Source: Meiothermus ruber DSM 1279 (lineage in GTDB: Bacteria > Deinococcota > Deinococci > Deinococcales > Thermaceae). Taken from it: a DNA stretch of 64,000 nucleotides. The position numbers and the translations under genes are program-made. How positions within the stretch are numbered: position 1 is the stretch's first letter; every line of letters starts with the position of its first letter. Location of the stretch: NCBI RefSeq assembly GCF_000024425.1, contig NC_013946.1, positions 1,922,001 through 1,986,000 of the forward strand. Reading direction: 5' to 3'. Positions 1-64,000 of the stretch are shown here, piece after piece. The notes below the pieces were generated by a model, which saw only the letters and a list, made by a program, of their open reading frames with translations, made no database searches and was not told the origin of the DNA.

Positions 1-1930
1 TGCTTCCCGAGGTTGCGCCTTCGGCGCGCACCTCATAGGTGCGGGTGCCGCTCGAGGGCGGTGGAACGTTCAAGCTCCACAACCCGTTGGCATCGGCGCT
101 GACCCGCCCCAGGCTGGCCCCGTCCTCAAAAACCTCCACGGTCTGGCCCGGCTGGGCCGTACCCTGGAGGGTAAAACCGGTGGCCGAAACCGTGGCCCCA
201 TCCACAGGCGCGATAAAGGTGGGTTCGACCGGGGGCGTGGCGGTCACGCGGACGCTGGCCCCGGTCATCTGCCCGGGGCGGCGGGCCTCGTAGGTGTGTG
301 CACCGGCGGTCAGGGCCGAGACCGGGAGCGCAAAGCTCCAGCGCCCATCGGAGCCTACCGTTACAGCGCCAAGGGCCGCGCCGTTGTCGAAGAGCTCGAG
401 GGTCTCCCCTGGCTGGCCAGCCCCCTGCAGGGTATAGCTGCCCACTGCCAGGGTCGAACCGTCCGCCGGTGCGGTGATGGTTACAGCCGCTGCCGCCGGG
501 GGCAGGCCCGCGCTGAAGGCCCGCAGGCCCAGTCCAGGCAGAACCGAGAGCAGGCCCAGCAGGGCCATCGCCCCCACCAGCATCCCCGCCGCAGGCAGGC
601 CCGTTCGCGTCGCGGGGGCCATCAGGGCCTGGGTGAGGCCCATCGGGGCCGCCGCTACCGGAACCCCCGGCGCTTCCGAGCTGCCATACTGGGCCAGGGC
701 CGCCTCGGCCTCGCGGTCTTCGGCTTCCTGGGCCGGCGTGGGCTGGCTGAAAATCAGGAAGAAGACCCGGAGGTAGTAGTAAGCGCCAATGGCCGAGGTG
801 ACCAGGGCCAGCACCACCAGTCCGTAGAACCCGGCCCGGGCCGCCTCCTGGAAGACCAGGTACTTGGCCCAGAACCCGGCCAGCGGGGGCAGCCCCAGCA
901 CCGAAAGAATGCCCAGCCCCAGGGCCCCGCCCAGCAGGGGCTTGCGGTACCACAGGCCCCGCAGGCGCTCGAGCGGTACATCCTGGTTGGAGAGCATCGA
1001 GAGCACCGCAAAGATCAGGCCCGTAGCCAGGCCGTAGGTCAGCAGATAGAACGGGATGGTGGCCTGCCCGGTGGGGCCAAACAGCCCCAGGCCGATGTAG
1101 CCCGCATTGGCGATGGAGGAGTAAGCAAAAAGCCGCTTGGCTTCAGTCTGAGACAGAGCTCCCAGATTCCCAAACAGGGTGCTGAGGGCAATCAGGGCAG
1201 CCATCCCGACCCCCCAGGCTTCCAGGCCTTCAGGGGTAAAGATGCGCAGCATGGCCGCAAAAGCCGCCGCCTTGACCGCCGTGGCCATAAAGAGGGTGAC
1301 CACCGTAGGGCTCCCCTGGTAAACGTCCGGCGACCACCACTGGAAGGGCACCATGGCGGTCTTGAAGGCAAACGCCGCCATAATCAGCAACAACCCAGCC
1401 ACGTAGAGCGGCCCCGAGCCGGTCGCACCCACCATAAAGCTGCCGGTTGCCCCAAAGTACAGGGCGATGCCATAGAGAAAGATGGCCGCCCCCAGCGCCC
1501 CCAGCAGGAAGTATTTCAGGCCCGCTTCAAAACCTTTCTCATCGCGCTGCCAGGTGGCCAGTACGTACAGCGGCAGCGAGAAAACCTCCAAGGCAATCAC
1601 CAGCACCACCAGGTTGGGGCTGCTGGCCATGACGTGCATACCGGTCACCGCAAACAGCACCAGCAAGGGGTATTCAAATTTCTTAGCAGGCCCCAGCAAA
1701 AGCGCCCACAACCCACCCAGAATGGCTACCAGGGTCAGGCCCCGGGCCAGGGTATCGAAGCGGTAGAGGCCCCCAAAGGCCTCCACGGTCTGGCCCCAGC
1801 CCACCAGAGAGAACAAACCCGCCAACAGCAGCGCCGCCACGGTCACGATGCGGTTGGCCTCGCGGGAGATGAGGAAGGCCAGCAGCGACAGCACGGTGGC
1901 GAAGCCTGCCAGCAAGTACAAAGTCAGCAT
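1..1930 (-). CDS. nuoN: NADH-quinone oxidoreductase subunit N with C-terminal Ig-like repeats (partial, runs off left edge)
   Basis: Antiporter-like membrane subunit of complex I, a proton-translocating arm protein in the cytoplasmic membrane. The ATG at 1930 opens a reading frame I followed without a stop to base 2. Residues 1 to about 475 are the usual hydrophobic NuoN core. From about residue 480 the protein continues past the last predicted helix into two tandem repeats of about 88 residues, starting near residues 483 and 570. Each begins with a TITAPADG / TFIAPVDG-type segment, followed by TLQGxGQPG, VxxxDGxxxG and W(S/L)xxxP, the pattern of bacterial Ig-like domains. Thermus NuoN is about 427 residues and, as far as I know, lacks these. 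It is the last gene of the nuo operon, 52 bases after nuoM. The C-terminus is unknown because the window ends. Confidence 0.93.
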   Translation of the reverse strand, partial: MLTLYLLAGFATVLSLLAFLISREANRIVTVAALLLAGLFSLVGWGQTVEAFGGLYRFDTLARGLTLVAILGGLWALLLGPAKKFEYPLLVLFAVTGMHVMASSPNLVVLVIALEVFSLPLYVLATWQRDEKGFEAGLKYFLLGALGAAIFLYGIALYFGATGSFMVGATGSGPLYVAGLLLIMAAFAFKTAMVPFQWWSPDVYQGSPTVVTLFMATAVKAAAFAAMLRIFTPEGLEAWGVGMAALIALSTLFGNLGALSQTEAKRLFAYSSIANAGYIGLGLFGPTGQATIPFYLLTYGLATGLIFAVLSMLSNQDVPLERLRGLWYRKPLLGGALGLGILSVLGLPPLAGFWAKYLVFQEAARAGFYGLVVLALVTSAIGAYYYLRVFFLIFSQPTPAQEAEDREAEAALAQYGSSEAPGVPVAAAPMGLTQALMAPATRTGLPAAGMLVGAMALLGLLSVLPGLGLRAFSAGLPPAAAAVTITAPADGSTLAVGSYTLQGAGQPGETLELFDNGAALGAVTVGSDGRWSFALPVSALTAGAHTYEARRPGQMTGASVRVTATPPVEPTFIAPVDGATVSATGFTLQGTAQPGQTVEVFEDGASLGRVSADANGLWSLNVPPPSSGTRTYEVRAEGATSGS

Positions 1931-1982
1931 CGCGCACCTCCCATCCGCGCAAAAGAGCTAAAAACCTGGCGCTTGCGGTCGG

Positions 1983-3404
1983 TCATGAAGCACCTCCAAA
2001 GAGCGCCGCAAGGGCCTTACCGAGAGGCTCGAGGTAGACCGTAAAAAGCTTTGGATAAAGGCCCATCAGAAGCAGCACCCCCACCGTAACAGCCGCAAAA
2101 CCCCACTCACGGGTGTCCATATCGGGCACAGCCTGGGCCTGGGGGGTTTCCTGGAAAAGCTTCTGAAAGGCCGTGAGCGCATAGGCCGCCGCCGCAATCA
2201 CCGCCAGGAACGCCAGGAAGGTCAGCCAGGGCGAGACCTTGTAGGCCCCCAGCAACACCATCAGCTCGCCGGGGAAGCCCGAGAGCCCCGGTAGCCCGAT
2301 CATGGCCATCAGCAAGAACATGCCCAGCACATAGAGCGCCGGGGTGTGCCTGGCCAGACCACGCACCGGAAGGATGTCCAGGCTGCCGGTGCGCTTGTAC
2401 ACCAGACCCACAAACAGGAACATAGCGGAACCATAAATCATTGAAGCGCCCAGCAGGTACAGCGCCCCTACAGTGCCCTCCATGTTGCCGCTAAAGAGCC
2501 CCAGGGCTGCAACGCCCATGTGGGAAACCCCGGCATAGGCCAGCAAGGTTTTCCAGTCGGGCGCGCTGAAGGCCAGCCAGGCGGCGTACAACGCCCCAAA
2601 AGCGGCCAGGAAGAGCAGCAAGCCCTGCCACTCCTTGAAGCCCTCGGGCATCAGGGGAATGGCCCACTTGAACAGGGCAAAGACACCCACCTTGTACAGG
2701 GTGCCCATAGCATCGGCCAGGCCGGAGGGGTGGTTTTGTTGGTGGAAGCTAGGCAGCCAGGCATGCAGCGGGAAGAGCGGCGTTTTGACAGCCAGGGCAA
2801 CTAAAAAGCCCAGAAAGGCCAGGACCGCGGCCTGCCCGGTCAGGGGATGGGCCACCAGGTCGGTATAGAGGAAGCTTTCGGCCCCGCCCAGGTAGCGCAC
2901 CGCGAAGATGGCAGCCAGCATGGGCAGCGAGCCCACCAGGGTAAACAGCGCAAAGATGTAGATGGCTTTTAGGCGCTCCGCCCCCCCGTAAAACCACAGC
3001 ATCAAGAGCGCCGGGATCAGCGTGGCCTCGAAGAAGGCATAGAAAAAGATCAGATCCTGGGCTGCAAAAATGCCCAACAAACCGGTCTGCATCATCAGAG
3101 CCAGGGCCAGGAAGCGCACCGGTACCTCGGCAATCCATACACCCAAAAGCACCACCAGGCCCACTGCAATCCACAACAGCAAACCGGCCCCATCCAGCCC
3201 CACCGCATAGTAGACCCCCACCTCGGGCAGGAAGGGGGTCTGGCTGGCATAGGCCACCCCCTGGCCCCCGTAGCCGGCAAACAGCGCCACCGCGATCGCC
3301 AGGCTCACCGCCGCCGAGACGATAGCGAAGGTGCGGCCCAGGCTCGGCAACATAAAGAGCGACAAACCTGCCAGGAGGGGTAACCACAGTCCCACATGAA
3401 TCAT
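1983..3404 (-). CDS. nuoM: NADH-quinone oxidoreductase subunit M
   Basis: Antiporter-like membrane subunit of complex I, 473 residues, about the length of Thermus Nqo13. It carries the family's conserved proton-channel segments: a [15 protein letters not shown] stretch with the channel glutamate near residue 127, and [20 protein letters not shown] near residue 210 with the lysine and the TPxFPLHxWLP signature. It is almost entirely hydrophobic with about 14 predicted membrane helices. The ATG at 3404 overlaps the nuoL stop (ATGA), so translation is probably coupled. No anomaly is visible. Confidence 0.97.
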
Positions 3405-5233
3405 CGCAACACCCCCCAGCCCACCAACAGCACCAGGGCTACCAGAAGCCCGGCCAGATAAAAGCGTAAAGACCCGGTCTCGAGCCTCGCCAGCAGGCTC
3501 CCCAGCCCGCCTACCAGGTTACCCAGGCCAGCAAAACCCGCCAGCAGACCCTTATCACCCCCGAATAAAAGCTCCGCTAGCCCTTTGGCCGGATTCACCA
3601 AGAGGGTGTTGTACAGGGCATCGGCATAGAAGCCTTGCAAAGCCGCCGCCTGGAAGCGCTCGTACCAGGCCGGCATCTTCTGCTGGAAAAAGCGGAAGCC
3701 CCACCACAAAGCGGCAATCGCCACCACCGCCGAGGTGAGGATGAGTACCCACTCGGTGAGCACCGGCAGCTTCTCGTGGGGAAACTCTCCGATGGCTTTG
3801 GTCAGGAAAGGTTCGATAAAGTTCTTGTAATCAATCACATACGGCAACCCCATAAAGCCCACACCAATGGCACCACCCATCAGGATGTGGTTGGGCCAGA
3901 GCATCACCGCCGGGCTTTCGTGGGGGTGTTCTTTGCCCCGGTACTCGCCCCAGAAGACCAGCACATACCAGCGAATCGAGTAGAGGGCAGCCAACACCGA
4001 GGCCAGCAGCATCAGGAACCACAGCCAGGGGCCATACTCGAAGGAGTAGGCCAGGATGGCGTCTTTCGACCAGAAGCCTGCCAGCGGCACCAGACCGCCC
4101 GAGGCGAAGGTGGCGATTAGGCCGTGCAGATGGGTGGCGGGCAGGTACTTGCGCATACCGCCCATCTTGCGCACGTCCTGCTCGCCCCCCAGGGCGTGAA
4201 TCACCGAGCCCGAGGTCATGAACATCAGGGCTTTGAAGAAAGCATGGGTCACGATGTGGAAGATGGCCACCCAGTAGGCCCCCACCCCCACCGCCACGAA
4301 CATGAAGCCGAGCTGCGAAAGGGTCGTGTAGGCCACGATGCGCTTGATGTCCCACTGGCCCAGCGAGCACAGCGCCCCGTAAAAGGCCGTCAAGAGGCCG
4401 ATGAAAACGATCAGACCCGACAGGTAAGCGTCGTCGTGCAGCATGAAGGCGTGCCGCACCAGCAGGTAAACCCCCGCCGTGACCATGGTGGCCGCGTGAA
4501 TCAGGGCCGATACCGGGGTGGGGCCGGCCATGGCGTCGGGCAGCCAGACCATCAGGGGCACCTGGGCGCTCTTGCCCATGGCCCCTACCAGCAGGAAGAA
4601 GCCGGCCAGCGTAAGGGTGGTAAAGCTATACCCCCCAGCCTCCACCTTCTCGGCCAGCTCGCTGATCGAGAGGGTGCCGAACATGCTCCAGAGCAGGCCC
4701 ATGGCCAGCAGGAAGCCCAGGTCACCGATGCGGTTGACGATAAAGGCTTTACGGGCCGAGTCGACGTTAATCCGTTCGTGGTACCAGAAGCCGATCAGCA
4801 GGTACGAGGCCAGCCCCACCCCCTCCCAGCCGATGAAGACCACCGGCAGGCTGTCGCCCAGGATGAGCACCAGCATGGCCGCAATGAACAGGTTGAAGTA
4901 GCTAAAGAAGCGGCTGTAACCGGGGTCGCCGTGCATGTAGCCGATGGCCCAGACGTGGATTAGGAAACCCACCCCAGTCACCACCATCAGCATCACGCCC
5001 GAGAGGTTGTCGAGGTTGAGGCTGAAAGGGATGCCTGGCAGCCAGTCCGGGAGCGCCCAGCGCCCCCCCCCCTGCAGCAGCAAGACCAGGCCCAAAAGGA
5101 AGCTGCCCAGCACCAGCAAGGAGGCCAGCCAGCCCGCTGCCGGCTCGCCAATTCGCTTACCAAAAAGTCCCAGAAGCACGAACCCCAGGAGGGGCAGTGC
5201 GATAATCAGGGGTAGAAGAAAGGTCTCTTGCAC
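3401..5233 (-). CDS. nuoL: NADH-quinone oxidoreductase subunit L
   Basis: Largest antiporter-like membrane subunit of complex I, 610 residues, close to Thermus Nqo12. The conserved core is clear: [17 protein letters not shown] near residue 135, [34 protein letters not shown] near 220-255 (read in two parts), and a C-terminal hydrophobic tail consistent with the long lateral helix and its anchor. About 16 membrane helices are expected. It starts 3 bases after the nuoK stop and overlaps nuoM by 4 bases. Its role is proton translocation driven by quinone reduction in the peripheral arm. Confidence 0.97.
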
Positions 5234-5236
5234 GTT

Positions 5237-5527
5237 TTACCCCCTCAGTTGCCTTAGCTCATCTACGCTGGTGGTCTCGCGGCGGCGGAAGATGGCCACA
5301 ATCAGACCAAGGCCCACCGCCACCTCGGCGGCGGCAATGGCGATGATGAAAAGCACCACCACCTGGGCCTCCAGGCTCCCGGTGAGCTTGGAGAAACTGA
5401 TGAGCGAGAGCGCAGCGGCGTTGAGCATCAGTTCGATGGACAAAAACATCAGGATGGCGGTGCGCCGGGTCAAGGCACCGTAAGCACCAATTGAAAACAG
5501 CAGGGCCGAAGCCACAAGCCAGATCAT
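5237..5527 (-). CDS. nuoK: NADH-quinone oxidoreductase subunit K
   Basis: Small complex I membrane subunit, 96 residues with three helices, matching the family size. The family segment MFLSIELMLNAAALSLISFS contains the conserved buried glutamate (about residue 32), and FIIAIAAAEVAVGLGLIVAIFRR near residues 62-84 carries the second one. The ATG at 5527 overlaps the end of nuoJ by 4 bases (ATGA), giving coupled translation. Confidence 0.97.
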   Translation of the reverse strand: MIWLVASALLFSIGAYGALTRRTAILMFLSIELMLNAAALSLISFSKLTGSLEAQVVVLFIIAIAAAEVAVGLGLIVAIFRRRETTSVDELRQLRG

Positions 5528-6123
5528 CGCTTGACCACCGCCTTCTCATCTTTTTGCTGCCCGGCGGAAGGGCTGGGCTTTTGATCCTGTCGGAGGTGGG
5601 CCGGGTGACTGGTGGCCGCGACAATCCGCTCGGGTTCAATCAGCACCACCGCTGCCACCGTGGCCACCAGCAGCAAGAAGCCCACCACCAGCAAAGCATA
5701 GAGCCACTTCTCGGGATCGTAGAGCAGGGGCCCCAGGGCCTGGGGCAGGCCGCCCCCCAGGGCCGGCGTGCCGGCAGGCGGCTGAAAGCGGGTTACAGCG
5801 TAGGTCAGCACGCCGGCCAGACCCAGCGCCCCAAGCGCGGCCACCCAGCCCAGCCGGGGCAGCAAGTCCTGGCCCACGTTGGCGCTGGCCGCCGAGAGCA
5901 GCATGATGACGAACAGAAAGAGCACTACGATGGCCCCGGCGTAGACAATGATCTGGATCATAGCCACAAAGCGGGCCTCGAGCGCCACGTACACACCCGC
6001 CACCACCAGGAAATTGGCGATGAGCGCCAGGGCGGCGTGCACGGCGTTTTGCAGCCGCACCACGGCCAGGCCGGTACCGACCAGCACAAGCAGCGCAAGG
6101 ACTTCCCAAAATCCGATACTCAT
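5524..6123 (-). CDS. nuoJ: NADH-quinone oxidoreductase subunit J
   Basis: Complex I membrane subunit of 199 residues. The conserved third helix with VYAGAIVVLFLFVIMLL near residue 60 (the pi-bulge helix in known structures) identifies the family. Five membrane helices are expected. The protein is some 20 residues longer than Thermus Nqo10 because of a charged, proline- and lysine-rich tail after about residue 165. The start at 6123 is supported by a GGAGG about 5 bases upstream. A 124-base gap with a hairpin separates it from nuoI. Confidence 0.96.
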   Translation of the reverse strand: MSIGFWEVLALLVLVGTGLAVVRLQNAVHAALALIANFLVVAGVYVALEARFVAMIQIIVYAGAIVVLFLFVIMLLSAASANVGQDLLPRLGWVAALGALGLAGVLTYAVTRFQPPAGTPALGGGLPQALGPLLYDPEKWLYALLVVGFLLLVATVAAVVLIEPERIVAATSHPAHLRQDQKPSPSAGQQKDEKAVVKR

Positions 6124-6190
6124 TGATTCCTCCAGAGAGCCAGGGGTGGGCTCGAGCCTTTAGGGTCGCACATAATCCGAGCGATTTTAC

Positions 6191-6211
6191 CCCCAACAAT
6201 GTGTGTTGGGG
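6191..6211 (-). repeat. Hairpin in the nuoI-nuoJ intergenic gap
   Basis: Perfect 8-bp inverted repeat, CCCCAACA and TGTTGGGG, around a 5-base loop, in the only sizeable gap of the 3' half of the nuo operon. No run of T follows on the transcribed (minus) strand, so it does not look like an ordinary terminator. It could be an mRNA processing or stabilising stem. The same gap holds two CTCGAG hexamers and no open reading frame. Confidence 0.6.
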
Positions 6212-6247
6212 AACACCTGCCTTTTGGACTCGAGCCTCCGGTCTGCC

Positions 6248-6781
6248 CTACTTGGGCGGCTTAAAGCCCTCGAGTTCGGGTCGCACGTAGGGCAGGCTGT
6301 AACCCCGCTTGACCGGCTTGCCCGTGTAGGCCGCCTCACGGCGCTGGGGCTTGGTGCCCTCCACCTCGACCAGCATGTCCTCCTTGCCGTAGACAAAGTC
6401 GGAGTAGCGGTAGTCGGCCATCTCGAAGTCGTAGCCCATCACCACCGCGCCGGTGGGGCAGGCCTCCTCGCACATCCCGCAGAAGATGCAGCGCAGCATG
6501 TTGATCTCGTAGACCCTGGCGTACCGCTCCCCTGCGCTGACGGGGTTATTGGGGTCGTTCTCGGCGGCTTCTACGTAGATGGCGTAGGCCGGGCAGGCCG
6601 CCGCACAGAGCGAGCAGCCGATGCACTTCTCAAGGCCGTTGGGATGCCGGGTCAGCACGTGTCGCCCGTGGAAACGGGGCTTCAGGGGCACCGGGGCATC
6701 CGGATAGGGAATGGTCACCGGTTTGGAAAACAGCGCCTTCAGGGTTATCCCCATGCTTTGCGCCAGTGCAGCAATGCTCAC
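6248..6781 (-). CDS. nuoI: NADH-quinone oxidoreductase subunit I (ferredoxin-like)
   Basis: Peripheral complex I subunit carrying two [4Fe-4S] clusters (N6a, N6b) that hand electrons towards N2. With a GTG start at 6781 the protein has 177 residues, and the ligands fall at Cys53, 56, 59, 63 and Cys98, 101, 104, 108, the same numbers I recall for Thermus Nqo9. An AAGGAG lies about 7 bases before the GTG; the open frame extends further upstream but without family sequence, so I prefer this start. It begins 23 bases after the nuoH stop. Confidence 0.96.
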
Positions 6782-6804
6782 AGGTTCACTCCTTTCAATC
6801 GAGA

Positions 6805-8058
6805 CTAATCGCCCGCACCCATGCGCGGCATGGCCCGGGGCTTGGGTTTGGCCGTCAGAATCACATAGGCCGAGAAGACCACCAGGCTGAGCAAGGAAAG
6901 CCAGCCCAGCACCGCAACCGGCCACTTGAAGGCCACCACCAGCGCCGACAGCAGGAACCAGGCCAGGGCCAGCGGGAAGAGGCGGCCCCAGCTAAAGACC
7001 ATGAGCTGGTCGTAGCGCAGGCGGAAGAGCGTACCCCGCACCCAGATAAAGAAGAACAGGAACAGCGCGATTTTGACGAACATCCAGAGGTACGGGAGGG
7101 CGAACAGGCCCCCGATGAGGGGGATCTGCTCCATGAAGCCGGGCATCCGCCAGCCTCCCAAAAAGATCGTGGGAATCAGGGCCGAGGCGGTAATCAGGTG
7201 GATGTACTCGGCCATCTGGAACAGGGCCCACTTGATGGAGCTGTACTCGGTGTTATACCCCCCCACCAGTTCCTGCTCGGCCTCGGGCAGGTCGAAGGGC
7301 GTGCGGGCCGCTTCGGCCATGCTGGTCAGCAGGAAGATGGCGAAAGCCGGGAGCATGTAGAGAATCAGCCAGCCGTTTTGGTGTTGCCACTCGACAATTT
7401 CTCGCAGGTTCAGGGAGCCCACCAGCAGGACCGGGGCCAGCAGGCTGATGCCCAGGGCCAGCTCGTAGGAGATGAGCGAGGCCGAAGAGCGCAGCGAGCC
7501 CAGCAGGGAGTACTTGGAGTTGGAGGCCCAGCCCGCCAGAAAGATACCGTAGATGGCGATCTCCGAGACCGCGAAGACGTAGAGCAGGCCCACATCCAGG
7601 TCAATCACCCAGGGGTCGTAGCCAAAGAAGGCGTCCTTGGGGCCAAAGGGAATCAGGCCGAAGGTGAGCACCGCGAAGGTGACGGAGATCATGGGGGCCA
7701 GGACGAAGACCACTTTGTCAGCCCTGGCCACCACCAGGTCTTCCTTGAAGATGGACTTGATGGCATCGGCCAGGGGTTGCAGCAGGCCCGTGGGCCCCAC
7801 CCGGTTGGGCCCCTGGCGGATCTGGATACGGGCCAGCAGGCGGCGCTCAATCAGGGTCATGTAGGCAAAGGCGGTCAGCAGTCCGAAGATGACCAGAAAG
7901 GCCTTGATCCCCACCATCCACAAGGGATCGGTGGCGCTCGAGCTGGCCGCGGGGGTGGCCTCGGCGGCCACGGCCAGGCCAGCCAGGAGCGGTGCACCAA
8001 AAGCCAGGCGCGTCTGGAGGCACCCCAGGCGCGGGTGCTTCTGTTGGGTCTGGTTCAT
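6805..8058 (-). CDS. nuoH: NADH-quinone oxidoreductase subunit H with extended N-terminus
   Basis: Membrane subunit that forms the quinone cavity and joins the two arms of complex I. The 417 residues include [19 protein letters not shown] near residue 80, an [20 protein letters not shown] loop near 262-281 and [15 protein letters not shown] just after, all hallmarks of the family. The ATG at 8058 overlaps the nuoG stop (ATGA) and has AGGAGGT 5 bases upstream. About 40 residues precede the usual N-terminus; they contain a basic start, a hydrophobic run and an AVAAEA segment, resembling a signal peptide. Thermus Nqo8 is 365 residues and begins close to the WMVG segment (residue 47 here). Confidence 0.96.
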
Positions 8059-10421
8059 GCGGCACCTCCTACCAGAATTTTGGCCTCCAGGCTGCGGCCC
8101 GCCCAGGCCCCCAGCGCCGGCACGTACATCACACCATCGGGCAACCCTACCACGGTTCTGACCTCGAGGCGCTCCCTTCCACCGGGCAGCTCGATCTCTA
8201 CCCAGTACCCATCGGCCAGGCCCTGGGCGCGGGCCGTGGCCGGACTCATCTCCAGCCTGAGTTCGATCGCCTGGGCCACCGCCCCCACCACCTGCTCCCG
8301 CCGCCACATGGTGGGGCGCAGGTAGAGGGCTCCCTGGGTGGCATCGGCCTCGGAGGCGGCCCAGCCGGTACCTTTGGGCAGCCAGCGCTCGAGCGCCGCC
8401 GGCAGTTTGTGCTTTTCGACCAACAGGCGGGTGGCCTGGCGCACCAGCCGCACCGGGGTTTTGACCCCCAAAGCCTCGGCCAGCACCGCCAGCGCCGCCA
8501 CCGCCCCGTCGGCTTCGCCGTTGTTGATGGCCACGGGCTCCAAAGGCAGCACCCGGCCTTCGAGGTTCAGGGTATGGCCGCGCTTTTCGTAGGGCGTCTG
8601 GTTGGGCAAAATCACGTCGGCGTACCGCTCAGCCAGCGGGTGCCGGTGCGTGAGGTGCAGGATGCGGAAAGAAGCCGCCTTGAGCTGGGCCTCGGTGGGC
8701 AGGTAGGCATAGTAAACCGCCCTGGGCCCGGCCTCCGTCCAGCCCGCACCCCCTTTGCCGGGGAAGAAGCCCAGGGCCTCCAAGCCCCGCGCGTTGGCCG
8801 CCGGGGTCATGCACATCACCTTGGCGCCGGTGCGCTCGGCGAGCTGCCGGGCCTTGAGGGCCGCCTGGGGCTGGTTGAGCACCCCCGCCCCCAGCACCAG
8901 CACCACCCGCTGGCTCTTCGCCAGGCGCTCCTTGACCCAGTCCACCGCCTCGGCCAGGCCCGCTGGGGCCTCGCCCTGGTTCAGCAAGGCCGCCAGCAGG
9001 GCCGCCTCGGCCCCTGGGGCATGCACGCCGCTGGCCCCGGCCCACTTGGCAGTGTTGCTGGGGTAGGCGCTGAAGAGGGCCAGCTTATGGGTCAGGCGGG
9101 GCATCCGCTCCTTGATGTTGAGGTCGGCAAAGGGGGTGCCGTGGTTCAGCCGGGCCGCCGGTTTGAGGCCGCGGCTGTACTCCGAAAGCCTGAGGTGCAG
9201 GGTGGGGGCCTCCTCGGTGGGCTCGCCCAGGATCAGCACGAACTCGGCATCCAGCAGCTCGTCGAAGCTGGCCGGGGTGAACCCCGTCACCGGGTAGGCG
9301 GTGCGGCCCTGGAAGTCGCGGTGCGGCGTGCCCAGGGCCTGGGTGAGCTCGAGGGCCGCCAGGCCCTCCTCGAGGGTGCTGCTGCCCGCCAGGTACACGC
9401 CGATGTCCGCTTTGGCCACGCCGCTCAAGCCCTTGCGGATGGCCTCGAGGGCCTCCTCCCAGTTGGTCTCAACCAGTTGGCCGTTCTTGCGTACCAAAGG
9501 AACGCGCACCCGGTTCTCGTTCACCCATTCGTGGCCGAAGCGGGCCGCATCGGAGATCCAGACCTCGTTCACCTCGCGGCGCTCGGCAGCCCGGATGCGC
9601 TCGAGGAGACCGCTGCGGGTGTCCACCGTGATGGCCGCCCCGCAGGCGTCGTCCATCGAGGTGGTCTCGGTGGCGTCGTACTCCCAGTTGCGGGCCCTGA
9701 AGCGCGCGGTTCGGTCGAGCAGGGCCCCCACCGGGCAGATATCCACGATGTTGCCGGTGAAGTTGGAGGGCAGGCCGTCGTCCTCGCTGTTGATGAAGGT
9801 GTGCACCCCCCGCTCGATAAAGTCCAGCACTTCGTCGCCCGGAATCTCCTCGAAGTAGCGCACGCAGCGCTTGCAGTGGATGCAGCGCTCGCGGTCGAGC
9901 ACGATGAAGGGCGAGAGCGGATGGTGCTTGTCCACGTGCCGCCGGGTCATCTCGAAGCGGGTGTACATGGGCAGCTCCATGGGGTCGGGCTGGTAGAACT
10001 TCTCCACCAGGCCGTACTCGTAGCTGCGATCCTGTAGCTCACAGGCCCCGCCCTTGTCGCAGGTGGGGCAGTCGAGCGGGTGGTTGAGCAGGGTCAGCTC
10101 CACCATGCCCGACTGGGCGTGCTTCACCTCGTCGGAGAGGGTGTCCACCACCATCCCGTCGGTTACCGCGGTGATGCAGGCCGCCGCCAGCTTGGGCATC
10201 CAGAAAATTTTGGGCTGCCCATCCTCCATGATGAAGTTGCCGTCCGGCCCTTTGCGCGGGCTGCCGGTCCTAACCAGGCACATCCGGCAGGCCCCGATGG
10301 GCGACAGGTGCTTCTCAGCGCAGAACAGCGGCACATCGTAGCCAGCGTGGAAGATGGCATCCATCACCGAGGTGCCGTTCGGTACCTCTATGGTTCTGTC
10401 GTTAATGGTTACCTTGGCCAT
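8055..10421 (-). CDS. nuoG: NADH-quinone oxidoreductase subunit G, N7 cluster ligands missing
   Basis: Large iron-sulfur subunit of complex I, 788 residues (Thermus Nqo3 is 783). The ligands for N1b (Cys34, 45, 48, 82), N5 (His114, Cys118, 121, 127) and N4 (Cys180, 183, 186, 229) are all present, each one residue before the Thermus number or identical to it. At the positions of the Thermus N7 ligands (256, 259, 263, 291) this protein has Ser255, Asp258, Ala262 and Ser290, so this off-pathway cluster should be absent. The rest is the molybdopterin-oxidoreductase-like domain found in all NuoG. It starts 8 bases after nuoF and its stop overlaps the nuoH start. Confidence 0.97.
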
Positions 10422-10429
10422 TCCCTACC

Positions 10430-11746
10430 TCACCCCCAGCGGCTCCCCAGGCGCTCGACCGGCCTGCCCTGTTCTACAGCTTCCACAAACTGGTGGCGGA
10501 AGTGCTTGAGGCTGCCACGCACCGGCCAGCAGGCCGCATCGGCCAGCGCACAGAAGCTGCGGCCCTCGATCTGGTCGAGCATGCTCTCCAAAAGCTCCAC
10601 ATCGCCTTTCTGGCCCTGTCCGGTTCCGATCTTCTCGAACAGGCTCACCATCCAGCCCGAAACCCCCTCGCGGCAGGGGGTGCATTTGCCGCAGGACTCG
10701 TGGCCGTAGAAGCGGGTTATGTTCCACATAGCATCCACCATGCTCATGCTGGCCGGGATGCCGATCACCCCCCCGGTGCCCAGCAGCGAGCCCTTGGCGC
10801 TGATGGACTCGTAGTCCATGGGGGTATCGAGGATTTCGTCGTTCCAGGGCAAAGGCGGGCAGGAAGAGCCCCCCGGAATAATGGCCTGGATGGGCTCGGT
10901 GGGGCCCCCGGCCCAGTCGAAGAGCAGCTCGCGGAAGGTGGTGCCCAGGGGCAGCTCGTACACGCCGGGGCGCTTGAAGGGGCCCGAGACCTGGAAGAGC
11001 TTGTGGCCCTTGGACTTTTCGGTGCCCATGCTGGCGAACCAGTCGGCCCCGCGCTCGATGATGTGCACCACCGAGCAGAGCGACTCCACGTTGTTGATGG
11101 TGGTGGGCATCCCCCACAGGCCGGCCTGGGCCGGGAAGGGGGGCTTCATGCGGGGGTTGGCCCGCAGGCCCTCGAGGGAGTTCATCAGGGCGGTCTCCTC
11201 ACCGCAGATGTAGGCCCCGGCCCCCCGGTGCACATACAGGTCGAAGCTAAAGCCGGTGCCCATCACATTCTGACCCAGGTAACCCGCCGCATAGGCCTCG
11301 CGAATCGCCGCGATAAGCCGGTCGTAGGCCCGGCGGTACTCGCCGCGGATGTAGATGTAGCCCTTGCTGGCCTGGATCGCCACCCCCGCAATCATCATGC
11401 CCTCGATAAGCTGATGGGGGTCGTCTTCCATCAGGTAGCGGTCTTTGAAGGAGCCCGGCTCCGACTCGTCGGCGTTGCAGACGATGTAGTGCTGCTTGCC
11501 GGTGTTTCTGGGCATGAAGCTCCACTTGAGCCCGGTGGGGAAGCCCGCCCCACCGCGCCCGCGCAAGCCGGACTTCTTGACCTCCTCGATCACCCAGTCC
11601 TGGCCCTGGGCGATGGCCTTGCGGATGGCCTGGTAGCCGCCGTGGGCCAGGTAATAGCTGAGCGTCCAGGAGTTGGGCTGGCCCACGTGTTTGTAGAGGG
11701 TCTTCTCGAAACGGGGGTCTTTCCCGCTCACGATGGGGCCGGTCAT
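10430..11746 (-). CDS. nuoF: NADH-quinone oxidoreductase subunit F
   Basis: NADH-oxidising subunit of complex I that binds FMN and cluster N3, 438 residues, the same as Thermus Nqo1. [13 protein letters not shown] near residue 65 and [13 protein letters not shown] near 93 belong to the NADH/FMN fold; [12 protein letters not shown] near 350 supplies three N3 ligands and the Cys in [12 protein letters not shown] near 397 the fourth. The ATG at 11746 overlaps the nuoE stop. The frame is open further upstream, but that part lies inside nuoE and is not conserved. Confidence 0.97.
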
Positions 11747-12294
11747 GCGCCCACCTCCTCCCCACGCACGTGCACCTCGTGCCCCACCTTGCCGGGTAGG
11801 GCGATCTCCTCGAGCTTCTTCCCTTCCCGCAGGCCCTGCAAAAGCGCGTGCAGCCGGGCCTTGGTCACGCACTCCACATAGGGCTCGTCGTTGACCTGGA
11901 TCACCGGCGCGGTGTGGCAGGAGCCCAGGCACTCCACCTTCTGAATGCTGAAGAGCCCGTCAGGGGTCACCTCCCCGCGCAGGATGCCCAGCGTCTCGAC
12001 CAGCTCATCCCACAGCTCGTCGGCCCCGCCAATGGCGCAGCTCAGGGTGGCGCACACCTGCAGGTGGTACTTGCCGGTGGGCAGGGCCTGGTAGTAGCTG
12101 TAAAAGCTCATCACGCCCGCAACCTCGGTCGCGGTGATGCCTAAGATTCGGGCGATCTCCTCCTGGCGCTCAGGGGAGATCCAGCCCTCGTCCTGCTGTA
12201 CCCGCCGCAGCATGGGCATGAGGGCCGCCCGTCGGTCGGGGTACTGCGCGAATACCTCGTTTAACCAGTCTTGCTTATCGTCGAAAAATCCCAT
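11743..12294 (-). CDS. nuoE: NADH-quinone oxidoreductase subunit E
   Basis: Thioredoxin-fold [2Fe-2S] subunit carrying cluster N1a beside NuoF. The 183 residues have the four ligands Cys81, Cys86, Cys122 and Cys126 in CATLSC and CLGSC. The ATG at 12294 follows GGAGG by 3 bases; an upstream extension of the frame has no family sequence. It lies 50 bases after nuoD and overlaps nuoF by 4 bases. Confidence 0.97.
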
Positions 12295-12344
12295 ACGCCT
12301 CCGCATCATCGGGGGCCTAGACTCGCCAGACCCCCGCGAAAAAC

Positions 12345-13592
12345 TCACCGATCCACGTCCCCCATCACCGGGTCCAAGGATGCGATTACCACCACCATGT
12401 CGGCCATCTGCACGCCCTTGCAAGCATAGGGCAGGCTTTGCAGGTTCACAAAGCTGGGCGCCCGCACCTTGACCCGGTAGGGCATGGAACCCCCGTCGGA
12501 AACGATGTAGTAACCGAGCTCACCCCGCGCGCTCTCGGTGGGCACGTAGACCTCACCCAGGGCCGGGTGGAAGCCCTCGGTGACCAGCTTGAAGTGGTAG
12601 ATTACCGCCTCCATCGAGGTCTCCAGCAGGTGGCGTGGTGGCAGCGAGATCTGCGGGTTGGGGTCGCGGATGGGGCCTGGCCCGAGGGCCTCGAGCCGCT
12701 CCACGGCCTGCCGGATGATCTTGACCGACTCGCGCATCTCGAGGATGCGGATCACCATCCGGTCAAAGACATCGCCCCCGGTCAGCACCGGGACGTCGAA
12801 GTCGTAGGTCTCGTAGCCCGCGTAGGGATAAGCCTTGCGCACATCGTAGTTGACCCCCGAGGCCCGCAGGCTGCCCCCGGTAAGGGAAAGGTTGATGGCC
12901 ACCTCGGGGGGGATCACCGCCACACCGCGGGCGCGCTCGTAAAAGATGGGGCTTTCCCGGAACAAAGCCTCGTACTCGTCGATCCGGGCCGGCATCTGCG
13001 CGATGAACTTCTTCACCTCGCCCAGAAACTCCGGCGGCAGGTCTTCCTTGAGGCCGCCAATCCGGATGTAGTTATGGTGGAAGCGCTGCCCCGAGACCCA
13101 TTCGAAGAGGTCGAGCACCGCCTCGCGCTCGCGGAAGGCGTAGAAGAACGGCGTCAGCGCACCAAAGTCCAGCAGGCCCGTCCCCAGGAAGACCAGGTGC
13201 GAGGCGATGCGGGACAGCTCGTTGAGCATCACCCGGATGGCCTGGGCCCTGGGGGGCACCTGGGCCCCCACCAGCTTTTCCACGCTCAGGGCGTAGGCCA
13301 GGTCGTGGCTAAAGCTGTGCAGGTAGTCCATGCGGGGGGTGTAGGTGATGCACTGCGTGTAGGTGCGGTGCTCCATGTTCTTCTCGAAGCCGGTGTGAAG
13401 GTAGCCGATGTGGGGGGTCAGGCGCAGAATCTGCTCCCCTGAGAGATCCACCACCACCCGCAGCACCCCGTGGGTTGAGGGGTGCTGGGGCCCCACGTTG
13501 AGGGTCATGACCTCGGATTTCAGCTCCGGCGCATCGGCGATATCGTAGGCCTCCACCGAGGGGCTGTGTAGCTTTTGCGGGTCGCGCACCAT
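12345..13592 (-). CDS. nuoD: NADH-quinone oxidoreductase subunit D
   Basis: The 49-kDa-type subunit that lines the quinone site next to cluster N2, 415 residues. It shows the conserved [14 protein letters not shown] near residue 32, with the quinone-site histidine, [18 protein letters not shown] near 61-78 and the C-terminal DPVMGDVDR ending typical of the family. Its start overlaps the nuoC stop by one base (TGATG). Confidence 0.98.
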
Positions 13593-14221
13593 CAGTTGCC
13601 TCCCTTCACAACCTTCTGCACCTCAGCGGCCACATCCTGGTAACCCTTGCGGGTACCCCCCCGCCAGCCGGTCATGCCGCCTTTATCGCCGGACAGGCCG
13701 GCCCGGAAAGCGTCGGGATCAATGAAGCGGCCCTCCTTGAACAAAGTGGGGGTCTCGCCCAGGGGGAAGTCCTTGCGCAGGGGGTGGCCTTCCAGGTCTT
13801 CGGGGGTCAGGATTTTGCGCAGGTCGGGGTGGCCCTCGAAGCGGATGCCCAGCAGGTCGAAGACCTCGCGCTCGAGGTAGTCAGCCCCCATCCATAGATC
13901 GGTCAGACTGGGCAGGCTGGGGTTGGCCTCGGGCACATACACCCGGATGAAGACCCGGCTGCCATCGCCCCCCTGGTAGCCCGGCAACGAAACCAGCTCA
14001 TAAACCACGCAGAAACGCTCCGGTTTGGGTTGGGGGTATTTCAGGTAGTCAATGCCCACCACGTCGGCCAGGTAGTTCCAACCCTGGCTTTTGAGCTGGG
14101 TCAGCAAGGCCTTGAACTCGCCGCGGGGCACCACCACCCAGGTGTTGCCGTGGGCCTCCTCGATGGCCCAACCGTTGGCTTGAGCCTGTTTTTTTAGCTC
14201 GGTCAGCTTTTGCATGTCCAC
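13592..14221 (-). CDS. nuoC: NADH-quinone oxidoreductase subunit C
   Basis: The 30-kDa-type peripheral subunit of complex I, 209 residues from the GTG at 14221 or 207 from the in-frame ATG at 14215; Thermus Nqo5 has 207, so the ATG is possible although its GAGGTG sits only 3 bases away. [14 protein letters not shown] near residue 58 and the signature [20 protein letters not shown] near 115, followed by [13 protein letters not shown], identify it. It has no cofactor. It lies 10 bases after nuoB. Confidence 0.96.
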
Positions 14222-14231
14222 CTCGAGCGCC

Positions 14232-14771
<540 letters not shown>

Positions 14772-14803
14772 TCAAAACCCCCTTTGTCTTCGGGCTGGGC
14801 CCA

Positions 14804-15163
14804 CTAGTGCCATTTCATCACGCCCTTGTACCACTCGTACAAAAACCCCACGAACAACAAAAGCGTGAAGGCCAGCAGGCCGAAAAAGCCCACCACACCC
14901 ACGGTACCGGCGCTCACCGCGTAGGGCCACAAAAAGGCCACCTCCACATCGAAGATGATGAACAGCATCGCCACCGCGTAGAAGTGCACCGGGAAGCGCT
15001 TGACCTCCCCGGCGGGGTCGTTGCCCGACTCGTAGGGCATCAACTTGAAACGACCGCCCTTTTTAGGGCCCAGCAGGGCCCCCACCACGGTTGCCAGCAC
15101 GGCAATGCCGACGGCAACAGCCAAGTACACCAGCAGAGCCTGATACTCACTAATCGGTGACAT
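14804..15163 (-). CDS. nuoA: NADH-quinone oxidoreductase subunit A
   Basis: First gene of the nuo operon: a 119-residue, three-helix membrane subunit, the same length as Thermus Nqo7. The loop with the quinone-proximal cysteine is replaced by a [15 protein letters not shown] segment that keeps the conserved YESG motif. [21 protein letters not shown] near residue 77-97 is the conserved second helix (split here for length: FPVHFYAV then [18 protein letters not shown]). The ATG at 15163 has GAGGAGG upstream. About 250 bases separate it from the next gene; that space must hold the operon promoter, but I see no unambiguous -35/-10 pair. Confidence 0.97.
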
Positions 15164-15371
15164 GCGCCTCCTCTTAACTTAGGGTGGTCGAGCTTGTGCC
15201 CATCTTCACGAGGCCTGGTAAAGCCCGCACTGCCCGACCGACTGTCGCCAACATCTTACACTTCCACCTTCCCGACGCAACCAGGTTGTTACTTAGAAGA
15301 TAGTTTGGAACAAGGGCAAACATTGTAGAAAAATCTACCGTGCCCCGGCCAGCCAATGGCCCAAAGCATTG

Positions 15372-15399
15372 CCCTCCCAGGCTCATTGCGCTGGGAGGG
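15372..15399 (-). repeat. Inverted repeat downstream of the PaaK-like gene
   Basis: Perfect 9-bp arms CCCTCCCAG and CTGGGAGGG with a 10-base loop, 17 bases past the stop of the PaaK-like gene and about 210 bases upstream of nuoA. It lacks a T tract on the minus strand, so it is at best a weak terminator or a stem that shields the 3' end. The rest of 15164-15416 shows no gene. Confidence 0.55.
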
Positions 15400-15416
15400 G
15401 TTCGCAGAAGAGATTT

Positions 15417-16556
15417 TTAGTAGCGCTTATCCACCAGCGGCGGCCCTTCCAGGGCGGGGTCGGCCTGAATCTCGTCCAGGCGGATGCCGGTGGCCTGCTG
15501 CAAGGCCGGGCCAAGCTGGGGCGGCACCGCCTCGGCCTTGATGCGCAGGGTGAGCTTGTCGGTGCCCCCTTCTTTGGTTTCCACCACCAGTTGGGCACCG
15601 CCGCGGGGGTCAATGCCAAAGGCCATCAGCAGGGGAGCCAGTTCGGTGGGGTAGAGCTTGACCCCCTTCACCTTGACCATCAGGTCGGTGCGCCCAATCA
15701 CCCCCCTGGGCAGGCAGAGCCGCCCCTCAGGGCGCAATACCACCGCCAGATCGCCGGTGCGGAAGCGGATCATGGGCATCAGGGTGCGCGAGAGCGAGGT
15801 CACCACCATCTCCCCTTTTTCGCCCTCCGGGGTGGGCTCGAGGGTCTCGGGGTCGAGCACCTCGATAATGGCCATCTCGGGGATTTCCCACAGCCCGTTT
15901 TTTTCCAGCCCCTCCCCGGCCACCACCCCCAGCTCCGAGGTGCCGTAGGCGTCAACCGCAACCCCGCCAATGGCCTGCTCGAGCTTCTCGCGGTAGCCCG
16001 GCACCGAGGTAAAGGGTTCGCCACCGGCCATCAAAAGCTCAAACCGGCCCCCGGCCTGGGCAATCTTCATGGCAAAGCTGGGGTTAGCGACCAGAATCTC
16101 GAAACCGTACTGCTGCTGTAGCTGCACGATGCGCTCGGCCTCGCCGGGGCCATGCGGCAAAACCATCGCACCGGCCCGTTGCAGGGCCTCGTGAAACAGC
16201 CAGCCGCCGGCAAAAATGTGGTAGCCAAAAGCCACCAGGGCTTTCTTGCCGGCCACCCCCAGGCGCTGCATCTGGGCCGATAAAGCCTGGGCCTGGTACT
16301 CCACATCCTCGGCGGAGAGGTACTCGGGCATCCAGCCGATGGCCGGGCTCGGGGTCAGGTGCATCAGGGCTGCGCCTTTGGGGGGCTGGGGGTTCGACTG
16401 GATATAGGCCAGCCACTCCTGCCGGGTGGTGAGGGGCAGGCTGGCAATACGCTCAGGGGTCAGGCTCTGGACGTCTACATTGCTGAGTTTTTGGGCGTAA
16501 ACGGGGTGCTTTTGCGCAGCAGCAACCACGGTGCGAAGGCGTTGGACTCGATCCAT
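15417..16556 (-). CDS. PaaK-like AMP-forming acyl-CoA ligase/adenylyltransferase
   Basis: 379-residue member of the adenylate-forming family related to phenylacetate-CoA ligase and coenzyme F390 synthetase. The order of motifs fits: PLTTRQEWLAYIQSN near residue 41, VDAYGTSELG near 200 (acceptor motif), RFRTGDLAVV near 263 with the ATP-ribose-binding aspartate, and GRTDLMVKVKGVKLYPTEL near 287. A small C-terminal ACT-like lid follows. It is some 50 residues shorter than typical PaaK, so the acid it activates cannot be named. The ATG at 16556 has GGAG 8 bases upstream. It is oriented with nuo but separated from it by about 250 bases. Confidence 0.8.
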   Translation of the reverse strand: MDRVQRLRTVVAAAQKHPVYAQKLSNVDVQSLTPERIASLPLTTRQEWLAYIQSNPQPPKGAALMHLTPSPAIGWMPEYLSAEDVEYQAQALSAQMQRLGVAGKKALVAFGYHIFAGGWLFHEALQRAGAMVLPHGPGEAERIVQLQQQYGFEILVANPSFAMKIAQAGGRFELLMAGGEPFTSVPGYREKLEQAIGGVAVDAYGTSELGVVAGEGLEKNGLWEIPEMAIIEVLDPETLEPTPEGEKGEMVVTSLSRTLMPMIRFRTGDLAVVLRPEGRLCLPRGVIGRTDLMVKVKGVKLYPTELAPLLMAFGIDPRGGAQLVVETKEGGTDKLTLRIKAEAVPPQLGPALQQATGIRLDEIQADPALEGPPLVDKRY

Positions 16557-16637
16557 AGCAGGGCTCCTTTTCTGTACGCACCGATTATACGGCTTACCAC
16601 ACCCTGCAGTCGGCCCCAGCTAAGGTTGTCGGGAAAT

Positions 16638-16943
16638 TTAGTCGAACAGGTCAAAAAGCCGGCCCAGCTTGCTTTTCTTCTTACCGTGGCGCTTGTAGTA
16701 CTCGTCGTCGTCGGTGTCGTAGGGGTTGCGGTGATGGGTGGGCGGGGGGGCGTACTGCTGGCGGTAGCGCTCGATCTCGGCCTCGTATTCCTGTTCGTAC
16801 TGGCGCACCTGGCCCAGCAGTTTTTCCATCTCACCGCCATCGAGCCAGACACCCCGGCACTTGGGGCAGACGTCTATGTGCACACCGTTGCGCTGGATTT
16901 CGTTCATTCCGGTCTGGCAGTTTGGGCAGATCAGCAGGGGCAT
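16638..16943 (-). CDS. TFIIB-type zinc-ribbon protein
   Basis: Small cytoplasmic protein of 101 residues. The N-terminal CPNC at residues 6-9 and CPKC near 26-29, followed by RGVWLDGGEMEKLL, is the bacterial TFIIB-like zinc-ribbon family. A charged, Tyr- and Glu-rich stretch predicted to form a coiled coil follows, then a His/Asp-rich linker and a basic tail. I take the ATG at 16943 because GGAGG lies 5 bases before it; an ATG 12 bases further upstream overlaps that site. Function is unknown. Confidence 0.85.
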   Translation of the reverse strand: MPLLICPNCQTGMNEIQRNGVHIDVCPKCRGVWLDGGEMEKLLGQVRQYEQEYEAEIERYRQQYAPPPTHHRNPYDTDDDEYYKRHGKKKSKLGRLFDLFD

Positions 16944-17074
16944 AGATTCCTCCATCTCCAGCCTGCCAGAAATTGCGCCCAGCGATGGGGGTGGGGCGGC
17001 TATTCAAGCGGCGGACTTTACCCTACAGTGGTGAAGTAAAAACGCCCGATAAGCACTCATAAAACTCATACGGC

Positions 17075-17782
17075 TTAGCGCTTGAGCAGCTCCAGCGCCA
17101 CCCACAAGCCCAGCCGCCGTTCGGGGCTCTCGAGGTCGCCCAGCATGCCCCTGAGCTGCTCGAGGCGGTAGTAGATGCTCTGCCGGCGCACCCCCAGCCG
17201 GCGGGCGGTCTCAGCGATGTTGAACTGCGAGGCCAGCAGGGCTTCCAGGGTAGCCAGCAGGGTGCTGCGGGGCCGGCTGGGCAGGTTCAGAATGGCCCCT
17301 AGCTGGCGCTGCAGAAAGCTGCGGTCGCGGCCGGTCTCGACCAGGGCCTCCAGGAGCGAGTCCAGCAGCGGCTCTTCCCTATCCACCGCCGGGCGCAGAA
17401 TGCGCTCGTGGGCCGCGCGGGTCAGGTCGGCAAAGCGCACCTCGCTGCGAAAAACCAGGATGGGGAATTGCAGCATTCGGGCGGTTTGCAGCATCTCCGG
17501 GGGCACCTCGGTGAGCCACTGCACCAGCTCGAGGCCGAGCCCCCCCACCCCGGCCTCGGCCAGCGAGCGCACATAGGCCACCTGGGCCTCGGGCGTGCTG
17601 CGGGAGAGCTCGAGGCCAGTGGAAAGCACCAGCTCACCCCCCGACAGCAGCCGGGCCACGTCCAGCACCTCGGCCACGTGCACCCAGGTGATGGGGGCCT
17701 CGAGCCGAGCCTGCCCCGAGAGCAGTTCCGCCCCGGCAAAGGCGGGAAGCTCGAGAATCTGGCGCAGGGTGGGCAGGTGCAT
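17075..17782 (-). CDS. PucR-family transcriptional regulator
   Basis: 235-residue DNA-binding regulator. Residues 1-120 match the PucR N-terminal domain (LRQILELPAFAGAELLSGQ, then VLSTGLELS), and residues about 185-215 form the C-terminal helix-turn-helix, with NIAETARRLGVRRQSIYYRL typical of PucR/CdaR proteins. The usual GGDEF-like middle part is reduced. It is the last gene of the pyrimidine operon, 3 bases after the carbamoyl-amino-acid hydrolase, so by location it is the likely sensor and regulator of that operon; the effector is not evident. Confidence 0.9.
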   Translation of the reverse strand: MHLPTLRQILELPAFAGAELLSGQARLEAPITWVHVAEVLDVARLLSGGELVLSTGLELSRSTPEAQVAYVRSLAEAGVGGLGLELVQWLTEVPPEMLQTARMLQFPILVFRSEVRFADLTRAAHERILRPAVDREEPLLDSLLEALVETGRDRSFLQRQLGAILNLPSRPRSTLLATLEALLASQFNIAETARRLGVRRQSIYYRLEQLRGMLGDLESPERRLGLWVALELLKR

Positions 17783-17785
17783 ACC

Positions 17786-19024
17786 CTACTGCTTGGCAAT
17801 CCAGTGCATGGTCTTCTCGGCCAGCCGATCCAGGGCCTGCACCGCGAGCTCGAGGTGTTCTTCTTTGGTGTCCTCGATTTTGTTGTGGCTGATACCGTGC
17901 AGGCTCTGCACGAACATCATCACCGTGGGAATGCCAGCGCGGGCCACCTCGGCGGCGTCGTGCAGGGGCCCCGAGGGCAGGCGGTGCGAGACCCCGGCCA
18001 CCTCGCGGATGGCCTGGTCGCAGAACTCGATCAGGTCGGGGTGGAACAGGATGGGGTGAATCCGCCAGATGGTGCTCCACTCCGGCTCCGGCAGTCCCCC
18101 CTCGCGGGCGAAGCGCTGGCTGGCTTTTTCGGCTTCGAACTTGAGCCGGGCCAGGGCCTCGGCGTCGAGGTGGCGCTGGTCGAGGGTGATGGTGCATTCC
18201 GCCACCACGCTGGTCACAATCCCCGGTTTGGTAACGCAGCTCCCGATGGTGCTAACCCCTCCGTTGCGGTCGGTAATGTTGTAGATCTCGGAGGCCATTT
18301 TGCCTGCGGCCAGAAAGGCATCCTTGCGCTTATGCATGGGCGTGGAGCCGGAGTGGGCGGCCTGGCCCCTAAAGGTGATGGCGTGGCGCTCGACTCCAAA
18401 GGTTCCCAGCACCACCCCCAGGGGCAGGCCCATATCCAGCAGCACCGGGCCCTGTTCGATGTGGAGCTCGAGGTAGGCTGCGGCGTTTTTCTGCTCACTC
18501 TGGGCCTCGAGCATCCTATCCATCTCCACCCCGCAGCGCCGCAGGGCCTCCTCCAGGCGGATGCCGTCCTTGTCGGTGCGGTCTTTTTCCAACTCGGGCT
18601 CGAGGGTGCCCGAGAAGGCCGAGGAACCCAGCAGGCTGCGGCCAAAGCGGGCCCCCTCCTCGTCGGCCCAGTCCACCAGCCGCACCGTGACCGGGGGGTT
18701 CCCCTGGTACTCCTCGGCGATGCGGCGCAGAACCTCGAGGCCCGCCAGTACGTTCAAGCAGCCATCCAGCCAGCCCCCGCCCGGCACCGAGTCCAGGTGG
18801 CCGCCAATCAGCAGGGCCTTTTCGCTTTTGCCTTTGAGCGTCACCCAGTTGTTGCCGGCGGCGTCGTAGTGCTGCTCCACCGGTAGGCCCTCCAGCTTGC
18901 GGTTAAACCATTCGCGCGCCTTGAGCCAGGTATCGCTCCAGGCCACCCGCCAGGCGCCGTTTTCGTCGGCGGTCAGTTCGCGCAGCTCCTTAAGTTCGGC
19001 GATGGTTCGTTGGGGGTTTAGCAT
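17786..19024 (-). CDS. Zn-dependent N-carbamoyl-amino-acid hydrolase (beta-ureidopropionase type, M20 family)
   Basis: 412-residue amidase of the hydantoinase/carbamoylase family. Metal ligands are visible in GGHLDSVPGGGWLDG (His76, Asp78, Asp87) and VDWADEEGARFG (Glu122/123), plus ELHIEQGP near residue 183 and the GISHN histidine near the end. The likely reaction is hydrolysis of N-carbamoyl-beta-alanine (or N-carbamoyl-beta-aminoisobutyrate) to the beta-amino acid, CO2 and ammonia, the third step of reductive pyrimidine breakdown; this substrate is inferred from the neighbours preT, preA and hydA. The ATG at 19024 has GGAG 8 bases upstream. Confidence 0.9.
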   Translation of the reverse strand: MLNPQRTIAELKELRELTADENGAWRVAWSDTWLKAREWFNRKLEGLPVEQHYDAAGNNWVTLKGKSEKALLIGGHLDSVPGGGWLDGCLNVLAGLEVLRRIAEEYQGNPPVTVRLVDWADEEGARFGRSLLGSSAFSGTLEPELEKDRTDKDGIRLEEALRRCGVEMDRMLEAQSEQKNAAAYLELHIEQGPVLLDMGLPLGVVLGTFGVERHAITFRGQAAHSGSTPMHKRKDAFLAAGKMASEIYNITDRNGGVSTIGSCVTKPGIVTSVVAECTITLDQRHLDAEALARLKFEAEKASQRFAREGGLPEPEWSTIWRIHPILFHPDLIEFCDQAIREVAGVSHRLPSGPLHDAAEVARAGIPTVMMFVQSLHGISHNKIEDTKEEHLELAVQALDRLAEKTMHWIAKQ

Positions 19025-19126
19025 GGTTGTCTCCAGGAAAGCGATCTGTTTGGATAGCCTTGGGGTGAAATAGGGGCGACGCGCTGGCCGCCCCTCTGGC
19101 ACGATTGTCTTTGGCTCAGGTACGGG

Positions 19127-20212
19127 TTATTTCCAGTCTCGAGCCCGCTTACCGGTGGCGGCTTCCCAGGGGCCGTAGTCCACGGTGGCCGCCGGGGGGT
19201 CTTTGGTCAGGATGCCCTGCTCGCGCAGCAGGCGCACCGAGGCCTGGTAGTCGGCAGGCACCAGGAAGCCGGCCCAGCCTTTGGTGGTGGCCCCGGCGTT
19301 GTAGAGCTTGGCGATCTCGGCCATCTGCCAGGTCTGGTGGCCCTTGGCGTCGGCGCGGGTGCCGGAGCCTTTGCAGGTGTTGCCGCAGAAGGGCAGCACA
19401 TACTTTTCGACGGTCTCGGCCTGGTTGGCCACCGCCCAGTTCCAGCCCTGGATGGAGGCCCGAATCAGGCGCGCGGCCACCTGACGGCCCGTGAGGCCCG
19501 AACCCTTGAAGTTGCGGTCATTCAAAACCCGTTCGGTGGTAAAAATCAGGTCTTCAAGCAGGTTGATACCCTCATCGGCCAGCTTGAACACATCCACCTT
19601 GGTCTCGTCGTAGCCCAGCCCGGCGATCTGGTTGACCTCGTTATAGGTCATGGCCGAGACCAACTGCACCTTGTCGGGGAAGACCAGGGCCGGGTCGAAG
19701 GGGTAGCTCACCGCGGTGACATCGGGGTTGGTTACCCGGGGGTCCAGCGAGCTGGTCAGGCCGCACTTGCGGAACAGGGCCACCGCCGGGTACTCGTTGC
19801 CGGAAGGCCAGACCCCCACGCTCTTACCCTTGAGGTCTTTGCACAGGTCCTTGATGCCGGTGGATTTCAGCGCCACCAGCGTAAAGCCCGAGCGCTGGAA
19901 AATCTGGGCCAGGTGCACCACCGGAATGCCGCGCTCCCGAGCGGTGAGCAGGTCGGCAATCCAGGTGGTGCCGAAGTCGGCCGCGCCGGACTGCACCACC
20001 TGAATGGGGGACTGGTCGCCCGCCGGTAGCAGGGTTACATCCAGCCCCTGGGCCCGGAAAAAGCCCCGTTCTTTAGCCACAAAGAAACCAGCAAACTGGG
20101 CCTGCGGAAACCACTTGAGCTGCAGGTTTACCTTCACCAGGTTTTGCTGGGCGCTCGCCAACGACGCCAGCAAGAAAACTGCCAGTACCCAAACGACCGA
20201 CCACTTCTTCAT
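19127..20212 (-). CDS. ABC transporter substrate-binding protein, NMT1/THI5 type
   Basis: 361-residue exported binding protein. A clear signal peptide (MKKWSVVWVLAVFLLASLASA, split as MKKW then a hydrophobic core ending in SLASA) gives cleavage near residue 21. The mature part starts with VNLQLKWFPQAQFAGFFVA, the hallmark of the ThiY/NMT1 family that binds pyrimidine-like ligands. Four cysteines (DLCKDL, RKCGLT, PFCGNTCK) may form disulfides. It belongs with the two permeases and the ATPase upstream in the same operon. From context the ligand is probably uracil, thymine or a related pyrimidine. Confidence 0.9.
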   Translation of the reverse strand: MKKWSVVWVLAVFLLASLASAQQNLVKVNLQLKWFPQAQFAGFFVAKERGFFRAQGLDVTLLPAGDQSPIQVVQSGAADFGTTWIADLLTARERGIPVVHLAQIFQRSGFTLVALKSTGIKDLCKDLKGKSVGVWPSGNEYPAVALFRKCGLTSSLDPRVTNPDVTAVSYPFDPALVFPDKVQLVSAMTYNEVNQIAGLGYDETKVDVFKLADEGINLLEDLIFTTERVLNDRNFKGSGLTGRQVAARLIRASIQGWNWAVANQAETVEKYVLPFCGNTCKGSGTRADAKGHQTWQMAEIAKLYNAGATTKGWAGFLVPADYQASVRLLREQGILTKDPPAATVDYGPWEAATGKRARDWK

Positions 20213-20346
20213 CCTTGCCTCCTTTTGTGCCAGAACGACTTCAGATGGTAGCCTACTGCACCTTACAACCCTTTCGTCAAGCGCGCTCTTGTCACCCCCT
20301 CACTGGATAAGTTGCAGGTAGAGCTGCGGTTCATCCAGCACCCCTG

Positions 20347-21321
20347 CTAGCGGAAAGATACGTGCCATCCCGTAAACCTACGCTCGAGCCACGCCACCAG
20401 GCCATACCAGGCGATGCCAATCACCGAGGCCACAATGATGGCCGACCAGACGATGTCGAAGCCAAAACGCCCGGCCTCGATCTGGATGCGAAAGCCCAGC
20501 CCCTGGCCGTTGGCCCCAAAGAACTCGCCCACGATGGCCCCGATCATGGCCAGGGTCGTACCCAGCTTGAGGGCGTTGAAGATGAAGGGCAGGGCGTTGG
20601 GCAGGCGCAGCCAGCGGTACTGCTGCACTTCCCCGGCGGCGTACGAGCGCATCAGGTCGAGTGAGAGCGGGCTGACCTCGGTCAGACCCCGGAAAGTGTT
20701 CACCACCATGGGAAAAAACACCGTAATAGCCACGATAACCGCCTTGGAGGGCCAGTCAATCCCGATCATCTTGACCAGCACCGGGGCCAGGGCCACTATC
20801 GGGATGCTGCTAAAAAGCGCAGCGTACGGCAGAAGTCCCCGCTCCAAAAACACATACCGGCTTACCAGCAAGGCCGTAACCAGACCCAGGCTACAGCCGA
20901 CCAGATAGCCCACCAGGGCCTCCAGCACCACGGTTTGAAACGCGTCCTGCAAAAGCACATCCCGCACCTCCAGCAAGGTGGAGAGCACCCGGCTGGGTGT
21001 AGGAATCAGGCCGGGGGGCACCTGGTAGGCCCGCAGCAGGGCCTCGGCGGTCACCACCAGGGCCAGCAGGGTGAGGGCCGCGGGGGTGAAGCCGATGACC
21101 GGGTTGGGGGTGTCCACAAACTGCCGGGCCACCCTGGCAATACCCCACACCACCCCCAAAAAGCCGAGGACAATCAGCAGCTTTTGGGAGCCGGAGGCCG
21201 GTTCGGTCTGGTGCCACCAGGCCACGATAAACCACAGCAATAGCCCAAACCCCAGCCCCAGCAAAAGCCACCCCAGCCAGTAGCCGCCCAAGACTGCCCG
21301 GTATGCTGGGGCCATGTTCAA
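20347..21321 (-). CDS. ABC transporter permease (SsuC/TauC type)
   Basis: 324-residue permease with a BPD_transp_1 domain. The EAA loop region reads DLMRSYAAGEVQQYRWLRLP near residue 220, and helices fill the rest. About 100 extra N-terminal residues add two or three predicted helices. A TTG at 21321 has GGAGG 7 bases upstream and overlaps the preceding stop; the ATG at 21315 is the alternative. It pairs with the other permease as the membrane channel of the putative pyrimidine importer. Confidence 0.88.
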   Translation of the reverse strand: MNMAPAYRAVLGGYWLGWLLLGLGFGLLLWFIVAWWHQTEPASGSQKLLIVLGFLGVVWGIARVARQFVDTPNPVIGFTPAALTLLALVVTAEALLRAYQVPPGLIPTPSRVLSTLLEVRDVLLQDAFQTVVLEALVGYLVGCSLGLVTALLVSRYVFLERGLLPYAALFSSIPIVALAPVLVKMIGIDWPSKAVIVAITVFFPMVVNTFRGLTEVSPLSLDLMRSYAAGEVQQYRWLRLPNALPFIFNALKLGTTLAMIGAIVGEFFGANGQGLGFRIQIEAGRFGFDIVWSAIIVASVIGIAWYGLVAWLERRFTGWHVSFR

Positions 21322-22241
21322 CCCACCCCCTCCCGCCCAGGCAGCCGGGCCTGTTTGGCGTTAGCGGATACCGCTGTGCCTCCAGCGGGGCGCCGCCAGG
21401 GCGTAAGCAGGCGCTCGAGCCAGTTCACCAGGGCCACCAGCAAGATTCCCAGCACCGCCGAGGAGAGCATGATCACCCACATCGCCACCACATCCGAGGC
21501 CCTCGAGTTCTCCGCTAGCATCTTGCCGATGCCCTGAAAGCTGATGGTGGAGATCTCGGCCACAATGGCCCCAATCAGGGCCGCCGTCATGGCGACCTTG
21601 AAGGCCGTAAACAGATAGGGCACCGAGGCCGGGAAGCGCAGCTTAAGGTAGGTCTGCCAGTGGCTGGCGTTGTAGGTTTTCATCAGGTCAAGGGCCATGG
21701 GGTCGGGGCTTTTGAGACCCTTGGCCACCCCGATGGTGATGGGGAAAAAGGCGATATAGGCTGCGATGATGGCCTTGGGCAGCCAGCCCTGCACCCCATA
21801 CTGCCCCAGCAGCACCACCAGCATGGGCGCAATGGCGATAATGGGGACGGTCTGGGAGGCCACAATCCAGGGCAGCAAAGCCCGTTCAAAGGCCCTCGAG
21901 GCCACCATCCCTATCGCAAAAAAGAAGCCCACCACCGCCGCCAGCAGCAAACCCACCACCGTCTCGAAGGCCGTCACGGCGGCGTTGACGGGAATGGCGT
22001 TGGGTGAGTTGAGGGGAAACATCAGGTTGCCAAAGCCGTTCCAGAGCTGCTGGGGTGAGGGCAGCACCGGGCTCCTGAGCTGGGTTGCACACTCGAAAGC
22101 AGTCTGGCAGGGCAGGGCCGCGCCCGTATCCAAGGCCCGCTGCGCTACCGGGATGTTGGCTAGGTACATTAGCGGCCAGTACAGCGCCAGCACCACCAGG
22201 GCCACCACCAGCATGGGTACCAGGTTGGGCGAGGTTCGCAT
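21318..22241 (-). CDS. ABC transporter permease (SsuC/TauC type)
   Basis: 307-residue permease, second channel subunit of the importer. An EAA-like loop, DLMKTYNASHWQTYLKLRFP near residue 198, and the following hydrophobic helices define the family. A soluble stretch with two cysteines (LPCQTAFECATQL) lies between the first helix and the core, presumably extracytoplasmic. The ATG at 22241 overlaps the ATPase stop (TGATG); its stop overlaps the next permease. Confidence 0.88.
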   Translation of the reverse strand: MRTSPNLVPMLVVALVVLALYWPLMYLANIPVAQRALDTGAALPCQTAFECATQLRSPVLPSPQQLWNGFGNLMFPLNSPNAIPVNAAVTAFETVVGLLLAAVVGFFFAIGMVASRAFERALLPWIVASQTVPIIAIAPMLVVLLGQYGVQGWLPKAIIAAYIAFFPITIGVAKGLKSPDPMALDLMKTYNASHWQTYLKLRFPASVPYLFTAFKVAMTAALIGAIVAEISTISFQGIGKMLAENSRASDVVAMWVIMLSSAVLGILLVALVNWLERLLTPWRRPAGGTAVSANAKQARLPGREGVG

Positions 22242-23065
22242 CACTCGGTCACCTCGTAGCTGTGGCCTTTGCGCAAAGCCTCACGCACCAGGGTGGCCAG
22301 CTCGAAAAAGCGCGTGGTCTCGCGGGTCTCGAAGGTGCGGGGCTGGGGCAGGTCTACCGGTATGACCGTCTCGATCTTGCCGGGGCGCGGGGTCATCACC
22401 ACGATCCGGGTGGAGAGGAAGACCGCCTCGGGGATGGAGTGGGTCACAAAGATGATGGTCTTACCGGTCTCGCGCCACAGGCGCAAAAGCTCCAGGTTCA
22501 GGTTCTCGCGGGTAATCTCGTCCAGGGCGCCAAAGGGCTCATCCATGAACAAAAGCTGCGGGTCGAAAGCCAGGGCCCGGGCGATGGAGACCCGCTGCTG
22601 CATCCCGCCCGAAAGCTGCCAGGGGTAGTGCCTGGCGAACTTCTCCAGCCCCACCAAAGCCAGCATCCGCTCGGCCCTGGCCCTGCGCTCCTGCACGGGA
22701 AAGTTCATCACCTCCAAGGGCAGCATTACGTTCGAGAGCACATTGCGCCACTCCATCAGGGTGGGGGCCTGGAACACATAGCCGTAGGCCCGGGCCTTGC
22801 GGGCCTGCTCGGGGCTTTTACCCCCGATGCGGATGGTGCCCGAAGAGGGCTGGATCAGGTCGGCCAGCAGGCGCAGCAGGGTGGTTTTACCGCAACCCGA
22901 GGGCCCAATCAGGCTGATGAACTCCCCCTGGGCGATCTCGAGGTTGGCATCCTTCAGGGCCACGGTTCCGTTTGGAAACACCATCGAGACACCCTGCACC
23001 GACACGATGGCCTCTGCCTTAGAACCTTTGGCGGATGACTCTGGAGAGGTATTGGCTTGCATCAT
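22241..23065 (-). CDS. ABC transporter ATP-binding protein (SsuB/TauB type)
   Basis: 274-residue nucleotide-binding subunit. It has Walker A GPSGCGKTT near residue 53, Q-loop FQAPTLMEWRN near 93, signature LSGGMQQR near 145, Walker B LLFMDEPFGALD near 165 and switch FVTHSIPEA near 205. It energises the two permeases encoded just downstream. It starts 8 bases after the lysE-like gene; two adjacent ATG codons are possible starts. Confidence 0.93.
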   Translation of the reverse strand: MMQANTSPESSAKGSKAEAIVSVQGVSMVFPNGTVALKDANLEIAQGEFISLIGPSGCGKTTLLRLLADLIQPSSGTIRIGGKSPEQARKARAYGYVFQAPTLMEWRNVLSNVMLPLEVMNFPVQERRARAERMLALVGLEKFARHYPWQLSGGMQQRVSIARALAFDPQLLFMDEPFGALDEITRENLNLELLRLWRETGKTIIFVTHSIPEAVFLSTRIVVMTPRPGKIETVIPVDLPQPRTFETRETTRFFELATLVREALRKGHSYEVTE

Positions 23066-23073
23066 GGTCTTCC

Positions 23074-23718
23074 CTATTTATGCCGGCTGCCGGTCAGGGC
23101 TGCGGTCAGGCCCAGCCCAATGTAGATGCCCCCAGTGATCCAACGCTGGCCCTGGGCAAAGCGCACTTCCCTGGTTTTTTGACGCAGCCATGCCCCTAAC
23201 GAACTCGACAGAAAGGCATACGTACCATCGCTAAAGGTAGCCAGGGCTATGAAAACCAGGCCGAGCAGCAAAAATTGCAGCCAGGCCGCCCCCCGCGCCG
23301 GGTCGACAAACTGGGGCAGGAAGGCAAAAAAGAACAGTGCGGTTTTGGGGTTCAGGGCGTTGACCACCAACCCTTGCAGGAAAATTTGCCCTAGAGGCTG
23401 GCGTGCTGCTACCGCAAGCTCGAGGGGCTCTCTAGCCAGCCAGGTTCGCAGGCCCAGGTAGACCAGATAGGCCGCTCCTGCATACTTAACCAGGTTGAAA
23501 GCCAGGGCGCTCGAGAGCAGGATGGCCGAAAGACCCAGGCTAGCCATCAGCACATGCACCAGGCCCCCGCACTGGATACCCAGCACGCTGGCCACACCCG
23601 CCGCGCGCCCTTGCGAAGCGCTGCGGGTAACGATGTAAAGCACCGCCGGGCCTGGAATCAGAAGCAGGGCCAGGCTGGCCAGGGCAAACACCAGCAATTG
23701 GTCGGGGGGTATCAGCAT
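23074..23718 (-). CDS. LysE/RhtB-family amino-acid exporter
   Basis: 214-residue, six-helix exporter. The family signatures LLLIPGPAVLYIVTRSASQG near residue 18 and NPKTALFFFAFLPQFV near 125 are present. I choose the ATG at 23718, which has GAGGG about 8 bases upstream. Its place between the dihydropyrimidinase and the importer genes suggests export of a surplus amino acid from the pathway, perhaps beta-alanine or beta-aminoisobutyrate; this is inference only. Confidence 0.9.
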   Translation of the reverse strand: MLIPPDQLLVFALASLALLLIPGPAVLYIVTRSASQGRAAGVASVLGIQCGGLVHVLMASLGLSAILLSSALAFNLVKYAGAAYLVYLGLRTWLAREPLELAVAARQPLGQIFLQGLVVNALNPKTALFFFAFLPQFVDPARGAAWLQFLLLGLVFIALATFSDGTYAFLSSSLGAWLRQKTREVRFAQGQRWITGGIYIGLGLTAALTGSRHK

Positions 23719-23776
23719 CGCATCACCCTCTTGGGAGGGGATTGTACCCGGTTTTGCATAAACATGCATCCACCTC

Positions 23777-23929
23777 TTATCCCCGCTTGAAGCCTCTTCG
23801 GGCCAGCAGCAACAGGAGCCCGCCGACCACCGCAAAAAGCGCCCAGGCCGAACTACCTCCCAGCACCAGCACCACCGCGATCCACAGGCAGATCCCCCCC
23901 AGCAAATTCAAGACCCATCTCGGCTTCAT
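23777..23929 (-). CDS. 50-residue two-helix membrane protein
   Basis: Short frame whose ATG immediately follows the TAG stop of the dihydropyrimidinase gene. The protein starts MKPRWVLNLL, has two hydrophobic segments (about residues 6-23 and 28-43) separated by GGSSAW, and ends with the basic ARRGFKRG. Charge distribution predicts both ends in the cytoplasm. No Shine-Dalgarno is visible, so translation would depend on coupling to hydA. I recognise no family. Its fixed position within the operon and clean membrane pattern argue that it is real. Confidence 0.65.
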   Translation of the reverse strand: MKPRWVLNLLGGICLWIAVVLVLGGSSAWALFAVVGGLLLLLARRGFKRG

Positions 23930-25309
23930 CTAGAAGTACATGGGCTCGCGCCGCAGGAGCTTACCGCGCCCCTTCTCCCCTACAAACTGCCCGTCCCGCA
24001 CCGCCACCTTGCCCCGCACCGTCACCACGCTGGGCCGGCCGTCAATCTCAAAGCCCTCGAAGCCGTTGTAGTCGTTGTTGACGTGCTGGGTCTTGACCGA
24101 GATGGTGCCCCGGTACTGGGGGTCGTAGACCACCAGGTCGGCGTCACTGCCCACCGCGATGGTGCCCTTGCGCGGGAACAACCCAAACAGCTTGGCAGCC
24201 TTGGTGCTAGCCGCGTCCACAAAGCGGTGAATGTCGAGGTGGCCACGGCTCACCCCGTAGGTGTAGAGCAGGTTCACCCGGTCTTCGATGGCCGGGATGC
24301 CGTTGGGAATGGCGGTAAAGGCATCCTTGCCCAGCAGCTTCTGCTCGGTGTCGAAGGGGCAGTGATCGGTGCCCACCGTATCAATGAAGCCCTGGGCCAG
24401 CGCATCCCACAGGACTTTGTGGTTGCGCTTGTCGCGCAAGGGGGGCGACATGATGTACTTCATGGCCTCCACCCCACCCCGCTCGGCGTAGGTTTTATCC
24501 AGCAGGAAATGAGGTATGACCGATTCGATATAGATGGGCACGCCCCTCGATTTAGCGGCCATGGCCGCATCCAGGGCCGGTTTGCAGGAGAGGTGCACCA
24601 CGTAGCCGGTGGCCCCGGTGTTCTCGAGGAAGGTCGCAAACCGCGCGGTACCCTCGGCCTCCACCGACTCAGGCCGGCTGGGCTCGTGCCACTCCGGGCC
24701 GGTTTTCCCCTCCGACAGCAGTTTTTGCTGCAACTGCCCCACCAGCTCGGCGTTCTCGCAGTGGGCGGTCACAATCACCCCCAGCTCCTTGGCCAGGCGC
24801 AGGGTCTGGTACATCTCTCCGTCATCCACGCCAAAGAAGTTTTTGTAGGAGAGGAAAATTTTGAAGGAGCTAATGCCATCGGCCACAATTTCCCGCAGCT
24901 GCCCCTCGGTTTTTTCGTCGAACTTGGAGACCGCCATGTGGAAGGTGTAGTCGCAGTAGCTGTTGCCCTCGGCCTTGCTCTTCCAGAGCTGGTAGCCCTC
25001 CAAAGTATCGTCGTTGCGGCTGGGGCAGCACATCTCGATGTAGGTGGTGGTGCCCCCCATCAGGGCCGCCTTGGAGCCGGTCTCGTGGGTGTCCTTGGCA
25101 AAGGTCGCCATGAAGGGCAGGTAGATGTGCACGTGGGGGTCTATGAAGCCGGGGAACACATACTTGCCGGTGGCGTCTATCACCTCGGTGCCGGGCGGGG
25201 CCTCGAGGTTCTGCCCGATGCGGGTGATGGTCTCGCCCTCGGCGTAGATGTCGGCCTTGTACCGGCTGTCCGCGGTTATGATCTCGCCGTTTTTTATGAG
25301 CAGTCCCAT
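23930..25309 (-). CDS. hydA: Dihydropyrimidinase / D-hydantoinase
   Basis: Cyclic amidohydrolase of 459 residues that opens dihydrouracil or dihydrothymine to the N-carbamoyl-beta-amino acid. Metal ligands are His59 and His61 in DPHVHI, the carbamylated Lys150 in SSFKIFLSYK, His183, His239 and Asp315 in GTDHCPFD; Tyr155 is the expected substrate-contacting tyrosine. All the key residues fit the dihydropyrimidinase branch rather than allantoinase. It lies 136 bases after preA; that gap has AT-rich -10-like stretches and a 7-bp stem but no gene. Confidence 0.95.
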   Translation of the reverse strand: MGLLIKNGEIITADSRYKADIYAEGETITRIGQNLEAPPGTEVIDATGKYVFPGFIDPHVHIYLPFMATFAKDTHETGSKAALMGGTTTYIEMCCPSRNDDTLEGYQLWKSKAEGNSYCDYTFHMAVSKFDEKTEGQLREIVADGISSFKIFLSYKNFFGVDDGEMYQTLRLAKELGVIVTAHCENAELVGQLQQKLLSEGKTGPEWHEPSRPESVEAEGTARFATFLENTGATGYVVHLSCKPALDAAMAAKSRGVPIYIESVIPHFLLDKTYAERGGVEAMKYIMSPPLRDKRNHKVLWDALAQGFIDTVGTDHCPFDTEQKLLGKDAFTAIPNGIPAIEDRVNLLYTYGVSRGHLDIHRFVDAASTKAAKLFGLFPRKGTIAVGSDADLVVYDPQYRGTISVKTQHVNNDYNGFEGFEIDGRPSVVTVRGKVAVRDGQFVGEKGRGKLLRREPMYF

Positions 25310-25445
25310 GGTATAGAGTCCCCCTTTTTACGTCTGGCTATTCCATTATGGGTATCTGAGCCTCGAGAGAGCAAAACAAGCCAAATTTGCTCGCTCCAAA
25401 CGCTTCGCTTTACTCAAACCCGTGGGTTGTTAGGCTGCCCCCTGT

Positions 25446-26831
25446 TTAGTGGATCTCAATCCCCACCTCTTCCCGGTACCGCTGCATGGCCTCCCAGTCG
25501 GTGCCCACCTCGGGGCGAACCCTGGTCAGCTCGTCCCAGGTGATGGGGGGCCGGCCCGAGGGCAGCTCGACCATCTCGATGCAGCCATCCACCGGGCAGA
25601 CGTTGTGGCACAGCCGGCAACCCACGCAGTCATCCTCACGCACCACAGGTTGCGGGCGGGTGCTCACCGCCTGGTGCTTCCCGTTGGAACGCGGGTCGTA
25701 GCGGTAGGGTTCGACGCGGTTGCCCGCGGCGTCTACCAGGTCAATGCACTGGTGGGCGGTGTCGTTGCAGGCCACATAGCAAAGGTTGCAACGGATGCAC
25801 TTGTCCGGGTTGATGCGGGCCACCGCCCGGAAGGAGAGGTCGAAGTCCTTGAAGTCGGAGATGCGGGGTAGGCTCTTGCCCACCACATCGGCGATGGTCT
25901 TGAAGCCTTTGGCGTCCATCCAGGCATTAAGGCCGTCGATGAGGTCTTCGATGATCCGGTAACCGTAGTGCATGACGGCGGTGCAAACCTGCAAACTGGT
26001 TGCGCCCAGCAATAAAAACTCCGCCGCGTCCCGCCAGGTGGAGATGCCGCCCATGCCGCTGATGGGCACCCCGGACTGCTTCACCACCGGGTCCACACCC
26101 AGCGAAGACAGCAGGTTAAGGGCGATGGGCTTGACCGCCGGCCCGGCATAGCCCCCGTGCCCACCTTTACCGCCGATGTTGGGGGTGATTTCCAAGGTAT
26201 CCAGATCCACCCCAATGATGGAGTTGATGGTGTTGATGAGGCTCAGGGCGTTGGCCCCGGCCGCCAGGGCCGCCCGCGCCGGGGGCACCACCGAGGCCAC
26301 GTTGGGTGTGAGCTTCACGATAACCGGTATTTTGGCTACATCCATCACCCACTGGGTGATCTGCTGGCAGTACTCGGGCACCTGCCCCACCGCACTGCCC
26401 ATCCCCCGCTCGCTCATACCGTGAGGGCAGCCATAGTTGAGTTCGATGCCGTCGGCCCCGGTATCCTCGATTTTGAGGATGATGTCCCGCCAGGCCTCCG
26501 GCGTAGACTCCACCATGGCCGAGACGATTACCGCCCGGTCGGGCCAGTGGCGCTTGACATCGCGAATCTCCCGCAGGTTGACCTCCAGGGGCCGGTCGGA
26601 GATCAGCTCCACGTTGTTGATGGCGAGCATCTTCTGGCCCCCATAGTGCCAGGCCCCGTAGCGGTTAGACACGTTCAGCACCGGTGCGCCGATGGTTTTC
26701 CAGACCGCACCACCCCAGCCGTACTCAAAAGCCCGGTGGATCTGGGCCCCCGAGTTGGTGGGGGGCGCCGAGGCCAGCCAGAAGGGGTTGGGCGATTTGA
26801 TGCCTGCGAAGTTAATGCTCAAGTCCGCCAT
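25446..26831 (-). CDS. preA: NAD-dependent dihydropyrimidine dehydrogenase subunit PreA
   Basis: 461-residue catalytic subunit that reduces uracil and thymine to the dihydro form. The FMN barrel shows SAPPTNSG near residue 21 and the active-site Cys in ELNYGCPHGMSERGMG near 155. Two C-terminal [4Fe-4S] clusters are formed by CIRCNLCYVAC and CVGCRLCHNVCPVDGC. It is longer than E. coli PreA (about 411) mainly in the ferredoxin part. It follows preT by 17 bases and precedes dihydropyrimidinase, so the degradative direction is likely here. Confidence 0.95.
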   Translation of the reverse strand: MADLSINFAGIKSPNPFWLASAPPTNSGAQIHRAFEYGWGGAVWKTIGAPVLNVSNRYGAWHYGGQKMLAINNVELISDRPLEVNLREIRDVKRHWPDRAVIVSAMVESTPEAWRDIILKIEDTGADGIELNYGCPHGMSERGMGSAVGQVPEYCQQITQWVMDVAKIPVIVKLTPNVASVVPPARAALAAGANALSLINTINSIIGVDLDTLEITPNIGGKGGHGGYAGPAVKPIALNLLSSLGVDPVVKQSGVPISGMGGISTWRDAAEFLLLGATSLQVCTAVMHYGYRIIEDLIDGLNAWMDAKGFKTIADVVGKSLPRISDFKDFDLSFRAVARINPDKCIRCNLCYVACNDTAHQCIDLVDAAGNRVEPYRYDPRSNGKHQAVSTRPQPVVREDDCVGCRLCHNVCPVDGCIEMVELPSGRPPITWDELTRVRPEVGTDWEAMQRYREEVGIEIH

Positions 26832-26848
26832 CTGCTTCTCCTTTCAGC

Positions 26849-28171
26849 TCAGTCGGCGGCAGCCTCGAGGCTGCCAGCAAGCCGCCGATGAATAGCAAAA
26901 GCCGCCAGCTTGCCATCCTGCACGGCCATTACCGTCGAGGCCGAGCCCTGCGCCCGGATGCAGTCGCCGCCCGCATACACCCCCGGCAGGCTGGTCTCGA
27001 ACTCGTGGTTGACTTTGATAAAACCTTTTTCGGTCTCGAGGCCCAGTAGCTTCGCCACAGCCGGCTTCTCCTGCCCGATGGCCTTGACCACCTGGTCGCA
27101 GGGCAGCACAAACTCCGAGCCCGGCACCGGCTCCGGTGCCGGCCGCCCGCTGGCGTCCGGCGCTCCAAGCCGCATCCGCACACACTTCAGGCCCGTAACC
27201 CGGCCCCCCTCGCTCATCACCTCAACCGGCTGGGTGAGGAAGCGAAACTCGATGCCTTCTTTTTTAGCAAACTCGTACTCGTGGGGGTAGGCCGTCATCT
27301 CTTTCTCGCTGCGGCGGTAGACCATGGTGACCCGTTCGGCCCCCAGTCGCTTGGCGATGGTGGCACAGTCCACCGCGGTGTTGCCCGCACCAATTACCAC
27401 CACCTCCCGGCCCACCTGCAGAGCAGACGGGTTCATTTTGGAGGTCTCAATATAGCTGAGGCCATCCACAATCAGCTCCTCGCCCGGTATGCCCAGTTGA
27501 GGCACCGAGCCCAGCCCCACACTCAGGAAGACCGCGTCGTAGGTGTTGCGCACCTCCTCCCAGCTCAAGTTCCGCCCCAGCTCCATCTGGGTTTTGATCT
27601 CGACCCCCAGCCGCTTGATCATCTCGGCCTCGGCCAGGGCCACCTCCACCGGCTCGCGCAGCACGATGATGCCGTAGGTGGATAGGCCGTTGGGTAGCGC
27701 CCGCTTCTCGAACACCGTTACGCTGTGGCCCAGCTTGGCCAGCTCACCCGCGCAGGTAAGACCCGCCGGCCCGGCCCCAATCACCGCCACTTTTTTGCCG
27801 GTGGGCGCCCCAGGCTTGAAGACATCAATCCCCCGCTCATAGACGTAGTCGGTGGCGTAGCGTTGAAGCCGGCCAATCATGATGGGCCTGTGCTCAGCCC
27901 CCAGCACACAAGCCCCTTCGCATAGCTCCTCCACCGGACAGACCCGGGCACAGCTAGCCCCCATCAGGTTGGCTTCCAGGATGGTGCGGGCCGAGCCCAC
28001 CAGGTTTCCGGTTGCGATTTTTTTGATGAATTTGGGGATATCGATATGGGTTGGGCAGGCCTGGGTACAGGGTGCATCAAAGCAGTAAAGGCATCGGTTG
28101 GCTTCTACCATCGCCTCGTGATCGGTGAGGGGCGGATGGTACTCGCTCAGAACTTCCTCGGGTTTGATCAT
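26849..28171 (-). CDS. preT: NAD-dependent dihydropyrimidine dehydrogenase subunit PreT
   Basis: FAD/NAD subunit partner of PreA, 440 residues. The N-terminal domain holds two [4Fe-4S] clusters (CLYCFDAPCTQACP and CARVCPVEELCEGAC), followed by the FAD motif VIGAGPAGLTCAGELAKLG near 128 and the NAD motif VIGAGNTAVDCATIAKRLG near 257. I prefer the ATG at 28171, 9 bases after GGAGG, over the in-frame GTG at 28177. It is the first gene of the pyrimidine operon, with a leader of about 120 bases. Confidence 0.94.
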   Translation of the reverse strand: MIKPEEVLSEYHPPLTDHEAMVEANRCLYCFDAPCTQACPTHIDIPKFIKKIATGNLVGSARTILEANLMGASCARVCPVEELCEGACVLGAEHRPIMIGRLQRYATDYVYERGIDVFKPGAPTGKKVAVIGAGPAGLTCAGELAKLGHSVTVFEKRALPNGLSTYGIIVLREPVEVALAEAEMIKRLGVEIKTQMELGRNLSWEEVRNTYDAVFLSVGLGSVPQLGIPGEELIVDGLSYIETSKMNPSALQVGREVVVIGAGNTAVDCATIAKRLGAERVTMVYRRSEKEMTAYPHEYEFAKKEGIEFRFLTQPVEVMSEGGRVTGLKCVRMRLGAPDASGRPAPEPVPGSEFVLPCDQVVKAIGQEKPAVAKLLGLETEKGFIKVNHEFETSLPGVYAGGDCIRAQGSASTVMAVQDGKLAAFAIHRRLAGSLEAAAD

Positions 28172-28212
28172 CTGCACCTGCCTCCTTTGCCCTTGCGGCG
28201 TTAAAAAGCCAA

Positions 28213-28247
28213 GAACCTTCTCGGTGAAATGTTCACTAAGAAGGTTC
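28213..28247 (-). promoter_or_regulatory. 35-base nested palindrome in the preT leader
   Basis: Outer arms GAACCTTCT and AGAAGGTTC (9 bp, perfect) enclose an inner dyad GTGAA-ATG-TTCAC (5 bp) with the same centre; only a 2-base step between the two does not pair. It lies about 42-76 bases upstream of the preT start and downstream of the promoter. No T run follows, so an operator or an RNA stem is more likely than a terminator. A binding site for the operon's PucR protein is one possibility. Confidence 0.65.
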
Positions 28248-28266
28248 GAGCCCTCGCGGGAGCCGA

Positions 28267-28326
28267 TTTAACCTGGAGCCTGGATTGTTAAACGCGAATA
28301 TACGAGCTAGCCCAGCGCGTTGTCAA
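28267..28326 (-). promoter_or_regulatory. Promoter of the pyrimidine operon with a start-site dyad
   Basis: On the minus strand a perfect -35 TTGACA (28321-28326) and a -10 TATATT (28297-28302) are separated by 18 bases, predicting a transcript start near 28290. A dyad TTTAAC-N14-GTTAAA (28267-28292) covers the first transcribed bases, a good place for a repressor. This is the strongest promoter match in the region and points at preT. Confidence 0.75.
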
Positions 28327-28420
28327 GCGTATCAACCTTGTGGTGGATGGGATTTTGAGCTGGGAATAAGCCCAACCCCCCGATTGTGTTTTCAGTTAAT
28401 CCAAGCTCCGATTTTATGTA

Positions 28421-28449
28421 TTGACTTAAATAGCGATATGCTATATACA
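28421..28449 (+). promoter_or_regulatory. Promoter of the 40-residue membrane protein gene (leaderless)
   Basis: TTGACT (28421-28426), 17-base spacer, TATACA (28444-28449), then 6 bases to the ATG at 28456. The predicted start of transcription therefore falls on or next to the start codon, and there is no Shine-Dalgarno. Confidence 0.7.
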
Positions 28450-28455
28450 TATTCC

Positions 28456-28578
28456 ATGTCCATAAAGCGAACTTCCCATAAAAAAGGCCTGGCCAAGGAA
28501 CTGCTGCTGGACATTGCCACCGGGGTTGTTGCAGCCCTGCTGCTGGTGTGGTTCGTTCGCCTGGCACCCGCCTTTTGA
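28456..28578 (+). CDS. Small single-helix membrane protein (40 residues)
   Basis: MSIKRTSHKKG start with several lysines, a short linker LAKELLLDIAT and one hydrophobic helix GVVAALLLVWFV, ending RLAPAF. The positive N-terminus predicts that it stays in the cytoplasm. I select the ATG at 28456 because a well-formed promoter ends 6 bases before it; longer readings of the frame lie upstream of that promoter and look non-coding. No family recognised. The gene is divergent from preT. Confidence 0.6.
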   Translation: MSIKRTSHKKGLAKELLLDIATGVVAALLLVWFVRLAPAF

Positions 28579-28607
28579 GGCCCACCGGTCGGCTTTAGAA
28601 TTGCAGC

Positions 28608-28823
28608 ATGTACGAGACGCTCGAGGGCCCGGTCTTGCAGGTTCAGACCATCAGCATCCATGGGGCTGTGTTCTATGAAGTGGTTTTGCAAACCCCCCAC
28701 GCCCCGCGTCGCCTGCGCTTTCAGGACACTTTTTTACACCCGGGCCCAATCGCTGGAGAGCACCTGCGCATTGAGCTCATTTTAGGCAACGTGCACGATG
28801 TGCAGCGCATTGCAGCCCCGTAA
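28608..28823 (+). CDS. Conserved-looking hypothetical protein (71 residues)
   Basis: Soluble 71-residue protein beginning MYETLEGPVLQVQ with alternating hydrophobic residues that suggest a small beta-barrel, for example TISIHGAVFYEVVLQ and LRIELILGNVHDVQRI. I do not recognise a family. A TAGAAT (28596-28601) lies 6 bases before the ATG and no Shine-Dalgarno is present, so it also looks leaderless. It is 30 bases after the preceding small gene on the same strand. Confidence 0.6.
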   Translation: MYETLEGPVLQVQTISIHGAVFYEVVLQTPHAPRRLRFQDTFLHPGPIAGEHLRIELILGNVHDVQRIAAP

Positions 28824-28865
28824 AGCCTTGTGTAAGGGCTTGCTTTTGGGCGGAGGCAGGCCAAA

Positions 28866-28886
28866 CTTGAGTGAACTTTGCTCAAG
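28866..28886 (+). promoter_or_regulatory. HAIR element (HspR operator) upstream of lon
   Basis: CTTGAGT-N7-GCTCAAG matches the HspR-associated inverted repeat consensus CTTGAGT-N7-ACTCAAG at 13 of 14 positions. It lies 145 bases upstream of the lon ATG. A second dyad, CGGTGA-AGCA-TCACCG, follows at 28914-28929. A -35-like TTGACC (28904) and -10-like TAGAAT (28932) and TATATA (28944) are present but not at standard spacing, so the exact lon promoter is not resolved. Confidence 0.75.
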
Positions 28887-29010
28887 TTCGCTAAGTGTAA
28901 GATTTGACCCTATCGGTGAAGCATCACCGTTTAGAATCTGAGTTATATATCGCTCCCATACCGCCGCGAGAGCGACGAATCATAGGCGGAACATAGGAGA
29001 TAGATACCAT

Positions 29011-31392
<2,382 letters not shown>

Positions 31393-31424
31393 CACCGCTT
31401 CCGCTTGAATCCTCCACCTTTAGT

Positions 31425-31454
31425 AAAAAAGCCCCCACCGGTGGGGGCTTTTTT
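31425..31454. terminator. Rho-independent terminator after lon (bidirectional)
   Basis: Perfect 15-bp palindrome: AAAAAAGCCCCCACC and its complement GGTGGGGGCTTTTTT. The GC-rich stem with A run before and T run after works in both directions, ending lon on the plus strand and the pnt operon on the minus strand. Confidence 0.95.
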
Positions 31455-31493
31455 GGGTTGTTCCAGCCAGAAAGCACCGCAGACAGGTTCTGC

Positions 31494-31760
31494 TCAAGAA
31501 CCCAGGGCCTTCCAGAAACGCTCCTGCAACCCGGGCTCCACGCGCAGCCCGCTGCCCTGCTTGCGGCGCACTCGAGGCCGCCCTTGCATGCCCTCGTCGG
31601 CCAGCAGGTGGGCCACCTCCTCCAGGGCCTGCCCTAAATCGCGCGTAGGGCGGTGGAAGGTCTCGCGCCGTAACCTGCCCAGGGCATCAAAGTACTCTAC
31701 CTGCACCGCCGCCCGGCCCTGCTCGAGCCAGACCAGCACCTGATCCAGCCGCGGCTTCAC
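31494..31760 (-). CDS. Hypothetical protein (88 residues) downstream of pntB
   Basis: Small soluble, basic protein read from a GTG at 31760, 10 bases after the pntB stop, so probably in the pnt operon. It begins MKPRLDQVLVWLEQGRAAVQ, has a heptad-like segment LGQALEEVAHLLADEG and a basic RPRVRRKQ stretch. No family recognised. A longer in-frame reading upstream would overlap pntB in another frame and is not credible. Confidence 0.6.
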   Translation of the reverse strand: MKPRLDQVLVWLEQGRAAVQVEYFDALGRLRRETFHRPTRDLGQALEEVAHLLADEGMQGRPRVRRKQGSGLRVEPGLQERFWKALGS

Positions 31761-31770
31761 AGCCCTTATC

Positions 31771-33129
31771 CTAAAGCTTCTTGAGCGACTGCACCAACTG
31801 CCCCAGCACACCCTGGGCATCGCCATACAGCATCCTGGTGTTGTCGGCGTAGAACAGCTCGTTTTCAACCCCGGCAAAACCTTTGCCCTGCCCGCGCTTG
31901 ATAACGATAGCATTCTTGGCCTTGTCTACCTCCAGAATCGGCATGCCATACAGGGGCGAGCCCTTGCGCCGAGCGGCCGGGTTGACCACGTCGTTGGCCC
32001 CAATCACCACCGCCACATCGGCCTGGGGGAACTCGGGGTTGATGTCTTCCAGGTCGTAGAGCTTTTCGTAAGCCACCCCGGCCTCAGCCAACAGCACGTT
32101 CATGTGGCCGGGCATGCGGCCCGCCACCGGGTGAATGGCGAACTTGACCTCCACCCCCTTGGCCTCGAGCACGTCTGCCAGCTCGCGCAGTTTGTGCTGG
32201 GCCTGGGCCACCGCCATCCCGTAGCCGGGCACGAAGATAACCTTGGAAGCGTAGGCCAGCATCACCGCGGCGTCCTCGAGGTCAATGGGCTTGAGGCTGC
32301 CCTTGACTTCGCCGCTGTCCTGCTCCACGCCAAAGCCGCCCACCAACACGCTCCAGAGACTGCGGTTCATGGCCTTGGCCATCAAGAGGGTGAGCAAGGT
32401 ACCGGCAGCCCCCACCACCGTACCCGCCACAATCAGCGCGGCGTTGCCAATGGCAAAGCCTTCAAAACCCACCGCCAGCCCGGTGAAGGCGTTGTAGAGG
32501 GAGATCACCACCGGCATATCCCCGCCCCCGATGGGCAAGGTCATCAATACCCCAAAAGCCAGAGCCAGCAGGAAGAAAACCAGAATAAGCGGCCCCGATT
32601 CCGTAAAGAGCACCAGCAGGGCCAGCAGCAAGGCCCCCACCCCCACCGCTGTGTTGACCAGCTTTTGGGTCGGGAACTGGATGGGCCGGCTCGACATCAG
32701 GCCCTGAAGCTTGGCAAAGGCAATCAGGCTGCCGGTAAAGGAGACCGAGCCGATCAAGGCCCCCAGGATGGCCAGGAGTTTGAGCCCCTGGGCCTCGCCG
32801 AACTCCCCGCGCAAAAGCTCAACCGCCGCGATGGCCCCGGCCGCTCCACCGCCCATGCCGTTGTAGATGGCTACCATCTGCGGCATATCGGTCATCTGCA
32901 CACGCTTGGCGGCAATCCAGGCCACCACCGTACCGATCACGATGGCCAGAATCATCAGACCCTGGTTGTGCAGGCCGGGTACAAAAAACGTCACCAATGT
33001 GGCCGCCACCATGGCCACCCCGGCCCAGACCACCCCGCTGCGGGCGGTGTTGGGCGAGGACATGCGCTTCAGTCCCAGAATGAACAGGAAGGCCGTGAGG
33101 AAGTAGATAAGCTGAACGAAGTTTTCCAT
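31771..33129 (-). CDS. pntB: NAD(P) transhydrogenase subunit beta
   Basis: 452-residue subunit of proton-translocating transhydrogenase: about nine membrane helices followed by the NADP(H)-binding dIII domain. The dIII fingerprint VIFVPGYGMAVAQAQHKL near residue 300 and VIGANDVVNPAA near 380 are clear. It links the NADH/NADP couple to the proton gradient. I take the ATG at 33129; an in-frame TTG 15 bases upstream is possible, and neither has a good ribosome site. Confidence 0.96.
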   Translation of the reverse strand: MENFVQLIYFLTAFLFILGLKRMSSPNTARSGVVWAGVAMVAATLVTFFVPGLHNQGLMILAIVIGTVVAWIAAKRVQMTDMPQMVAIYNGMGGGAAGAIAAVELLRGEFGEAQGLKLLAILGALIGSVSFTGSLIAFAKLQGLMSSRPIQFPTQKLVNTAVGVGALLLALLVLFTESGPLILVFFLLALAFGVLMTLPIGGGDMPVVISLYNAFTGLAVGFEGFAIGNAALIVAGTVVGAAGTLLTLLMAKAMNRSLWSVLVGGFGVEQDSGEVKGSLKPIDLEDAAVMLAYASKVIFVPGYGMAVAQAQHKLRELADVLEAKGVEVKFAIHPVAGRMPGHMNVLLAEAGVAYEKLYDLEDINPEFPQADVAVVIGANDVVNPAARRKGSPLYGMPILEVDKAKNAIVIKRGQGKGFAGVENELFYADNTRMLYGDAQGVLGQLVQSLKKL

Positions 33130-33183
33130 AACCGCGTCGCGCAAGCTGATAGCCGGGCAAGTCCAGGGCTATCGGCCTAAGAG

Positions 33184-33477
33184 CTACTGACCCCCCTTCG
33201 GCTTCCGCTCAAACATCTCCAGCATCCGCTCGGTTACAGCGTAGCCCCCCGCAGCGTTGGCCGCCCCCAGAATCACCCCAAAAAAGCCGATGGCCTGTTC
33301 CAAAGGGGTCTCGGCGTGGCCCAGCACCACCATGGCCCCCACCACCACAATCCCGTGGATGAAGTTGGAGCCGGACATCAGGGGGGTGTGCAGAATCACC
33401 GGCACCCGGCTGATCACTTCGTATCCGGTAAAAGCCGCCAACAAAAAGATATACAGCGCAGCCCAGGTTGAGTCCAT
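33184..33477 (-). CDS. pntAB: NAD(P) transhydrogenase subunit alpha, membrane part
   Basis: 97-residue protein of three membrane helices that corresponds to the C-terminal membrane part of E. coli PntA; split alpha subunits are normal in Thermus relatives. FTGYEVISRVPVILHTPLMSGSN near the N-terminus (two conserved blocks, GYEVISRVP and LHTPLMSGSN) identifies it. The ATG at 33477 overlaps the pntAA stop and has AGGAGGT upstream. A 54-base gap precedes pntB. Confidence 0.95.
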   Translation of the reverse strand: MDSTWAALYIFLLAAFTGYEVISRVPVILHTPLMSGSNFIHGIVVVGAMVVLGHAETPLEQAIGFFGVILGAANAAGGYAVTERMLEMFERKPKGGQ

Positions 33478-34604
33478 CACGCACCTCCTACCAGCGCCTT
33501 GGTGGGCGCATGGGTAATCTCACCTTGATGGGTTAAAAGAGCCCCCGCCAGAATCTCGTCGCTCCAGTCGGGCGCGAGCTGCCCGTCTTTGATGAGGAGC
33601 TTGGACAGGTTGTAAAGGTTTTTAGCGTACATCTCGCTGGCATGCACCGAGAGCGCGCTGGGCAGGTTCAGGGGCCCCACAATCTTCACGCCGTTTACCT
33701 CGAGGGTCTCCCCAGGCTTTGTGAGCTCGCAGTTGCCCCCCGACTCGGCAGCCAGATCCACGATGACGGCGCCAGGGCTCATGCCTTCCACCATGTCTTG
33801 GGTAATCAGGATGGGCGCCCTACGGCCCGGAATCTGGGCGGTGGTGATGACCGCGTCCATGCTGCCGACCTCTTTGGCCAGGGCCTCGTGCTGGATTTTC
33901 TTTTCCTCCTCGGTGAGCTCGCGGGCGTAGCCCCCCTCGCCCTCGGCGCTGATGGGCAGTTCAATGACCTTGGCCCCCAGCGACAAGGCCTGCTCGGCGG
34001 CGGCTTTGCGCACATCGTAGGCCCAGACGTTGGCCCCCAGGCGGCGCGCGGTGGCGATGGCCTGCAAGCCCGCCACCCCCACCCCCATCACCATCACTTT
34101 GGCCGGGCGGATGGTGCCGGCGGCGGTGGTCAGCATGGGGAAGAAGCGGCTGCTCTCGCGGGCCGCGATCAGGGCCGCCACATACCCCGCCACGGTGGCC
34201 TGGGAGGAGAGCACGTCCATGCTCTGGGCCCGGGTGATGCGGGGAACGAGTTCCATCGCCAGGGCGGAAAGCTGCCTCGAGGCCATGGCCTGCACCCGCG
34301 CCGGATCGCGGTGGGGGTACATCAGACCGGCCACTATGGCGCCGGGCTCGAGCCTCTCCAGATCGGCCGGTTCTAGAGGCTGTACGGTAAAGACCACCTG
34401 CGCTCCCTGGAAAAGCTGGTCGCGCGACACCACCTCGGCCCCTGCGTTGCGATACGCTTCATCGCTGAAATAGGCCTGGGCTCCAGCGCCGGCCTCGAGG
34501 CGCACCCTCCAGCCTTCTTTGTGCAAGCGGCCCACCACATCCGGGGTGAGCGCCACCCGACGTTCGCCTGAAGCAGTCTCTTTGGGCACTGCGATTAAGA
34601 CCAT
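33477..34604 (-). CDS. pntAA: NAD(P) transhydrogenase subunit alpha, NAD-binding part
   Basis: 375-residue soluble dI domain that binds NAD(H). The fold is shared with alanine dehydrogenase: VPKETASGERRVALTPDVV at the N-terminus, VMVMGVGVAGLQAIATARRLG near residue 170 for the dinucleotide, and the mobile RELTEEEKK loop. The ATG at 34604 has GGAGG 4 bases upstream. It is the first gene of pntAA-pntAB-pntB. Two GTATACC motifs lie in the divergent promoter region upstream. Confidence 0.96.
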   Translation of the reverse strand: MVLIAVPKETASGERRVALTPDVVGRLHKEGWRVRLEAGAGAQAYFSDEAYRNAGAEVVSRDQLFQGAQVVFTVQPLEPADLERLEPGAIVAGLMYPHRDPARVQAMASRQLSALAMELVPRITRAQSMDVLSSQATVAGYVAALIAARESSRFFPMLTTAAGTIRPAKVMVMGVGVAGLQAIATARRLGANVWAYDVRKAAAEQALSLGAKVIELPISAEGEGGYARELTEEEKKIQHEALAKEVGSMDAVITTAQIPGRRAPILITQDMVEGMSPGAVIVDLAAESGGNCELTKPGETLEVNGVKIVGPLNLPSALSVHASEMYAKNLYNLSKLLIKDGQLAPDWSDEILAGALLTHQGEITHAPTKALVGGA

Positions 34605-34689
34605 TGAACCTCCCGTAAACAACCTGCCACAGCTTGGTATACCATCTACGCAGGGAAGTATACCAGTGTGGGGCTCCTTCGCCCAAACA

Positions 34690-34718
34690 TTGACCCCGGC
34701 CATCCACCTCAATACAAT
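34690..34718 (+). promoter_or_regulatory. Promoter of the SDR / aldo-keto reductase genes
   Basis: TTGACC (34690-34695), 17-base spacer, TACAAT (34713-34718), five of six matches in each box, 26 bases upstream of the GTG start. The start of transcription would be near 34725. It diverges from the pnt operon. Confidence 0.75.
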
Positions 34719-34744
34719 CGCTGCTGTCTGGATAAGGAGCACCC

Positions 34745-35488
34745 GTGGATTTCCAGGGAAAAGCGGTGATCGTAACCGGAGGCGCCTCGGGCATGGGCGA
34801 GGCCACGGCCAGGGAGTTTGCCAGGGCCGGGGCCCACATAACGATTGTGGATCGCAACGAGGCGCGGGCCCGCCAGGTGGCCGCCGAGATCGGCGCCCAG
34901 GTACGGGTTGGGGATGTCAGCGAATCGGCCTTCTGCGACCGGGTGGTCGCCGATACCCTCGCCCAGCACGGACGGCTCGACGTGCTGGTCAACGCGGCCG
35001 GCATCATCGTGCGGGCCAGCGGCGAGGAGACCAGCGACGAGCAGTGGCAACGGGTCATGGCGGTGAACGTGAGCGGCACCTTTTTTATGTGCCGGGCCGC
35101 TATCCGGGCCATGAAGCCCCAGGGCCGCGGGGCCATCGTCAACTTTGGCTCAATCTGGGGCGACCTGGGGGCAGCAGGGGTGGCGGCCTACTGTGCAAGC
35201 AAGGGGGCCGTGCACAACCTGACCCGCGCCCTGGCCCTCGAGCACGCCAAAGACGGCCTCCGCATCAACGCGGTCTGCCCCGGCGAGGTCAACACCCCCA
35301 TGCTCCAGTCCGAACGCAAGGAACCCGTTACCCCCGAACTGCTGCAACGCCTGGCTGAGACCGTGCCCATGGGCCGCCTGGCCGACCCCGCCGAAATCGC
35401 CCAGGTGGTGCTGTTTCTGGCCTCCGACAAGGCCAGCTACATGACCGGCTCGCTGGTGCTGGTGGATGCGGGGTATGCCGCCCGATGA
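34745..35488 (+). CDS. SDR-family NAD(P)-dependent oxidoreductase
   Basis: 247-residue classical short-chain dehydrogenase/reductase. It shows the TGGASGMGEAT cofactor motif near residue 11, NAAG near 82, the catalytic YCASKG near 150 and the CPGEVNTPM segment near 182. The acidic residue after the second strand (VDRNE, near 36) suggests preference for NAD(H). The GTG at 34745 has GGAG 5 bases upstream. The substrate is not clear; it is followed by an aldo/keto reductase 32 bases downstream. Confidence 0.92.
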   Translation: MDFQGKAVIVTGGASGMGEATAREFARAGAHITIVDRNEARARQVAAEIGAQVRVGDVSESAFCDRVVADTLAQHGRLDVLVNAAGIIVRASGEETSDEQWQRVMAVNVSGTFFMCRAAIRAMKPQGRGAIVNFGSIWGDLGAAGVAAYCASKGAVHNLTRALALEHAKDGLRINAVCPGEVNTPMLQSERKEPVTPELLQRLAETVPMGRLADPAEIAQVVLFLASDKASYMTGSLVLVDAGYAAR

Positions 35489-35520
35489 ACACACCTGTTC
35501 TACCCTGAAGGGAGCCACCT

Positions 35521-36519
35521 ATGGAATACCGCCATCTGGGCCGAACCGGCGTTAAAGTAGCACCCTTGGCCCTGGGAACCGATAACATCCTGAACCCCAC
35601 CCCCGAGGCCGAGGCCAAAAAGATGATTCTGCGGGGCATTGAGGCCGGCATCAACCTGATTGATACCGCCAACAGCTATATGCGAGGCGAGGCCGAGCGG
35701 GTGATTGGAGAAACCCTTAAAGAAAGCGGCCTGCGCGACCAGGTGCTCATTGCCACCAAGGCCCACTACCCCACCGGCCCCGGCCCCAACGACCGGGGGA
35801 ACTCGAGGCTCCACCTCTTACGGGCCTGCGAAGACTCGCTCAAGCGCCTGCAAACCGACTATATCGACCTATACCAGCTTCATCGCCCGGTTTTCGACAT
35901 GCCCATCGACGAGACGCTCGCGGCCCTGACCGACCTGGTGCGGCAGGGCAAGGTGCGCTACATCGGCAGCTCCACCGCCCCGGCCTGGAAGGTGCTGGAG
36001 GGCATTCTGGTGAGCGAGCTGAAGGGCTATGTGCGCTTTGTCTCGGAGCAGCCGCCCTACAACCTGCTGGATCGGCGCATCGAGAACGAGCTGGTTCCCA
36101 TGGCCCAGGCCTACAACCTGGCCCTGCTGCCCTGGTCGCCGCTGGCCATGGGCATGCTGGCCGGACGCTACGCTGAGGACAACATCCGCCCCGAGGGTTC
36201 CCGCGCCCGCCTGCGGGGTGGGATTTACGCCGAGCGGGTCACGCCCAGAGCGGTGGAGGTGGGCAACCGCTTTGTCAAACTGGCCCGCGAGGCCGGTTAC
36301 GACCCCGCCCAACTGGCCCTTCTGTGGGTCAAAGACCAGCCCGGCATTACCGCACCCATCATCGGGCCCAAAAGCGTGGAGCAGCTCGAGCACCTACTAC
36401 CTGTACTGGACATGAAGCTCCCGGAAGACATCCGAATAGCCTGCGATGGGCTGGTTCCGCCCGGCAGCGCCGTGGCCAACTTTCATAACTCCGCCCCGTG
36501 GATGAAGATGCAGATTTGA
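35521..36519 (+). CDS. Aldo/keto reductase
   Basis: 332-residue TIM-barrel NADPH-dependent oxidoreductase. The catalytic set is Asp48 and Tyr53 in LIDTANSY, Lys79 in IATKAHYP and His near 120 in [11 protein letters not shown]. The C-terminal [16 protein letters not shown] binds the cofactor phosphate. The ATG has GGGAG 7 bases upstream. It appears to be transcribed with the SDR gene; the physiological substrate is unknown. Confidence 0.93.
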
Positions 36520-36559
36520 AGCGGCTGGCTTACGCCTACCCTGTATAGTGTTTCCTGGT

Positions 36560-37981
36560 ATGGAAAAGGCAACAGAAGCCGTCAGCACCCCATCAAAAAC
36601 CATCATCAAGTTCGGCACCGACGGCTGGCGGGCCATTATTGGCGACCAATTCACCTTCGATAATGTGGCTCGCGTAGCCCAGGCCTACGCTGAATACCTC
36701 CTGGAGCACCAGGGCAAGAAAGTGGTGGTAGGCTACGATACCCGCTTTATGGCCCATCGCTTTGCTCAAAGAGCTGCCGAGGTTCTGGCCGCCAATGGGC
36801 TCGAGGTCTACCTTTCCAAATCGTACCTTCCTACCCCAGTGCTGTCTTTTGCCGTTAAGCACTTGCAGGCCGATGGCGGGGTCATGATTACGGCGAGCCA
36901 CAACCCGGCCGAGTATCTCGGATTCAAAATCAAGGGCAGCTACGGCGGTGCGGCCACCCCAGCACTGGTAGCCGAAGTGGAAAAGCACCTGGGGGCAGCG
37001 CCCAAAACAACCAGCGCAACCGTGCACAGCCTGGATGTGCGGAAAGCCTACTACGACTTTATCGCGCAGCAGCTAGACCTGGAGGCCCTGCGCAGCTACA
37101 CCGGGGTGATGTACCACGACAGCCTGGGCGGGGCGGGGGCGGGCTGGCTGGCCGGTTTTGTTAAGCACGCGGGGTTGCCGCTCGAGCTGCGTGAACTGCA
37201 CGCCGTGCCCGACCCCATGTTCTATGGTGTGAACCCCGAGCCCATCCCGCAAAACCTGTTCACCGTCATGACCGTGCTAAAGGCCGAGCAAGACCCTGTC
37301 TTTGCCGTGGTCAACGACGGGGACGCCGACCAGATCGGGGCCGTGCTGGCAGGCGGCATCCACTTCAACAGCCATCAAATCTTCGCGGTCTTGCTCAAAC
37401 ACCTGCACCGCAAAGGGCGCACCGGCCGGGTGGTCAAAACCTTCTCGACCTCCAAAGTGATAGATAAGCTCGCTCACCGGCTGGGTCTGGAGCTGCTGGT
37501 TACGCCCATCGGCTTTAAGTACATCACCGATGAGATGCTAAAAGGCGATGTGCTGATTGGGGGCGAGGAGTCGGGCGGTATTGGTGTGGCCGGGCATCTT
37601 CCCGAGCGCGACGGCCTCCTGAACGCGCTGTTGCTCCTGGAATCCGTTGTGCATACCGGGAAAAGCCTGGGAGAGCAGTTTGCCGAAATTGAGGTCGAGC
37701 TGGGTTTCAAACACGCCTATGACCGCATCGACTTACACCTACCCTCGATGGAGCAACTCAAGGAAGTCATGGCCAAGGTACAAACCCCAAAGCCCATTGC
37801 CGGTCAGCAGGTGAGCGGTACCGAGAGTCTGGACGGCATAAAGTGGCTTTTTGGTGATGCCGGTTGGCTGTTGTTCAGGGCCTCCGGTACCGAGCCTGTA
37901 TTGCGCATTTATTGCGAGGCCCAGGAAGAAAAAACTGTAAAAGCCGTTCTTGCCGAAGCCAAAAAACTGGTAGGTTTATAG
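36560..37981 (+). CDS. Phosphoglucomutase/phosphomannomutase family protein
   Basis: 473-residue alpha-D-phosphohexomutase interconverting hexose 1- and 6-phosphates. The four loops are present: the phosphoserine Ser113 in TASHNP, metal loop NDGDADQIG near 250, sugar loop GGEESGG near 330 and phosphate loop FRASGTEPVLRIY near 435. I start at the ATG at 36560; a GTG 12 bases upstream overlaps a TATAGT box. Which sugar it prefers cannot be told from sequence alone. Confidence 0.93.
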   Translation: MEKATEAVSTPSKTIIKFGTDGWRAIIGDQFTFDNVARVAQAYAEYLLEHQGKKVVVGYDTRFMAHRFAQRAAEVLAANGLEVYLSKSYLPTPVLSFAVKHLQADGGVMITASHNPAEYLGFKIKGSYGGAATPALVAEVEKHLGAAPKTTSATVHSLDVRKAYYDFIAQQLDLEALRSYTGVMYHDSLGGAGAGWLAGFVKHAGLPLELRELHAVPDPMFYGVNPEPIPQNLFTVMTVLKAEQDPVFAVVNDGDADQIGAVLAGGIHFNSHQIFAVLLKHLHRKGRTGRVVKTFSTSKVIDKLAHRLGLELLVTPIGFKYITDEMLKGDVLIGGEESGGIGVAGHLPERDGLLNALLLLESVVHTGKSLGEQFAEIEVELGFKHAYDRIDLHLPSMEQLKEVMAKVQTPKPIAGQQVSGTESLDGIKWLFGDAGWLLFRASGTEPVLRIYCEAQEEKTVKAVLAEAKKLVGL

Positions 37982-38152
37982 CCGATAAGCCATACCTACC
38001 CAAATTGGGAGTTTTTTGCAGTGCCGGCTGCCGCCAAAGCATCACCTTGGCTTTCTTTTATCGTCGGTTGGTGACATTCTTAGCTTGTGCAGTGTGGACA
38101 TGGATTTTCTCAGAAATTCGTGGGTTAATCTGAGCCCAGGGGTGGACAAGCT

Positions 38153-38728
38153 ATGATGCGGCTATTATTGCTATTTAGTCTGCTGGCAACTGCAGGATGG
38201 GGGCTGAGTGCTCAAGTGGTTGAGCGCCGGATTGATGCCCAGGGGGGGGCCCTAACGCTACCCGGCATTCAGGTTCTGATTCCACCCGGTGCCCTGGTTT
38301 CTTCGGTTCGATTCCGCCTCGAGCGCCTCCAGGCCGTCCCCACTTCCCCACCTCAAAACGAGGTTTTTTTTATCCAGACCCTACCCGAGCGCGAAGTGGT
38401 GGGCATCTACCGGTTTTCCTCCGGCACAACCAGCTTTCTCAAGCCCATCGAAGTTGAGCTACAGGTCAACCCGCCCTATCGTCCCAGCAGCCGTATCATC
38501 AAGAGCGTGGTTTACACCTGGGATGGGCAGGGTTACGTGAGCACCCAGGTGCCCAGCACCCGCGAGCGCCTGGTTATAACCCGGTTGAACATGGGCCTGG
38601 GGGCTGGCGCCGGGGGTTACCCGGCCGGTCTGGTGCTGGTGGTGTTGCGGGCCCCTGAGGAGAACCTGTGGCGCGAATGCCAGGCACGGGGAGGGCGCTG
38701 GACGGGCTCGAGCTGCGAGAAAAGATAA
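38153..38728 (+). CDS. Secreted protein with a ZU5-like N-terminal domain, function unknown
   Basis: 191-residue exported protein. The signal peptide covers about the first 20 residues (MMRLLLLFSLLATAGWGLSA). The mature start, IDAQGGALTLPGIQVLIPPGAL, resembles the ZU5 fold pattern of GGxLxLPxxxxxIPPGAL. A hydrophobic Gly-rich stretch and a two-cysteine tail (CQARGGRWTGSSC) end it. No catalytic motif is seen. The first or second of the adjacent ATG codons is the start, with AGGGG about 9 bases upstream. The 170 bases before it hold no other gene. Confidence 0.7.
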   Translation: MMRLLLLFSLLATAGWGLSAQVVERRIDAQGGALTLPGIQVLIPPGALVSSVRFRLERLQAVPTSPPQNEVFFIQTLPEREVVGIYRFSSGTTSFLKPIEVELQVNPPYRPSSRIIKSVVYTWDGQGYVSTQVPSTRERLVITRLNMGLGAGAGGYPAGLVLVVLRAPEENLWRECQARGGRWTGSSCEKR

Positions 38729-38785
38729 AAAAGACCCCCAGGCCCACAAACCATTCATCGACCCAGTGCCGTATGCTAAATTTGG

Positions 38786-39067
38786 ATGTCCCCATTCCTG
38801 GCTGTGGGCTTAGGTTTGTACGTGCTCAATTTGTTGGTGGGGCTGGCCGCGCAACTGCGGCTGGCCCACTTCGGCCTCTGGCATCACGCGCTTTACCTGG
38901 TGGTGCTGGTTAGTGCGGTGCTGGCCCTGGTGTTCACGCGCGAGTGGTGGTTGTTGCTAACCATCGCTTGCCTAGCCCTGTTTCCCAAGGCCCGCCCCCA
39001 CACCTGGCCCCATCCCACACTGGGTGCGGTGGGGTTGGTGGGATACTTGTTGTCAATCGGGGGTTGA
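38786..39067 (+). CDS. Small membrane protein (93 residues) heading the polyketide operon
   Basis: Three or four hydrophobic helices: [19 protein letters not shown], then a HFGLWHHAL turn, [29 protein letters not shown] and [10 protein letters not shown]. The [11 protein letters not shown] segment between helices is polar and His-rich. No family recognised. A TATGCT 8 bases before the ATG with no Shine-Dalgarno suggests a leaderless or near-leaderless transcript. The nitroreductase starts 1 base after its stop. Confidence 0.7.
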
Positions 39068-39068
39068 T

Positions 39069-39854
39069 GTGGAATTTCTAGAGGTAATCCGGAAGCGTAA
39101 AACCACCAATGGCCCCTTTCTGGACAGGCCCGTATCCAGGGAACACCAGCACCTGCTGATGGAGGCGGCCAGCCGGGCCCCCAGTCACTTCAACTCTCAA
39201 CCCTGGCGCTTTATTTTGATTGAGGACAGGGCCAAGCGGGAGAAAATCGCCGAGATTGGGGGGCGAACCATGCAACAGCTCATCGCCGATGGCCGGTTTT
39301 TTGAGCGCTACCGCCCTTACTTTCGCTTCAGCGAAAAGGAGATGGCCGAGCGGCGCGACGGGATTCTAATTGACCAGTTGCCGGGCCCCTTACGCCCTTT
39401 TACCCGCCAGGTCATGAGCCCCTCGGCCCTGGGGCTTTTGCGGGCCTTGCGGGTGCCGCAAATTCTGGGTGAGGACAACCGCAAGCTGGTTGCAAGCTCG
39501 CCTTTGTTGCTGGCAGCGCTGCTGGATAAGCAGGAGTACCGCCCGGGAGAACTCTCCGGATTTTACAGCGTGCTGGGGCTGGGCATGGCCATCGAGAACA
39601 TCTGGCTCACCACGGTGGAGCTGGGCATGGGCATTCAGTTTGTCTCCACACCCATGGAAATTCCCGAGGCCTGGGAGGAAATCAAGCGGCTGCTGGAAGT
39701 ACCTGAGCACCTGGAACTCATGGCCATCTACCGGCTGGGCTACCTGCCCCCCGATAACCCCCGACCCCGCATTGACTGGAAGTCCGACCAGCGCAAGCGC
39801 ATCTCGCAGTTTGTGTTTCGCGACTCCTGCGCCACCCCCGAAAGCGATACCTGA
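39069..39854 (+). CDS. Nitroreductase-family protein
   Basis: 261-residue FMN-dependent oxidoreductase of the nitroreductase fold. The FMN-binding N-terminal signature is [15 protein letters not shown] followed by [15 protein letters not shown] near residue 38-52; the [20 protein letters not shown] segment near 175 and [12 protein letters not shown] near 227 are typical. The GTG at 39069 overlaps the upstream stop region and has GGGG 6 bases before it. It sits directly before the type III polyketide synthase, so a redox step on the polyketide is possible. Confidence 0.88.
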
Positions 39855-39857
39855 GGT

Positions 39858-40910
39858 ATGAGTGTGCAAGCCAGGGTTCTAAGCGTCGCCACCGCCCACC
39901 CGCCCTACAAAGTAAGCCAGCCAGAGGTTCGCGCGCTGGTAGAGGTTTTGTTCGAGGGGCTGGCGGGCCTGGAGCGCCTGCTGAACATCTTCGAAAACAC
40001 CGGCATCGAGTCGCGTTACCTGGCCGCGCCGCTCGAGTGGTTCGCAGCGCCGCGCAGCTTTAGTGAGAAAAATCAGCGCTGGTTCGATACCGCCCTCGAG
40101 CTCTGTGAACAGGCCAGCCGCAAAGCCCTAGGCCTGGCCGGCCTGAAGCCCCAGCAGGTTGGGGCAGTGGTACTGGTGACCAGCACCGGCCTTGCGACCC
40201 CCAGCCTCGAGGCCTACCTGGCCCAGCGCCTGGGTCTTCCGCTCTCGGTGCTCCGCCTGCCCCTGTGGGGCCTGGGCTGCGCCGGCGGGGCCGCCGGGCT
40301 GGCCCGGGCCGCCGAGCTGGCCCAGCAAAACCCAGGGCGCTACGTTCTACTGGTGGCGGTTGAGCTTTGCAGCCTTACTTTTGTACGGGGTGACAAAAGC
40401 AAGAGCAACCTGGTTGCTACCAGCCTGTTTGCCGATGGCGTGGCCGCAGCGGTGCTGGGGCAAGGTGCTGGCGGCCCGGCGGTGCTGGGGGGCTTCAGCC
40501 GGTTGTTGCCCGATAGCTACGCGGTGATGGGCTGGGATCTGGGCCTCGAGGGCTTGCAGGTACGCTTTGCTCAGAGCATCCCGGCCCTGGTCGAGGGGGC
40601 GCTGGGGCCCCTGATCGAGGACGGTCTGGCCGGCTACGGGTTATCGAGCCAGGATGTTCAAACCTGGACGCTCCACCCCGGCGGGGCCAAGGTGCTGGCC
40701 GCCTACCGCAACGGCCTGGGGGTGGATGAAAAGAGCCTCGAGGCCGCCTTCTGCGTGCTCAAAAAGTATGGCAATATGTCGAGCCCCACCGTGCTTTTTG
40801 TGCTGGAGCGACAAATGTACCAGCTCGAGCGGCCCGCACCCGGCAGCAAAGGGTTGTTGCTGGCCCTGGGGCCTGGCTTTGCCGCCGAAGGGGTGGTTTT
40901 GCAGTGGTAG
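39858..40910 (+). CDS. Type III polyketide synthase (alkylpyrone/alkylresorcinol synthase-like)
   Basis: 350-residue chalcone-synthase-like enzyme that extends a starter acyl-CoA with malonyl-CoA and cyclises the product. The catalytic triad is complete: Cys141 in GLGCAGGAAGL, His273 in TLHPGGAKVL and Asn306 in YGNMSSPTVLF. Bacterial relatives next to a methyltransferase (BpsA of Bacillus, SrsA of Streptomyces) make long-chain alkylpyrones or alkylresorcinols, and this is the likely product class here. The start is 3 bases after the nitroreductase stop. Confidence 0.93.
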   Translation: MSVQARVLSVATAHPPYKVSQPEVRALVEVLFEGLAGLERLLNIFENTGIESRYLAAPLEWFAAPRSFSEKNQRWFDTALELCEQASRKALGLAGLKPQQVGAVVLVTSTGLATPSLEAYLAQRLGLPLSVLRLPLWGLGCAGGAAGLARAAELAQQNPGRYVLLVAVELCSLTFVRGDKSKSNLVATSLFADGVAAAVLGQGAGGPAVLGGFSRLLPDSYAVMGWDLGLEGLQVRFAQSIPALVEGALGPLIEDGLAGYGLSSQDVQTWTLHPGGAKVLAAYRNGLGVDEKSLEAAFCVLKKYGNMSSPTVLFVLERQMYQLERPAPGSKGLLLALGPGFAAEGVVLQW

Positions 40911-41458
40911 GGCTTTGGGTCGCGCTGATCTGGGTGGTACTCCAGCGGCTGCTGGAGCTTCGCCTGGCCCAGGCCAACCTGCGCTGGGCTTTGGCGCAGG
41001 GGGCCAAAGAGTACGGACGAGAGCACTACCCGCTGTTTTTTCTGCTGCACATCGGCTGGATGCTGGGCTGGCTGCTGGAAGGGCTTGCCCGCAACCAGCC
41101 CTCCCCCATCTGGGGATTCTGGCTGCTGGTCTTCTTGCTGGCCCAGGGTCTGCGCTACTGGGCCATTGGCAGCCTGGGCCAGTACTGGAATACCCGGATT
41201 GTGATCGTTCCTGGGGGCCAGCGAATCACTCGAGGACCCTACCGCTACCTGCGCCACCCCAACTACCTGGCAGTGGCCCTGGAGCTGCTGTCCCTGCCCC
41301 TCATCTTTAACGCCTGGATTACAGCCCTGGCGGCCACCGTCCTCAACGCCTGGCTGTTGCTGTGTGTGCGCATCCCCGCTGAGGAAAAAGCCCTCGCGGC
41401 CTATAGCCAAACCCAGCCCCAAACCCCCAGCCTCGAGGAGGCCAGCCAGCGGCCCTAG
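40904..41458 (+). CDS. Isoprenylcysteine carboxylmethyltransferase-family membrane methyltransferase (BpsB/SrsB-like)
   Basis: 184-residue integral membrane protein with about four helices. The cofactor-binding C-terminal part reads GPYRYLRHPNYLAV near residue 110 and RIPAEEKAL near 157, the ICMT signature. In Bacillus and Streptomyces such proteins O-methylate the alkylpyrone or alkylresorcinol made by the adjacent type III PKS, so the same is inferred here. The GTG start overlaps the PKS stop by 7 bases. Its stop codon overlaps that of cimA on the other strand. Confidence 0.88.
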   Translation: MVGLWVALIWVVLQRLLELRLAQANLRWALAQGAKEYGREHYPLFFLLHIGWMLGWLLEGLARNQPSPIWGFWLLVFLLAQGLRYWAIGSLGQYWNTRIVIVPGGQRITRGPYRYLRHPNYLAVALELLSLPLIFNAWITALAATVLNAWLLLCVRIPAEEKALAAYSQTQPQTPSLEEASQRP

Positions 41459-43041
41459 TCCTGCGGTATGGGCTGGCTCTTCACCAAGGCATAGGCGTAG
41501 CCATCGGTGAGGGCTTTGAGGGAGGCCTCGAGGTTGTTTTTACTGGCCCCCACAGTGCTCCAGCGCTCCCCGGCCCGGTGCATCTCGATCATGACCCGCA
41601 CCCCGGAGGCCGTACCAGCCTCCTGGCCCGAGAGAATGCGCACCTTGTAGTCGGAAAGCTCGATCTCGGCAATCTCGGGGTAAAAGGACTCAATGGCCTT
41701 GCGGAAGGCTTTGTCCAACGCCGAGACCGGCCCATGCTGGCTTTCGGCGGCGGTGTGCTGGAGGGTCTCGCCCACCTTAACCCGCACCGTGGCCTCGGCC
41801 CAGGTGGGGGTCTCGGGGTTGGCGTCGTTGACGTGCACAAACACCGTGAAGCCCTCCACGCTGAAGGGCATGCGGCCGCCGCGCAGCTTATGGGCCAGCA
41901 GGTAAAAGCTGGCCTCGGCCCCTTCAAACGAGTAGCCGGCGTGCTCGAGCTGCTTGACCTCTTCCAGCAAGGCCCCGGCCATCTCCTTGGGCACATTCAC
42001 ACCCGATTCGGACAGCTTGGCCAGCAGGTTGCTTCGGCCCGAGAGGTCGGAGACCAGCACCCGGCGGCTGTTGCCTACCATCTCGGGCGGCACGTGTTCG
42101 TAGGTGCGGGGGTCTTTGAGCACCGCCGAGACGTGGATGCCCCCCTTGTGGGCAAAGGCTGCATCCCCCACGTAGGGCGCGCGGATGTTGGGGGCCAGGT
42201 TGGCCCGCTCGTCCACAAAGTGCGAGACCTCGCGCAACTCAGCGAGTTTTTCGAGGGTGAGCCCTTTGAGCGACAGGCCGTACTTCAGCATCAGGTTGGG
42301 GATGGCGCTGGTCAGGTTCAGGTTGCCGCAGCGCTCGCCGTAGCCGTTAATGGTGCCCTGCACGTGGGTGGCCCCGGCCCGCACCGCGGCCAGGGCGTTG
42401 GCCACCGCCAGCTCCGCGTCGTTGTGGGGGTGAATCCCAATGGTCACCCCGGGGAAAGCCTGGCGCACGGCCTGGGTGATCTCGAAGACCTCTTCGGGCA
42501 GGCTGCCCCCGTTGGTATCGCACAGGCATAGGGTGTCGGCCCCACCCCGCACGGCAGCCTCGAGCGTAGCCAGGGCATAACCCCGGTTGGCCTTGAAGCC
42601 ATCGAAGAAGTGCTCGGCGTCGTGGATCACCCGCCTGCCTTCGGAGACCAGGTAGCGGTAGGTCTCCTCGATCATGCGCAGGTTTTCTTCCAGGGAGACC
42701 TCGAGCGCGTGGGTCACGTGAAAGTCCCAGCTTTTGGCCACCACCGTAACCACCGGGGTGGCCGCCGCCAGCATGGCCTGCACCGAGGGGTCGTCCTCGG
42801 GCCGCACCCCCTTGCGCCGGGTGGAGCCAAAGGCGCAGAGCTGGCTATTCCCCAGGTCTACCCCCTTCATGCGGGCGAAGAACTCGGCATCCTTGGGGTT
42901 GCTGCCCGGCCAGCCCCCCTCGATGAGGGGAATCCCGAAAGCCGCCAGGCGCTTGGCGATGGCGATCTTGTCGTCCGAGGACAGGTTGACTGCTTCGCCC
43001 TGGGTGCCGTCGCGGAGGGTGGTGTCGAGGATTTCGATCAT
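41455..43041 (-). CDS. cimA: Citramalate synthase
   Basis: 528-residue enzyme of the isopropylmalate synthase family that condenses acetyl-CoA and pyruvate to (R)-citramalate, a threonine-independent entry to isoleucine. The barrel begins EILDTTLRDGTQGEAVNLS, has the metal-binding GIHPHNDAELAVANAL near 202 and GTINGYGERCGNLNLTS near 230, and ends in a LeuA-type regulatory dimer domain. DxTQGE with HDAEHFFDGF is characteristic of the CimA branch. It is the last gene of the ilv operon, 2 bases after leuA. Confidence 0.94.
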   Translation of the reverse strand: MIEILDTTLRDGTQGEAVNLSSDDKIAIAKRLAAFGIPLIEGGWPGSNPKDAEFFARMKGVDLGNSQLCAFGSTRRKGVRPEDDPSVQAMLAAATPVVTVVAKSWDFHVTHALEVSLEENLRMIEETYRYLVSEGRRVIHDAEHFFDGFKANRGYALATLEAAVRGGADTLCLCDTNGGSLPEEVFEITQAVRQAFPGVTIGIHPHNDAELAVANALAAVRAGATHVQGTINGYGERCGNLNLTSAIPNLMLKYGLSLKGLTLEKLAELREVSHFVDERANLAPNIRAPYVGDAAFAHKGGIHVSAVLKDPRTYEHVPPEMVGNSRRVLVSDLSGRSNLLAKLSESGVNVPKEMAGALLEEVKQLEHAGYSFEGAEASFYLLAHKLRGGRMPFSVEGFTVFVHVNDANPETPTWAEATVRVKVGETLQHTAAESQHGPVSALDKAFRKAIESFYPEIAEIELSDYKVRILSGQEAGTASGVRVMIEMHRAGERWSTVGASKNNLEASLKALTDGYAYALVKSQPIPQD

Positions 43042-43043
43042 GG

Positions 43044-44603
43044 TTATTTGCCCAAACCCGAGCGCTGCACTTCCTCGAGCGACTTCGGATGCCGCGCCGA
43101 CTGCCCCGCGGCCAGCTTGTTGGCGGCATCCAGGTAGGCCCGCGCTGAAGCCTCGATGATGTCCGGGGAGATGCCGTGCCCGGTGGCCATCACCTCGCCC
43201 AACTTGAGCTTGACCGTGACCTCACCCAAAGCCTCGGTGCTCCCGGTTACCGACTCCACCCGGTACAGCTCGAGCTCGGGCTTGAACCCGATGGCCTCGG
43301 ACAGGGCCTTATACACCGCGTCCACCGGCCCGTCCCCAATCGCGGTGGTGGTGACCACGCCTTTGGGGGTCTCGAGGCTTATCGTAGCGGTGGGCAGCAT
43401 GCCGTAGCCGGAGAAGAACTGGAGCTTCTCGAGGTTGAACAGGTGCGGGGTCGAGACCGACTCGCTCTCCACCAGGGCCCGCAGTTCCTCAGTCTCGATG
43501 GGGCCTTTGCGCTCCACAATCTCCCGGAAGCGGGCAAAAATCGCGCCAATCTGGGTGTCGTCCAGCTTGTAACCCAGGTCGGCCAGGGCTTTCTTGACCG
43601 CGGCCCGCCCGGAGTGCTTGCCCAGCACCAGCACCGCGGCCTGGCGGCCCACCAGCTCGGCGTTCATAATCTCGTAGGTCTCTTTGTTCTTGATGACCCC
43701 GTCCTGGTGGATGCCCGACTCGTGGGCGAAGGCGTTGTCCCCCACGATGGCCTTGTTGGGCTGCACCACCATGCCGGTGTAGCGCTCCACCATCCGGCTC
43801 ATGCGGTACAGCTCGCGGGTGTTGATCTGGGTATGGGCCTTGTAGTGGTCGCGGCGCACGTACAAAGCCATTACCACCTCTTCCAGCGCGGTGTTGCCCG
43901 CCCGCTCCCCGATGCCGTTGATGGTGCACTCGATCTGGGTGGCCCCGTTCTCCACCGCGGCCAGGCTGTTGGCGGTGGCCATGCCCAGGTCGTCGTGGCA
44001 GTGGGCCGAGATGTGCACATCCCGTCCCCGCACCACCTCGTCGTAGATGCGCTTGATGAGGGCCCCGTACTCCTGCGGGGTGCCGTAGCCGGTGGTGTCG
44101 GGGATGTTGATGGTGGTGGCCCCGGCGTTGATGGCGGTCTCGTAGAGCTTCATGACGAAGTCGAAGTCGGCCCGCATTACGTCCTGGGCGCTAAACTCCA
44201 CGTCGTCGGTGAACTGCCGGGCGTAGCGCACCATGGCGTCGGAAATTTCCAATATCTCCTCCGGGGTCTTGCGCAGCATGTACTGCAGGTGCACCTTGGA
44301 GGCGCTGGTAAACACGTGGATGCGCTTTTTCTCGGCCTTCTCGAGGGCCGCCGCAGCCCGCTCGATGTCGAGCTTGTGGGTGCGGGCCAGGGCGCAGATC
44401 ACCGGCCCCTTGACCTCGGCGGCGATGCGCGAGACACACTCGAACTCGCTGGCCCCATTCACCGGGAAGCCCGCCTCGATGATGTCCACGTTGAGCCGGG
44501 CCAGCCCATGGGCGATTTCCAGCTTCTGCTGGAGGGAAAGGGCTACACCAGGGCTCTGCTCGCCGTCCCGCAGGGTGGTATCGAAAATTCGGATGTGCCG
44601 CAT
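43044..44603 (-). CDS. leuA: 2-isopropylmalate synthase
   Basis: 519-residue enzyme for the first committed step to leucine. FDTTLRDGEQSPGVALS at the start, the HCHDDLGMATANSLAAVENG metal site near 203 and CTINGIGERAGNTALEEV near 230 define it; the C-terminal domain with SGYGMLPTATI and TGHGISPDIIEASARAYLDA should bind leucine as feedback inhibitor. I choose the ATG at 44603, 4 bases after GGGAGG, over another ATG 12 bases upstream. It follows ilvC by 26 bases. Confidence 0.96.
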   Translation of the reverse strand: MRHIRIFDTTLRDGEQSPGVALSLQQKLEIAHGLARLNVDIIEAGFPVNGASEFECVSRIAAEVKGPVICALARTHKLDIERAAAALEKAEKKRIHVFTSASKVHLQYMLRKTPEEILEISDAMVRYARQFTDDVEFSAQDVMRADFDFVMKLYETAINAGATTINIPDTTGYGTPQEYGALIKRIYDEVVRGRDVHISAHCHDDLGMATANSLAAVENGATQIECTINGIGERAGNTALEEVVMALYVRRDHYKAHTQINTRELYRMSRMVERYTGMVVQPNKAIVGDNAFAHESGIHQDGVIKNKETYEIMNAELVGRQAAVLVLGKHSGRAAVKKALADLGYKLDDTQIGAIFARFREIVERKGPIETEELRALVESESVSTPHLFNLEKLQFFSGYGMLPTATISLETPKGVVTTTAIGDGPVDAVYKALSEAIGFKPELELYRVESVTGSTEALGEVTVKLKLGEVMATGHGISPDIIEASARAYLDAANKLAAGQSARHPKSLEEVQRSGLGK

Positions 44604-44629
44604 ACAACCTCCCATTCTGCCGACATGGG

Positions 44630-45694
<1,065 letters not shown>

Positions 45695-45696
45695 TC

Positions 45697-45727
45697 ACAA
45701 AAAACAAAAGATGGGCCGTCGCCCATC
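45697..45727 (-). terminator. Terminator-like hairpin between ilvN and ilvC
   Basis: On the minus strand the stem GATGGGC-GACG-GCCCATC begins directly after the ilvN stop codon and is followed by TTTTGTTTTTTG, a good intrinsic terminator. A second stem (45669-45690, 9 bp with one G-U) lies between it and the ilvC ribosome site. Expression of ilvC-leuA-cimA would need readthrough or a promoter I do not see. Confidence 0.75.
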
Positions 45728-46237
45728 CTAGACCGCCTTCTTCTCGCGTACCTTGAGCACCTGCTCGCCGCGGGACATCCCCACCGCGCCGGTGCGCATG
45801 ACCTCGAGCAAGCCGTAAGGCCGCATGGCCTCGACAAAGTTGTTGACCTTGGTGGAGTCGCCGGTGAGCTCGAAGATGATGGACTTTTTGGCCACATCCA
45901 CGATGCGGGCCCGGAAGGCCTCGGCAATGTCCTTGACCTCGAGGCGCTCCTCCATGCCGGCGATGCTCACCTTGACCAGCGCCAGCTCGCGCTCCACGTG
46001 GGGCTCGGAGTGATCGGTTACCTTAATAACTTCAATCAGGCGGTTGAGCTGCTTCTCCACCTGCTCCAAGACCGCATCGTCGCCCGAAACCACCAGCGAG
46101 ATGCGCGACAGACCCGGCTGATGGGTGCGCCCCACCGCCAGCGACTCGATGTTGAAGCCCCGACGGGCAATCAGCCCAGCCACACGCTGCAAAACGCCCG
46201 GGTTGTCCTGTACCAGTACCGAAACCAAGTGCCTCAT
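45728..46237 (-). CDS. ilvN: Acetolactate synthase small (regulatory) subunit
   Basis: 169-residue regulatory subunit with an N-terminal ACT domain (RHLVSVLVQDNPGVLQRVAGL, then RRGFNIESLAVG and LSRISLVV) that binds valine for feedback control, and a C-terminal ALS_ss domain ending REKKAV. It lies 20 bases after ilvB. The length is typical. Confidence 0.96.
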   Translation of the reverse strand: MRHLVSVLVQDNPGVLQRVAGLIARRGFNIESLAVGRTHQPGLSRISLVVSGDDAVLEQVEKQLNRLIEVIKVTDHSEPHVERELALVKVSIAGMEERLEVKDIAEAFRARIVDVAKKSIIFELTGDSTKVNNFVEAMRPYGLLEVMRTGAVGMSRGEQVLKVREKKAV

Positions 46238-46257
46238 GAACAGTCTCCATTCAGGGC

Positions 46258-47943
46258 TTAGTCGCCCGCCACGGTCTCCCGCGGGTTCTCGATAATCATG
46301 TCCTCTGCCGCACCCCCCGAGGGAATCATGGGGAAAACCCCTTCCTCGTGGTAGACCCGCGCTTCCAGTAGCACCGGGCCGGGGTGGGCCAGCACCTCCT
46401 TGACGGTCTCATGCAGCTTGGCCTTGTCGGTCAGGGTGATGCCCCGGATGCCGTAGGCCTCGGCCAGCTTGGCGAAGTCGGGGTTGGAGTCGGCCAGGTA
46501 GACCTCGCTGTAGCGCTTGGCATGGAACAGGTCTTGCCACTGCCGCACCATACCCAAAAAGCCGTTGTTCAGAATCACGATTTTGACGTTCAGGTTGTGT
46601 TTCTTGAGGGTGGCCAGCTCCTGCAGGGTCATCTGGAAACTGCCATCGCCATCAAAGTCGATCACCAGCTCGCCCGGTCGGGCCAGCGCCGCCCCAATGG
46701 CAAAGGGCAGGCCCACCCCCATGGTGCCCAGGCCCCCGGAGTTGATCCAGGAGCGCGGGGCGTCGAACTTATAAAACTGCGCGGTAAACATCTGGTGCTG
46801 GCCCACCCCCGCGGTTACCACGGCTTTGCCCTTGGTGGCCTCCCAGAAGGCCTGGATCACCTCCTGGCTTTGCAGGTGGGGCTTGGGCTTCCAGGCAAAG
46901 GGGTATTTGGTCTTCCAGTCCTCGAGCTGGGCCCACCACTTGCTCAGGTGAAGCTTTTTGGCCCCCTTAACCAGCTCCGCCGCCACCCATTTGGCATCCC
47001 CCACCACCGGAATGGTGGTCTTGACCAGCTTGCCGATCTCGGCGGGGTCAATGTCCACATGAATAACGGTATGGGCGTGGGGTGCAAAGCGCGAGACTTT
47101 GCCGGTCACCCGGTCGTCGAAGCGGAGGCCAATGGCCAGAATGGTATCGGCGTGGTGGATGGCCCGGTTGGCCGCCACCGAGCCGTGCATCCCCGGCATC
47201 CCCAGGCACTGCGGGTGGGTTCCGGGGAACACCCCCAGCCCCATCAGGGTCGGGATCACCGGCATGCCGGTTTTCTCGGCCAGGGCCACAATCTCCGGCG
47301 CCGCATTCAGCGCCCCACCGCCTACCATCAGCACGGGTCTTTCGGCTTTTTGCAGGGCCTCGAGGGCCCGCTCGATCTGCCGGGGATGGCCCTTGTAGGT
47401 GGGTTTGTAGCCCGGCAGATTAATCTCCACATCGAAGCTGCCGGTAAACTCGGCTTGCTGTACATCCTTAGGGAAATCGATCAAGACCGGGCCGGGCCGT
47501 CCGGTCGAGGCGATGTAGAAAGCCTCGGCAATTATCCGCGGAATGTCGTTGACGTTGCGCACCTGGAAATTGTGCTTGGTGACCGGCTGGGTAATGCCCA
47601 CCACGTCGGCCTCCTGAAAGGCATCGGTGCCAATCAGGTGCTGGGGCACGTTGCCGGTCAGGGCCACCACCGGCGTGGAGTCCATCAGGGCATCCTGTAA
47701 ACCCGTGACCAGGTTCAGGGCCCCCGGCCCCGAGGTGGCCATGCACACCCCCACCCGGCCCGAGGCCCGGGCATAGGCGGTTGCGGCGTGTACACCGGCC
47801 TGCTCGTGGCGCACCAGGATGTGGCGGATGGGCGAGTCGTAGAGGGCGTCGTAGGTGGGCATAATGGTGCCCCCCGGATGCCCAAAAATGGTGTCCACTC
47901 CCTGCATCTCCAGGGCTTTCAGAATGGCGGCGGCTCCGTTCAT
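46258..47943 (-). CDS. ilvB: Acetolactate synthase large subunit
   Basis: 561-residue thiamine-diphosphate enzyme that makes acetolactate and acetohydroxybutyrate. FGHPGGTIMPTYDALYDSP near residue 20 and VRHEQAGVHAATAYARASG near 44 (catalytic glutamate 47) are the TPP N-domain; IDFDGDGSFQMTLQELATL near 435 followed by NNGFLGMVRQWQ is the TPP/Mg motif. It is the first structural gene of the operon; a leader peptide and attenuator precede it. GAGG and AGGT motifs lie just before the ATG. Confidence 0.97.
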   Translation of the reverse strand: MNGAAAILKALEMQGVDTIFGHPGGTIMPTYDALYDSPIRHILVRHEQAGVHAATAYARASGRVGVCMATSGPGALNLVTGLQDALMDSTPVVALTGNVPQHLIGTDAFQEADVVGITQPVTKHNFQVRNVNDIPRIIAEAFYIASTGRPGPVLIDFPKDVQQAEFTGSFDVEINLPGYKPTYKGHPRQIERALEALQKAERPVLMVGGGALNAAPEIVALAEKTGMPVIPTLMGLGVFPGTHPQCLGMPGMHGSVAANRAIHHADTILAIGLRFDDRVTGKVSRFAPHAHTVIHVDIDPAEIGKLVKTTIPVVGDAKWVAAELVKGAKKLHLSKWWAQLEDWKTKYPFAWKPKPHLQSQEVIQAFWEATKGKAVVTAGVGQHQMFTAQFYKFDAPRSWINSGGLGTMGVGLPFAIGAALARPGELVIDFDGDGSFQMTLQELATLKKHNLNVKIVILNNGFLGMVRQWQDLFHAKRYSEVYLADSNPDFAKLAEAYGIRGITLTDKAKLHETVKEVLAHPGPVLLEARVYHEEGVFPMIPSGGAAEDMIIENPRETVAGD

Positions 47944-47963
47944 ACCTCTCTCCTCAAAGAACC

Positions 47964-47985
47964 GCCCCCCGAGGCTTCGGGGGGC
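47964..47985 (-). terminator. Attenuator hairpin upstream of ilvB
   Basis: Perfect stem GCCCCCCGA-AGCC-TCGGGGGGC on the minus strand, followed by GGTTCTTT, 20 bases before the ilvB start. Its CCCCCC arm can instead pair with a GGGGGG run inside the leader peptide codons (48024-48029), which gives a plausible antiterminator. The T tract is short, so termination may be partial. Confidence 0.75.
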
Positions 47986-48011
47986 TTTAGGATGCGCTTA
48001 TAGGCTCTTCG

Positions 48012-48086
48012 CTAGACCAAATCCCCCCTAGGCCCGGTAATTACTAGGCCTACCACGGTTAGGATTAGGCTGCTCGGCAGTAGCAT
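48012..48086 (-). CDS. Branched-chain leader peptide (24 residues)
   Basis: ATG at 48086 to TAG at 48012. The peptide starts MLLPSSLILTVVGLVITG, and 13 of its 24 residues are Leu, Ile or Val, including rare codons CTA and GTA. It lies between the ilvB promoter and the attenuator hairpin, the classic arrangement for ribosome-mediated attenuation of branched-chain amino acid operons. The ATG falls about 4 bases after the predicted transcript start, so it would be read almost leaderless. A stem TAGGCC/GGCCTA inside the coding part could be the pause structure. Confidence 0.8.
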   Translation of the reverse strand: MLLPSSLILTVVGLVITGPRGDLV

Positions 48087-48096
48087 CTTGTGAAAG

Positions 48097-48126
48097 AGTT
48101 TACGGGTGTTTGGTATACCGTGTCAA
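48097..48126 (-). promoter_or_regulatory. Promoter of the ilvBNC-leuA-cimA operon
   Basis: Minus strand: perfect -35 TTGACA (48121-48126), 18-base spacer and -10 TAAACT (48097-48102). The spacer contains the palindrome GGTATACC, which recurs upstream of pntAA. It overlaps the 3' end of the neighbouring YpdA-like gene's downstream region by only a few bases. Confidence 0.75.
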
Positions 48127-48129
48127 GGC

Positions 48130-49119
48130 TCACACCGCAGAGCCGCTCACTGTCTGCAAGCGCGCAGCCATGGCCTGCACAGCCCTTCTGGCGTGCTCCC
48201 GGCCGTTCTCAATAAATACCGTGCGGGTATCAGCCCCGTACCCCGCGCTTCCGGCCACAAAGAGGCCCTCGAGGCTGGTCTCGTAAGCCTCGCTGAGCAC
48301 CGGCGCGTCGCCCTGGTAGGCCACCCCGGCCCGGCGCAATAGCCCATCCACGGCTCTGTAACCGATGTGAATAAGCACGAAATCACAGGGAATGCTCTGG
48401 AAGCCTTGCCCGCTCGAGGTCTCCACCCACACCGCCCGCGGGGCAATCTCCCGCACCTTGGTATTGAGCAAAAGCTGGATGGAACCCTCCCGCACCCGGT
48501 TCTCGAAGTCGGGTTTGAGCCAGTACTTGACCCTGGGCCGAATCTCAGGCCCGTGGTGAACCACCGTGACCCTGGCCCCGCCGCGGTAGAGCTCGAGGGC
48601 CGCCTCCACCGCGCTGTTGGAACCCCCTACCACCACCACCCGCTGGTTCCAGTAGGGCAGGGTCTCGTCCAGGCCGTAGCGCACGTGGGGTAGATCCTCC
48701 CCTGGCACCCCCAGGCGGTTGGGGTTGTCGTAGTAGCCCGTCGCCACCAGCACAAAGCGGCTCTTCAGCTCCCCCTCCCCATCGCGGTCGCGGTAGCTCA
48801 CCCTGAAATGCCCCAGCTCGGGGTACAGGTCGGTCACCTCGGTGTAGGTGCGGATGTCCAGCCCTTCGTTTTCGGCCACCCGGCGGTAATACTGCAAGGC
48901 CTCGCGGCGGGTGGGCTTGGCCGAGAGCGAGGGGAAAGGGTGCCCCCCGATTTCGATGTTCCTGGCCTCACTAAAAAAGACCGTCTCCCTGGGCCAGCGG
49001 TACAGGGTGTGCACGATGGTGCCCTTTTCCAGTACCACCGCTCGCAGCCCCACCCGCTTGGCCTCGATGGCAGCAGCCAGCCCCACTGGCCCAGCCCCCA
49101 CAATCACCAGATCCCACAT
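48130..49119 (-). CDS. YpdA-family FAD/NAD(P)-dependent oxidoreductase (putative bacillithiol disulfide reductase)
   Basis: 329-residue flavoprotein. LVIVGAGPVGLAAAIEAKRVG at the start binds FAD, VVVVGGSNSAVEAALELYRGG near 170 binds NAD(P)H, and VAGSAGYGADTRTVFIENGREH near the end is typical of YpdA. No CxxC redox pair is present, as expected for this family, which is proposed to reduce bacillithiol disulfide. I start at the ATG at 49119; the open frame extends upstream without homology. TATCCT 7 bases before the ATG suggests a leaderless transcript. Confidence 0.88.
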   Translation of the reverse strand: MWDLVIVGAGPVGLAAAIEAKRVGLRAVVLEKGTIVHTLYRWPRETVFFSEARNIEIGGHPFPSLSAKPTRREALQYYRRVAENEGLDIRTYTEVTDLYPELGHFRVSYRDRDGEGELKSRFVLVATGYYDNPNRLGVPGEDLPHVRYGLDETLPYWNQRVVVVGGSNSAVEAALELYRGGARVTVVHHGPEIRPRVKYWLKPDFENRVREGSIQLLLNTKVREIAPRAVWVETSSGQGFQSIPCDFVLIHIGYRAVDGLLRRAGVAYQGDAPVLSEAYETSLEGLFVAGSAGYGADTRTVFIENGREHARRAVQAMAARLQTVSGSAV

Positions 49120-49234
49120 ACCCCAAAGGATACCCAGTTTCACCGGACTCGATTGTTCCATCTCACCATGGGTAACAGGTTTGTAACAGCAACCGGGTAA
49201 CATGGCGGCATATCTAACTCTGAAGGAGTGTGCT

Positions 49235-50299
49235 ATGGGTTCCATCCCAACCTTGCCAGGCCTGGTTTCCACCATGATCGAGACCCCTCGCCTCAAGATG
49301 CACGTGCTGCTGCGGGGCCCCTCCGACGGGGTGCCGGTGCTCCTGATTCACGGCAACGCCAGCAGCAGCACCTTCTGGGAAGAAACCATGCTGGCCCTGC
49401 CCCTTGGCTACCGTGCCATCGCGCCCGACCTGCGCGGCTATGGCGACACCGAGGACAAGCTGATTGACGCCACCCGCGGCTGCATGGACTGGGTGAACGA
49501 CCTGCTCGACCTGATGGATGTAATGGGCTATGCCCGCTTTCACGTGGCCGGGCATTCGCTGGGGGGTAGTGTGGTCTGGGCCATGCTGGCAGCCGCCCCC
49601 GAGCGCATCCTCACCGCCACCGTCATCGCGCCCGGCTCCCCTTTTGGCTTTGGCGGCACCAAGGATATCCAGGGAACCCCCTGCGCCCCGGACTTTGCCG
49701 GCTCGGGAGCGGGCATCGTCAACCCCGAGTTCGCCCGGCTGATTGCCGAGGGCTACCGGGGCAGCGAGTTTCAGGCCGCCCCCCGCAACGTTATGAACAG
49801 CTTCTACTGGAAGCCGCCCTTCCGGCATCCCCGCGAGGAGGCCCTGCTCTCGGGCGTGCTCTCGGAGAAAATCGGACCCAACAAGTATCCCGGCGACGCT
49901 GTGCCTTCACCCCACTGGCCGGGGGTTGCCCCTGGAAAGTGGGGGCCGGCCAACGCCATCTCGCCCAAGTACGTGGGGGATAGCGTGCAAAGAATGCTCA
50001 CGGCCCCCACCAAGCCGCCCATCCTCTGGGTGCGCGGTTCCGACGACCCGATTGTGGGGGATATGAGCCTCTTCAACATGGGCACCCTGGGCAAGCTGGG
50101 GGTGGTGCCCGGCTGGCCGGGCGACGAGGTGCACCCCCCGCAGCCGATGGTGGGGCAGACCCGTTATGTGCTCGAGCAGTACCGGGCCAACGGCGGCTCC
50201 TTCCGCGAAGAGGTGATCCCGGACACCGGCCACTCGCCCCACATGGAAAAGCCCCACATCTTCGACCCGCTGTTTCATGCCCACCTCCAGTCGGTGTAG
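49235..50299 (+). CDS. Alpha/beta hydrolase
   Basis: 354-residue serine hydrolase. LLIHGNASSSTFW near residue 36 gives the oxyanion hole, Ser108 in AGHSLGG is the nucleophile, Asp in RGSDDPIVGD near 270 and His in PDTGHSPHMEKP near 333 complete the triad. A 100-residue cap region is inserted between strands. The ATG at 49235 has AAGGAG 7 bases upstream. Three GTAACA repeats (49172, 49183, 49197) lie in the divergent region upstream. The substrate is unknown. Confidence 0.88.
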   Translation: MGSIPTLPGLVSTMIETPRLKMHVLLRGPSDGVPVLLIHGNASSSTFWEETMLALPLGYRAIAPDLRGYGDTEDKLIDATRGCMDWVNDLLDLMDVMGYARFHVAGHSLGGSVVWAMLAAAPERILTATVIAPGSPFGFGGTKDIQGTPCAPDFAGSGAGIVNPEFARLIAEGYRGSEFQAAPRNVMNSFYWKPPFRHPREEALLSGVLSEKIGPNKYPGDAVPSPHWPGVAPGKWGPANAISPKYVGDSVQRMLTAPTKPPILWVRGSDDPIVGDMSLFNMGTLGKLGVVPGWPGDEVHPPQPMVGQTRYVLEQYRANGGSFREEVIPDTGHSPHMEKPHIFDPLFHAHLQSV

Positions 50300-50339
50300 G
50301 GCCCTCGGAAGCATACCTGAATGGTAGGCTCATCCAGCG

Positions 50340-51023
50340 ATGGTGCCTTACCTGAATGAGTATTTTCTGGCCGCTGAGGTCGAGCCCAAGACCATGGATC
50401 GGCTCTGGGCCGAGGGCTGGCGCCACTTCGGGGAGTACTTTTTTCGTTACAGTCAAACTGGAAGCCACACCGTGCTGCCCCTGCGGGTGCGGCTGGCCGG
50501 GTTTGTCCTGCGTCGAAGCCAGCAGCGGGTGCTCAAGAAGAACCAGGACATCCAGGTAAAGCTACAGCCGGCCTTTGTGAACGCCCAGGTGGAGGCGCTT
50601 TTTGCCCGGCACAAAACCCGCTTTTCCCACAGCATCCCCAAAAGCATTTACAACTTCATCTCGCGGCATCCGGCCCATATCCCCTGCCGCTGCCACAGCC
50701 TGACCCTGCACCACCAGGGCCGTCTGGTGGGCATCAGCTATCTGGACGAGGGGGCCCAGGCCACCTCGAGCGTCTACCAGTGCTTCGACCCCGACCTCTC
50801 CAGGCGCAGCCTGGGCATCCTGATGATCCTGCACTCGATTCTGCTCTCGAGGGCCTGGGGCAAGGCCTACTACTACCCCGGCTACGCCTACCTGGAACCT
50901 TCCGAGTACGACTACAAAAAACGGCTGGGGGCGCTGGAGTATTTCGATTGGCAGGGCAATTGGCTAAGTTTTGAGGACAACCCCGCGCTCACACACCCGC
51001 GCCCCGATCTGGCCTTAGAATAG
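50340..51023 (+). CDS. Aminoacyl-tRNA-protein transferase C-terminal domain protein (Ate/Bpt-like)
   Basis: 227-residue protein matching the C-terminal GNAT-like domain of arginyl- and leucyl-tRNA-protein transferases. FSHSIPKSIYNFISRHP, LVGISYLDEGAQATSSVYQCFDP near 140 and the PGYAYLEPSEYDYKKRLGALEYF block near 185-207 (the family GYWI-like region) are the basis. The N-terminal Cys-rich ATE_N domain is missing; only CRC at about 118-120 is cysteine-rich. A TAGGCT 9 bases before the ATG and no Shine-Dalgarno again suggest near-leaderless expression. Whether it modifies N-termini is untested. Confidence 0.75.
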   Translation: MVPYLNEYFLAAEVEPKTMDRLWAEGWRHFGEYFFRYSQTGSHTVLPLRVRLAGFVLRRSQQRVLKKNQDIQVKLQPAFVNAQVEALFARHKTRFSHSIPKSIYNFISRHPAHIPCRCHSLTLHHQGRLVGISYLDEGAQATSSVYQCFDPDLSRRSLGILMILHSILLSRAWGKAYYYPGYAYLEPSEYDYKKRLGALEYFDWQGNWLSFEDNPALTHPRPDLALE

Positions 51024-51045
51024 GGGCGTTCAGCGGAGGTAAGCG

Positions 51046-53310
51046 GTGGCACTCAAGCCGGTGAAAAAAGGGTGGAGCCCCGAAACCTGGGTGAGCCTGC
51101 GGCCGTTTGGGCTGGGGCTGCAAAAGCCCAACAACTTCCTCGAGGTCTTCCGGGCCATCGGCGAGAACGCCGACAACCTCGAGTACGCCTGGCGCATCCT
51201 GCGCGATGGGGTCTGCGACGGCTGCGCCCTGGGCACCAGCGGCCTGAGGGACTGGACGATTAAGGGCATCCACCTCTGCAACATCCGGCTGCGCCTGCTG
51301 CGGCTCAACACCATGGGGCCTCTGAAGGCGGAAGTTTTGCGGAATGTGGAAGACCTCAAGTCCAGAAGCTCCGCCGAGCTGCGGGCACTGGGCCGCCTCC
51401 CCTACCCCATGCGCCGCCGCCGGGGGGAAGCGGGGTTCACCCGGATCAGCTGGGACGAGGCCCTCGACCGCATCGCCTGGAGGCTCTGCAAAACCCCTCC
51501 CGAGAAGATGGGCTTTTACCTCACCAGCCGGGGCACCCCCAACGAGACCTACTACGTGGTGCAGAAAGCGGTGCGGGCCCTGGGCAGCAACAACATCGAC
51601 AACGCGGCCCGCATCTGCCACAGTCCCAGCACCGTGGCCCTCAAGGCCGCGCTGGGGGTGGCCGCCACCACCTGCAGCTACCGCGACCTGATCGGCACCG
51701 ATCTAGTGGTGTTTTTCGGTTCCAACCCGGCGGTTAATCAGCCGGTGATGATGAAGTACCTGTACTACGCCAAAAAAGCCGGAACCCAGGTGGTCTGCGT
51801 CAACCCCTACCTGGAACCGGCCATGCGGCACTACTGGATTCCCTCCGACCCCGAGAGTGCGCTCTTTGGCACCAAGATCACCGACCGCTTCTTCCAGGTA
51901 CAGCCGGGGGGTGACAGCGCCTTTATCACCGGAACCCTCAAGCACCTGATAGAGCAGGGCTGGCTCAACCAGGCCTTTATTGCCGAGCACACCGAGGGCT
52001 TTGAGGCGCTGGCCGATCAGCTCAAACAAACCCCCTGGGAGACGCTCGAGGGCCTGAGCGGGCTCTCCAGAGCCGAGATACTCGAGTTCGCCCTGCTGCT
52101 TGCCAAGGCCGAAAGGGCCGTGCTGGTCTGGAGCATGGGCATCACCCAGCACCGCTCGGGCGAGGAGAGCGTGCAGAGCATCATCAACCTGGGCCTGGCG
52201 CGGGGCTACCTGGGGCGCGAAGGTTGCGGCCTGATGCCCATCCGCGGGCATTCGGGCGTGCAGGGCGGGGCCGAGATGGGGGCCTATGCCACGGTATTTC
52301 CCGGGGGCCTGCCGATTAATCCCGAAACCGCCGCGGCCCTGGAAAAAGCCTGGGGCTTTGCGGTGCCCAGCCAGCCGGGCCTGACCGTGACGGAGATGCT
52401 CGAGGGGGGCCTCGAGGTGCTGTGGAGCGTGGGGGGCAACTTCCTCGAGACCCTGCCCAGCCCGGCCCAGGCCGAGGCCCACCTGGCCCAGGTGCCGCTG
52501 CGGGTGCACCAGGACATCGTGCTTTCCTCACAGATGCTGGTCGAGCCCGCCGAGGAGGTGATTCTGCTCCCCGCCACCACCCGCTACGAGATTCCGGGCG
52601 GCTGCACCGAGACCACCACCGAACGCCGGGTGGTCTTCAGCCCCGAGATCCCCGGCCCCCGCCTGCCCGAGGCCCGCTGGGAGGGGCAGGTCTTCCAGGA
52701 GGTGGTGGCCCGCATGTGCAGGCCCGAGCTGGCCGAAAAGGTGCGCTTTGCCGATACCGCCGCGGTGCGGGCCGAGATTGCCCGGGTCGTCCCCCTCTAC
52801 GACGGCATCCAGCACCTAAAGGCCCGGGGCGACGCCTTCCAGTACGGAGGCCCCCACCTCTGCCCCGGCGGGGTCTGCCCCACCCCCAGCGGGCGGGCCC
52901 GCTTCCTGCCGGTGGCCCTACCCCAAAGCAGCGTGCCCGAGGGCGCTTTTCGCCTGGTTACCCGACGCGGCAAGCAGTTCAACAGCATGGTGCACGAGGC
53001 CACCGACCCCATCAACGGCGCCCCCCGCGAGGCCGTTTTTATGAACCCGAGTGACCTGGAAAGGCTGGGGTTGAAGCCCGGCCAGCCGGTCTGGTTGCAC
53101 AACCCTTTTGGCACCCTGGCGGGCCGGGTCTTCGCGGCCGAGGTGCGGCCCGGCAGCCTCCAGGTGCACTGGCCTGAGGGCAACGCCTTGATTGACCCCA
53201 GGCTGCGCTCGAGCCAGGCCAAAATTCCGGCCTACAAAGAGGCGTATGTCTATATCCACACCCAACCACCGCCCCAAAGCCCGCATCCGAACCCGGCTGC
53301 TGCGGATTGA
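51046..53310 (+). CDS. FdhF/YdeP-family molybdopterin oxidoreductase
   Basis: 754-residue molybdenum-bis-guanine-dinucleotide enzyme. CDGCALGTSG near residue 58 plus a later Cys (HLCNI) provide the iron-sulfur site typical of the YdeP branch. ARICHSPSTVALKAALG near 187, VVFFGSNPAVNQPVMMKYL near 220 and the C-terminal dinucleotide-binding domain with RGKQFNSMVHEATDPINGAPR near 665-685 (in two parts RGKQFNSM and ATDPINGAPR) are clear. There is no Tat signal, so it is cytoplasmic. The GTG at 51046 has GGAGGT 6 bases upstream. fdhD overlaps its 3' end. The substrate is not known; formate is not proven. Confidence 0.88.
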   Translation: MALKPVKKGWSPETWVSLRPFGLGLQKPNNFLEVFRAIGENADNLEYAWRILRDGVCDGCALGTSGLRDWTIKGIHLCNIRLRLLRLNTMGPLKAEVLRNVEDLKSRSSAELRALGRLPYPMRRRRGEAGFTRISWDEALDRIAWRLCKTPPEKMGFYLTSRGTPNETYYVVQKAVRALGSNNIDNAARICHSPSTVALKAALGVAATTCSYRDLIGTDLVVFFGSNPAVNQPVMMKYLYYAKKAGTQVVCVNPYLEPAMRHYWIPSDPESALFGTKITDRFFQVQPGGDSAFITGTLKHLIEQGWLNQAFIAEHTEGFEALADQLKQTPWETLEGLSGLSRAEILEFALLLAKAERAVLVWSMGITQHRSGEESVQSIINLGLARGYLGREGCGLMPIRGHSGVQGGAEMGAYATVFPGGLPINPETAAALEKAWGFAVPSQPGLTVTEMLEGGLEVLWSVGGNFLETLPSPAQAEAHLAQVPLRVHQDIVLSSQMLVEPAEEVILLPATTRYEIPGGCTETTTERRVVFSPEIPGPRLPEARWEGQVFQEVVARMCRPELAEKVRFADTAAVRAEIARVVPLYDGIQHLKARGDAFQYGGPHLCPGGVCPTPSGRARFLPVALPQSSVPEGAFRLVTRRGKQFNSMVHEATDPINGAPREAVFMNPSDLERLGLKPGQPVWLHNPFGTLAGRVFAAEVRPGSLQVHWPEGNALIDPRLRSSQAKIPAYKEAYVYIHTQPPPQSPHPNPAAAD

Positions 53311-54103
53311 GCAGGGCCAGGCCTCGGCCCGGTTTGACCTGGTCGCCACCGAGGAGCCGCTGGAAATCCGGCTGCTGGCTGCGCAAACCCACGGGAAAAC
53401 CGTCGCCATCACCATGCGCACTCCCGGCCACGACTTCGAGCTGGCCGCAGGGTTCCTGCTCTCCGAAGGGCTGGTTCGCCGCCGGGAGGAAATTCGGCGC
53501 ATCGCCTACTGCACCGACCCCAGCGAGCCCCAGCAGTACAACATCGTGAACGTCGAGCTGAACGCGGCCACCCTGCCCGATCTGGCCCCACTGGAGCGCC
53601 ACTTCTACACCAACTCGGCCTGTGGGGTGTGCGGAAAAGCCAGCCTGGAGAACTTACAGCGCCGCTACGCACCGCTGGACTCGAGCGGGCGGGTCTCGAG
53701 CCAGGTAATTACCCAGCTACCCAAGCAGCTCCGCGCCCAGCAAACCCTCTTTGCTCAGACCGGGGGGCTGCACGCCGCCGCTTTGTTCGATCGAGCAGGC
53801 CACCTTCTGGCCCTGCGCGAGGACGTGGGCCGCCACAACGCCCTGGACAAACTGCTGGGCTGGGCCCTGCTGGAAAACCGCCTGCCCCTCTCCGAGCAGA
53901 TGGTGCTGGTCAGCGGGCGGGCCAGCTACGAACTGGTGCAAAAAGCCCTGGCCGCGGGCGTTCCCGTACTGTGCGCCATCTCGGCCCCCAGCAGCCTGGC
54001 GGTGGAGCTGGCCCAGGCCTTCAACCTCACCCTGATTGGCTTCTTGCGGGATAGCTTCAACGTGTACAGCGGTGCGGAGCGTCTGGCACTGGATGCCTCG
54101 TGA
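53246..54103 (+). CDS. fdhD: Formate dehydrogenase accessory sulfurtransferase FdhD
   Basis: 285-residue sulfur carrier that sulfurates the molybdenum cofactor of formate-dehydrogenase-type enzymes. The reactive cysteines are Cys126 and Cys129 in SACGVCGKAS; GGLHAAALFD and LREDVGRHNALDKLLG near 200 bind the cofactor. The ATG at 53246 has AGAGG 4 bases upstream and lies inside the end of the molybdoenzyme gene (65-base overlap), so the two are translated as a pair. Confidence 0.94.
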   Translation: MSISTPNHRPKARIRTRLLRIEQGQASARFDLVATEEPLEIRLLAAQTHGKTVAITMRTPGHDFELAAGFLLSEGLVRRREEIRRIAYCTDPSEPQQYNIVNVELNAATLPDLAPLERHFYTNSACGVCGKASLENLQRRYAPLDSSGRVSSQVITQLPKQLRAQQTLFAQTGGLHAAALFDRAGHLLALREDVGRHNALDKLLGWALLENRLPLSEQMVLVSGRASYELVQKALAAGVPVLCAISAPSSLAVELAQAFNLTLIGFLRDSFNVYSGAERLALDAS

Positions 54104-54146
54104 AGAAATTTAGCCCGCCGGCTCGAGGGTGTGGCAGAATCTGGAT

Positions 54147-54473
54147 ATGAAAGCCTACCTGGGCCTCTACACCGCGCGCCTGGAAATGCCCTGGGTCAAA
54201 AGCCTCAAAGAGAAGCGGGCCCTGGTCAAACCCACCATCGAGCGGCTGCGCGCGCGCTTTCCGGTCTCGGCGGCCCGCCTGGCCGGGCAGGACGAGCATG
54301 GCTGGGAGGTGGTGGGTTTCAGCCTGATCGGCTACGACAGCGTCTGGGTCGAGACCGTGCTGCGCGAGGCCGCCGACTTCATCGCGGCCCAGGCCGAGTA
54401 CCGGGTGACCGACTCGAGCTGGAGCATCGAGGAGGTGAGCCTGGAAGACCTGCTCCCGGCCTGGGTTTCTTGA
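54147..54473 (+). CDS. DUF503 / YlxP-family protein
   Basis: 108-residue protein with the family pattern: MKAYLGLYTARLEMPWVKSL, KEKRALVKPTIERLRARFPVS and a mid-strand WEVVGFSLIGYDS. Relatives are often next to rbfA or nusA and are thought to be small ribosome- or RNA-linked proteins, but no such genes are here. CAGAAT 6 bases before the ATG fits a leaderless promoter. Confidence 0.88.
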   Translation: MKAYLGLYTARLEMPWVKSLKEKRALVKPTIERLRARFPVSAARLAGQDEHGWEVVGFSLIGYDSVWVETVLREAADFIAAQAEYRVTDSSWSIEEVSLEDLLPAWVS

Positions 54474-54483
54474 AGGCACCGTT

Positions 54484-54823
54484 CTAGGTCGGTTGATCGG
54501 GGAAGCCGGTCTTGGCTTCTTGTTCAAGCGTCCACACCTCGAGCTGCCCCTCGGCGTTGCGCTCAACCTTGAGCTTGAACTGGGCAATCAGGCCGCGGGG
54601 CGGCCAGGGTCAGCAAACCGCCCACCAGCACGCCCACGGTGAGCAGCAGCGATAAGAGTTCCTCGCCGTTGGGCTTGCAGATGGTCACCCGCGTGGCGGT
54701 AGCATCGCGCAATAGCTCCTGAATTTTGCTTACGAGCTCGCTGCCCTGCACCTGAATTTCCTCGACCCAGGTTTTTGGGTCGGGTTTGGGGGTGTCTTCC
54801 TCCCTGGCTCGAGCCGGCTTCTC
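54484..54823 (-). pseudogene. DUF4342 gene, disrupted by a frameshift
   Basis: One frame reads WVEEIQVQGSELVSKIQELL, then TRVTICKPNGEELLSLLLTV and GVLVGGLLTLAAP, which is the DUF4342 pattern, and then leaves the family at a GCCCCGCGG run near 54590. Shifting frame there restores RGLIAQFKLKVERNAEGQ and a tail to a TAG at 54484. Upstream the frame is open only to a TAA at 54824 with no ATG; a GTG at 54751 could start a short 62-residue version. A sequencing error at the G/C run is the alternative explanation. Confidence 0.55.
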
Positions 54824-54887
54824 TTAGATGCTGGGCTCACCAATGCGCGATGGCTTCAATGGGCTCGAGTCACTCTGATGATAACGC

Positions 54888-56081
54888 CTAGCCCACAGCC
54901 TCCACCGCCATGGCCGTGGAGCCGCCGGTGCCGTGGCAGATGGCCGCCAGGCCGCGCTCCTGGCGGTGGGTGTGCAGGGCGTGAATCAGGGTGGTCAGGA
55001 TGCGCGCCCCCGAGGCCCCGATGGGGTGGCCCAGGGCGATGGCCCCGCCGTGCACGTTCAGGCGATCCATGGGCACCCCCAGCAAGCGGTTGAAGAGCAG
55101 GTTGTTGAGGGCAAAGGCCTCGTTGTTTTCGAACAGGTGGAAGTCGGCAATGCTCATATGAAGCTTCTCCAGCAGTTTTTTGACCGCCGGAATGGGGGCT
55201 TCGGGGAAACGCCAGGGCTCGCCGGCGGCCCAACTGCTGCCCAGGATGCGGGCGATGGGCTTCAGGCCGTGCTTCTGTACGGCTTCGGGGCTGGCCAGGA
55301 GCAGCGCCGAGGCCCCGTCGGAAATCTGCGAGGCGTTGCCCGCGGTCAGCACCCCATCTTTCTTGAAGGCCGGGCGCAGGGCCGCCAGCGACTCGAGGGT
55401 GGTCTCGGGCCGCACCCCTTCGTCCTTCTCGACCCGCTCGAGCCCCTTGCGGGTCTTGACCTCGAGGGGCACCATCTCCCGGCTAAAGTAGCAGGCCTCC
55501 TGGGCCCTGGCGGCCCGTCGGTGCGACTCCAGGGCCACCTCGTCCAGCTCGGGTCGGGTCACCCCAAACTCCGCCGCCAGGCGCTCGGTCTGGTCGCCCA
55601 TGGCCTCACCGGTGAAGGGGTCGGAGAGCCCGTCGCGCTGCAAAATGTCCTGCAGTTGCTCGGGCGCCCCGGCCAGGTACTTGTAGCCCCAGCGGGCCCG
55701 GCTCGAGAGGTAAAAACCGGTCTGGGTCATGGACTCCATCCCGCCGGCCAGCACCAGCTCGGCATCGCCATTTTTGATAGCCAGCGCACCGTTGGCCACA
55801 GCCTGCATCCCCGAAGCGCACACCATGTCCACCGCGTAGCCGTCCACGGTGTTGGGAATGCCGGCCTTAAAGGCCGCCTGGCGGGGCGGTAGCTGGCCGT
55901 GTCCGGCCCGCAACACCTGACCAAACACAAATAGGTCGAGTTCGGCCCCGCTCAGTCCGGCCTGCTCGAGCGCCGCCTTCATCACGTGCCCCCCCAGGTC
56001 TACCGGCGAAAAGTCTTTGAGCGCGCCGCCAAACCGCCCAATCGGGGTGCGCACCGCCGAAACCACCCACACCTCACGCAT
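54888..56081 (-). CDS. Acetyl-CoA C-acetyltransferase (thiolase)
   Basis: 397-residue thiolase. The acyl-accepting Cys88 is in DMVCASGMQA, His352 in ALGHPIGASG and Cys382 in ICHGTGGSTAM, completing the active site. FENNEAFALNNLL near 320 is the conserved NEAF motif. The ATG at 56081 has AGGAGG 5 bases upstream; a longer in-frame reading overlaps the 34-residue gene and its terminator. It could serve fatty acid breakdown or acetoacetyl-CoA formation; the neighbours do not decide. Confidence 0.94.
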   Translation of the reverse strand: MREVWVVSAVRTPIGRFGGALKDFSPVDLGGHVMKAALEQAGLSGAELDLFVFGQVLRAGHGQLPPRQAAFKAGIPNTVDGYAVDMVCASGMQAVANGALAIKNGDAELVLAGGMESMTQTGFYLSSRARWGYKYLAGAPEQLQDILQRDGLSDPFTGEAMGDQTERLAAEFGVTRPELDEVALESHRRAARAQEACYFSREMVPLEVKTRKGLERVEKDEGVRPETTLESLAALRPAFKKDGVLTAGNASQISDGASALLLASPEAVQKHGLKPIARILGSSWAAGEPWRFPEAPIPAVKKLLEKLHMSIADFHLFENNEAFALNNLLFNRLLGVPMDRLNVHGGAIALGHPIGASGARILTTLIHALHTHRQERGLAAICHGTGGSTAMAVEAVG

Positions 56082-56180
56082 AACTGCCTCCTGCCGATAT
56101 ATTACGGCATTTTGACCCACTAACGTAAATCCGTAAGGTACTGAACCCCAGCAAAAACAGCCCCCCGCGCAAAACATAAA

Positions 56181-56198
56181 CCACCCCCACGGGGGTGG
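56181..56198 (-). terminator. Intrinsic terminator after the 34-residue gene
   Basis: Minus-strand stem CCACCCCC / GGGGGTGG (8 bp, 2-base turn), 20 bases after the TAG at 56219, followed by TTTATGTTTTG. It separates the small gene from the thiolase gene. Confidence 0.75.
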
Positions 56199-56218
56199 CC
56201 TCGCAAAGCGCCCACGGC

Positions 56219-56323
56219 CTAGTGGTCCTTGTTGGGCAGGCCCTTGTCCTTGACCAAAAATATGAACATCAAGAGCAGCAGCACGATAACCACAGCCGCA
56301 CCCACCGTGATGATCTCGTCCAT
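56219..56323 (-). CDS. 34-residue single-helix membrane protein
   Basis: MDEIITVGAAVVIVLLLLMF begins the protein; one hydrophobic helix (about residues 5-23) is followed by the charged tail VKDKGLPNKDH. GGAGG stands about 10 bases before the ATG and an intrinsic terminator follows the stop, so it has the outline of a complete small transcription unit. The acidic N-terminus and basic tail predict N-out, C-in. No family recognised; small subunits of respiratory complexes look similar. Confidence 0.65.
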   Translation of the reverse strand: MDEIITVGAAVVIVLLLLMFIFLVKDKGLPNKDH

Positions 56324-56377
56324 GGTTCAATATCCTCCGTTACGAAGTTTAGCACGGTTTGTGGACACCTGGCCGGA

Positions 56378-56407
56378 CTGACAAATCTCACCCTGGCTTT
56401 ATAGACT
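56378..56407 (+). promoter_or_regulatory. Promoter of rodA (leaderless)
   Basis: CTGACA (56378-56383), 18-base spacer and TAGACT (56402-56407), 6 bases before the GTG at 56414. No Shine-Dalgarno is present. Confidence 0.65.
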
Positions 56408-56413
56408 GTTGGG

Positions 56414-57496
56414 GTGACGCTGCGCAGGGTGCCGGTTTTCGCTTACGACTGGGTGCTGGTTGGCCTGGTTTTGCTGATTAATCTGATTGGCCTGGTCACC
56501 CTCTACAGCGCAGCGCCCAGCCGCGGGGTCTGGCTACAGCAGATGCTGGCCTTCCCCATCGCCCTATCGGTGGGCCTGCTGGTGCAGTTGTTTTCCCGCC
56601 GCCAGGTGCTTTCCTGGGCCTTTCCACTGTATGCGACGTCGTTGGTTTTGCTGGTGCTGGTTTTGCTGGTTGGGCGCGAGATTAACGGGGCCAAGGCCTG
56701 GTTCGACCTGGGCCCGGTCAGTTTTCAACCGCTCGAGCTGGCCAAAATTGGCCTGATCCTGGTATTGGCTAAAGTGCTGGCGGCCCGCCCGCTGGAGCGC
56801 TGGCTGGATTATGCGCTACCGGCTTTGCTAGCAGCCCCCATTCTGGGTCTGGTATTCATCCAGCCCGACCTGGGGGGCACCCTGGTGCTCATCGCGGGGC
56901 TGCTGGGGATGCTGTTTGTGCGGGGCATGCCCACCATCCATATCGTGCTGGGGCTCCTGACGGTGGCGGTGCTGGTGCCCACAGTGATCTGGCCCAACCT
57001 TAACCAGTACCAGCGGGATCGGGTGGAAATTCTGTTCGACCTGTCCAAAGACCCCAAGGGCAAGGGCTTCCAGCAGATCCAGTCCACCATCGCCATCGGC
57101 TCGGGGGGCCTGATGGGCAAGGGCTTTGGGGCCGGCACCCAGACCCAGTTGGGGTTCGTGCCCGAGCGCCAGACCGACTTCATCTACGCTGTGCTGGCCG
57201 AGGAGTGGGGCTTTGTGGGTGCGTCCACCCTCATGGTGCTGTACGCTTTGCTCTTTTTCCGGCTGGGCCGCATGGCGCTGGAGTGCGTGCGCCTGGAGGA
57301 TCGCCTCATCATCGTGGGGGTGCTCTCCATGCTGGCTTTCCAGGTGGTGGTCAACATCGCGGTCACGCTGGGCCTGGCCCCGGTCACCGGCCTGACCCTG
57401 CCGCTCATTTCCAAAGGTGGCAGCAGCCTGATTATGGTGTATCTGGGGCTGGGGCTGGCCCTGCTCATCCACCGCGACCGCTACAGCGAGGTATAA
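56414..57496 (+). CDS. rodA: Rod shape-determining protein RodA (SEDS peptidoglycan glycosyltransferase)
   Basis: 360-residue SEDS polymerase with ten predicted helices that extends glycan strands during cell elongation. INGAKAWFDLGPVSFQPLEL near residue 88 and KIGLILVLAK follow the family; the catalytic Asp is in IQPDLGGTLV near 150, and ERQTDFIYAVLAEEWGF near 256 and TGLTLPLISKGGSSL near 330 are classic SEDS blocks. GTG start. No mre or pbp genes are in the window. Confidence 0.94.
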   Translation: MTLRRVPVFAYDWVLVGLVLLINLIGLVTLYSAAPSRGVWLQQMLAFPIALSVGLLVQLFSRRQVLSWAFPLYATSLVLLVLVLLVGREINGAKAWFDLGPVSFQPLELAKIGLILVLAKVLAARPLERWLDYALPALLAAPILGLVFIQPDLGGTLVLIAGLLGMLFVRGMPTIHIVLGLLTVAVLVPTVIWPNLNQYQRDRVEILFDLSKDPKGKGFQQIQSTIAIGSGGLMGKGFGAGTQTQLGFVPERQTDFIYAVLAEEWGFVGASTLMVLYALLFFRLGRMALECVRLEDRLIIVGVLSMLAFQVVVNIAVTLGLAPVTGLTLPLISKGGSSLIMVYLGLGLALLIHRDRYSEV

Positions 57497-57579
57497 GCGG
57501 TTTTCACACTCCTGTTACCTCTTGGCTTTACAGTTAGGCCAGTAGCGGTCGGCGTATACTGGAACCAAGGAGGAAGACC

Positions 57580-57759
57580 ATGCCTTTAGGCCCCACCGAA
57601 CTCATCATCATCCTGTTGATCGTGGTTTTGTTGTTTGGCGCACGCAAGCTGCCCGAGCTGGCTCGAGGTCTGGGCCAGTCGGCCCGGGAGTTCCGCAAAG
57701 GGTTGAGCGAGGACGAGAAAAAACCCGAAGAGAGCAAACCCGAGCAAAAACAGTCTTAG
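57580..57759 (+). CDS. tatA: Twin-arginine translocase subunit TatA
   Basis: 59-residue protein with the TatA pattern: short N-terminus [11 protein letters not shown], one helix, the FGARKLPEL hinge, an amphipathic helix [15 protein letters not shown] and a charged tail rich in Glu and Lys. It forms the pore of the Tat pathway for folded proteins. AGGAGG lies 7 bases before the ATG at 57580. tatC is not in the window. Its stop codon overlaps that of modC on the other strand. Confidence 0.93.
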
Positions 57760-58763
57760 GCAAGAGGTATCAGGTGCAAAAAGCGGGGCTCGAGGGCCAC
57801 CTCGAGCCACTGGCCTTCGGCAAGCTCGAGCTGGGCCTGTTTGTAGCGCGGCAGGAAGAAGTCCAGGCCCACCGCGCCCACCATCAGCTCGCCCCGCACC
57901 CGCAAACCCTGCGCGCGCAGGTTCCGTACCTGGCCTCGGATGCGGTTTTCAGGGCCGTCCTGGGTAAAAACTTCCTCCGGGCGAACCCCCAGCATCACCC
58001 GCTGCCCAACTGAAATGCCGTTTCGGCAGGGGGCTTTGAGGATGCCCAGGGGGGTTTGCACCTGCACCCATGCGCCATCCACAGCCAGAACCGTGCCCTC
58101 CAGAAGGTTACGAAAGCCCACCAGCCGGGCCACCTCGAGGCTCGCAGGACGGGCAAATATCTCTTCGGAGGTTCCCTGCTGGGCCAGCCCTGCTTTGGTC
58201 AACACGGCCACCCAGTCGGCCCGCTGGGCCAGCCAGTGGTCGTGCGAGGCCGCCAGGGTGGGTATCTGCAGCGATCTAAGGCGCTCCAGCACCCCTGCAA
58301 AAACCTCCTCCCGGGTCGCCGCATCCAGGGCACTGGTGGGCTCATCCAGCAATAGAATCTGGGGCTCGCGGGCCAGGGCCCGGGCCAGGGCCACCCGCTG
58401 CTGCTGCCCACCGGACATCTGGCGGGGGAAGCGCTCGGCCAGTTCGGCCATGCCCATCAGCTCGAGGTAGGCCAGGGCCTTCTTTTTGCGGGCCGGAGGG
58501 GGCAGGTGGGCCAGCGGAAAGGCCACGTTCTGCCAGGCCCGCAGGTGGGGAAACAGGGCCAGATGCTGGGGCAGGTAGCCCACCCTTCGCGCCTCGGCCC
58601 GCAGCCCGGCAAAGGGCTGGCCCCTGGCCGGAATCAGGCCGGCGATGGCCTTGAGCAGGCTGGTCTTCCCCACCCCGCTCTCGCCCAGCAGTACCGTAAA
58701 GCCCCGCACCTGCAGGCTGAGCTCGAGCTTTACCGGGTGCTCGAGGGCATACGCGATCTCCAC
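57756..58763 (-). CDS. modC: Molybdate ABC transporter ATP-binding protein
   Basis: 335-residue ATPase with Walker [10 protein letters not shown] near residue 28, signature MSGGQQQR near 115, Walker [13 protein letters not shown] near 135 and a C-terminal TOBE-like domain (LGVRPEEVF then [13 protein letters not shown]) that can bind the oxyanion. The GTG start at 58763 lies inside modB (34-base overlap). Tungstate or sulfate cannot be excluded. Confidence 0.88.
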
Positions 58764-59410
58764 ACGTCCTCCAGGGTTCGCACCAGGTACACCAGGGCAA
58801 AGCTCACCAAAAGCAAGACCCCCGAGGCCTCGGCGGCCCGCCCAAACTGCAGGGCCTGTACCTGATCGTAGATGTAAATGCTCACCATCTGGGTTTTGCC
58901 GGGAAGGCTGCCCCCCACCATCAGCACCACCCCAAACTCGCCCAGGATGTGGGCAAAAGCCAGAATGGAGCCCGACAGGATTCCCGGCCAGGTGATGGGC
59001 AGGATAACCTCGAGCCAGACCCGCCGCCAGCCCGCCCCCAGCGTTCGCGCGGTCTGAACCAAGTCCAGATCCAGGCTGCGAAAAGCCTCGCGGTAGCCGT
59101 TCAGGGCAAAGGGCAGGCTAAACAGCACCGAGCCCACCACCAGCCCCTCGAAGCGAAAAGCCCAGCTCACGCCCAAAAACTGCGCCAAAGGGCCGTTCTG
59201 CCCCAGGAGCAACAGCAGGTAAAACCCCAGCACCGTGGGCGGCAGGGTGAGGGGCAGCAGCACGATCGATTCCAGCACCCGCTTACCCCAGAAGCGCTTG
59301 TGGGCCAGCACCCAGCCCAGCGGCAGCCCTACAAAAAGCAGAATCAGGGTGCTGACCAGGCCGACCTCGAGGGTTAATCGCAGGGTCTGCCAGAACACAG
59401 GGTCGTTCAT
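58730..59410 (-). CDS. modB: Molybdate ABC transporter permease
   Basis: 226-residue permease with five or six helices and the EAA-type loop DLVQTARTLGAGWRRVWLEV near residue 117, followed by FAHILGEFGVVLMVGG, typical of ModB. Its ATG overlaps the modA stop (ATGA). It forms the channel for the oxyanion. Confidence 0.9.
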   Translation of the reverse strand: MNDPVFWQTLRLTLEVGLVSTLILLFVGLPLGWVLAHKRFWGKRVLESIVLLPLTLPPTVLGFYLLLLLGQNGPLAQFLGVSWAFRFEGLVVGSVLFSLPFALNGYREAFRSLDLDLVQTARTLGAGWRRVWLEVILPITWPGILSGSILAFAHILGEFGVVLMVGGSLPGKTQMVSIYIYDQVQALQFGRAAEASGVLLLVSFALVYLVRTLEDVWRSRMPSSTR

Positions 59411-60261
59411 GGGGCTGGCTTCTCTCCTGGCAGCAAAAACCCATATTTGCGCAACACCTGGTGGGCCTCGGCCGTGCCCATGTACTCGTAAAAACGCTGA
59501 ACCTCCGGGCGGTTCTGGCCGCGCAGAATTACGTAGGTTTGGTTAAGGCGTAGATGGCTGCTCAAAGGGGCCAGCCAGTACACACCTGCACGCTCCATGG
59601 CCTCGCTCTTGGCGAGGGACAGGGCCACCAGGCCAATGTTGGTGCTGGTCAGGGCCAGCTGGGCGGTCTGGGAGATGTTCTCGCCGTAAACAAATTCAAA
59701 GCCGGCCTTGCCCCGCCGCAAAAAGCCCAGGTCGTAGTAGGCCGCAATGCCGCCAGTCATCTCCTCCCACCTTACCGGGCGGGTTGAACGCAGCAGGCCA
59801 AAGTGCTCCAGAAGCGTCACCCCCGCGCGGCCATACGGGGCGTGCATCGGGTTGGCGATGGCCAGTTGGGTAATCCGAGGGTCGAGCAGTATACGCGGCC
59901 CAAGCCGCCGAGGATCCAGCCCTTGCTGAACCAGAGCATTGGAGGCCCAAATTACCAGACGACCCACCGCGTACAGGCGCAAAGTGCCCGGCTCCACACG
60001 CCCGGCCTGCTGTAGCTGCATCGGGAAGGCTTCATCCGCCGAGAAAAACATATCGGCCGGCAACCCCTGCATCAATTGGGTATAGAGTTTGCCCGAGGAA
60101 CCAAAGGTAAGCTCGACCCGCAGACCCGAATTCCTGAGTTCAAAGCGCTGCGCGATCTCGGTCAAGGCATACTGGAGGTCAGCCGCCGCCACCACCCGCA
60201 CCGTGTTTTGCGCCAGGCCAAGCCCCAGCAACCACAACCCCAAGCACAGCCAACGAATCAT
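59407..60261 (-). CDS. modA: Molybdate ABC transporter substrate-binding protein
   Basis: 284-residue exported binding protein. The signal peptide is about 17 residues, ending LGLAQN. VVAAADLQYALTEIAQRF and LTFGSSGKLYTQLMQG with GLPADMFFSADEAFP give the oxyanion-binding serines of the ModA family. The ATG at 60261 has GGAGG 5 bases upstream. An operator-like palindrome lies 15 bases further upstream. Confidence 0.92.
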   Translation of the reverse strand: MIRWLCLGLWLLGLGLAQNTVRVVAAADLQYALTEIAQRFELRNSGLRVELTFGSSGKLYTQLMQGLPADMFFSADEAFPMQLQQAGRVEPGTLRLYAVGRLVIWASNALVQQGLDPRRLGPRILLDPRITQLAIANPMHAPYGRAGVTLLEHFGLLRSTRPVRWEEMTGGIAAYYDLGFLRRGKAGFEFVYGENISQTAQLALTSTNIGLVALSLAKSEAMERAGVYWLAPLSSHLRLNQTYVILRGQNRPEVQRFYEYMGTAEAHQVLRKYGFLLPGEKPAP

Positions 60262-60275
60262 CTGGGCCTCCTTAT

Positions 60276-60317
60276 TAGTTACAGTGTAACTATATGGGCC
60301 CCGGCTTATTTAGACAA
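60276..60317 (-). promoter_or_regulatory. Promoter and operator of modABC
   Basis: On the minus strand -35 TTGTCT (60312-60317), 17-base spacer and -10 TATAGT (60289-60294) point at modA. A 17-base palindrome, TAGTTAC-ACT-GTAACTA (60276-60292), overlaps the -10 box and the start site, the expected place for a repressor, most simply the PadR-like protein encoded just upstream. Confidence 0.7.
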
Positions 60318-60854
60318 GGCCTGTCGTTGTGCCAGGAGTTGCTGGATAAACCCCAGGCTGGCCCTGGCCATCTCTATGCGCCACAGGATGGCTACCAGTT
60401 GGATGCGTTGGGCCGTTTGAAGGCGCTGCTGCAAATCCTCGAGGATGGCTTCAAAAACCCCTTCCTGGGCCCTCAACAGCGGCTCGAGGTCGTGCTCCAA
60501 GCGCAGCAAAAAAGCGATCTTCAACCGCAGATCCGAGCGGCCATGGCGCAGGCGCGTTACCGGGGTGTGCAGCCACCAGCGCGCGGCTTCCTGGCCCGCA
60601 AGGGTGGCCCTGTAGAGCGTTCGGGGTGGCCCGGCCTCGCCCTCCTCCTGCCGGATGGCCTCAATCAGCCCGCGGGCCTCGAGGTGCGCTAAAGCCCTGT
60701 AAACCTGCGTGCGCTGGATACGCCAGATCTCCCCCAGCTCACCGTTGGGAGCAAACAGCGCCGCAATGCGGAAGCCATGCGCTGGCTGCTCCAGCAAAGC
60801 AGCCAAAACCGCCCAGTCGGAGGTTGAGAGCCTGTGGACTGCTGCCGCACTCAC
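60306..60854 (-). CDS. PadR-like winged-helix regulator
   Basis: 182-residue transcription factor. The N-terminal winged helix runs from DWAVLAALLEQPAHGFRI through QVYRALAHLEARGLIEAI and RTLYRATLAG, and the C-terminal part (residues 110-180) is helical for dimerisation, the PadR layout. GTG start at 60854, with TAGGCT 6 bases upstream and TTGACA 19 bases further, again leaderless in form. It is directly upstream of modABC and no ModE is seen, so control of molybdate uptake is likely but unproven. Confidence 0.82.
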   Translation of the reverse strand: MSAAAVHRLSTSDWAVLAALLEQPAHGFRIAALFAPNGELGEIWRIQRTQVYRALAHLEARGLIEAIRQEEGEAGPPRTLYRATLAGQEAARWWLHTPVTRLRHGRSDLRLKIAFLLRLEHDLEPLLRAQEGVFEAILEDLQQRLQTAQRIQLVAILWRIEMARASLGFIQQLLAQRQALSK

Positions 60855-60922
60855 CCCTACAGCCTACGCAAGGCCATACCGGGGCTGTCAAACCCGGGGT
60901 TTCCGATGCAGCCACAATCGGG

Positions 60923-61363
60923 TCATTGCAAGCCCAGGGCTTTGCGGGCTTGGTGAACCTGGGCCGAGGTCAGGGTTTTGGCCCGCTGGGCCTTCACTTC
61001 GTCGGCGGTGAATGGTCTCTGGCCCGGCGGCAGCTTGTTGCCCCACTGGGTAGAGATGTGGTTAAGCAAGGCTGCCAGCTCAGCGTCGCTTAGCTGTCGG
61101 TAACCCGGCATGACCCCGTTGTACTTGCGCCCTTTTACGCTGATCTCACCACTCATGCCCCAGAGCAGGAGCTGGATAAGCCAGGTTCGGCCCCCTTTGG
61201 CCGCTAAAATCTCCGGAACATGCCCGGCCAACGGGGGAAACACCCCGGGGATGCCCGCGCCATTGGGTTGGTGGCAGCCCTGGCACTGCTGGTACAAAGC
61301 CGCGCCATTTTGCGCAAAAACCGGCAATAGCATCAGCATCAACACCGCTAACAATCGTTGCAT
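60923..61363 (-). CDS. c-type cytochrome (monoheme)
   Basis: 146-residue exported cytochrome. The signal peptide ends near residue 17 (MLLPVFAQ). CQGCH near residue 27 binds heme, and the Met in KYNGVMPGYRQLSD near 86 is the likely axial ligand. A basic C-terminal tail follows. It has GGAGG 7 bases before its ATG and follows a related cytochrome gene by 33 bases. The electron partner is unknown. Confidence 0.93.
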   Translation of the reverse strand: MQRLLAVLMLMLLPVFAQNGAALYQQCQGCHQPNGAGIPGVFPPLAGHVPEILAAKGGRTWLIQLLLWGMSGEISVKGRKYNGVMPGYRQLSDAELAALLNHISTQWGNKLPPGQRPFTADEVKAQRAKTLTSAQVHQARKALGLQ

Positions 61364-61396
61364 TCAACACCTCCTCGGCCCAGACCTCGAGCTTTT

Positions 61397-61849
61397 TTAC
61401 GGAACATTGATACGTGAGCGCAGGTCACCTATTTGTTGAGGGGTTGGGCGGCTGGTCGCATTGCGGGCGCTGCGCACCTCCGCTGCGGTGATAGGCCGGT
61501 GGTCGCGCGGCAGCAGTTTGTCGTTCCCCCAGGCGTTCAGGATGTAGTTGAGTATGCTGGCAATTTGCTCGTCGGATAGCTGGCCAAAAGCTGGCATCAC
61601 ACCGTTGTAGGTACTGCCTCTGACCCGCACCGGGCCCTGCATGCCAAACAGCATCACATTAATCAGGTGGGCCCGGCCCTCGGGGGTTTTTGCCAGCTCG
61701 GTGGCGTGGGCCGCCAGGGGCGGGAAGGCGCCCGGGCGCCCCTGCCCGTTGTCACCGTGGCAAAACGCACAGTTCTGCTGGTAAAGCTGGGGGCCCGACT
61801 GGGCCAGCGCCAGGCTGAGGACGGCTAGAAGCCCAAAGAGGTATCTCAC
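61397..61849 (-). CDS. c-type cytochrome (monoheme)
   Basis: 150-residue exported cytochrome with signal peptide MRYLFGLLAVLSLALA, heme motif CAFCH near residue 28 and STYNGVMPAFGQLSDEQIA near 80 with the Met ligand. It shares the layout and the YNGVMP and WGN(D)KL blocks with the next cytochrome, so the two are tandem duplicates that have diverged. No upstream partner gene indicates the donor or acceptor. Confidence 0.93.
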   Translation of the reverse strand: MRYLFGLLAVLSLALAQSGPQLYQQNCAFCHGDNGQGRPGAFPPLAAHATELAKTPEGRAHLINVMLFGMQGPVRVRGSTYNGVMPAFGQLSDEQIASILNYILNAWGNDKLLPRDHRPITAAEVRSARNATSRPTPQQIGDLRSRINVP

Positions 61850-61950
61850 ACCTCGAGTATAGCCCCACGCTGCCCAGCAAAAGTAAGTTTGCGTCCTGGC
61901 GGCCCTTAGGTTAAGCCAAGCTCAAGGCAATCCAGTGCTCAGCCCCACCG

Positions 61951-62976
61951 CTAACGGGATTTCACCTCGGCCCACACCTTGTTGAAGGCATCGGCCTGAT
62001 CGCCCAGGTCGGCGAGCAGCTCGAGGCGGGCCCTTATCTCCTCGCTGGGGTAGATGATGGGGTTGTCCTTTTCTTCAATCTGATCCATCGCCGCTGCCAC
62101 CGGTGTGGCATAGCCAATCGAGTTGGAGATCTGCGCGGCGATCTCGGGTTCCAGCAGGAAGTTGATGAACTTATAGGCCAGCTCGTGGTTGGGGCTCTTC
62201 TTGAGCACCACCAGGTTGTCCGTCCAGAGGGTGGCCCCTTCAACGGGAATCACATATTTGAGCTGGGGGTTCTCGGCCTGGGCCGCCAGAATATCCCCCG
62301 AGTAGGCAGGCCCCACGGCAATGTCACCCGCAATCAGGCGGTCGCGGATGCTGGTTCCACCGGCAAAGCCCTGCGAGCGCCGCTTGGCCTCGAGCAGAAG
62401 CTCCTGCACCTTGGCGAGCTTCTCCGGGTCGGTGGTGTTAACCGACTCCCCCTGGTATTTGAGAGCCGCCCCCATCATCTCGCGCATCTCGTCCAGCAGT
62501 AGGAAAGACCCCACTTGCTTGGCCGGATCAAAGATAACCGCCCAGCTTTCCACCGGCCCGCTCACCAGATCTTCGCGGTAGGCCAGCCCGGTGGTGCCCC
62601 ACTGGTACACCACGCTGTACCGGGCCCCCGGATCGAAGGCTGGATTGGCGAATTGGGGGTCGAGGTTCTGCAGGTTGGGAATTTTGCTCTTGTCGAGTTC
62701 CTGTAGGCTACCGGCTCGAGCCAGCGATCCCACCGTGTAGTCGGCGGTAATCAGCACATCGTACTCGGCATCGCCCCCTGCTTGCAGCTTGGAAAGCATG
62801 GCCTCGGGGGAGTCGTAGGTGTCCTCCACCACCTTGATGCCCTCACGCTTTTCGAACTCTTCAAGCACCTCCTTGGGCATGTAATCCGACCAGTTCAACA
62901 GGCGCAGCTCTTGCTTCTGCTGCCCACAACCGGCGATCAACAATCCCAGCAAAGCAATTACCCACACTCTGTTCAC
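61951..62976 (-). CDS. potD: Polyamine-type ABC transporter substrate-binding lipoprotein
   Basis: 341-residue lipoprotein with lipobox LIAGC (Cys17). ELRLLNWSDYMPKEVLEEFE after the linker, YDVLITADYTVGSLARAG and PAYSGDILAAQAENP near 220 match the spermidine/putrescine binding family. I choose the GTG at 62976, 6 bases after GGGAGG. It is the last gene of a potB-potC-potD set, with no ATPase gene in the window. Confidence 0.92.
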   Translation of the reverse strand: MNRVWVIALLGLLIAGCGQQKQELRLLNWSDYMPKEVLEEFEKREGIKVVEDTYDSPEAMLSKLQAGGDAEYDVLITADYTVGSLARAGSLQELDKSKIPNLQNLDPQFANPAFDPGARYSVVYQWGTTGLAYREDLVSGPVESWAVIFDPAKQVGSFLLLDEMREMMGAALKYQGESVNTTDPEKLAKVQELLLEAKRRSQGFAGGTSIRDRLIAGDIAVGPAYSGDILAAQAENPQLKYVIPVEGATLWTDNLVVLKKSPNHELAYKFINFLLEPEIAAQISNSIGYATPVAAAMDQIEEKDNPIIYPSEEIRARLELLADLGDQADAFNKVWAEVKSR

Positions 62977-62995
62977 GCTCAACCTCCCTCTACCA

Positions 62996-63775
62996 TTATG
63001 CGCGTTGTTTCCAGAACAGTGTCCCCAGCAACAGCACCAGAATTGTAATCCCTACCATCAAGGTAGAGAGCGCATGAATTTCTGGGCTTATCCCCAGCTT
63101 AACCGAGGAGTAAATGTACAGCGGCAGGGTGGTGGAACCCGGGCCAGCAGTGAAAAAGGTTACCACAAAGTCGTCAAGGGACAGGCTGAACGCCAGCAAA
63201 GCCCCGGAGATCACCCCCGGCATGATCAGGGGCAGTGTGACCTCGCGAAAGGTCAGCCAGGGGGTGGCCCCCAGGTCTTTAGCGGCTTCCTCCAGGGTGG
63301 GGTCAAGCAGCATCAACCGCGCCCGTACCACCAGGGTCACGTAGGCGATCTGAAAACTGATGTGCGCCAGGATGATGGTAAACAAGGACAAGCGGGGCCA
63401 GCCAATGGCATCGCGCACCACATCAAACAGCAAAAGCAGCGAGATACCCATCACCACATCCGGCACCACCACCGGCACATACAGCAAGTAGCGCAGGGCG
63501 TTTTGCCAGCGGAACCGGTAGCGCACCAACCCCACCGCCAGCAAGGTTCCCAGGATGGTCGAGACCGCGGTGGAGACCACCGCCACAATCAGGGTGTTGG
63601 TGAGGTACTCGAGGATTCTTTCGTTGTTGAACAGGCGGATATACCAGTCGAAGGTAAAGCCAGTAAAGCGCACCCCAAAACGGCTTTGGTTGAAGGAAAG
63701 CGCCACAATCACCGCTATGGGCAGGTACAAAAAGGCGAAAACCAACCAGGCGTGCACAGCCAGCCAGCGTTTCAT
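62996..63775 (-). CDS. potC: Polyamine-type ABC transporter permease PotC
   Basis: 259-residue permease with six helices. EEAAKDLGATPWLTFREVTLP near residue 172 is the EAA loop, preceded by YVPVVVPDVVMGISLLLLF. The ATG overlaps the potB stop (ATGA). Together with PotB it forms the channel for spermidine/putrescine or a similar compound. Confidence 0.93.
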   Translation of the reverse strand: MKRWLAVHAWLVFAFLYLPIAVIVALSFNQSRFGVRFTGFTFDWYIRLFNNERILEYLTNTLIVAVVSTAVSTILGTLLAVGLVRYRFRWQNALRYLLYVPVVVPDVVMGISLLLLFDVVRDAIGWPRLSLFTIILAHISFQIAYVTLVVRARLMLLDPTLEEAAKDLGATPWLTFREVTLPLIMPGVISGALLAFSLSLDDFVVTFFTAGPGSTTLPLYIYSSVKLGISPEIHALSTLMVGITILVLLLGTLFWKQRA

Positions 63776-64000
63776 ACCAGCTTGTCCAGTCCTTTCTCGC
63801 CCTGGGTTCGCGCGTAAAGCCACAAACCCAGCAGCACCATGGCCATAAGCACCATACTGACCGCGCTACCAAAAGCCCAGTTCTGCGCGGAACCAAACTG
63901 GAGCTGAATCAGGTTGCCCACCAGGGTCACCTTGCCCCCGCCCAGCAGGTCGGCAATGACGAAGGTGCCCACCGCCGGGATGAACACCAGCAAGAAGCCG
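63772..64000 (-). CDS. potB: Polyamine-type ABC transporter permease PotB (partial, cut by right edge)
   Basis: C-terminal 75 residues of a permease, open to the right edge. FIPAVGTFVIADLLGGGK and NLIQLQFGSAQNWAFGSAVS are the conserved end of PotB, followed by the last helix and the tail TQGEKGLDKLV. Only the 3' end can be described. Confidence 0.9.
   Translation of the reverse strand, partial: GFLLVFIPAVGTFVIADLLGGGKVTLVGNLIQLQFGSAQNWAFGSAVSMVLMAMVLLGLWLYARTQGEKGLDKLV

Follow-up and report, generated by a model that had tools for sequence, protein, structure and literature searches.

The NuoN subunit of Meiothermus complex I continues into a conserved, probably periplasmic tail of Ig-like domains

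The common view of bacterial complex I is that its core membrane subunits suffice, and we know of no large periplasmic domain in its known structures. The antiporter-like subunits of this enzyme are built from 14 conserved transmembrane (TM) helices (PMC7434922, PMC10212512), and the closest known counterpart of the protein considered here is Nqo14 of Thermus thermophilus (4HEA/4HE8; family TIGR01770), a NuoN of 427 residues that ends after TM14. Meiothermus NuoN is like it over the whole membrane core, in the 14 helices, in the pump residues, and in being encoded by the last nuo gene. It is unlike it in two respects: the loop between TM13 and TM14 is about 40 residues shorter in Thermus, and the Meiothermus protein adds about 270 residues, i.e., three Ig-like domains, which we call Ig1, Ig2 and X.

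Three other described or recognizable systems bear on this addition. Ig1 and Ig2 match the Big_6 and Big_7 families and the Ca_tandemer repeat NF033510 above the curated cut-offs, but NF033510 is named for an adhesin, whereas the Meiothermus repeats sit on a proton-pumping subunit and are only two. Closest to Ig2 and X are helix-anchored envelope proteins of 305–400 residues with the order Ig-Ig-X, in some cases followed by LysM, which share with NuoN the domain order, a cysteine pair, and the position of X at the distal end; in these proteins a single-helix anchor takes the place of NuoN, and the terminal LysM of the members from the sister genus g2 is absent from NuoN. Finally, the periplasm of the Deinococcota is large and is bridged by multidomain connector proteins that attach to peptidoglycan, such as SlpA, which links the outer membrane to the cell wall (PMC9388160). 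SlpA is thus a precedent in the phylum for a peptidoglycan-bound multidomain connector, a likeness drawn from architecture, and it differs in consisting of an outer-membrane beta barrel, a coiled coil, and an SLH domain.

The window, i.e., the whole stretch of 64,000 nucleotides that was analysed (G000:C1:1922001-1986000), comes from the complete, 3.10 Mb genome of Meiothermus ruber DSM 1279. Its features, with those that continue beyond the left edge, are the following:

1..1930, frame on to window position -313, minus strand: nuoN, 747 aa in all
737..1930, minus strand: NuoN core, aa 1-398, TM1-TM13 (TIGR01770 E 4e-92; 4he8_N E 7e-111)
599..736, minus strand: lineage-specific cytoplasmic TM13-TM14 loop, aa 399-444 (alignment A2, topology)
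506..598, minus strand: TM14 and exit to the periplasm, aa 445-475 (alignment, AlphaFold model, topology)
227..490, minus strand: Ig1, Big-type Ig-like repeat, aa 481-568 (Big_7 at 483-549; tree)
1..226, end just past the window edge, minus strand: Ig2, Big-type Ig-like repeat, aa 569-651 (Big_6 at 578-640; tree)
wholly beyond the left window edge (L002:9690-9977), minus strand: domain X, aa 652-747, Cys-paired and predicted Ig-like
1983..15178, minus strand: remaining nuo operon, nuoM back to nuoA (context)
15420..16580, minus strand: PaaK-like gene, just upstream of nuoA

A sequence-only reading of this DNA had proposed that the nuoN frame, starting at 1930 on the minus strand, runs without a stop to the left edge and is fused to Ig-like repeats, and both the frame and the domain matches confirm it. 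Extended leftward, as that reading had suggested, the contig gives a TAG stop 313 bases beyond the edge and a total of 747 codons. The two repeats that had been recognized after the last helix are indeed of the Big type, but the count of two was rejected, as a third domain, X, lies past the window edge. A stop-free run of 267 codons has a chance expectation of about 0.6% from the base composition at this G+C, and for this reason the openness of the frame is modest evidence by itself; on sequence grounds, it is homology and conservation, more than the open frame, that bear out the reality of the fusion.

Residues 1-398 are a NuoN. Proton_antipo_M is matched at E 4e-56, with 191 bits against a cut-off of 21.5, and the gene follows nuoM as the last of the nuo operon. 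TIGR01770 gives 309.5 bits over residues 6-400, a score under its curated cut-off of 332.6, and the scores of all Thermaceae NuoN proteins listed also fall under this cut-off. The residues of the proton pump, namely E115 in TM5 and K190, K220, and K356 in TM7, TM8, and TM12, are invariant in alignment A2. After residue 398 come a cytoplasmic loop of 46 residues, TM14, a short proline/alanine-rich linker, Ig1, Ig2, and the 96 residues of X. The loop is acidic and well conserved in the genus, with the pieces AEDREAEAA...GSSEAPG...LMAPA. Just left of the window, a gene convergent with nuoN (L002:7729-9510) encodes a lipoprotein-like product with RCC1-like repeats, as judged by eye, and an N-terminal part that looks Ig-like; no Rfam match was found within 20 kb around.

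The two repeats score well above the Pfam cut-offs in searches with the whole protein (Big_7 E 5e-11, 43.5 bits vs 24.1; Big_6 E 6e-11, 43.0 bits vs 27.6), each family matching two stretches, and NF033510 matches the tail alone at E 5e-16. Residues 651-747, which comprise domain X, have no match in Pfam or NCBIfam, any Pfam Ig family included, and X shows weak profile similarity to the Ig repeats (5e-5 to 5e-7). Modelled alone, it is predicted to be a seven-stranded beta sandwich of the Ig-like type with a pLDDT of 90, so X is best described as a predicted Ig-like domain. The full-length AlphaFold model of the M. hypogaeus orthologue, built from nine sequences, has a membrane part of low confidence, and only its tail was used; there, three beta domains follow one another over residues 481-751, which are modelled with confidence (block means 70-91). 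By fold, X matches the SIAE beta domain and glycosidase accessory domains, with Z up to 10, and also the HPI protein of Deinococcus; these matches are generic for Ig-like folds and point to no particular function. NuoN of the window has two cysteines, both in X, and the pair is kept in all X homologues examined, be they on NuoN, on the separate paralogs, or on the LysM protein. Neither LysM, nor SLH, nor OmpA, nor another proven wall-binding domain was found in the NuoN tail.

The known orientation of NuoN agrees with a C-terminus in the periplasm, and several features of the Meiothermus protein point the same way. Hydropathy, the AlphaFold secondary structure, and the alignment with Thermus NuoN all give 14 helices, with TM14 aligned to its Thermus counterpart, which places both ends of the protein on one side of the membrane. 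Lysine and arginine are biased toward the loops after odd helices (14, vs 4 after even helices and at the ends; binomial p 0.03), and this bias, taken with the even number of helices, argues for the periplasm as that side; the cysteine pair and the helix-anchored homologues of the tail agree with it. Homology and computed topology thus support a periplasmic tail. The domains had earlier been placed outside the cell, and the extracytoplasmic part of that statement holds by the helix count, the charge bias, and the helix-anchored and LysM-bearing homologues, although the periplasm is the more exact location. That the tail would instead be cytoplasmic, with an odd number of helices in NuoN, is hardly credible: it can appeal to the low confidence of the modelled membrane part and to a topology that was derived from homology and charge, but it has against it the TM14 alignment, the charge bias, and the homologues of the tail, which come after one N-terminal helix and in g2 also bear LysM.

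The fusion is widespread in the genus. Among 18 Meiothermus-level genomes, Ig1-Ig2-X is present on NuoN in 14, Ig2-X in one (G010, with one Ig repeat and X), the tail has been lost in two (G017 and G021), and in one (G019) nuoN is interrupted by a contig end. The frame is thus open in 13 genomes besides that of the window, in frames of 745-782 residues, with M. hypogaeus, M. luteus, M. granaticius, and M. rufus among the carriers. A frameshift or an assembly join, which had been flagged near base 480 as what might undo the fusion, is ruled out by this intact conservation across the 14 genomes and by a tail dN/dS well below 1. In G017 and G021, Ig2 and X are gone from NuoN proteins that are 97 and 95% identical, respectively, to that of the window, which indicates that the tail is dispensable in some species and not essential everywhere. 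In G021, the place of the lost tail is occupied by a repeat of about 120 bases with dozens of copies in that genome, and in G017 the shortened frame ends with TAG, followed by a hairpin of the same kind as in the window's genome. The G021 repeat (L074:3822-3942, contig G021:C12) is MITE-like, and has few and weak copies in the M. ruber genome.

Outside the genus, the sister genera g2 and g3, with two genomes each, have a NuoN with a single Ig repeat, and in the Thermus-like g4 and in g5 NuoN stops after TM14. NuoN-family matches occur in 111 of 111 genomes of the phylum, and among these a tail-like match on NuoN is confined to Meiothermus, g2, and g3; a scan of the genome contigs with domain X gave matches in Thermaceae only. 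In the open-access literature searched, no paper was found that describes a NuoN with Ig-like domains or one extended C-terminally into the periplasm, and the NuoN-Ig combination is absent from the solved structures searched. NuoN and Big-type Ig repeats, taken separately, are both known.

The tail is under purifying selection, and X is its most conserved part. In pairwise Nei-Gojobori comparisons, the core has a dN/dS of 0.03-0.11 and Ig1, Ig2, and X of 0.06-0.26 in seven of eight pairs, the pair G007/G018 having been excluded as too similar to measure. Invariant columns across 13 orthologs amount to 64% of the core, 50% of X, 36% of Ig2, and 24% of Ig1; with X ahead of the repeats, the tail seems to do its work at its distal end, and the repeats look like spacers. 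The absence of one repeat in G010 suits such spacers.

Where the module may have come from is suggested by its relatives. Eight Meiothermus-level genomes encode a separate protein of 305-316 residues that begins with a short segment and a single helix and goes on with two Ig domains and X. It is 45-53% identical to the NuoN tail, with 46-53% for matches that cover almost all of the tail, and has the same Ig2-X order; the tail lacks the single N-terminal helix of these paralogs, NuoN itself being the anchor. The g2 homologue (G001 and G002; 389-400 residues, stop to stop) has the same order and adds a C-terminal LysM (E 7.5e-13; L072). In all these helix-anchored relatives, X is distal to the anchor. 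In g2, a single strand carries in direct succession, from upstream to downstream, this gene, a PaaK-like gene, and nuoA; in the window the PaaK-nuoA arrangement is kept with no Ig gene there, and nuoN is the only carrier of Big_6 in that genome. Linkage of a separate Ig gene to the nuo operon was seen in g2 only, and not in the g1, g3, g4, or g5 genomes examined. The PaaK-like gene precedes nuoA, with both on the same strand, in the M. ruber genome, in three of the five further Meiothermus genomes inspected, and in each of the four genomes of g2 and g3; in the g4 and g5 genomes inspected, none was found near nuoA.

The Meiothermus paralog is located elsewhere, behind a gene for a coiled-coil/helix-hairpin-helix protein, and a more distant family (L131) has a gene for a small protein with a helix, a coiled coil, and a helix-hairpin-helix, followed by one for a helix-anchored Ig-repeat-LysM protein. 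Such a two-gene set, a helix-anchored coiled-coil protein and then an Ig-repeat protein that is likewise anchored by a helix and in some cases bears LysM, recurs in the Deinococcota (L131:3137-4817, L064:5743-8922, and L072:5883-7348, with the helix-hairpin-helix in two of the three). X also forms the C-terminus of a DUF937 protein with a predicted helix in a different family of the phylum (G055, L057:550-1788). In the tree of Ig domains, the Ig2 domains of NuoN form one clade (97/94) beside the Ig2 of the paralogs, and the NuoN Ig1 domains of Meiothermus, g2, and g3 fall outside this group, which suggests two captures, that of Ig1 before the split of the three genera and that of Ig2-X in Meiothermus. 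From trees and architecture, we infer that NuoN acquired the module in steps and that the donor was a helix-anchored envelope protein of these bacteria, the direction being suggested by the wider spread of the envelope family.

What the tail does can be approached from this pattern. As the repeats vary in number and sequence, X is conserved and distal, and either NuoN or a lone helix serves as the anchor, a spacer with a binding head is the simplest reading, and most likely the tail would act as a spacer rod that presents X to a periplasmic target, be it peptidoglycan or a partner protein. Ig1 and Ig2 would be spacers of variable number that keep X off the membrane; X would bind peptidoglycan, a wall-linked polymer, or a wall-associated protein; this binding would tether complex I to the envelope, with no change expected in proton pumping itself. 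The occurrence of X on both NuoN and non-respiratory envelope proteins argues for an envelope target over a respiratory one, and the terminal LysM of the g2 homologue points to the wall or to something attached to it. The best explanation as a whole, to which we give a probability of roughly 0.45, is that a conserved periplasmic Ig1-Ig2-X module, captured stepwise, tethers complex I to the envelope. The sequence-only reading had offered three roles, namely anchoring to the envelope, docking of a partner, and stabilization of a supercomplex; anchoring has the best circumstantial support of the three, from the helix-anchored and LysM-bearing relatives and from the operon linkage in g2, with docking and stabilization as possible alternatives. 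Its label of "adhesive-type" domains reflects their Ig fold and no more.

The strongest of the rival explanations takes the tail as a docking or stabilizing module, which would bind another respiratory complex, a periplasmic electron carrier, or the neighbours of NuoN within complex I, or would cap the periplasmic face of NuoN. In its favour are the protein contacts that Ig-like domains often make, the strong conservation of X, and one current model in which NuoN/NuoM must be kept dry on the periplasmic side (PMC10212512). We consider it rather unlikely, however, as X also occurs on helix-anchored and DUF937-type non-respiratory proteins, so that a target specific to complex I is improbable, and as the closely similar Thermus enzyme does without a tail. 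Less likely still is a nearly neutral add-on of domain shuffling, tolerated and of little function. That G021 and G017 lost the tail and G010 one repeat, that the Ig repeats evolve faster than the core, and that the sister genera have a single repeat would all suit it, but a dN/dS far below 1, long retention across the genus, and the invariance of the cysteine pair and of the motifs of X speak against it. It is very improbable that the tail is cut off, or that the fused frame is not translated through, with a mature NuoN ending near residue 475: the proline/alanine-rich linker at residues 474-480 might be a plausible cleavage site, yet none of the 14 genomes has a frameshift, a consensus scan found no promoter- or terminator-like site at the junction, and cleavage would cost the tail its anchor.

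For Meiothermus, the tethering reading would mean that a pump subunit of complex I itself fixes the enzyme physically to the cell wall or to a different layer of the envelope, a proposal that we advance quite tentatively; anchoring of the respiratory chain in this way is, to our knowledge, known in no other bacterium. In any case, a conserved periplasmic rod on NuoN offers a handle on the question of whether respiratory complexes may be held, docked, or organized from the periplasmic side, and the natural gains in Meiothermus, the partial versions in the sister genera and in G010, and the losses in G021 and G017 permit this to be approached by comparison.

Follow-up and report, generated by a model that had tools for sequence, protein, structure and literature searches.

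A PadR-type regulator gene and a candidate operator at the molybdate-uptake operon of Meiothermus ruber DSM 1279, with counterparts in a second phylum

The locus described here lies in a 64-kb window, the whole stretch of Meiothermus ruber DSM 1279 DNA that was analysed, and consists of a gene for a PadR-type regulator followed on the minus strand by modA, modB and a modC-like ATPase gene. As Table 1 shows, all four genes point the same way and the regulator gene is separated from modA by a gap of 44 bp (60262-60305), which confirms the original prediction that it directly precedes modABC. The best 25 NCBIfam matches of the ATPase, TIGR02142 among them, are all below their cut-offs, and the gene is called modC-like from its position in the operon. 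Molybdenum is needed by nitrate, sulfite and many other redox enzymes. Ahead of the regulator gene lie two cytochrome c genes (60923-61849) that share about 50% identity, and a cytochrome c match adjoins the regulator in 17 of the 22 Deinococcota loci described below.

Table 1. Features of the mod locus (window positions) and of two loci in a sister genus (locus positions).
Feature	Position	Strand	Basis or remark
PadR-type regulator gene, subfamily 1 size, 182 aa	60306..60854	-	PF03551 1.4e-12; proposed modABC repressor
modA, molybdate-binding protein	59407..60261	-	TIGR01256 1.4e-41, over cut-off
modB, permease	58730..59410	-	TIGR02141 2.1e-64, over cut-off
modC-like ATPase gene	57756..58763	-	PF00005 3.1e-28
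Putative operator, 17-bp palindrome TAGTTACA-G-TGTAACTA	60276..60292	.	Perfect 8+1+8 repeat
Predicted mod -35, TTGTCT	60312..60317	-	Consensus scan; within the last codons of the regulator gene
Predicted mod -10, TATAGT	60289..60294	-	Consensus scan; 4 bp shared with the palindrome
Putative regulator -10, TAGGCT	60861..60866	-	Sequence; 6 nt before GTG
Mop and small PF00174 genes	L109:4972-5478, L112:5185-5430		G023, G024, sister genus

The gap between the regulator gene and modA holds a 17-bp palindrome, our putative operator. With up to three mismatches allowed, it has one match in the window, with a mean of 0.00 in 100 shuffles, and in the whole genome (3,097,457 bases) both the 17-mer at up to two mismatches and its 13-bp core at up to one are unique to this gap. 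A consensus scan of 60200-61000 returns a single promoter-like site, TTGTCT-N17-TATAGT (60317..60289, minus strand), and TTGTCT or TTGTCC is found at the same place in several relatives; promoters throughout are consensus readings. The palindrome was originally described as covering the mod -10 box within a 44-base gap. The palindrome and the gap stand, but the whole of the -10 is not covered: four of its six bases are shared, and the palindrome therefore overlaps the -10 and continues over the likely mod start.

Against the PadR-like winged-helix model PF03551 the regulator scores 47.9 bits, with a curated cut-off of 27. In its AF2 model (mean pLDDT 91) the PadR winged helix is joined to a C-terminal domain made of helices, which span residues 108-118, 124-145 and 150-175. 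With its 182 aa and multi-helix C-terminal domain, the protein has the size and architecture of PadR subfamily 1, for which passages of PMC3506622 give a length of about 180 aa and a C-terminal domain of 80-90 aa built of several helices. The top Foldseek and VIA-align rows for the model are PadR proteins, Rv1176c (PDB 8ioi) being the best fold match (VIA Z 15.9, rmsd 4.3, 169 residues aligned), and Bacillus subtilis PadR and VanR are also close in fold. Rv1176c of Mycobacterium tuberculosis belongs to the PadR family and its sequence identity to the regulator is low (18%); we know of no link between it and molybdenum. A Pfam search found no metal- or anion-binding domain in the regulator, there is no match to a TOBE domain, and TIGR00637 is not among its three NCBIfam matches. 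No clear anion site emerged when residues typical of the family were sought: R106 and K112 are common in other PadR proteins as well, and R53 and R159 are more family-specific (in the residue comparison itself the numbers run two higher than these). In Meiothermus relatives the regulator is 91-96% identical.

Among 111 Deinococcota genomes the regulator has hits at E <= 0.001 in 29. Close homologues, with E values of 3.4e-26 or better, are present in 22 of these, and the other seven have weak hits only; within the genus, 17 of 18 genomes carry it. Mod genes in most relatives were recognised by tblastn with the proteins of the window or of two actinobacterial loci (L174 and L175, below) rather than by family models. 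The regulator is followed or faced by modA in 21 of the 22 close-homologue loci, and in the exception, L013, the contig ends inside the regulator. In L019 and L021 the regulator gene is separated from modA by genes for Mop (molbindin) and a small PF00174 protein. The ModA beside the regulator in these two loci and in L017 and L023 is only about 35% identical to that of the window, and the regulator therefore kept its link to molybdate uptake through a change of transporter lineage. Of the 21 loci in which this could be checked, 19 have a site within three mismatches of TAGTTACANTGTAACTA after the regulator gene; in L021 the operator is degenerate, and in L023, where regulator and modA are divergently oriented, it takes a divergent form, GGTCACAGCGTAACC, upstream of modA. 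The modB of L003 (G039:C2:73336-73945) is broken up by stops into several frames, through either sequencing error or decay.

The association extends to a second phylum. A contig scan with the family alignment gave 15 loci, two of them in actinobacterial MAGs (L174 in G111, L175 in G112), and both of these contain the regulator, modA, modB and modC together with a palindrome, TAGTCTCACTGCGACTA and TAGTCTCAATGAGACTA respectively. Eighteen of 396 genomes of the phylum of G112 match at E <= 1e-18. All 11 matches at E <= 2e-28 adjoin mod genes, with the regulator divergent from modA or downstream of modC; the link in G203 is the 42-aa end of modC at a contig edge only. With G111, where the regulator lies before modA, all 12 actinobacterial genomes that have a close homologue show mod genes next to it. 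Eight weaker actinobacterial PadR loci (7 genomes, E 4e-22 to 7e-19) have no modA or modB within flanks of about 1.5 kb. This two-phylum distribution comes from one scan with narrow peptide patterns and from the 396 genomes, which were drawn from a larger group. In a maximum-likelihood tree of 53 rows, the 34 mod-linked regulators form one clade (100/96), within which the two phyla are sister groups (91/81 and 93/84).

We searched modA upstream regions de novo with 5,376 gapped palindromes (256 tetramers x 21 spacers). TAGT-N9-ACTA ranks first, occurring in 12 of 12 actinobacterial upstreams (3 of 12 for the best of five shuffled sets), and 8 of 10 Deinococcota upstreams contain it too (shuffled best, 2). 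The Deinococcota set comprised 12 loci chosen of 22, with 10 examined, L019 and L021 being left out because the Mop gene separates regulator from modA. The strict pattern TAGTYANNNNNTRACTA has eight matches in the 12 actinobacterial genomes, seven of which are modA promoters; no mod match lies close to the eighth (G425:C4), and five of the 12 mod sites fall outside the pattern. Read backwards as a control, TAGTYANNNNNTRACTA has 12 matches in the same genomes, so that the pattern itself is not rare and it is placement that counts. In Deinococcota, TAGTYANNNNNTRACTA is found in 16 of 22 regulator-bearing genomes versus 3 of 89 without a close homologue (1 and 11, respectively, for the backward control), and 15 of the 17 sites in the regulator-bearing genomes lie in regulator-mod gaps, the others being at an importer in G028 and at G096:C168. 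The genomes without a close regulator homologue contain sites at up to two mismatches in G072, G073, G092, G097 and G110 (the G092 site, with one mismatch, is next to a gene without a Pfam match) and strict-pattern sites in G072, G095 and G110; all of these are taken as chance. Operator-like palindromes are found at modA in every layout, with the regulator before modA, divergent from it, downstream of modC, or on another contig, as in G203, where the modA-promoter site sits on a contig apart from the regulator. Since these palindromes persist whatever the position of the regulator, and since secondary sites occur at molybdenum genes, there is next to no chance that the neighbourhood alone is conserved and that the PadR protein, merely co-located with mod, controls other genes.

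In regulator-bearing Deinococcota there are nine further sites, at up to two mismatches, outside the regulator-mod gap, and seven of these are at molybdenum genes: six at sorA operons and one at the start of moaA. The sorA genes are of the sulfite-oxidase type, with a twin-arginine-like leader and PF00174 and PF03404 domains (families tested on the G034 copy). They are followed by a cytochrome c gene where the contig reaches that far (PF00034 in G034) and in most cases by a MOSC-type gene. The moaA site, TAGTTTCACTGTACCTA at L105:3210-3226, has two mismatches and overlaps the 5' end of the G034 gene (PF04055, PF06463). Of the remaining two, the G028 site precedes a PF01497 importer, and the G023 site has no molybdenum gene nearby. 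We also scanned the upstreams of 47 sorA-type loci with a matrix trained on 14 mod-promoter sites (15 chosen, one dropped). Six score 20-22 bits and the rest no more than 1.8, while 99.9% of shuffled pieces are below 10.1 bits; the six were first found by pattern, and the matrix scan is therefore not independent of the pattern search. The closest sulfite-oxidase-type gene of the window's own genome has no site (score 1.0), nor does the closest scanned sorA in eight other regulator-bearing genomes of the genus. In G040, a genus-mate without the regulator and without an over-cut-off modB, sorA is 92% identical to that of G034 and has no site.

As read from the sequences, the operator also lies over the -10 or the spacer of the sorA and G028 importer promoters, in differing phases. 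In our reading of the alignment, the site-bearing sorA genes have boxes resembling CTGGGT-N18-TAACGT, the right half of the operator forming the -10, and most aligned site-less sorA genes have TTGAGT-N17-TAACAT/TATAGT-like boxes at the same place. Positions over core promoters that differ in phase are more easily explained by steric repression than by an activator working from one set position. The -35 is weaker in the site-bearing promoters, for which dependence on an activator is another possible reading. Class-I activation at sorA, with the operator at about -60 relative to an AATACT box further downstream, was considered and is less likely given the aligned promoter boxes. A TACC...TGRGTA-like block around the -35 recurs in 16 aligned sorA upstreams, site-bearing or not (L115, L116, L117, L125, L126, L146 and ten further), while G036 diverges; a different regulator of the sulfite-oxidase operon may bind there.

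These observations make it very probable that the mod-linked proteins are a dedicated family of PadR-type repressors of molybdenum uptake with an operator over the modABC promoter. A dimeric winged-helix repressor would bind TAGTTACA-N-TGTAACTA over the -10 and start region and block modABC transcription while bound, and a signal of molybdenum need (or, with opposite sign, of sufficiency) would change its affinity for DNA. We infer binding and repression from the sequences, and binding as a dimer from the fact that TAGT-N9-ACTA shares the architecture, though not the letters, of studied PadR operators, which passages of PMC3506622 give as ATGT/ACAT repeats about 8-10 nt apart. In Meiothermus ruber DSM 1279 the modABC operon probably makes up the whole regulon; in some relatives a sulfite-oxidase operon has probably joined it and perhaps, in one case, a second importer.

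The effector of the proposed repressor is likely molybdenum or cofactor status. Molybdate as a corepressor would be sound logic at mod but odd for sulfite oxidase, which would be silenced at high molybdenum, and thus fits poorly. Typical PadR proteins are released from DNA by an inducer, and one may hypothesise an inducer that reports molybdenum need, which would suit both targets as well as this usual direction. The same habit of inducer release, together with the presence of the operator in the same repressing geometry, by our reading of the sequences, before a sulfite-oxidase-type operon in six genomes, would also suit a substrate or stress signal such as sulfite that calls for molybdoenzymes, with mod being co-induced. 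We consider this possible but unlikely: mod is the target common to both phyla, the closest sulfite-oxidase-type gene of the own genome lacks a site, and outside modA promoters the strict pattern is absent from 11 of 12 actinobacterial genomes, though a pattern that misses five of twelve mod sites would therefore miss other sites too.

A more specific proposal within the repressor model, and one that we regard as a long shot, is that the regulator senses metal-free molybdopterin and not molybdate. Metal-free molybdopterin would build up when molybdenum is short and enter a pocket like those in which studied PadR proteins bind flat aromatic ligands, and the bound regulator would be released from modABC and, in some species, from the sulfite-oxidase operon. 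If this were true, one inducer logic would explain the joint repression of uptake and a molybdoenzyme, and a protein in two phyla would do the job that the molybdenum-cofactor riboswitch does elsewhere. For that riboswitch (RF01055), the own genome gives no match among the 150 of 314 first-look candidates that were scored.

A ModE-type regulator is the obvious competitor for control of mod. According to passages of PMC545781, ModE is widespread but not ubiquitous, and consists of an N-terminal DNA-binding domain and two molybdate-binding domains, with a site of the form ATCGNTATATA-N6-TATATANCGAT. Matches to TIGR00637 over its cut-off are found in 0 of 111 Deinococcota genomes, and PF03459 (TOBE) has one match in the whole genome, in a 413-aa frame elsewhere. 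A ModE site elsewhere had been named as grounds for refuting the PadR prediction; the E. coli-type site has 0 matches in the 64-kb window at up to three mismatches, and the objection falls to that extent. The Desulfovibrio-type ModE motif has 11 weak matches in the window at 2-3 mismatches (shuffles, mean 4.06 and largest 10, n = 100), the best of which, at 57361 with two mismatches, lies in an ORF (56414-57496) beyond modC, with none in the regulator-modA gap.

The genome does encode a stand-alone ModE-type HTH protein of 115 aa (G000:C1:2458707-2458976; L095:3681-4028, minus strand), which reaches 72.0 bits with a TIGR00637 cut-off of 98.5 and contains HTH_1 only, with no TOBE or molybdate-binding domain. 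It is present in 17 of 18 genomes of the genus, the own genome and 16 of the 17 others, and in both genomes of each of two sister genera. For Desulfovibrio, passages of PMC545781 describe ModE proteins of a single domain and call their mode of sensing unclear. Such a protein might bind the palindrome and control mod, perhaps with a molybdate-sensing partner, the PadR gene being incidental. However, its distribution does not track with mod. G028, G057, G096 and G107 carry the PadR gene and mod without a ModE-type hit, the palindrome being present in G028, G096 and G107, whereas G040 has the ModE-type protein and lacks the PadR gene, the palindrome and an over-cut-off modB. The palindrome and the PadR gene have the same distribution, side by side in two phyla, and control by the ModE-type protein is accordingly very improbable. 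The claim of a PadR-like protein in the place of ModE is thus supported by the mod linkage in two phyla, the conserved operator at modA and the sites at molybdenum genes, and by the lack of any over-cut-off TIGR00637 match in the 111 genomes; the words "in place of" need to be qualified by the existence of the stand-alone ModE-type protein in the genome.

The proposed system resembles that of E. coli ModE in controlling the modABC promoter through an inverted-repeat site, but the Meiothermus regulator differs in its PadR domain, in lacking a TOBE domain and in its site. Desulfovibrio mod loci, for which passages of PMC545781 describe a stand-alone ModE HTH and MOP-domain chimeras with the site CGGTCACG-N14-CGTGACCG, are alike in having control that is not of the E. 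coli type through another inverted repeat, and unlike in the protein families involved. With the subfamily 1 proteins PadR, VanR and AphA the regulator shares an N-terminal winged helix, a size of about 180 aa, a helical C-terminal domain and, by prediction, a short inverted-repeat operator. Unlike theirs, the site here is TAGT-N9-ACTA and the genes are molybdenum genes; studied PadR members control detoxification, virulence or drug-resistance genes (passages of PMC3506622). PadR repressors and the control of mod are each known, and the combination is not found in the literature searched, which was mainly open-access and gave no report of a PadR regulator of molybdate uptake; it is likewise absent from the passages of PMC1274311, PMC7325909, PMC1978522, PMC3235269, PMC545781, PMC10845959 and PMC3506622 that were available. 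The proposed repressors would be a second regulator family, unrelated to ModE, whose operator is defined in both phyla. TAGT-N9-ACTA would serve as a marker for annotating molybdenum regulons. A single purified protein and a DNA of 17 bp would be enough to test what is sensed.

Finally, the regulator gene itself had been suggested to be leaderless. The hexamer TAGGCT, a putative -10, stands 6 nt upstream of the GTG and recurs immediately ahead of the regulator start in 12 of 22 related loci, which makes a leaderless transcript plausible. No operator was found at the regulator's own promoter in the Meiothermus ruber DSM 1279 locus. In G023 a three-mismatch operator-like repeat lies upstream of the regulator gene (L109:6325-6341), with a similar element in G024, and autoregulation is possible there.
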